Source: a virus. Taken from it: a stretch of DNA of 23,177 nucleotides. Positions 1 to 23,177 of this stretch are shown here, piece by piece. The DNA lies in the IMG/VR virus record IMGVR_UViG_3300025000_000427, positions 1 to 23,177 of that record; one strand, given 5' to 3'. Each line of letters starts with the position of its first letter. The stretch's first letter is position 1. The position numbers and the translations under genes are program-made. Under the pieces are notes generated by a model, which saw only the letters and a program-made list of their open reading frames with translations, did no database searches and had not been told where the DNA came from.

Positions 1-49
1 GTCATCTTTTTGCGCGGCCATGTTGTGAAACCCAGTTTAAGGAGGCTGT

Positions 50-469
50 ATGCCAGGGCCAGGTAAGAAACCAACAGCGTTAAAAATCGTATCCGGTACC
101 GTGAAGAAATGCCGGTTACCTGCTGAACATGTCGATATCGAGCCACTCGATGAAGTCCCCAAAGCCCCGAACTGGCTACCGAACCCGCACGCAGTCAAGG
201 AGTTTAACAAACTGGCGGCCATGCTCCATGCGAACAAACTGCTGACCGTCGGGGGCGTCGCGGCGCTCGGGCACCTCTGCGCACTGCATGGGAAAATGGT
301 CCAACTCTGGCGGGCTGGTGAAACTCCGACCGGTCATATGGTGGCGCAGTACCGGGCGCTGGTAAATGACTTTGGGTTGACTCCGGTAGCGCAGGGTAAG
401 GTTTCCGCAGGCGGTGAGAAACCTGCAGGCAACAAGTTTACCAACAACGGGCAGCGGAAAACCGCTTGA
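50..469 (+). CDS. terS: Phage terminase small subunit, P27 family
   Basis: This 139-aa protein is the likely small terminase subunit, which recognises phage DNA and hands it to the large subunit for packaging. The start MPGPGKKPTALKIVSG, a short proline/lysine-rich leader followed by a helical domain, is typical of the P27/Terminase_4 family, and the length is normal. The ATG at 50 follows an excellent Shine-Dalgarno (AAGGAGG, 39-45) at 4 bases. Its TGA (467-469) overlaps the TTG start of the large terminase, so the two are translationally coupled. The lysine- and asparagine-rich C-terminus is usual for the family. Family assignment rests on recognition of the N-terminal pattern and on the neighbour. 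Confidence 0.88.
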   Translation: MPGPGKKPTALKIVSGTVKKCRLPAEHVDIEPLDEVPKAPNWLPNPHAVKEFNKLAAMLHANKLLTVGGVAALGHLCALHGKMVQLWRAGETPTGHMVAQYRALVNDFGLTPVAQGKVSAGGEKPAGNKFTNNGQRKTA

Positions 470-2181
470 AACCCTACCTCAAAATAGCCGTCGCCTATGC
501 CAAGGCCGCCGAAGCCGACACGAAGCGGAAGAAGTTCGGCAAATGGATCCGGCTGGCGGCTACTCGTTTCCTCAATGATCTGAAACGGGCGGAAGATCCT
601 AAGTGCCATTTTCTGTTTGATGAGTGGCACGCGAATGACGCTTGCGATTTTATCGAAAAGTTGCCGCACGTTGAAGGTAAATGGGATACCGATTCGATTG
701 TTTTACATCCTGCTCAGGTGTTTTTCGTTGTTCAGTTGTTCGGATTCAGAAAGCGCAAAGACAACACGGGGCGGTTTACTGCTGGAGACGCAAGGCGTTT
801 TACATCTGCATTATACGCAACGGCCCGGAAGTCCGGCAAGTCAACCCTTAGCGCCGGCATCCTCCTCTACTGCATGTGCTGCGAAGATGAAAGCGGCGCT
901 CAAGTCCTATCCGCGGCTACCACTTTTCCCCAGGCTGAAATCATATTCAAAGTTGCCAAACGTATGGCCGAGAAAACCCCAGACTTACGAGAGGCATTCG
1001 GCCTTGAATGCTGGGCTAAGGCAATCAGCCGGATAGAAACGGGGTCCAGTTTCAAACCGATCCACGCGAAGGCCAGCACACAAGACGGCTTGAACCCCTC
1101 TCATGTTGGCCTTGATGAGATCCACGCGCACAAGACTGCCGACCTCCTGAACGTCCTCACCTCCGCCGCCGGCGCCCGGTCAAATCCTCTCTGGTTGTAC
1201 ACCACAACGGAAGGTTACACGAACCCAGGACCATGGGGAGAGTTGCGGCTGTTCGCTCAGAAGCTGCTTGAAGGCGTGTTCCTCAACACCGCCGACCATT
1301 TCCTTGCTCTGTTCTGGGCGGTTGACGACGATGACAACGAGTTCACGGAATCATCATGGGTCAAAGCGAATCCACTCATTGACGTAAACCCGCACCTCCT
1401 CGACGCCATCCGTAAAGAAGCAGTCGAAGCAAAACAGATGCCCTCCAAGCTGGCAGAGTTCAAGATCAAGCGACTCAACAGGCAGAGCTCCACTGCCGAG
1501 GGGTGGACGGATTTGATCAAATGGCAGGCTTGCGGCGGGCCGGTTGATCTTGACTGGCTAGTAAAATATCCCTGCTATGGAGGCCTTGACCTGGCATCAA
1601 CAACGGACATGTGCGCTTTCCGTCTGGTATGGGTGGTCGATGGCCGGACGTACACACACGGCTTGCGGTGGGTACCTGAATCGGCGGTCGCTTATCGGAC
1701 TGAGCGTGGTACCATCCCTTATGCCGGGTGGGTAGCGGCTGGCCTTATCAAGCAGACGGCGGGGAACACCACTGACTATGGCATTATCGAGCAGGATATC
1801 ATTGCAGTTTGCGAGAGGTTCAACGTACAGCAGATTGCTTTCGACAGCTGGAACGCAACTGACTTGACAAATAGATTGATATGTGCTGATATACCTCTGA
1901 TTGAATTTGTCCAGGGGCCGAAATCGTACCATCCGGCTATGCAACAACTAGAACGGGCATACATTCAGGGGCTTTTAAATCATGGTGGAGATCCGGTTTT
2001 AAACTGGTGTGCTTCCAACTTGGTGGCGCGTCGGGACCAAAACTTAAACATGGCACCTGACAAGAAAAAGTGTGCCGATAAAATTGACGACATGGTCGCT
2101 TTGTTGATGGCCGTTGGAATCAGTATAGTACCCGCAGAGGCAGATATAGACTACAGCACATGGAGTCCGATAATCGTATGA
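466..2181 (+). CDS. terL: Phage terminase large subunit (ATPase and nuclease)
   Basis: This 571-aa protein is the packaging motor: an N-terminal ATPase translocates DNA into the prohead and a C-terminal RNase-H-fold nuclease cuts it. Visible motifs are Walker A ARKSGKST (residues 120-127), Walker B with DE at 217-218 (HVGLDEIH), a TTTEG coupling motif near 246-250, and nuclease acidic residues D375 (GGLDLAS), D460 (AFDSW) and D541/D542 (DKIDDMV). Length and layout match the Terminase_1 (HK97-like) family. The start is TTG at 466 inside a TTGA overlap with the small terminase stop. No ATG or GTG lies between the preceding in-frame stop (415-417) and 466, so this rare start is the only one upstream of the conserved region. 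Its end overlaps the portal gene. Confidence 0.96.
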   Translation: MKPYLKIAVAYAKAAEADTKRKKFGKWIRLAATRFLNDLKRAEDPKCHFLFDEWHANDACDFIEKLPHVEGKWDTDSIVLHPAQVFFVVQLFGFRKRKDNTGRFTAGDARRFTSALYATARKSGKSTLSAGILLYCMCCEDESGAQVLSAATTFPQAEIIFKVAKRMAEKTPDLREAFGLECWAKAISRIETGSSFKPIHAKASTQDGLNPSHVGLDEIHAHKTADLLNVLTSAAGARSNPLWLYTTTEGYTNPGPWGELRLFAQKLLEGVFLNTADHFLALFWAVDDDDNEFTESSWVKANPLIDVNPHLLDAIRKEAVEAKQMPSKLAEFKIKRLNRQSSTAEGWTDLIKWQACGGPVDLDWLVKYPCYGGLDLASTTDMCAFRLVWVVDGRTYTHGLRWVPESAVAYRTERGTIPYAGWVAAGLIKQTAGNTTDYGIIEQDIIAVCERFNVQQIAFDSWNATDLTNRLICADIPLIEFVQGPKSYHPAMQQLERAYIQGLLNHGGDPVLNWCASNLVARRDQNLNMAPDKKKCADKIDDMVALLMAVGISIVPAEADIDYSTWSPIIV

Positions 2182-3542
2182 AAAAACCGGGCAGAATTAA
2201 AGCGGCATTGCTTGACTGGCTGGGAATTCCCATATCTCTAACTGACTCCACTTTCTGGTCTCAAATCGGCACGACCGCTGCCGGTCAGACGATCAACGAT
2301 AGCACGATTCTAAAACTGGCCGCTGTCTGGTCATGTTCCCGCCTTATCTCTCAAACCATATCAACTCTGCCATTGTTTGCATATGAGCGGACTCAATCAG
2401 GCAGGCAGGTTGCACGTTCTCACCCGCTACACACGATCATCAATAATATCCCGAATCCAGACAGCACCGCTTCTGTATTTTGGGAGTCGATGGTTGCCGC
2501 TATGCTGTTGCGTGGCAATGCCTTTGCAGAAAAGATGATGATCGGTAACAGGCTTGTAGGGCTGGTCTTTCTCAATCCATCATATCTGACAGTGCAACGA
2601 CTCAATACGGGCCGGTACAAATACATTTACACGGAGTACGGTAAACAGCGGGAAATCCCAGAAGATAAAATCTTCCACGTTCCCGGCTTCACTAACGGGG
2701 GCCGGTGGGGACTGTCTGTTATCCAGTACGGGGCCGGTGTGTTTGGGTCAGCTCTTGCTGCTGATACCGCAGCTAACAGCACGTTTGAAAACGGTCTATC
2801 ACCTACAACGGCATTAATGGTTGACAGGATCGTTAAGCCAGACCAGAGAGAAGGATTCAAAACGGCAATGTTATCCATTACCGGTGCAATAAACGCCGGT
2901 AAAACTCCAGTGCTTGAACAGGGCATGGACATAAAAACCATTGGCATTAACCCGAAAGACGCGCAGCTTTTGGAGTCACGAGTTTTCAGTGGTGAAGAGA
3001 TATGCCGATGGTTTGGGCTTGACCCTTCGATGGTTGGCTACGGCAATAAAGCCTCGAACTGGGGAACAGGTCTTGAGCAGAAAAATATCAGCCTTTTGAA
3101 TTACTGCCTGCGTCCGCTGATGGTAAAGATCGAACAGCAGATCAACAAAGATTTACTGACTCCGGTCGAGCAAATGAGGTACTATGCAGAGTTCAACATC
3201 GAGGGGCTTCTCCGTGGTGATTCTACCGCCCGGAAAGAGTTTTATTCTTCAGCTCTCCAGAACGGCTGGATGAACCGCAACCAAGTTGCTGCCATGGAGA
3301 ACCAGCCATCGCTTGAGGGCGGCGATATTTACACTGTACAATCAAATCTCATACCGCTGGCACAGTTGGGACAAGACGCTGCGAGGGCTCTCGCATCCGT
3401 CGAAGCTGTGCAAAAATCATATCTGGGTGTTGGCACGATGATAACCAGCGACGAAGCACGGGAACTGGTTAACGCGGTTTCCGGTAGCGGGTTGGCTGTC
3501 CCAGGTCCTGAGTTCCAACCGAAAACATCAGGAGGCTTTTAA
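2178..3542 (+). CDS. Phage portal protein, HK97 family
   Basis: This is the dodecameric portal ring at the capsid vertex through which DNA passes. The sequence has HK97-type portal features: an N-terminal LAAVWSCSRLIS helix, GNAFAEKM, then the 'GLSVIQYGAG...' and 'ICRWFGLDPSMVGYGNKASNWGTGLEQKNISLL' region, matching PF04860. I chose the ATG at 2178 (454 aa) because it forms an ATGA overlap with the large terminase stop and has GGAG upstream, although spacing is long at 12 bases. An alternative in-frame ATG at 2160 would add 6 residues but has no good ribosome site. The stop (3540-3542) overlaps the ATG of the protease by one base. Confidence 0.95.
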   Translation: MKKPGRIKAALLDWLGIPISLTDSTFWSQIGTTAAGQTINDSTILKLAAVWSCSRLISQTISTLPLFAYERTQSGRQVARSHPLHTIINNIPNPDSTASVFWESMVAAMLLRGNAFAEKMMIGNRLVGLVFLNPSYLTVQRLNTGRYKYIYTEYGKQREIPEDKIFHVPGFTNGGRWGLSVIQYGAGVFGSALAADTAANSTFENGLSPTTALMVDRIVKPDQREGFKTAMLSITGAINAGKTPVLEQGMDIKTIGINPKDAQLLESRVFSGEEICRWFGLDPSMVGYGNKASNWGTGLEQKNISLLNYCLRPLMVKIEQQINKDLLTPVEQMRYYAEFNIEGLLRGDSTARKEFYSSALQNGWMNRNQVAAMENQPSLEGGDIYTVQSNLIPLAQLGQDAARALASVEAVQKSYLGVGTMITSDEARELVNAVSGSGLAVPGPEFQPKTSGGF

Positions 3543-4363
3543 TGAAACGAAACCTACCTTTAGCATATAACGGGCTGCCACTGTCCGGAATAAAATACGA
3601 CCTGTCACCAAAGGCGCTTGAGAACTGGAACCCGGCAATCAAGGCCGCTGAGTCTGACAACACGATCAGCATATTCGATGTTATCGGACAGGACTATTGG
3701 ACAGGCGAGGGTGTCACAGCAAAGAGGATTGCCGGGGCACTTCGTGCAATAGGGGACAAGGACGTAACTGTACTGGTCAACTCTCCAGGCGGCGACATGT
3801 TCGAAGGGCTGGCAATATACAACCTACTGCGAGAGCATAAGGGGGAAGTCACCGTGAAAGTTTTGGGGCTCGCCGCTTCCGCTGCTTCAGTAATCGCCAT
3901 GGCCGGTGACAACATCCAGGTGGCGCGCGCTGGCTTCCTGATGGTTCACAATGCATGGATACTTGTGGCTGGCAACCGTCACGATATGCGGGATTACGCC
4001 GATTACTTGGAACCGTTTGACCGCTCTATGGCGGACCTTTATTCCGCACGTACCGGCATCGAGTTCAAATCCATGCAGAAAATAATGGATGCTGAAAGCT
4101 GGATAGGCGGCAGTGATGCGGTTGAACAGGGTTTTGCAGACGCACTGTTACCCTCCGACCAGATACAGATTGATGAAAACAGTAACGCCCGTGCTGCGGT
4201 TAAACTCGATATCGCTCTTGCAAAAGCTGGAATGCCAAGATCAGAACGCAAGAAATTGCTTGCTGAATATAAGGCCGTCAAGCCTTGCGCTGATGGTAAC
4301 GATACGCCTTGCGCTATCTCGTTTGAAGATGAAATGTACGAATTACGTTGTCTCTGTTTTTAA
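3542..4363 (+). CDS. Head maturation protease, ClpP-like (S14 family)
   Basis: This 273-aa serine protease should cleave the delta domain from the major capsid protein during prohead maturation. ClpP-fold motifs are clear: VNSPGGDMFEGLAIYN (about 79-94), the nucleophile region GLAASAASVIAMAGD with Ser113 as the likely catalytic serine, and MVHNAW with His136. By alignment with ClpP the third catalytic position falls at D183/E185 in MDAESWIGG. AAVEQGFAD-type residues (192-200) correspond to the ClpP AVEYGLVD segment. The start has a perfect AGGAGG eight bases upstream. The gene lies directly between portal and capsid, the standard HK97 order. The C-terminus is unusually cysteine-rich (CADG, PCAI, LRCLCF) and its role is unknown. 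Confidence 0.94.
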   Translation: MKRNLPLAYNGLPLSGIKYDLSPKALENWNPAIKAAESDNTISIFDVIGQDYWTGEGVTAKRIAGALRAIGDKDVTVLVNSPGGDMFEGLAIYNLLREHKGEVTVKVLGLAASAASVIAMAGDNIQVARAGFLMVHNAWILVAGNRHDMRDYADYLEPFDRSMADLYSARTGIEFKSMQKIMDAESWIGGSDAVEQGFADALLPSDQIQIDENSNARAAVKLDIALAKAGMPRSERKKLLAEYKAVKPCADGNDTPCAISFEDEMYELRCLCF

Positions 4364-4386
4364 TCCACCATTCAAAGGAGTATCCC

Positions 4387-5577
4387 ATGGCAATCGAAGA
4401 AGAAGTCAAAGAAGTCAAAACCCTGCTTAAGGACGTGAACGACAAACTCAAAGCGTCCGCAGAAGAAGCTCAGAAGCAGATTAACCTGCATTCTGAAATG
4501 TCTCAGGAAACAAAAGCCAGCGTTGACAAGCTCCTGATTACCCAGGGCGAACTGAATGCCCGCCTTATGGCAGCTGAACAGCTCATGGCGAAAATGGAAA
4601 CACAGGGGCAGGGCCGCAACGAACTGCCGAAAACGATGGGGCAAACTGTTATTGAGTCCGATGGATTCATTAACTTCTCAGGCAAAGGTACTTTCACCAT
4701 CCCGGTAAAAAACGCCATTACCTCACTGGTCGGTTCCGCCGGCACACTGATTGAACCGCAGAAACTGGGCTTTATCTCCGCCGGTATGCAGCGACTGACC
4801 GTCCGCGACCTGCTCAATTGGGGACGCACTACTTCCAACTCGCTGGAGTACGTCCGTGAAACCGGATTCACTAACAACGCCGATGTAGTTTCCGAGAACC
4901 CGACGAACGACAAGCCGGAATCTACCATCTCTTTTGAGCTGGATTCGGCGCCGGTCGCGACCATCGCCCACTGGATTAACGCATCGAAACAGGTGCTCGC
5001 TGATGCCGCCATGTTGGCATCCTATATCGATGGGCGCTTGCGCTATGGCCTGAAGCTGAAAGAAGAACTCCAGCTGTTGAAAGGTTCTGGCGTCGGGCTC
5101 AACATTACAGGCCTTATCACCGCCGCCACTGCATACGCGAACCCTGGCGTGACTGTGCAGGTTGAAACCGCAATTGACCGACTCCGGCTGGCGATGCTGC
5201 AGGTAACTCTGGCTGAGTATGAGGCCGATGGTATTGTACTGTCTCCCATCGACTGGTGCCAGATCGAACTGACCAAGACCACAACCAACGAATACCTGTT
5301 CACATCTCCTACTGGCATGGTAGTTCCTGGCCTATGGGGACGTCCAGTTGTGTCTTCTCAGTCCATGACCGCCGGAGATTTCCTTGTCGGTGCTTTCGGC
5401 ATGGCCGCTCAGGGATGGGATCGTGAAGATGTCAACGTCACTGTCTCCACCGAAAACAAGGATAATTTTGTGAAGAACATGGTCACCATCCTCTGCGAGG
5501 AGCGCGTCGGCTTGACCATCTTCCGGCCGGAAGCGCTTATCACTGGCGACTTCGATGGGCTTCCTGCATCGGCGTAG
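4387..5577 (+). CDS. Major capsid protein, HK97 fold
   Basis: This 396-aa protein forms the icosahedral shell. Residues 1 to about 75 are a charged, heptad-like coiled coil (EEEVKEVKTLLKDVNDKL...), the expected scaffolding delta domain that the upstream protease removes. After it come HK97-fold segments including TLIEPQ, RDLLNWGRT, ASKQVLADA, LKLKEELQLLKG, and the late VLSPIDW and PEALITGDF regions. The ATG at 4387 follows AAAGGAG at 6 bases, so it is preferred over an in-frame TTG at 4348 that would overlap the protease. A strong terminator-like hairpin follows the stop codon, which fits a highly expressed gene ending a transcription unit. Confidence 0.95.
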   Translation: MAIEEEVKEVKTLLKDVNDKLKASAEEAQKQINLHSEMSQETKASVDKLLITQGELNARLMAAEQLMAKMETQGQGRNELPKTMGQTVIESDGFINFSGKGTFTIPVKNAITSLVGSAGTLIEPQKLGFISAGMQRLTVRDLLNWGRTTSNSLEYVRETGFTNNADVVSENPTNDKPESTISFELDSAPVATIAHWINASKQVLADAAMLASYIDGRLRYGLKLKEELQLLKGSGVGLNITGLITAATAYANPGVTVQVETAIDRLRLAMLQVTLAEYEADGIVLSPIDWCQIELTKTTTNEYLFTSPTGMVVPGLWGRPVVSSQSMTAGDFLVGAFGMAAQGWDREDVNVTVSTENKDNFVKNMVTILCEERVGLTIFRPEALITGDFDGLPASA

Positions 5578-5583
5578 TAATAG

Positions 5584-5608
5584 GGGGGAGGTTTCGGCCT
5601 CCCCCTTT
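5584..5608 (+). terminator. Rho-independent terminator after the capsid gene
   Basis: Eight perfect G/C-rich base pairs (GGGGGAGG at 5584-5591 with CCTCCCCC at 5598-5605) enclose a six-base loop TTTCGG and are followed by TTTGTTCTTT. It lies 6 bases after the capsid stop. On the opposite strand the hairpin is followed by TATTACT rather than a T-run, so it would be a weaker stop for the converging minus-strand genes. Confidence 0.85.
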
Positions 5609-5632
5609 GTTCTTTGACAATTGAAGCAGGAG

Positions 5633-5809
5633 TTATTTTCCTATGATGTCCGCAACTCTTGAACCGGCGTTCACTTCCAACTTTATCACATTGATGTAAA
5701 CTTGGGTAAGACGGGCAACTGCATTAGCTTGTTCAGGTGTAATCTTACCGCCTCTGAGGTTGGTTGTATCTTCGGTAATCATTTCAAGCATGTTTTTGAT
5801 TGTTTGCAT
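5633..5809 (-). CDS. Small hypothetical protein, last gene of minus-strand cassette 1
   Basis: A 58-aa ORF starts at the complement of 5809 with ATG preceded by AAAGGGAG at a good distance (7 bases) and ends with TAA at 5633. The protein reads MQTIKNMLEMITEDTTNLRG and continues with KITPEQANAVARL, a short helical pattern resembling small phage proteins of unknown function that carry a 'G.ITPEQA' motif. Its start overlaps the end of the preceding minus-strand gene by 26 bases, which suggests coupling. No catalytic or metal-binding residues are visible. It is probably real because of the ribosome site, coding-like composition and position, but its function is unknown. Confidence 0.65.
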   Translation of the reverse strand: MQTIKNMLEMITEDTTNLRGGKITPEQANAVARLTQVYINVIKLEVNAGSRVADIIGK

Positions 5810-6278
5810 TTTTGATCTCCCTTTTTAGTTGAATGTTAGCTCTTGCCAGCTTGATTAGTTCAGTAGTGGTTTCGTTTATGGGTATTTTAGATGATTTAGC
5901 CACATAATAATCAGCTAAGTTGACGCGACCTGCTTTTCGTGAAACCTTCTGTCGATCTTTTACTTCTTGCGCTTGGTAGTATATTGCACAATATTTTTTC
6001 ATGTATTCCTTGACTTTAGGTTTTTGCCTGTGTTCCTTTCTCCACTCTCTATCACGGGCTCTTGCTTCAGGCTTTTGTTTGTATATTTTTGTGCGCGCCT
6101 TTTTTACATCAAGGGCTCCAGGCCTTTGGAGATATATTTTTTGGCGTCCACGTGCACATTGTTTGCAATGCCCGTCTGTATAAACATTGTCCGGCGACTT
6201 GACATGACCATGCTTGCACATTGGATATCCGGATTGCCCATCAAAACCATATCTGCCTGAGTGTACGCTATGACTCAC
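5784..6278 (-). CDS. Zinc-finger protein resembling phage HNH-type accessory proteins
   Basis: This is a 164-aa basic protein. A CxxxH...CxxC cluster near residues 21-40 (CKHGH then GHCKQC) resembles the zinc-binding N-terminus of many phage HNH endonucleases. A repeat-like basic middle follows (KIYKQKPEARARDREW, KEYMKKY), then a C-terminal helix (TTELIKLARANIQLKREIK) like those found in phage-encoded DNA-binding proteins. I see no HNH catalytic motif, so nuclease activity is doubtful. The likely start is GTG at the complement of 6278-6276, which overlaps the TGA of the zinc-ribbon gene (GTGA), giving translational coupling. An ATG at 6221 is a weaker alternative. The frame stays open up to 6581, but that reading would cross the promoter and the zinc-ribbon gene, so it is rejected. 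Confidence 0.65.
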   Translation of the reverse strand: MSHSVHSGRYGFDGQSGYPMCKHGHVKSPDNVYTDGHCKQCARGRQKIYLQRPGALDVKKARTKIYKQKPEARARDREWRKEHRQKPKVKEYMKKYCAIYYQAQEVKDRQKVSRKAGRVNLADYYVAKSSKIPINETTTELIKLARANIQLKREIKNANNQKHA

Positions 6279-6376
6279 TCCTTCTGAATTACATCCAGCC
6301 GCGTTTTGCAACGTGGGCAACTCTTGGGGTCTTCCACTTTCGGCTTCCATTCGTAACTGCATTTTGGACATTTCAT
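6275..6376 (-). CDS. Tiny zinc-ribbon protein (33 aa)
   Basis: A very short ORF begins at the complement of 6376 with ATG preceded by a perfect AGGAGG and four spacer bases. The protein has two CxxC knuckles, MKCPKC (residues 3 and 6) and CPRC (20 and 23), separated by 13 residues, then KTRLD. This is the compact zinc-ribbon pattern seen in many small bacterial and phage proteins. Such proteins bind zinc and often contact nucleic acid, but no specific partner can be named. It is the first gene after a strong minus-strand promoter and its stop overlaps the GTG of the next gene. It is easily missed because of its length. Confidence 0.75.
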   Translation of the reverse strand: MKCPKCSYEWKPKVEDPKSCPRCKTRLDVIQKE

Positions 6377-6389
6377 AAAACCTCCTGTT

Positions 6390-6419
6390 TTGATTGTGTC
6401 GCACTGTTATTCCTATTAT
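6390..6419 (+). promoter_or_regulatory. Possible divergent + strand promoter
   Basis: TTGATT (6390-6395), an 18-base spacer and TATTAT (6414-6419) lie upstream of the gene at 6467. The -10 overlaps that of the minus-strand promoter, so the two would compete for polymerase. It would restart transcription after the capsid terminator. The A/T-rich background makes chance matches likely. Confidence 0.35.
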
Positions 6420-6442
6420 TACTATTTTTATTATTATGTCAA
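6413..6442 (-). promoter_or_regulatory. Sigma70-type promoter for minus-strand cassette 1
   Basis: Read on the minus strand, a perfect -35 TTGACA (complement of 6437-6442) is followed by an 18-base spacer and a -10 TAATAG (complement of 6413-6418); ATAATA one base earlier is also possible. The region is very A/T-rich, and the start codon of the zinc-ribbon gene is about 37 bases downstream. The upstream flank resembles that of the promoter at 10589-10616. Confidence 0.72.
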
Positions 6443-6466
6443 CAATAAAATGCAAGGGGCTAAAAA

Positions 6467-6733
6467 ATGCTTGTAACAGCTTTAAAAAGCTTTGACCACA
6501 ACGGCAGCATAAACAAGGGTCAGACATTTGACTGTTCCGAAATAGTAGCACACGGGTTGAAACGGGCAAAACTTGTAACATTTGATGATCCTAAAGCAAA
6601 TTTCCCTATGGCCGGGGCTTCACTGCCGTCTGCATCGCCTCCGGTCCCAGCCTTACAGCAGACGATTGCGAAACCGTTAGACGCTGGCGCGAATCTGAAA
6701 AAGAAACCGGGGCGCAAGAAAAAGTCGTCATAG
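6467..6733 (+). CDS. Small head-region protein of unknown function (88 aa)
   Basis: The ATG at 6467 follows AAGGGG (6452-6457) at about 9 bases. The first 45 residues (MLVTALKSFDHNGSINKGQTF...) resemble small phage head-region proteins with a 'K.F.H.G....KG..F' start and a compact beta fold. The second half is rich in Pro, Ala and Ser and ends in a lysine/arginine tail (KKKPGRKKKSS). The last 140 bases overlap, in the -1 frame, a long open frame that encodes an MptE/DUF115-like domain without a start codon. A slippery heptamer AAATTTC sits exactly where that frame opens, so ribosomes may make both this 88-aa protein and a 237-aa fusion. Confidence 0.75.
   Translation: MLVTALKSFDHNGSINKGQTFDCSEIVAHGLKRAKLVTFDDPKANFPMAGASLPSASPPVPALQQTIAKPLDAGANLKKKPGRKKKSS
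6598..6604 (+). promoter_or_regulatory. Candidate -1 ribosomal frameshift site AAATTTC
   Basis: The heptamer AAATTTC is in the correct phase (A AAT TTC) of the 6467 gene. It begins 3 bases after the TAA (6592-6594) that closes the -1 frame upstream. About six bases downstream, GCCGGGG (6611-6617) can pair with CCTCCGGT (around 6639-6646, with two G-U pairs) to form a stimulatory stem. A slip joins residue 46 of the first protein to PYGRGFTAVCIASGPSL of the second. In E. coli this heptamer class is less efficient than A-rich ones, so activity is not certain. Confidence 0.5.
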
Positions 6734-7179
6734 TCGTTAACACGACCTTTGAACTTGCGCCGTGGTCTGACATATTGTATGCAATGGATAGGAACTGGTG
6801 GGACAACTACTTTATCAAAGGCGCAAAAGATTTTGCAGGGATGAAATTAACACCGGTATCGGGTGTAAAGTGTGCCAAAAGAATAGCATTTACTCATTAC
6901 CAGAATAGCGGGGTAGGGGCAATTTCGCTGGCGGCACATTACGGGGCTGGTAGAATCATCTTACTCGGCTACGATTGCCAGAAAACAGGCGGTAAATCTC
7001 ACTGGCACGGTAATCACCCACCAGGCCTTGGTAACGCCGGCAGTATTGGCACTTGGCCGAACCAGTTTAATAAGCTGAAAAAAGATCTTTCTGGAGTTGA
7101 AATTATAAACTGCACACGCGAAACCGCTTTAACTATGTTTGAACGACAGGATTTAAATACAGCATTAAACAGGAGCTGA
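6604..7179 (+). CDS. MptE/DUF115-like domain protein, probably made as a -1 frameshift fusion
   Basis: This frame encodes about 191 residues before TGA at 7177-7179. Near its start is AVCIASGPSLTADD, a glycine-rich 'GPSL' loop followed by VVIVVNTTFELAPWSDILYAMD, then IILLGYD, SHWHGNHPPGLGN and a C-terminal EIINCTRETALTMF. This arrangement resembles DUF115/MptE-like and sialyltransferase-like (GT42-type) nucleotide-binding folds and is common among phage head-region proteins of unproven function. No ATG, GTG or TTG precedes the GPSL loop in this frame: the last stop is at 6592-6594, and the first start-like codon (TTG 6775) would delete the loop. Expression is therefore probably by frameshift at 6598-6604, giving a 237-aa fusion. 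A lost start codon is the alternative. Confidence 0.68.
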   Translation, partial: PYGRGFTAVCIASGPSLTADDCETVRRWRESEKETGAQEKVVIVVNTTFELAPWSDILYAMDRNWWDNYFIKGAKDFAGMKLTPVSGVKCAKRIAFTHYQNSGVGAISLAAHYGAGRIILLGYDCQKTGGKSHWHGNHPPGLGNAGSIGTWPNQFNKLKKDLSGVEIINCTRETALTMFERQDLNTALNRS

Positions 7180-7180
7180 T

Positions 7181-7609
7181 ATGGCAACCAAGATCGAGAT
7201 CCAGGATTTCCGCGAACAGCTGGCAAAAGCGGTGCATAATTTCGCGGCTCACACATTCAAGCTGGCATTCAGCAACACGGCAATTACTACCGGCATGGCG
7301 GCACTGAGCGAGATAACCGCAATAAGCCTAACAAATACCACTGCCGGGGCTAATCCAACCGTAACCATTACGGCGGCTGAGTCGGCTGGAACGATGACCA
7401 TAGGCGGCGATGCCGTAACCCTGACCGCTGCAGGTGCGGTGGGGCCATTCCAATACTACGCACTGTACAACGACACAGCGACAAGCCCTGCCGATGCTCT
7501 TGTGCTGGCATGGGACCACGGTTCGGCGGTCACACTGGCAAGCGGGGAAACATTCAAAGTCAGTTTTAATAACGACGATACTGCCGGGACTATTTTGACC
7601 ATCGCGTAA
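7181..7609 (+). CDS. Probable virion structural protein (142 aa)
   Basis: The ATG at 7181 has AGGAG 6 bases upstream, and the gene follows the preceding stop by one base. After a short helical start (QDFREQLAKAVHNF) the protein has AHTFKLAFSNTAI, like the 'FKLAL..T' start of phage surface proteins, then a Thr/Ala/Gly-rich, mostly beta region that includes GGDAVTLTAAGAVGPFQYYALYND and ends in SGETFKVSFN. No signal peptide or enzyme motif is visible. The position after the capsid gene and the composition suggest a capsid decoration or other virion surface component. The family is not identified. Confidence 0.78.
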   Translation: MATKIEIQDFREQLAKAVHNFAAHTFKLAFSNTAITTGMAALSEITAISLTNTTAGANPTVTITAAESAGTMTIGGDAVTLTAAGAVGPFQYYALYNDTATSPADALVLAWDHGSAVTLASGETFKVSFNNDDTAGTILTIA

Positions 7610-7619
7610 GGAGCAAACT

Positions 7620-8108
7620 ATGAGCACCGTATCCAGAACTCCAGGCACCGACGTGCAGATGGTTGTAACAACCCTTAATAGTCTGGCAAACAGCGCCACG
7701 GCTGGATGGCAATCTGCAATGGTGGATAACACCACTGAGAAAGCAGGTGAGTACGATATCAATATCAGCATTGACCTTGCTGCGACTGCAGCGGCAAACG
7801 ATAAGGCAATCTATGTCTATGTTGTGCCGTGGTTCTATGATGGATCATCATGGACTCCTGGGGCGGATGGCGGCACAGCTACTCTGCCATCTGGCACAGA
7901 GGGGACTTACACCATCGGAGCAACACACAATCTCCGGCCCGGGACGGTGATAGGCTATACCGCAACAGGTCAAGTGGTGAACAAATCTTTCACCCTTACC
8001 AACGTAGGTGACGGTTTCAGCCTTGTTATCATCAACTATACCGGCGCTGCAATTGCGGCAAGCGCTAACGTGGTGCAGTACAAACCCGTTCATTACACGA
8101 GCGCATAA
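7620..8108 (+). CDS. Probable virion structural protein (162 aa)
   Basis: The ATG at 7620 follows AAGGAG (7609-7614) at 5 bases. The protein contains a pattern seen in phage particle-associated proteins: LNSLANSATAGWQSAMVDN, then DINISIDLAATAAANDKAIYVYVVPWF, and a C-terminal beta-rich GYTATGQVVNKSFTLTNVG and FSLVIINYTGAAIAAS. It contains no cysteines and is rich in Thr, Ala and Gly. Its TAA overlaps the start of the LamG gene by one base (TAATG). It is probably part of the head surface together with its two neighbours, but this is inferred from position only. Confidence 0.78.
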   Translation: MSTVSRTPGTDVQMVVTTLNSLANSATAGWQSAMVDNTTEKAGEYDINISIDLAATAAANDKAIYVYVVPWFYDGSSWTPGADGGTATLPSGTEGTYTIGATHNLRPGTVIGYTATGQVVNKSFTLTNVGDGFSLVIINYTGAAIAASANVVQYKPVHYTSA

Positions 8109-9481
8109 TGGCACTCGTACTACTTCGCACAGACCGAACCAGTAAACCTCCACTGCACACCCCACTGCGCTCTGATGGGCATTGGGGTGTTGAAGGGTTG
8201 ATGGGTGCTTGGGCGTTTAATGAGCAGGCAGGAAAAACGGCTTTTGATTGCGTAGCCAATAATAATGCGACATCCCCTTTGCCCGCCTTTACTCCCAACG
8301 GAATTGCTACATCAGCGGCAACCCCTACGTCTGCATGGGATGTACCTGTTAATATTATGGCCGGGAAATCTCAACTATCACTGATAGCTGTCATGAAATC
8401 ATCTGCCAGTAGCGGTGGCTATATTACCTGCTGGCTCAGTGATACAAACATGAGTGCATTTCTGTATCAGGTCAGCAACGGCACGGTCGGATTTAGAACC
8501 AGAACAGTGACAACGGTTGCCATGAATCCTGCGGGGTCCGTTGCTGACGGGAAATTTCACACCATAGCGGGAATTTATAGCGGATCAGATATGTCGGTGT
8601 GGGTTGACGGGGTGGAACGGGGTACACGAGCTAGCCAGAGTGGTGTAATAGCCACACCGACTACCGCAACAACAAAAATAGGGGCATACAGTACAGCAAC
8701 ACTTAATGCGGAATTTAACGCCGCATTAATTTATGACCGCGCCCTCTCCCCCGACGAAATAGCATCCCTCTCCGCCAACCCCTGGCAGATATACGAGCCG
8801 GAGATTCAGTGGGTGTGGGTGGAGGATGGGGCTGGCGCGACAACCAGCGCAGCCGATCCCGGCAGTCTGACTGCAACAGGCAGCGCGGCCACTGACTACA
8901 GAGGATTGATATCAGGATCAGCAGTTGGCACATTGACGGCTACAGGTTCAGCGGCAACAAGTATCAAGGGTTTTCTCTCTGTTGCTGAATCCGGCGCAAC
9001 ACCAACATCTGGCACGAATGCCGCTGATTACCGTGGCCTGATTTCATCCGCTGAATCTGGCGCGATTACAACTACAGGAACGGATTCAACAGGTTTATAT
9101 ACTCCCGTTGGAAGCATAACAAGCACGGCACAACCGGGCGCTACCGTTGTTATCGGGGTCAATGCCGCCGGTCTCAGGACTTTTATATCTCTGACTGAAC
9201 CGGGGTCGGTGAATCTGACCGGGGTCAACGCTTCCGGATTCAGGGGACTGCTATCAGTCACGGAAATCGGTGCGCTTGCAGTTACCGGAATCAACTCGGC
9301 AGACACGACCGGCGAGTTGACAAGCATTGCACCATATAGTGCATTATCAGTGAACGGCTACAATACAACAGATTACAGACCAGGCCGAGAGATACCGATA
9401 TTTTCAGGGCGATCAGTACCGATAATCAGAGGCCGCGAATTATCATTAACATTAGGACGGACAATCCCGGTAATTCAGTGA
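8108..9481 (+). CDS. LamG-domain protein with 22-aa tandem repeats
   Basis: This is a 457-aa protein. Residues 28-230 form a concanavalin/LamG-like domain: LMGAWAFNEQAGKTAFD, SLIAVMKSS, GKFHTIAGIYSGSDMSVWVDGVERGT, then TKIGAY and ALIYDRALSPDEIASL. Such domains often bind glycans. Residues 252-425 hold about eight copies of a unit of 22 residues (one of 26, one of 23) with consensus G-(S/T/A)-(L/V)-x-x-x-G-x-x-A-x-x-(Y/F)-R-G-L-(I/L)-S-x-x-E. The C-terminus (426-457) is four tandem octapeptides, GREIPIFS, GRSVPIIR, GRELSLTL and GRTIPVIQ. It starts in a TAATG overlap with the upstream gene and is followed by connector genes. A virion-surface fibre or adhesive decoration is the likeliest role. 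Confidence 0.82.
   Translation: MALVLLRTDRTSKPPLHTPLRSDGHWGVEGLMGAWAFNEQAGKTAFDCVANNNATSPLPAFTPNGIATSAATPTSAWDVPVNIMAGKSQLSLIAVMKSSASSGGYITCWLSDTNMSAFLYQVSNGTVGFRTRTVTTVAMNPAGSVADGKFHTIAGIYSGSDMSVWVDGVERGTRASQSGVIATPTTATTKIGAYSTATLNAEFNAALIYDRALSPDEIASLSANPWQIYEPEIQWVWVEDGAGATTSAADPGSLTATGSAATDYRGLISGSAVGTLTATGSAATSIKGFLSVAESGATPTSGTNAADYRGLISSAESGAITTTGTDSTGLYTPVGSITSTAQPGATVVIGVNAAGLRTFISLTEPGSVNLTGVNASGFRGLLSVTEIGALAVTGINSADTTGELTSIAPYSALSVNGYNTTDYRPGREIPIFSGRSVPIIRGRELSLTLGRTIPVIQ
8861..9481 (+). repeat. Coding tandem repeats: about 66-bp units, then four 24-bp units
   Basis: In-frame repeats make up the 3' half of the LamG gene. About eight degenerate copies of a 66-bp unit run from 8861 to about 9383, and four 24-bp units encoding GRxxPIxx octapeptides run from 9383 to the stop. 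The DNA copies are diverged, so the pattern is clearest at protein level. Confidence 0.78.
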
Positions 9482-9490
9482 GGTTAAAAA

Positions 9491-9772
9491 ATGGCACTAC
9501 TTGACGACGTAAAAACCAGCATACGGGTAATCCATTCGGCTGATGATGCTCTTTTGCAAAGGCTTATCAACTCCGCATCGCTTGAATATATCCAGTTTTG
9601 TAATATTGAGGTTGATTCGGATGCCACAGTAGAGCCAATTGCAGAAGATGCTTTCCAGGGACTTGTCCTGATGGTTCAGGCTGATTATTCTGCAGATCCG
9701 GAAAAGCGGGAATCATACCGAAAAGCGGCTGAAACTCTCTGGATGCCGCACCGCATTAGTATGGGGGTCTGA
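9491..9772 (+). CDS. Head-tail connector, gp6-like
   Basis: This 93-aa helical protein matches the phage gp6-like connector family (PF05135): MALLDDVKTSIRV, then a short helix with DDALLQRLINSASLEYIQF, and the C-terminal QGLVLMVQADYSAD...YRKAAETLW. Such proteins form a ring below the portal. The ATG follows GAGG (9480-9483) at 7 bases. The stop overlaps the next start by one base (TGATG). Length and position before a gp16/Head-tail-adaptor gene are standard. Confidence 0.9.
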   Translation: MALLDDVKTSIRVIHSADDALLQRLINSASLEYIQFCNIEVDSDATVEPIAEDAFQGLVLMVQADYSADPEKRESYRKAAETLWMPHRISMGV

Positions 9773-10128
9773 TGGACGCGCAACGATTACGGCATAGAAT
9801 CGAGTTTCAGGAGCTGGTCGAGGAACAGGACAGTGAAACCGGCGCGTCTATCACAACATGGCAGACGGCTTACCTTGACTCTGATACTCCACTTGACAGC
9901 GTTCCAGCCGAAGTCCTGACAGGGCCGGGCCGGGAGTTCAGGGGGACCGGCACGACCCAGGCTGAAGCGACGGCGCGGATCAACTGCAGATGGTTTCCCG
10001 GTCTTCTGGAAACGTGGCGGGTACTATGGGACGGCCGGATTTACAACATCCAAAGTATCGAAACCGACATAACAGGTCGCATAGAATGGCGCTTACGGTG
10101 TGTTGATGGGGTATCAGACGGGCGGTAA
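9772..10128 (+). CDS. Phage head-tail joining (adaptor) protein
   Basis: This 118-aa beta-rich protein belongs to the phage head-tail adaptor family (PF05521, SPP1 gp16-like). Visible features are the MDAQRLRHRIEFQ opening, the GAS...WQTAY segment, the VPAEVLTGPGREF loop, and the terminal RVLWDGRIYNIQSI...WRLRCVDG strand pair. It closes the portal/connector complex. The 3' end (10114-10128) overlaps, tail to tail, a minus-strand gene that encodes a small zinc-ribbon protein. Confidence 0.92.
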   Translation: MDAQRLRHRIEFQELVEEQDSETGASITTWQTAYLDSDTPLDSVPAEVLTGPGREFRGTGTTQAEATARINCRWFPGLLETWRVLWDGRIYNIQSIETDITGRIEWRLRCVDGVSDGR

Positions 10129-10257
10129 TGGTTTAATAGTTTTTGGCCTTCCGCCTTTTTTGCCGTTTTCAGCACTGCTCTTTGATTTCTTATCTGACTT
10201 GATCGAACCGAGAAGCGCTGCAGGGCTTATTTCTTTTTTGCAATGTGGGCATTCCAT
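10114..10257 (-). CDS. Small zinc-ribbon protein (47 aa), cassette 2
   Basis: A 47-aa ORF starts at the complement of 10257, with AAAGGA six bases upstream. It opens with MECPHCKKEISPAALLGS, a CxxC knuckle with a conserved 'KEI.PAALLG' context, followed by a Ser/Lys linker and NGKKGGRPKT, a basic tail common in small phage or bacterial proteins of this type. Only one CxxC is present, so zinc binding would need dimerisation or a partner. It is the second gene of a minus-strand unit and ends inside the head-tail joining gene. Function unknown; nucleic-acid binding is plausible from the basic tail. Confidence 0.72.
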   Translation of the reverse strand: MECPHCKKEISPAALLGSIKSDKKSKSSAENGKKGGRPKTIKPLPPV

Positions 10258-10304
10258 TTCAAATCCTTTCGCCGGTTACGATGCGACCGGCGGCGCGGGG
10301 AGAT

Positions 10305-10550
10305 TTACAGACCTAAATCAGATTGTACCTGTTTAGAAAAATTCACTTGCCCTGCCCAGTGCGATGTTTTGACGTAGGCTATTACGCTTTCCTGTTTTGC
10401 AGAAACGGCGGCGCGGGGAGATGAGGAACGAATAATTGTGCAGTTTGTGCGGCCCTGACCCTTGTTGTTAGCATACCAGAAATGAAGAAACTGACCGTTT
10501 TCGAGTTCTACTGTTTTCGGGGCGAAAGGAATGTTGATTGAGTTTTTCAT
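10305..10550 (-). CDS. Small hypothetical protein (81 aa), first gene of cassette 2
   Basis: An 81-aa ORF starts at the complement of 10550 with ATG preceded by AAAGGAGG at 7 bases. The protein reads MKNSINIPFAPKTVELENGQ and continues FLHFWYANNKGQGRTNCTIIRSS, ending in QVNFSKQVQSDLGL. It is a compact, mostly beta protein with no recognisable domain and no signal peptide. The frame is open further upstream (to 10694), but that extension would cross the promoter and lacks a ribosome site. It is followed after 47 bases by the zinc-ribbon gene in the same direction. Function unknown. Confidence 0.72.
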   Translation of the reverse strand: MKNSINIPFAPKTVELENGQFLHFWYANNKGQGRTNCTIIRSSSPRAAVSAKQESVIAYVKTSHWAGQVNFSKQVQSDLGL

Positions 10551-10588
10551 GGTGTGGCCTCCTTTGATTTGTCCTTCACTATGATTAT

Positions 10589-10616
10589 AGTATAAACCTA
10601 TCGTTAGGATAGTCAA
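10589..10616 (-). promoter_or_regulatory. Sigma70-type promoter for minus-strand cassette 2
   Basis: On the minus strand, -35 TTGACT (complement of 10611-10616), a 16-base spacer and -10 TATACT (complement of 10589-10594) lie about 39 bases before the start codon at 10550. The spacer carries the inverted repeat CTATC-N5-GATAG (10598-10612), which could be an operator. Confidence 0.7.
10598..10612. repeat. Operator-like inverted repeat inside promoter
   Basis: CTATCGTTAGGATAG is a 5-bp inverted repeat with a 5-base centre. It fills the spacer of the cassette 2 promoter and touches the -35 box. A repressor bound here would block transcription. The arms are short, so chance is possible. Confidence 0.4.
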
Positions 10617-10668
10617 GCAAAATAATGCAATAAAAAATAAAAAAGTGAAAATAATTTGAGGGGCTAAA

Positions 10669-12207
10669 ATGGCCGGTAAATACGATGTTGTCATATCTCT
10701 GTTGGTTTACAATCAGCTTGAAGTCACGAGAGAGTGCATCGAATCGCTGTTTGCAACATCTCAAAGCGACTTTTTGCTTGTCATTTCCGACAATAAATCC
10801 CGAAGCGAGACCGCTGATTATCTCAAATCGGTTGCAGATGATCATGCAAACGTGGTTTACGTCCGCAACGATGAAAACCTTGGCTTTATAGGCGCTCATA
10901 ACGCCATATATGCCGCTTATCGGGATTTGGCCGAGAACTTCTGTGTACTGAATAACGACCTGATCTTCAAGACCGATGGATGGGATAACAGGTTTTTGCA
11001 GGCTCTTGAATCAAACGCGAACCTGGCACAGGTGGGGCCGGTTCAAGTTCATGGGTACATCAACGCAAAAGGGATTGGCGTGCCGAGGCCGATCAGAAGC
11101 AATCCGCCTGAATACATCGGGGGATCGTGCTTTATTGCCAAGGTCGCGGCGGTTGGCGAAAAGCTTTTTGAAGATAAGTATATGAAGTTTGCATTTTGTG
11201 AAGATGCTGACTTATCATTCCGACTCAGGGCTGCAGGCATGAAGATTGCCGAGATACCCGGTATTAATATCCACCACAAACACCACGTATCCTTCAAGAA
11301 CGAAAAGCTTGACTTCGATTTCAAAAAACAGGAACTCGCAAATCAGAGATTTCTGATTGACCGCTGGCAGAAATATATCCGGCTGAGAAATTTCGCCCCT
11401 CTCCATATCCTGATTATCCGCACTCGGGCGCTTGGCGACTCATTCATGGCTGAGCCGATAGCGCGGGAGCTGTTGAATAAATACCCTGGCGCGCATGTGT
11501 ATATCCAAACAGCCTGCCCTGAATGGTTCACCCCTTGCGATTACATCAAGGAATGCGGGCCAAATCTCAGGGCAAAACGGAAATATGATATTGTGATCGA
11601 TCTTGATATGGCATATGAGCGCAACCCGAAGATGCACGTTGTCGACGCCTATGCCAATGCGGCGATGGTGACACTTGATGACGACAAACGGACGCCTCAA
11701 TATCTGGGTGCGAAACGTATCCGGATAGGCAGGAAAACAGCCGTTATCAACGCAGAAGGATCATGGGATAGCCGACAATGGCCGCTTGAGCGTATCAGGG
11801 GTTTTGCAGCATACCTGAAGGGGCGCGGTTACCATGTTAAAGAAGTCGGCAGGACTCAGGCGCTTTACACCGGTGTCGGCGAAAATCTGATTGGTGGGAG
11901 GAATCTTGCCGGTATCAACCAGGTAATAGCCGATGCTGATTTGTATTTCGGGATGGACGGGGGGCTGGCTCATTTTGCCCAGGCAATGGGGACTCGTTGC
12001 TTTCTGATATTCGGATGCACGAATCCTGAATACAGGGTGCATAACGGCGCAGATGTAAAAGCTGTATGGCGTGGGGATCTTCCTTGTTCAGGGTGTCATC
12101 ACGAAGGTCCGCCTAAAACGTTCACCGCTTGCAAAACAGGCAACCATGAATGCTTGACGGGTATCACCGTTGATGAGGTTATAGAAAAATTTGAGGCATG
12201 GATATGA
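10669..12207 (+). CDS. Two-domain glycosyltransferase, GT2 fused to GT9
   Basis: This 512-aa protein joins two sugar-transfer domains. Residues 5-235 are GT2-like (GT-A fold): VVISLLVYNQLEVTRECIESL, ISDNKS, NENLGF-type NDENLGFIGAHN (67-78), the metal-binding-like NNDLIF (95-100), GGSCFIAK (151-158) and the catalytic-type CEDADLSFRL (E178, D179). Residues 245-512 resemble GT9 heptosyltransferases: ILIIRTRALGDSFM (247-260) with the conserved GD, then GMDGGLAHFAQAMG (428-441), FGCTNP, and a Cys-rich end (CSGC at 473-476, C488, C495). The ATG follows GAGGGG. It is the first gene of a sugar and methyl-transfer group. Donor and acceptor sugars cannot be deduced. Confidence 0.88.
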   Translation: MAGKYDVVISLLVYNQLEVTRECIESLFATSQSDFLLVISDNKSRSETADYLKSVADDHANVVYVRNDENLGFIGAHNAIYAAYRDLAENFCVLNNDLIFKTDGWDNRFLQALESNANLAQVGPVQVHGYINAKGIGVPRPIRSNPPEYIGGSCFIAKVAAVGEKLFEDKYMKFAFCEDADLSFRLRAAGMKIAEIPGINIHHKHHVSFKNEKLDFDFKKQELANQRFLIDRWQKYIRLRNFAPLHILIIRTRALGDSFMAEPIARELLNKYPGAHVYIQTACPEWFTPCDYIKECGPNLRAKRKYDIVIDLDMAYERNPKMHVVDAYANAAMVTLDDDKRTPQYLGAKRIRIGRKTAVINAEGSWDSRQWPLERIRGFAAYLKGRGYHVKEVGRTQALYTGVGENLIGGRNLAGINQVIADADLYFGMDGGLAHFAQAMGTRCFLIFGCTNPEYRVHNGADVKAVWRGDLPCSGCHHEGPPKTFTACKTGNHECLTGITVDEVIEKFEAWI

Positions 12208-12920
12208 AGAAGACATTTCAATATTTTCCGGAGGAGAGAATGGTAGCGGTAAAAAATGGCAATCCAGACCTAGTTAAAATAGGGTATGAAGAGCACATGT
12301 TTAACGATGATTACTGGCTGTATTCAGACGGCGTAAATCCGGCAAGGATCAACAAAAGTGCTCACCAATTGATATGTTATTTCAAAGATTTATTCTCAAT
12401 TACAGGCACAGTCACAGATAAATATATCATCGGAGATATTGGTGCTGGCGCAGGGAGCATGATTCAGCAACTTCATAATGCAGGTTATTCTGCGGGAGGG
12501 TGCGAATATTCCGAGTCAGGGCGAAGGCTTGCCAAGGAAAGGTTTAGTATTGATTTAGAGTTTTGTGATCTGAGAACTAGATTGAATTACCCAGACAATC
12601 ATTTTGACTGGTCATATTGCGTCGGTGTCCTGTCAATGATACCGGACGGTTTCATGGAGAACGCTGTCCGGGAGTTGTTGAGGATTACAAGATATGGAGT
12701 TTTGGTCAACGTAGGAGCCGACATTGCCAACAACAAAGTGGATAGGAGAGGTAACCCGCACCATCTAACGCCGATCAATAGCGCTGGAATGTGGAAATTA
12801 ATCCACGGAATTGGCGGGTATGACTGGACTTCAATCCAGCCGCCGCAAAAAAACAAGTACGGGATAGGGGTGTGCAACGAATTCGCGTGCCTAATCGGGA
12901 AAACGCCTTGGCCATTCTAA
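12204..12920 (+). CDS. Class I SAM-dependent methyltransferase
   Basis: This 238-aa protein has the Rossmann-fold methyltransferase pattern: motif I IIGDIGAGAGSM (75-86), an acidic residue at the end of strand 2 (GGCEYSE, E101), FCDLRTRLNYPDNHFDWSYCVGVL (120-143), and RELLRITRYGVLVNVG after it. I chose the ATG at 12204, which forms an ATGA overlap with the glycosyltransferase stop and has GAGG 7 bases upstream. An ATG at 12198 would place the ribosome site only one base away. The gene appears more A/T-rich than its neighbours, which may reflect separate origin. Co-transcription with glycosyltransferases suggests methylation of a sugar, but a small molecule or protein substrate is possible. 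Confidence 0.85.
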   Translation: MKKTFQYFPEERMVAVKNGNPDLVKIGYEEHMFNDDYWLYSDGVNPARINKSAHQLICYFKDLFSITGTVTDKYIIGDIGAGAGSMIQQLHNAGYSAGGCEYSESGRRLAKERFSIDLEFCDLRTRLNYPDNHFDWSYCVGVLSMIPDGFMENAVRELLRITRYGVLVNVGADIANNKVDRRGNPHHLTPINSAGMWKLIHGIGGYDWTSIQPPQKNKYGIGVCNEFACLIGKTPWPF

Positions 12921-12930
12921 TAGAGGTAAC

Positions 12931-13416
12931 ATGAGCGAGACCGCAAAACATAGATCGTTATTCCTGCCATACTGCATCGGCAACGGCCTTGATATCGGTT
13001 ATGGTGGCGATCCTATCGTTGAGACAGCCATAACCCTTGACCAGGCGGACCGGTATAGCTTTGAAGGCGATAAGCCACAGAACATCACTGCCGACGCCTG
13101 CAGCCTGTATATGTTTGCTGATAATTCCCTTGATTATGTGTATTCCTCACACTGTATCGAAGATTTCAGGCAAACGGCGGGGGTGCTACAAGAATGGGTC
13201 AGGGTAATAAAACCCGGCGGATTCCTGTGCCTATTGTTCCCTGATGAGCGAGTTTACAGGGAGAAATCCAAGACCCCGAATATTGCGCACGTCTATGATG
13301 ATTTCGGCATGGGATTTGTGATTGATCGACTGCCGGCGGATGTTGATATTGTGGTTTCGCTGGAACTATTTGAAAACGATGATTACAATTGTGCGCTGGT
13401 GTTACAAAAATGCTAG
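12931..13416 (+). CDS. Class I SAM-dependent methyltransferase, short form
   Basis: This 161-aa protein resembles Methyltransf_11-type enzymes: GNGLDIGYGGDP (17-28) as the SAM-binding loop, ADACSLYMFADNSLDYVYSSHCIEDF as strands 3-4 with the HxxED motif, then EWVRVIKPGGFLCLLFPDE. It is shorter than usual and the C-terminal cap is small. The ATG follows GAGG at 4 bases. Its last codons overlap the start of the next gene (ATGCTAG). The same pattern occurs in glycan-cluster methyltransferases, which fits its neighbours. The substrate cannot be inferred. Confidence 0.85.
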   Translation: MSETAKHRSLFLPYCIGNGLDIGYGGDPIVETAITLDQADRYSFEGDKPQNITADACSLYMFADNSLDYVYSSHCIEDFRQTAGVLQEWVRVIKPGGFLCLLFPDERVYREKSKTPNIAHVYDDFGMGFVIDRLPADVDIVVSLELFENDDYNCALVLQKC

Positions 13417-14087
13417 TGTTGCTGACAGCCACAGGGATGAGGCCGGAAGCGTGGGCAATCTGCGAACGGCTGATGATGGCGCAAACGTTCACGGGGCCGG
13501 TGCGGTGGATCATCGTGGATGATGGGGAAACACCGCAGCCGATAACCTTCCGACGCGAAAACTGGATTATCAATCTGATTTGTCCTGAACCAGTATGGCA
13601 ACCAGGGCAGAATACACAGGCGCGCAACCTGATGGCGGGACTTGAACGCGTAAGGGATTATGAACGGCTTGTGATTATCGAAGATGATGATTTTTATGGA
13701 CCGGAATACCTTGCTGACGTTGACAACTGGCTAAAAACTGCTGACTTGGTGGGCGAACCAATGGCGCGTTATTTCAACGTGGCAACCGGGACCGGCAAGC
13801 AGCTGCAAAACAATACTCATTGCAGCCTGTGCAGCACGGCAGTGAAGGGGCCGGGGCTTGTGGCCTTCCGTCAAGCGGTAGCCAAACACAAAAAGTTCAT
13901 CGACCTGGAACTATGGCGCACGTTCAGGGGCAAAAAAATCATCTCCAATACCCGGCACGTTGTAGGAATAAAGGGTTTGCCGGGGCGGGGTGGCATCGGT
14001 TGCGGCCACAGAATGACCGGTGGCGCTCAGTCAATCGGCATGTTGCGGGAGTGGATAGGGGATGCCGCGGGAATTTACGGGTACTGA
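13410..14087 (+). CDS. GT-A-fold glycosyltransferase-like protein
   Basis: This 225-aa protein opens with MLVLLTATGMRPEAWAICERLM and continues with the strand VRWIIVDDGE (31-40). Then NTQARNLMAGLERV (68-81) leads to LVIIEDDDFYGPEYL (87-101), whose EDDD is the expected metal/nucleotide-sugar-binding DxD of GT-A enzymes. The C-terminal GIKGLPGRGGIGCGHR resembles an acceptor loop. The start ATG overlaps the preceding stop, and no clear ribosome site is present, so translation is probably coupled. Sequence similarity to named glycosyltransferase families is distant. The role is inferred from the DxD-like motif and from the neighbours. Confidence 0.72.
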   Translation: MLVLLTATGMRPEAWAICERLMMAQTFTGPVRWIIVDDGETPQPITFRRENWIINLICPEPVWQPGQNTQARNLMAGLERVRDYERLVIIEDDDFYGPEYLADVDNWLKTADLVGEPMARYFNVATGTGKQLQNNTHCSLCSTAVKGPGLVAFRQAVAKHKKFIDLELWRTFRGKKIISNTRHVVGIKGLPGRGGIGCGHRMTGGAQSIGMLREWIGDAAGIYGY

Positions 14088-14089
14088 TT

Positions 14090-14632
14090 ATGTCTGACAC
14101 CATATCATACAGCCTCCAGGGCGTTGACGAATTGCTTGCAAAACTCGACTCTATATCGTATGATTTACGGCGTAAAGGCGGGCGGTCTGCGTTGCGTAAA
14201 GCGGCAATGGTTGTGGTTAGGGAGGCGCAGTCAAATGCATGGCGGATCGATAATTCAGACACAGCGCAAGCTATCCACAAAAACATCACTTTGCGGTGGG
14301 CTACAAAGCGTTATCAAGCCGCAGGTGATTTAGGTTTCAGGGTTGGCGTTTTGGGCGGCGCAGTTAATCAACACATTGCGCGTAACGTCGGCGAGTTCAA
14401 GGGCAAGGGCAAGGATAATCCTGGCGGAGATACTTGGTATTGGCGGTTGGTCGAGTTCGGTACAGAGAAAATGAGTGCACAACCATTCATGCGGCCTGCT
14501 CTCGCAAACCACACAGACAAAGCGACGAACGTTTTTCTCACTGAATATTCAAAATCAATAGACAGGGCAATACGCAGGGCATCAAAATCAAGCGGGGGCA
14601 AATCTGGGATGAGAACAACACGAGGTCACTAA
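14090..14632 (+). CDS. Phage connector/tail-completion protein, HK97 gp10-like
   Basis: This 180-aa protein has the gp10 pattern (PF04883): a GVDELLAKLDSI opening, SALRKAAMVVVREAQSNA helix, then the YWRLVEFGTEKMSAQPFMRPAL segment that is the family hallmark. It belongs to the neck, between the adaptor and tail terminator. The ATG at 14090 lies 2 bases after the preceding stop, with only a weak ribosome site. The frame is open back to 13820, but that upstream part overlaps the glycosyltransferase gene and lacks coding character. The family normally follows the head-tail joining gene directly; here about 4 kb of other genes intervene. Confidence 0.92.
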   Translation: MSDTISYSLQGVDELLAKLDSISYDLRRKGGRSALRKAAMVVVREAQSNAWRIDNSDTAQAIHKNITLRWATKRYQAAGDLGFRVGVLGGAVNQHIARNVGEFKGKGKDNPGGDTWYWRLVEFGTEKMSAQPFMRPALANHTDKATNVFLTEYSKSIDRAIRRASKSSGGKSGMRTTRGH

Positions 14633-14643
14633 GGGAGGATAAT

Positions 14644-14982
14644 ATGTTTGAAGGAATGAATACAGGCAAAACTGACGACAATGGCTGCATGATAAAGTGC
14701 GGTGACAGGGTTGAGTTATTTCAGCACAAGGAAGCGTATAGAGAAACGACCGCTCAGGACGGATGGGGGCGCGATATTGCGCTGTGTCGGCACGATCAGC
14801 GAGATATTCCTGCCCGGGAAAAAACGATTCGCGGAACGGTGGTATATAGTCCAAAATTCACTAGCTTTCTGGTAGAGTTCGATGATTATATGCTGGAAAG
14901 TGGGCGCAAAGACGACAGCCTTTATATGCTCGGGTACGCTATCAATCGCAAAAAAGACCGATTATTGGTTATAGGTAAATAA
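14644..14982 (+). CDS. Hypothetical protein between connector and tail-terminator genes
   Basis: This is a 112-aa protein with a strong ribosome site (AGGGAGG before ATG 14644). It is charged, with a short beta-barrel-like C-terminal part (TIRGTVVYSPKFTSFLVEFDD...LGYAI, LLVIGK) that could be SH3-like, and contains three cysteines (C15, C19, C48). No signal, membrane segment or enzyme motif is seen. It ends in a TAATG overlap with the DUF3168 gene. I do not recognise a family. The position interrupts an otherwise standard gp10-DUF3168 pair, so it is probably an accessory insertion. Confidence 0.78.
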   Translation: MFEGMNTGKTDDNGCMIKCGDRVELFQHKEAYRETTAQDGWGRDIALCRHDQRDIPAREKTIRGTVVYSPKFTSFLVEFDDYMLESGRKDDSLYMLGYAINRKKDRLLVIGK

Positions 14983-15347
14983 TGTACGCTCCCCTGTTTG
15001 CCATAGCTTCCGCAAGCTCAACCGTAAAAGCCTTGATAGGGTCAAACCCTGTCAGGTGCTATCCTTTCGGTTCCGCACCCCAGGGGGTGGCGCTGCCGTA
15101 TGTTGTATGGCAGTCTATTCCCGGACGTCCGGAAAACTATCTGGGAGATCTTCCTGACGTTGACAAATTCGGCATTCAGGTTGATGTTTATGGGATGACG
15201 GAATCATCTTCACGGGCGGTTGCTCAGTCACTAAGGGATGTAATAGAACCGGTGGCACATATTACGGCATGGCGGGGAGAATCTACAGACCCCGAGACAT
15301 TACATAAACGATTTTCATTTGATGTTGACTGGTTTGTAAAACGATAA
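14982..15347 (+). CDS. Tail terminator/completion protein, DUF3168 family
   Basis: This 121-aa protein matches DUF3168 (PF11367), the gpU-like tail terminator group that caps the tail tube and joins it to the head. Visible elements are [18 protein letters not shown], the [20 protein letters not shown] loop, [25 protein letters not shown], and a C-terminal [12 protein letters not shown]. Length and position before the tail tube gene are as expected. The start shares an A with the previous stop. Confidence 0.92.
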
Positions 15348-15366
15348 CCGCAAAAAGGAGATTAAA

Positions 15367-15843
15367 ATGAGCGTACTCACACAAGGAACAAAAGTTTATT
15401 TCATCGATCCGGATGACCTGTCTATCGTGGCGGTACAGTGTGCTACAGCATTCAATCCCGGTGGGCAGCCAGTGGACCAGATCGAGGACACATGCCTTGA
15501 AGAACTGATTGCGCGCACCTACAAAAAAGGGCTCAGGACTCCAGGGCAGGCGTCATTGACTGTCAACGCTGACCCTCAATATGCTTCCCACGTGCGACTT
15601 CATGAACTGTCAGAGGAAAGCACTGACAGGAATATCAAGTGGGCGGTTGGCTGGTCTGACGGAACCGCAGCGCCTACCGTTGACAGCGACGGGGACTTTG
15701 TTCTGCCTGCTACACGTACATGGTTCACGTTTGAGGGTTACGTTTCTGACTTCCCCCTTGATTTTGCCATGAACACCGTTGTTGTTACAGCGGCAACTAT
15801 CCAGCGTTCCGGCGGTTCTGTCTGGACTCCGAAAACGCCTTAA
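15367..15843 (+). CDS. Major tail tube protein
   Basis: This 158-aa protein is the likely tail tube subunit of a lambda-like long flexible tail. It has [17 protein letters not shown] at the start, then [21 protein letters not shown] (a conserved tube-protein segment), [35 protein letters not shown], and a terminal [10 protein letters not shown]. The family is the gpV-N/TTP group. The ATG follows an optimal AAAAAGGAG with 6 bases before the start. It sits just before the tail-chaperone genes, the conserved order. A 141-base gap follows the stop. Confidence 0.9.
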
Positions 15844-15912
15844 TCTCGAATACACTAGGCGGGCCGGTACGGCATAGGGCCGCATGCAGCCGGACATATA
15901 TCTGACAACATA

Positions 15913-15963
15913 GGCGGCAGTGTATACAAGCAGACCGAAGTTAAACGGGAGCTACCTGCCGCC
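15913..15963. repeat. Inverted repeat in the gap before the tail chaperone gene
   Basis: GGCGGCAG (15913-15920) and CTGCCGCC (15956-15963) form an 8-bp perfect inverted repeat with a 35-base loop. This lies inside the 141-base gap 15844-15984. The loop is long and no T-run follows, so a terminator is unlikely. It may be an mRNA structure affecting translation of the downstream gene. Confidence 0.4.
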
Positions 15964-15984
15964 ACAACATCAACCGGGGGAGTG

Positions 15985-16335
15985 ATGCAACTCAACATCG
16001 AAAGTCTCAAAACCATAGGCGCATTTACCGGCGCTCCTGTTGAAAAGCAAATCAAATGGAAGCAAGGCGACGAAGAACACACGGCAACCGTTTTTATCCG
16101 GCCGCTCTCCTACAAATCAACGGTGTCCGACCTGCAGGCCGTGAACGACAAGAAAGACCCGGTAGCAACGCGGATTGCATGCAGCGTGTGCGACGAAACC
16201 GGCAAGCCGATATTTACCGCTGATGATATTACCGGCGATGCAGATCCCGAGCGCGGGGCGCTGGACGGCAACCTGGCAATGGCACTGCTTGCTGCAATCG
16301 CAGAGGTGAACTATCTGGGAAAGCCGACGAGCTGA
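15985..16335 (+). CDS. Tail assembly chaperone (lambda gpG-like)
   Basis: This 116-aa protein (starting MQLNIESLKTIGAF) is the gpG-like chaperone that coats the tape measure during tail assembly. It contains KQIKWKQGDEEHTATVFIRPLSYKS, a common tail-chaperone segment, then DKKDPVATRIACSVCDETGKPIF and ALDGNLAMALLAAIAEVN. The ATG has GGGGGAG 4 bases upstream; a GTG just before it (15982) is the alternative. Near the end lies GGGAAAG (16317-16323) in the phase needed for -1 frameshifting, giving a G-T fusion, as in lambda. The normal stop is TGA at 16333-16335. Confidence 0.9.
   Translation: MQLNIESLKTIGAFTGAPVEKQIKWKQGDEEHTATVFIRPLSYKSTVSDLQAVNDKKDPVATRIACSVCDETGKPIFTADDITGDADPERGALDGNLAMALLAAIAEVNYLGKPTS
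16317..16323 (+). promoter_or_regulatory. -1 ribosomal frameshift site GGGAAAG
   Basis: The heptamer GGGAAAG is in phase (G GGA AAG) at the end of the gpG-like gene, 9 bases before its stop. Slippage joins residue 113 to the open -1 frame. It is the same heptamer as in lambda G/GT (established knowledge). Confidence 0.9.
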
Positions 16336-16625
16336 CCGATATTGATGAGTTTTGGCATGAACTCGTACTCTGCGGGGTAGGGGGCCGAACGATTGCCGAA
16401 GCACAAGAGCGGATCAGCTTTTCAGAGTTTCAATCGTGGATAAAATACTGGCAGAAACGGGGCGGCTTTAATATTGGGATGAGGGTTGAAGAATCTATCG
16501 CCGTATTAGCCGCTCTTTTTGCAAACAGCAAGACAAAGAATGGCGGTTTCAAAAGGTACGATTTCATGGACCACAAAGACGAACCCGCAATACCGCTTGA
16601 ACAGGCAATGGAGAGCTGGAAATAA
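16323..16625 (+). CDS. Frameshifted T domain of tail chaperone fusion (gpGT-like)
   Basis: This 100-residue frame has no start codon of its own near the boundary and is read after a -1 shift at 16317-16323, giving a G-T fusion of about 213 residues. It begins ADELTDIDEFWHELVLCGVGG, then has ISFSEFQSWIKYWQKRGGFN and RVEESIAVLAALFANSKTKNGG, a typical phage minor tail T pattern, and ends at TAA 16623-16625. The T domain is expected to contact tail tube protein while the G part coats the tape measure. The stop overlaps the tape measure ATG by one base. Confidence 0.88.
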   Translation, partial: ADELTDIDEFWHELVLCGVGGRTIAEAQERISFSEFQSWIKYWQKRGGFNIGMRVEESIAVLAALFANSKTKNGGFKRYDFMDHKDEPAIPLEQAMESWK

Positions 16626-18946
16626 TGGCGAATCTCGGGACATTAACGCTTGACCTCGTTGCTCGCATTGGTGGGTTCACCGGGCCTCTCGACAAGGCAG
16701 GCCGCGAATCCAAAAAGTTTTTAGACTCATTGGAAAAAGGGGCTAAACGCGCGGGCGCGGCCATCGGAACGGCTTCTGTAGTTGCGGCTGGCGCGGTTGC
16801 CCTATTCGTTAAAAACTCGATTGATGAGGCCGATGCAGCAAGCAAGGCGGCACAGGCCACAGGCTTAACCGTTGAGGCTTTCACAGGGCTGTCATACGCG
16901 GCCAAGCTGGCAGACCTTGACACGGAAGCGCTTAAAAAAGGAATGTCCAGGCTTAACGTCGCAATCGGGGAGGCATCCACAGGCAGCAAAGAACAGGCGT
17001 CTCTATTCAAGGCGATGGGGGTTTCAATCAAGGACGCTTCCGGCAATCTCAGGACCGGCGACGAAGTCCTGAAAGACCTGGCCGAGAAATTCGCCTCCAT
17101 GCCGGATGGAGTTGATAAATCAGCAACGGCTATCAAGATATTCGGAAAGGCCGGCGCAGACATGATCCCTTTCCTGAACGCAGGCAAGGACGGCATCCAG
17201 GAGATGATCACGGAGGCCGAAGCGTTGGGGCTGGTACTCACGACCACGCAGGCGCAGGCATCGGAACAGTTCAACGATTCCCTCACTACTCTCGGGCAGG
17301 TCACAAAGGGCGCGGCCAACAACGTATCAAAAGCACTGCTTCCCGCGCTGAACAGCCTCACAGGCATGATGATTGACGTTGCCAAGGATACCGGCACGGC
17401 TTCCGAATTTGGCAACATACTGGCGGGTGTTTTGAAGTTTGTTGCGTCAACGGCACTTGGCGGGGCCACAGCCATAATGAACATTGGCCGCGCAATTGGT
17501 GGGGTGGCCGCTGCCGGATCATTTGCGCTTGAGGGTGAATTCAAACTTGCCTATCAAACCATCAAGGCAATTGGAGTAGAGAACAGGGCGGCAACGGCCA
17601 TTACTGACGAACGTATTAAAAGGCTGATGGGTGCCGACTACGAAACGGCTGGGAAGAAGGCCGCAAGAGTCGTCAATATTCTCGGGGCCGCTTCAAAGAT
17701 TGCCGCCGAAAAGGTCGGAGAGGTAGCCACAAAAACCAAAGAGCACACGGGCGCGATTGAAAAACAGATTGCCGCGCTCCAGTTGCAGCTTGACACGTTC
17801 GGCATGTCTGAAACAGAGGCTAAATTATGGGGAATGTCAACGGATGGTGTTACCGGCAAACTGTTTGATAACGCTGAGGCTATTTTAGCCCAAATCGACG
17901 CACTCAAAAAGCAGAAAACAGACCAAGAAGAAATCACCGCAAACCTCAAAAATTATCAATCGCTCCTGAATGACTTACGGACCGATGAAGAAAAATACAC
18001 TGATACCGTGCAGGAACGACTTGATATTATTGCCAAGGCTGGAAAAATGCCGACGGCAGAAGAAGCAGCAAAAATAGTTGGTTCAGGTGTGACTTCTGCG
18101 CCTACATTTGGCGGGGTTGATGCTGTTGTTGGTGGAGCTTCCGGTGAGATCGGCAAGATCGACGCGGCGCAGGCAGAGTTAGATAGATGGTATGAAACTG
18201 AAATGAAGAAGCAGGAAAAGAACCAAGAATTCAGGGATGCAGAAACCGAAATATTTAAAGCAGCTGAAGAAAAGAAATATGCAATTTTTGAAGAGTATCT
18301 AGCGAAAAAGAACGCTTTAGAGAAAACTCGGTTAAAAACACAGGAAGATCAAAACCTTGCAGCAATGCAGGGGGAAATCGCAATATACACGGCGGTCGCT
18401 GAGTCCATGACCGGCATAGTAAAAAACCTTGCCGGTGAAAACAGTGCAGCTTACAAAGCTATGTTCGCAGTCGAAAAAATAGCGGCGGCGGCGATGATTA
18501 TTGTAAATACTCATGTGGCGGCATCCAACGCGAGAAAGACAAGCGGAAGTTTTTTAAGCGGCGAAATACTTGCAAACATGGTGATGATAGCCGGTTACGC
18601 TCAAGCCGGTATGGTCGCCGGAATGGGACTGGCCGGTATGGCTCATGATGGTATCGACTCAATCCCGCAGGACGGAACCTGGCTGCTGAAAAAAGGCGAG
18701 CGCGTATCGACTGCCGAAACATCCGCAAAACTTGACCGGACACTCGAAAGCGTATCAAAACAATCAACCGGCGGAGATGCTCCGATAGTTAATCTGTATG
18801 AGGATAAATCAAAAGCCGGGCAGGTTGAAACACGGCAGCAGGACGACCGGCGCGTGATTGACATTTGGGTTGCGGACCTGATGGGCGATGGCAAAGCACA
18901 AAAGGCTATGTCGCGTAAATTCGGACTGCAACCGGTGGGGGCATAA
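16625..18946 (+). CDS. Tail length tape measure protein
   Basis: This 773-aa protein sets tail length and passes through the tail tube. It starts MANLGTLTLDLVARIGGF, the usual opening, and has a hydrophobic helix near 44-63, the tape-measure segment SKAAQATGLTVEAFTGLSYAAK (about 73-94), a second hydrophobic stretch at about 264-300, long charged helices (about 490-600), and the lambda-type C-terminal hydrophobic segment (about 649-672) followed by AHDGIDSIPQDGTWLLKKGERV. Using about 0.15 nm per residue, the tail would be roughly 115 nm, which is inference. A TAATG overlap links it to the next gene. Length is typical. Confidence 0.96.
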   Translation: MANLGTLTLDLVARIGGFTGPLDKAGRESKKFLDSLEKGAKRAGAAIGTASVVAAGAVALFVKNSIDEADAASKAAQATGLTVEAFTGLSYAAKLADLDTEALKKGMSRLNVAIGEASTGSKEQASLFKAMGVSIKDASGNLRTGDEVLKDLAEKFASMPDGVDKSATAIKIFGKAGADMIPFLNAGKDGIQEMITEAEALGLVLTTTQAQASEQFNDSLTTLGQVTKGAANNVSKALLPALNSLTGMMIDVAKDTGTASEFGNILAGVLKFVASTALGGATAIMNIGRAIGGVAAAGSFALEGEFKLAYQTIKAIGVENRAATAITDERIKRLMGADYETAGKKAARVVNILGAASKIAAEKVGEVATKTKEHTGAIEKQIAALQLQLDTFGMSETEAKLWGMSTDGVTGKLFDNAEAILAQIDALKKQKTDQEEITANLKNYQSLLNDLRTDEEKYTDTVQERLDIIAKAGKMPTAEEAAKIVGSGVTSAPTFGGVDAVVGGASGEIGKIDAAQAELDRWYETEMKKQEKNQEFRDAETEIFKAAEEKKYAIFEEYLAKKNALEKTRLKTQEDQNLAAMQGEIAIYTAVAESMTGIVKNLAGENSAAYKAMFAVEKIAAAAMIIVNTHVAASNARKTSGSFLSGEILANMVMIAGYAQAGMVAGMGLAGMAHDGIDSIPQDGTWLLKKGERVSTAETSAKLDRTLESVSKQSTGGDAPIVNLYEDKSKAGQVETRQQDDRRVIDIWVADLMGDGKAQKAMSRKFGLQPVGA

Positions 18947-19386
18947 TGGACTATCCTGCAATACTCCCGGCACCACTCAGGGCCGGTTACAATATCAATC
19001 CGGAAAACAATATCATCAGGACGCAGATGGTTTCCGGCAGGGCGCGGCAACGGGTGGCATATACATCCGTTCCGGCCTATGCGGATTTGTCATGGCTGTT
19101 CACTGCGCTTGAGGGTATGATTTTTGAATCGTTCGTTGCGGCGGCTGGTGGCGACTGGTTTATGATCAGCATCAAATCTCCGATTGGATACATTGCCCAG
19201 GAATGCCGATTCATGGAGTCCCCGCAAGGGCCGCAACTCGTTGGCGTTAATTTGTGGTCGTATAAAGCCAAAGTCGAACTCAGGGAGAAACCATCATTGG
19301 ATCCATCATATGCGCTCTACTATCCCAGCATCATTTTGCAGCTAGATATCTTCGATCGTGCCATGAATGAGGCATGGCCACAATGA
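18946..19386 (+). CDS. Minor tail protein (distal tail region)
   Basis: This 146-aa protein reads LPAPLRAGYNINPENNIIRT, then MVSGRARQRVAY, ADLSWLFTALEGMIFESFV, and a C-terminal VNLWSYKAKVELREK. This pattern is shared by conserved proteins that sit between tape measure and DUF1833 in phages of the D3-like group, so a role in the distal tail is likely although not proven. No cysteine-rich or enzymatic motif. The start is in a TAATG overlap with the tape measure gene. Confidence 0.82.
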   Translation: MDYPAILPAPLRAGYNINPENNIIRTQMVSGRARQRVAYTSVPAYADLSWLFTALEGMIFESFVAAAGGDWFMISIKSPIGYIAQECRFMESPQGPQLVGVNLWSYKAKVELREKPSLDPSYALYYPSIILQLDIFDRAMNEAWPQ

Positions 19387-19865
19387 GCGTACTCGAAACC
19401 GTATATGCATCTGGCGGCGATATCATAATTGACACGCTGGAATTATCTTGCCCGGCGTGGTCATCGTCGATATTTATCTGCAACGGATTTGAAAACCATA
19501 CCTGCATTGATGAGGATGATCGGGAGATTACTTTTATCGCCGCAGGTATCGCGGTTGCCCTGCCGAAGAAAAACAATTCAGGGGCGCAAATGCTAACGTT
19601 TGCGATCGATAACATTACCGGGGAGGCACAGGGGTTGATTGATGACGCTCTGGAGGCAGAGGAGCGCGTCACTTTAATCTATCGGGCTTTCCTTGCTTCC
19701 AACAAAACAGTACCGGCGGATACTCCATACAGAATGACGGTGTTATCAGGCGACATGCAAGGTTCAGTCATCCATATCCAGGCAGGGTTTTTTGACTTGC
19801 TCAACACGGCATGGCCGCGTGATAAATACACGGCGTCATTTGCACCAGGGCTGAAATACATATGA
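19383..19865 (+). CDS. Tail protein, DUF1833 family
   Basis: This 160-aa protein matches DUF1833 (PF08875), a conserved tail-tip component of lambda/D3-type tails. Key parts are SVLETVYASGGDIIIDTLEL, the FENHTCIDEDDREITFIAAGI segment, LTFAIDNITGEAQGLIDDAL and TPYRMTVLSGDMQGSVIHIQAGFFDLLNTAWPRDKYT. The ATG at 19383 forms an ATGA overlap with the previous stop and matches the family start. An in-frame ATG at 19374 adds three residues. The end overlaps the next gene by ATGA. Confidence 0.9.
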   Translation: MSVLETVYASGGDIIIDTLELSCPAWSSSIFICNGFENHTCIDEDDREITFIAAGIAVALPKKNNSGAQMLTFAIDNITGEAQGLIDDALEAEERVTLIYRAFLASNKTVPADTPYRMTVLSGDMQGSVIHIQAGFFDLLNTAWPRDKYTASFAPGLKYI

Positions 19866-20245
19866 ACCTCAATGACTACATAGGTAAAGAGTATGAGGAC
19901 GGCGCACGCGGGCCTTTCCGATATGATTGTTGGGGTCTGGTCAGGGAAATCCGGCATGAGGTCTACGGCTTGTCGTTGCTACCCTCCCACGGCCATGTCC
20001 GGCACACGATGCCGATTGAATTTACCAGGGCATACCAGGAAGTCGCGAAGCAAATGGAGGTCTGCAATCCCGAGGTGGGCTCGGTTGCTGCTGTGTTCCG
20101 TGGCCGGGTATGCTTCCATGTCGCGGTTGTGGTTGAGATTGACGGAGATTTGGCAATTATGGAAATCAACCCGAATACCAACTGCAGGTGGTTAAGAATA
20201 CCGGACTTTGAACGCAGATATCTGAAGGTGGTTTACTACCGATGA
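19862..20245 (+). CDS. NlpC/P60-like tail peptidase
   Basis: This 127-aa protein resembles the NlpC/P60 cysteine-peptidase domain of lambda gpK-like tail proteins, which cleave cell-wall peptides during DNA entry. The catalytic pattern is YDCWGLVREI with Cys23, then FHVAVVVEI with His86, and a following acidic/asparagine position (E101 or N103 in IMEINPN). It lacks the N-terminal JAB/MPN domain found in lambda gpK, so it is a single-domain form, normal for this tail type. The start overlaps DUF1833 by ATGA. Its end is within the first copy of an 11-bp direct repeat (ACTACCGATGA). Confidence 0.88.
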   Translation: MNLNDYIGKEYEDGARGPFRYDCWGLVREIRHEVYGLSLLPSHGHVRHTMPIEFTRAYQEVAKQMEVCNPEVGSVAAVFRGRVCFHVAVVVEIDGDLAIMEINPNTNCRWLRIPDFERRYLKVVYYR

Positions 20246-20271
20246 AATATAAAAACCAGGACTACCGATGA
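20235..20271 (+). repeat. Short direct repeat at gene junction (ACTACCGATGA)
   Basis: ACTACCGATGA occurs at 20235-20245 and again at 20261-20271. The first copy carries the stop of the peptidase gene and the second carries the ATG of the tail-tip gene. The 26-base period suggests a tandem duplication that separated an ancestral ATGA overlap. Confidence 0.65.
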
Positions 20272-22991
20272 TCAACATATATCCCTCAAAACTCGAAGGT
20301 GCACCACTCGAAACGCACGTTTTGAATCATCCTCAACCCATCTACGATTGGTTGTCCTCAACAGTCCCGAGTTTTTCAGAGCGGGAAGTCCATCCGATTT
20401 CCGTATGGGTAAACAACAGGATGATCGGATCGGCGAACTGGGCAACGACAACCATATCCCCGAATGACACCGTTGATATCTATGTTGAACCTGGCTATGG
20501 GATAGACTGGGTAGGCTGGGTTACAATAGCCATGTTTGTCATGTCTGCGGCTTCGATGGTTTACTCTCTCGTTGCCATGGGCAACATGCCGAAACTCTCA
20601 ACGGGAGCGCCGGTAAAAGGCGACGCGCTTGATGAGGCAACGGCACGAGGGAACAAAGTCAGGCTGAATTCAATCATCAGGGAAATTGCCGGGACGTTCA
20701 AGGTCTATCCGGATTACCTCCTACCTCCCCATACCTATTTTGATTATGACTCCGACCAATGGATTGAAATGACGCTCTGCGTCGGCAAAGGTTCGTACAC
20801 CATCCCCGAGGAGTCTGTGCTCGTTGGCGACACACAGTTTATTGCGATAACTGAAGATGTTGAATATGCGATTTATGAACCAGGCGAGGATTTGAGTGCT
20901 GATACAGCGGCTAGATGGTGGCACTCGGCAACGGAGGTTGCGGGAACATCAACCGGCAAAGCCGGGCTGGAACTCAATGCGACTTACGTAATCGGCACGG
21001 CGGCAACGGCTGAATCATACACGTTTGACGGACTGGTGATAATGATCCCCGAGGGGGCAGGGGAATGGCCTGCATGGCCGGTTGAATCGGTCATTACGAT
21101 TGAGCAATTCCTTGACTACACTGTCACCGACGGCGGGAGCGATCGAGATATCATCTCAGGAGATTTTACAACCCTGGCACCGTTTGCCGGGATGATAATA
21201 GAGATTACCGGGGAGAACGAGGGTGATTACGTAATCAACGAAACCGACGGGTCCGGATACATCACGCTGGATTACGACAATGGTTCGCCTGTCAACGGTT
21301 TTTTAACCGGAACACGCCGGATGGCTATTGGATACCGAAATCAGCAATACGAAATCACTGCCATGATAACTAATGAGTATGATTTCAACAGCGATTTTAA
21401 TCCGACTCGAGTAGTGCGGGATGAGATGCACGTCATCAGATTAACGGATGATGGAACTTATGAATCGGAATGGCTGGGATTTGCGCTGATAACGACAAAC
21501 GACCCGGTCATCGCCATTGACGCATCCGGCCAAGAGGGGGAATGGGCGGGGCCGTTCGCGGCGTGCCCTGACGGGGAAGTTACGAGCACACTGGAATATG
21601 ATCTGATGTTTCCCAGTGGATTAGGGAAGGTTGCAGCTTCCGGTGTAATAAACCCTGTAACTGTTCAGACAGAAATACAATACCGCGAAATCGGTACAAC
21701 TGAGTGGTTGTCGGTAATCAAAACCATGACAGCCGCAACACTTGACCAACTTGGATATACCGAGTCTTTCGGTTTGGGCGATCCATACCGGCCGGAAGTA
21801 CGTATGCGGAGAGTCGGCGCGAAATCCACGCTTACGGATACACAGGACACTGTGCAATGGTACGGGCTCAAATCCCGGCTGACGGCACCCTCCTCATATG
21901 CAGGCGTCACGACGATGACCGTGAAACTCAGGGGTGGCGACAGGATTTCCGCTCAGTCAGATCAGTTGATATCAGTCCAGGCTACCCGCAAACTGCCAAC
22001 TCTGGTTGATGGTGCATGGACCGACAACGCGGAAACCCGCTCAATCGTGCCGTGGGTGTCGTACATTGCGAAATCGATGGGATATACTGACGATGACCTG
22101 TCTTTGGTGGACTTTGAGACGCTCGGGGCCGTATGGGATGCACGCGGCGATTATTTCGACATGTCCGTTGAGTCTGAAGGCACCGTTAAAGGCGAAATGC
22201 TAAACGCGCTGCGGGCGGGATTTGCAGAGTTGACGCTTGACCGTGGCGTCATCAAGCCCATCCGTGACCAGATCAGAACCGTCTATGAGCATATGTACAC
22301 GCCTCAAAACATGGCCGAACAGTTGACCAGGAGTTTCCAGACCATCCGGCCTGATGAGTTTGACGGAGTTGACGTTGAATATATTGATGGGACGACGTGG
22401 GCAAAGGAAACGGTTGAATGCAGGCTTGATGGTGATAACGGTGCCAAGTCCGAAAAAATAACTCTTGAGGGTGTGACCGACCGGACACGGGCATGGCGTA
22501 TCGGTATGAGGCAACGCCGGATGCAGAAGTACCGCCGGAAAACTTATAAATTCGCAACGGAGCTTGACGCGCTCAACTCCTCATATATGTCGTTTTGCGC
22601 TCTTGGGGACGACGTCCCAGGGTACAGCCAATCGTCAATCCTGATGGGTTATACTGCGCTATCAGGTGCTATTCAGTTACAGTCGTCAGAGCCGTTTGTG
22701 TGGGCGGATGGAGTTGACCATGTGATAGGCATACGCAAGCCGGACGGCACACTCTCAGGGCCATATTCTGCTACCAGAGTCAGTGATTATGTGATATCAA
22801 TTCCAGAGTTAGATTTTACCCCGGATACTACCTGGGCTGTTGAACCTCCGCACCTGATTTTCGGGACCGTAACGAGATGGAGCTACCCTGTTTTGATATC
22901 CTCGATATCTCACAACGGTCAGAATAAAGTTGAGGTTGAAGCGGTCAATTACGATGCCAGAATATATGATGACGATGATAATACACCGTAG
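20268..22991 (+). CDS. Tail-tip/host-specificity protein, gpJ-like with gpI-like N-terminus
   Basis: This 907-aa protein is the likely central tail-tip protein that contacts the host receptor. Residues 1-75 look like a ubiquitin-like (beta-grasp) domain with a predicted membrane segment after it (WVGWVTIAMFVMSAASMVYSLV, about 81-102), as in lambda gpI. From about residue 110, LSTGAPVKGDALDEATARGNKVRL and GTFKVYPDYLLPPHTYFDY begin a J-like region, with VCVGKGSYTIPEESVLVGDT-type segments. Later, RMRRVGAKSTLTDTQDTVQWYGLKSRL and the region around 590-780 match gpJ-like phage-tail domains (PF13550-type). AGGA precedes the ATG by 6 bases. The C-terminal part past about residue 800 is likely variable. 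Confidence 0.92.
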   Translation: MINIYPSKLEGAPLETHVLNHPQPIYDWLSSTVPSFSEREVHPISVWVNNRMIGSANWATTTISPNDTVDIYVEPGYGIDWVGWVTIAMFVMSAASMVYSLVAMGNMPKLSTGAPVKGDALDEATARGNKVRLNSIIREIAGTFKVYPDYLLPPHTYFDYDSDQWIEMTLCVGKGSYTIPEESVLVGDTQFIAITEDVEYAIYEPGEDLSADTAARWWHSATEVAGTSTGKAGLELNATYVIGTAATAESYTFDGLVIMIPEGAGEWPAWPVESVITIEQFLDYTVTDGGSDRDIISGDFTTLAPFAGMIIEITGENEGDYVINETDGSGYITLDYDNGSPVNGFLTGTRRMAIGYRNQQYEITAMITNEYDFNSDFNPTRVVRDEMHVIRLTDDGTYESEWLGFALITTNDPVIAIDASGQEGEWAGPFAACPDGEVTSTLEYDLMFPSGLGKVAASGVINPVTVQTEIQYREIGTTEWLSVIKTMTAATLDQLGYTESFGLGDPYRPEVRMRRVGAKSTLTDTQDTVQWYGLKSRLTAPSSYAGVTTMTVKLRGGDRISAQSDQLISVQATRKLPTLVDGAWTDNAETRSIVPWVSYIAKSMGYTDDDLSLVDFETLGAVWDARGDYFDMSVESEGTVKGEMLNALRAGFAELTLDRGVIKPIRDQIRTVYEHMYTPQNMAEQLTRSFQTIRPDEFDGVDVEYIDGTTWAKETVECRLDGDNGAKSEKITLEGVTDRTRAWRIGMRQRRMQKYRRKTYKFATELDALNSSYMSFCALGDDVPGYSQSSILMGYTALSGAIQLQSSEPFVWADGVDHVIGIRKPDGTLSGPYSATRVSDYVISIPELDFTPDTTWAVEPPHLIFGTVTRWSYPVLISSISHNGQNKVEVEAVNYDARIYDDDDNTP

Positions 22992-23001
22992 GGGGTGAGC
23001 C

Positions 23002-23177
23002 GTGACAGAGAACGGGCAATGCTTACAGGCTGTACCGATTGCAAAACTTGAGGTCACTACCGAACAGATCGGGAAAACCCTCGAAAAACTCGGCAACGTT
23101 CTGGAAAGAATAGCAGAGCAGGGGGAGAAGGTCCGGTCGCTTGAGGATAATCAAGAGCTGCTATTCGGGCGCATTCG
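23002..23177 (+). CDS. Coiled-coil protein, truncated by window end
   Basis: A GTG at 23002, with GGGGG seven or more bases upstream, opens a frame that runs to the right edge without a stop (at least 58 residues). The protein is rich in Leu, Glu, Ile and Lys with heptad spacing (TEQIGKTLEKLGNVLERIAEQ), then VRSLEDNQELLFGRI. This coiled-coil pattern resembles small proteins found after the tail-tip gene and before lysis genes, such as those of XhlA-like type. The sequence is incomplete, so no family can be fixed. Confidence 0.7.
   Translation, partial: MTENGQCLQAVPIAKLEVTTEQIGKTLEKLGNVLERIAEQGEKVRSLEDNQELLFGRI

Follow-up and report, generated by a model that had tools for sequence, protein, structure and literature searches.

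A conserved candidate -1 ribosomal frameshift joining a small capsid-adjacent phage protein to a Maf/MptE-like domain

Ribosomal -1 frameshifting is an established feature of phage head genes in T7/T3 (gene 10), Lactobacillus phage A2, A118, A500 and PSA (PMC5009743), and with these precedents the view of the first-pass annotation that a frameshift in the head module would be unusual does not hold. In T7/T3 gene 10 (10A/10B), A2 and A118/A500 a -1 shift gives rise to a minor, C-terminally extended protein of the structural module, as we propose for the locus described here. The extended partner differs: in T7/T3, A2 and the Listeria phages it is the coat protein itself, to which an Ig-like domain is added in T3 and A2 (PMC5009743), whereas here a small accessory protein would be extended by a Maf/sialyltransferase-fold domain and ~130 bases would be dual-coded. 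The gpG/gpGT pair of lambda likewise depends on a -1 shift at a slippery heptamer in a structural operon; it differs in gene and products and has no sequence relation to the present locus. On the side of the domain, the closest described relatives are orf6.5/orf7 of Pseudomonas phage D3, a member of the family with CCCAAAG in phase, and pmgO of P1, a standalone homologue with its own ATG that is located elsewhere.

The window, which is the whole 23,177 bases of IMG/VR virus record IMGVR_UViG_3300025000_000427, contains two overlapping frames downstream of a capsid gene that supplies their head-module context. The features concerned are:

4348 to 5577, plus strand: HK97-type major capsid protein (Pfam Phage_capsid 1e-53, phrog_10 5e-73)
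6467 to 6733, plus strand: zero-frame gene of 88 aa, a folded N-domain of ~40 aa followed by a disordered K-rich tail
6592 to 6594, plus strand: TAA, the final -1-frame stop 5' of the slip site
6598 to 6604, plus strand: A_AAT_TTC slippery heptamer, preferred slip site, in phase and ~6 nt from the stem as in relatives
6601 to 6607, plus strand: T_TTC_CCT, overlapping alternative in-phase heptamer that includes the C_CCN of 45/48 loci
6604 to 7179, plus strand: Maf/GT42/MptE-like domain of 191 aa in the -1 frame, predicted to be entered via frameshift
6607 to 6733, plus strand: overlap coding in two frames
6610 to 6617, plus strand: 5' arm of the predicted stimulatory hairpin (the family stem reaches 6621)
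6639 to 6646, plus strand: 3' arm of the predicted stimulatory hairpin (family stem 6635-6646)

The positions given in the first-pass annotation for both frames, the TAA and AAATTTC all check, including the K-rich end of the 88-aa zero frame at 6733; the -1 frame (frame 1, MptE/DUF115-like) is open from 6595 to 7179, directly after the TAA. Its label of head-region protein stands in the sense of an accessory protein whose gene follows that of the capsid, and not as a demonstrated virion component. Two other regions of the window can be recorded here. Positions 10669-14087, inside the head-tail module, hold a GT2-GT9 fusion, two methyltransferases and one further ORF without assignment, a gene set that suggests modification of the phage's own sugars or of those of the host. 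The window also has its own copy of the lambda-type motif: close to the end of the tail assembly chaperone gene (15982-16335, Pfam Phage_TAC_13, 3e-36), G_GGA_AAG (GGGAAAG, 16317-16323) lies in phase, and beyond it the -1 frame stays open in the direction of the tape measure gene (16625). This is probably an ordinary chaperone site and the first candidate of the earlier reader.

We consider it highly probable (about 0.92), from comparison of sequences, that a programmed -1 ribosomal frameshift joins the small protein to the Maf/MptE-like domain, as the first-pass annotation had proposed. Most ribosomes would translate the entire zero frame into the 88-aa protein, with its folded N-domain and basic disordered tail. 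With the help of a hairpin that begins ~six bases downstream of the site, a fraction would slip back one base, at A_AAT_TTC or at T_TTC_CCT, which overlaps it, and continue in the -1 frame to give a 237-aa protein (46 zero-frame and 191 -1-frame residues) in which the N-domain is followed by the Maf/sialyltransferase/MptE fold. The comparative support comes from the phase of the two frames, the missing starts, the enrichment of slippery motifs, a covarying hairpin and a natural in-frame fusion; the slippage itself, its rate and the role of the protein are what we infer.

Loci with the -1 domain were gathered from 75 phage records, IMG/VR contigs and 28 GTDB genome loci (mostly Proteobacteria), and removal of near-duplicates left 93 non-redundant loci. 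In 74 of these the domain frame is in the -1 phase to an upstream small ORF, which is beyond chance and answers the earlier question of whether the phase relation is conserved. An N-domain profile built from the small ORFs matched in the zero frame, in matching phase, at 73 of the 74 overlap loci; site and phase are both conserved among these diverged homologues, as expected for a programmed -1 frameshift. The remaining 19 loci comprise 17 standalone genes with no N-domain nearby, one in-frame fusion (L137) and one pair of separate ORFs (L208). A homologue of the HK97-type window capsid protein is encoded upstream, nearly always directly, in 71/74 overlap loci and in just 2/19 of the others, L137 and L208. 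Thus, in these data, the domain is always coupled somehow to the N-domain where a capsid gene precedes. In the window itself an opposite-strand insert (~5590-6430) separates the capsid gene from the small ORF; its ORFs are a 33-aa zinc-ribbon (MKCPKCSYEWKPKVEDPKSCPRCK...) and a lysine-rich ORF for which no family match was found. The insert is absent from the relative L008, since the capsid ORF there ends 222 bases before the conserved GPSL loop of the domain. As a separate observation, the Maf-like frame runs ~300-450 residues further in L021, L024, L027, L065, L089-L092 and L094; in L091 this extension matches phrog_6804, and in L089 it has a weak match to a putative glycosyltransferase family.

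Seen in the window alone, one gene split by an error of sequencing or assembly, or by decay into a pseudogene, would look alike, and a one-base error had been named at the outset as an alternative. The arrangement is shared by 74 diverged loci, including the isolated phages D3, 5399 and Psp6 and sequenced bacterial genomes, and a one-base error is therefore excluded. In 10 pairs of relatives, moreover, substitutions ahead of the slip site fall preferentially on third positions of the zero frame, and those past the zero-frame stop on third positions of the -1 frame; the rate at -1-frame third positions is 0.171 in the overlap compared to 0.394 downstream. Error or decay is thus rejected on grounds of conservation, with only a negligible probability left to it.

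The -1 frame of the window contains no ATG, GTG or TTG before the TTG at 6775, well past the GPSL loop at 6640, in agreement with the earlier remark that no start precedes this loop. Between the TAA at 6592 and GPSL there is no ATT, ATA or CTG in this frame either, and the sole near-cognate codon is an ATC inside the first beta-strand. Because this strand sits just before GPSL, a later start would destroy the fold of the domain. An internal start in the window was rejected, there being no start codon ahead of the loop. Relatives are similar, in that 68/76 overlapping homologues lack any ATG, GTG or TTG within 150 nt before GPSL, and a normal ATG at this spot, which the first-pass annotation would have counted against its reading, is not the rule among them. 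Translation of the Maf-like gene on its own, by reinitiation or from a non-canonical start inside the small ORF, draws on the standalone versions with their own ATG (PAJU2, P1 pmgO, L112, L113 and L115), on L208 with its two separate genes and normal ATG, and on D3-type loci, where a GTG or TTG at -63 in the domain frame is conceivably a start. However, it predicts neither a fixed phase nor phased heptamers, and given the missing start codons in the window and in most overlap loci we regard it as highly improbable.

Slippery motifs are found where the frameshift would need them. AAATTTC at 6598-6604 is in the exact slippage phase reported for it, with a zero-frame reading of A_AAT_TTC, and we favor it as the slip site of the window because of its six-base spacing to the stem; a slip at 6601-6607 would produce the identical 237-aa protein. 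In-phase X_XXZ_ZZN heptamers occur in 40/74 overlap loci versus 5 and 7 in the other phases, and codon-order shuffles placed one in 11.6 +/- 2.9 loci (maximum 22). When shifty tetramers are counted as well, 73/74 overlap loci have an in-phase motif. Among the first 48 non-redundant overlap loci, 47 carry an in-phase homotriplet 33-48 bases before GPSL, compared to 22 and 12 for the other phases. The heptamer types include C_CC.A_AAG (D3 type), C_CC.T_TTG, A_AA.C_CCT, G_GG.A_AAA, A_AA.T_TTC and G_GG.A_AAG. Many other loci have a bare C_CCT or C_CCC at the site, and nearly all of the 34 overlap loci without a heptamer have a tetramer only, such as C_CCT.

Proline codons at the slip site are CCT (29), CCC (10) and CCA (6), always preceded by C, and CCA is mostly found within C_CC.A_AAG. 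CCG, the commonest proline codon elsewhere in these ORFs, never occurs there. These preferences agree with efficiencies measured in E. coli, where C_CC.U and C_CC.C are equivalent and exceed C_CC.A and C_CC.G, C_CC.A_AAG is the best heptamer and reaches 54% with the IS3 pseudoknot, R_RR.U_UU.Y is a favorable class, and a tetramer such as C_CCT stays well under 6% even with a pseudoknot (PMC4066793). The -1 frame has a TGA immediately 5' of the site in L023, L027, L030 and L092, so the shift must fall at or after that codon. There are loci in which the slip site is off the usual place (L123, L127, L128, L129, L135, L150, L154, L155 and L207), and for L128, L129, L154 and L207 no obvious strong site was seen near the usual position; several off-place loci have heptamers (GGGAAAA, CCCAAAA, AAAAAAC) 80-100 bases upstream of GPSL and others tetramers only. 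A change of frame by transcriptional slippage, away from the ribosome, would result in the same fusion protein. Most sites lack a long run of identical bases (AAATTTCCC, CCCAAAG, GACCCT), though, and the strict X_XXZ_ZZN phase is in keeping with tRNA slippage, as are the codon preference and the spacing of the hairpin; we take the transcriptional route to be very improbable.

The possible stem that had been suggested about six bases past the heptamer can form, starting at 6610, six bases after 6604. In most loci GGCCGCTGGCGA...TCGCCAGCGGCC or a variant is located ~six bases past the A-site codon; in the window GGCCGGGG pairs with CTCCGGTC, one pair having changed from C-G to G-C, and the hairpins of D3-type loci are weaker. 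As a single sequence, the window hairpin (-16.5 kcal/mol) does not exceed its shuffles in stability (z = -0.1), and the single-sequence mean z is non-discriminating between overlap loci (-1.35) and standalone loci (-0.90). Comparison across loci is more informative. The covariation score is 0.168, above both controls (0.114 in shuffles, <=0.073 when slid), and five pairs are altered on both sides, as was seen in 2/500 shuffles. Pairing of the arms of each locus with one another scored -19.87 versus -18.99 +/- 0.27 when arms were swapped among loci (0/200 as good), and arm pairing is greater in overlap than in standalone loci (p = 1.7e-4). L017 and L018 retain CCGCTGG..CCAGCGG although both of their proteins read the stem in another phase, and in L101, L102 and L095 a changed third base in the glycine codon of GPSL has its counterpart 34 bases upstream. 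Part of this covariation reflects protein constraint, because dual coding also constrains the hairpin bases. The comparison points to a stimulatory structure at 5-9 nt past the slip site, which in the window alone is weak.

Fused versions of two parts are classical comparative support for a functional frameshift product. In L137 a single in-frame ORF of 264 aa (1291-2085), right after the capsid ORF, contains the N-domain and the Maf-like domain, and the zero-frame tail has been lost; its N-domain is 51% identical to the zero-frame ORF of L100 (E 9e-16). The L137 sequence was found in contigs from two samples, possibly of one virus. In L208 the N-domain and the Maf-like domain are instead encoded as two separate genes. 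Together, the fused and the split version strongly suggest that the fusion is the frameshift product.

AlphaFold2 models of the two products suggest a folded N-domain and a well-formed extension. The 88-aa protein has a pLDDT of ~92 for residues 1-40 and of 50-60 afterwards, consistent with disorder, and the 191-aa -1 domain has a pLDDT of 91.8 and a pTM of 0.90, with the first strand starting six residues in. The earlier MptE/DUF115-like assignment is borne out structurally: the VIA Z of the modeled domain is 15.5 to Maf (5mu5), of the Maf (DUF115) flagellin glycosyltransferases, ~12 to the GT42 enzymes CstI/CstII (12.2 for 2p2v) and 11.2 to archaeal HPPK (8sd5). By sequence it is a distant MptE-like relative and not a Pfam member, scoring 18 bits against a gathering cut-off of 34.6 for MptE-like PF01973, and a search of PDB sequences with the family profile gave no match. 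It matches phrog_4603 (E 7e-56, profile positions 1-175 of 178), whose name, alpha-2,3-sialyltransferase, comes from annotation and not from a functional test. At ~190 aa the phage domain is smaller than Maf and Cst, and it possesses an HWHG(D/N)HP motif of its own. The GPSL loop, which binds nucleotide in the known Maf/Cst enzymes, is conserved in it. The N-domain has no significant fold match in the PDB, the best weak ones being ribosomal L9 N-domain-like folds and B. subtilis YqbF; in BFVD it resembles small, mostly uncharacterized phage proteins with E above 0.001, one of them annotated DUF7210.

From its position, the shared N-domain and the Maf-like fold, the fusion would most likely serve to anchor a glycosyltransferase-like domain, in substoichiometric amount, on the head by means of the N-domain. 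More specifically, and only tentatively, a widespread group of tailed phages may use the conserved -1 frameshift to tether a protein glycosyltransferase of nonulosonate type, in a few copies, to a small protein associated with the capsid. It is also possible, if doubtful, that the frameshift is real and that the short protein is what matters, the fusion setting its level or acting as a regulator and not as a head-attached glycosyltransferase-like protein. In keeping with this, the zero-frame tail is kept open, for which the mean chance is 0.20 per locus when the -1 protein is recoded synonymously. On the other hand, the -1 domain is strongly conserved, with 19 invariant residues in 52 sequences, and L137 keeps the domain as a fusion while losing the tail of the short protein.

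The annotated start of D3 orf7 (L002 1094-1552) falls after the GPSL loop, so that the loop and the first strand are lost, and the D3 fusion went unrecognized because orf7 was annotated as a separate gene with this late start. The true reading probably begins in orf6.5 and frameshifts at CCCAAAG. The annotation of D3 and of the relatives checked shows separate genes or is only partial, and in several relatives one or both ORFs are unannotated. Among the papers covered by our literature search (GeneTack, PRFect, D3, PmgO) none describes this family, and the conserved frameshift is apparently an undescribed use of a known mechanism.

Under the frameshift reading, what stands beside the capsid gene as one or two hypothetical genes, in D3-like phages and in many others of Proteobacteria, is a single frameshifted gene, and annotations would be corrected accordingly, including the truncated orf7 of the long-studied phage D3. 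The spread of slippery motifs at one homologous site (CCCAAAG, AAACCCT, CCCTTTG, GGGAAAA, AAATTTC and bare C_CCT), together with the fused and split end states, makes a good set for the study of how frameshift signals evolve under dual coding. The finding also raises the question of whether the head contains a minor sugar-transferase-like protein. If the tethering is true, the virion or an assembly intermediate would carry its own glycosylating enzyme, modifying the phage particle or the host surface.
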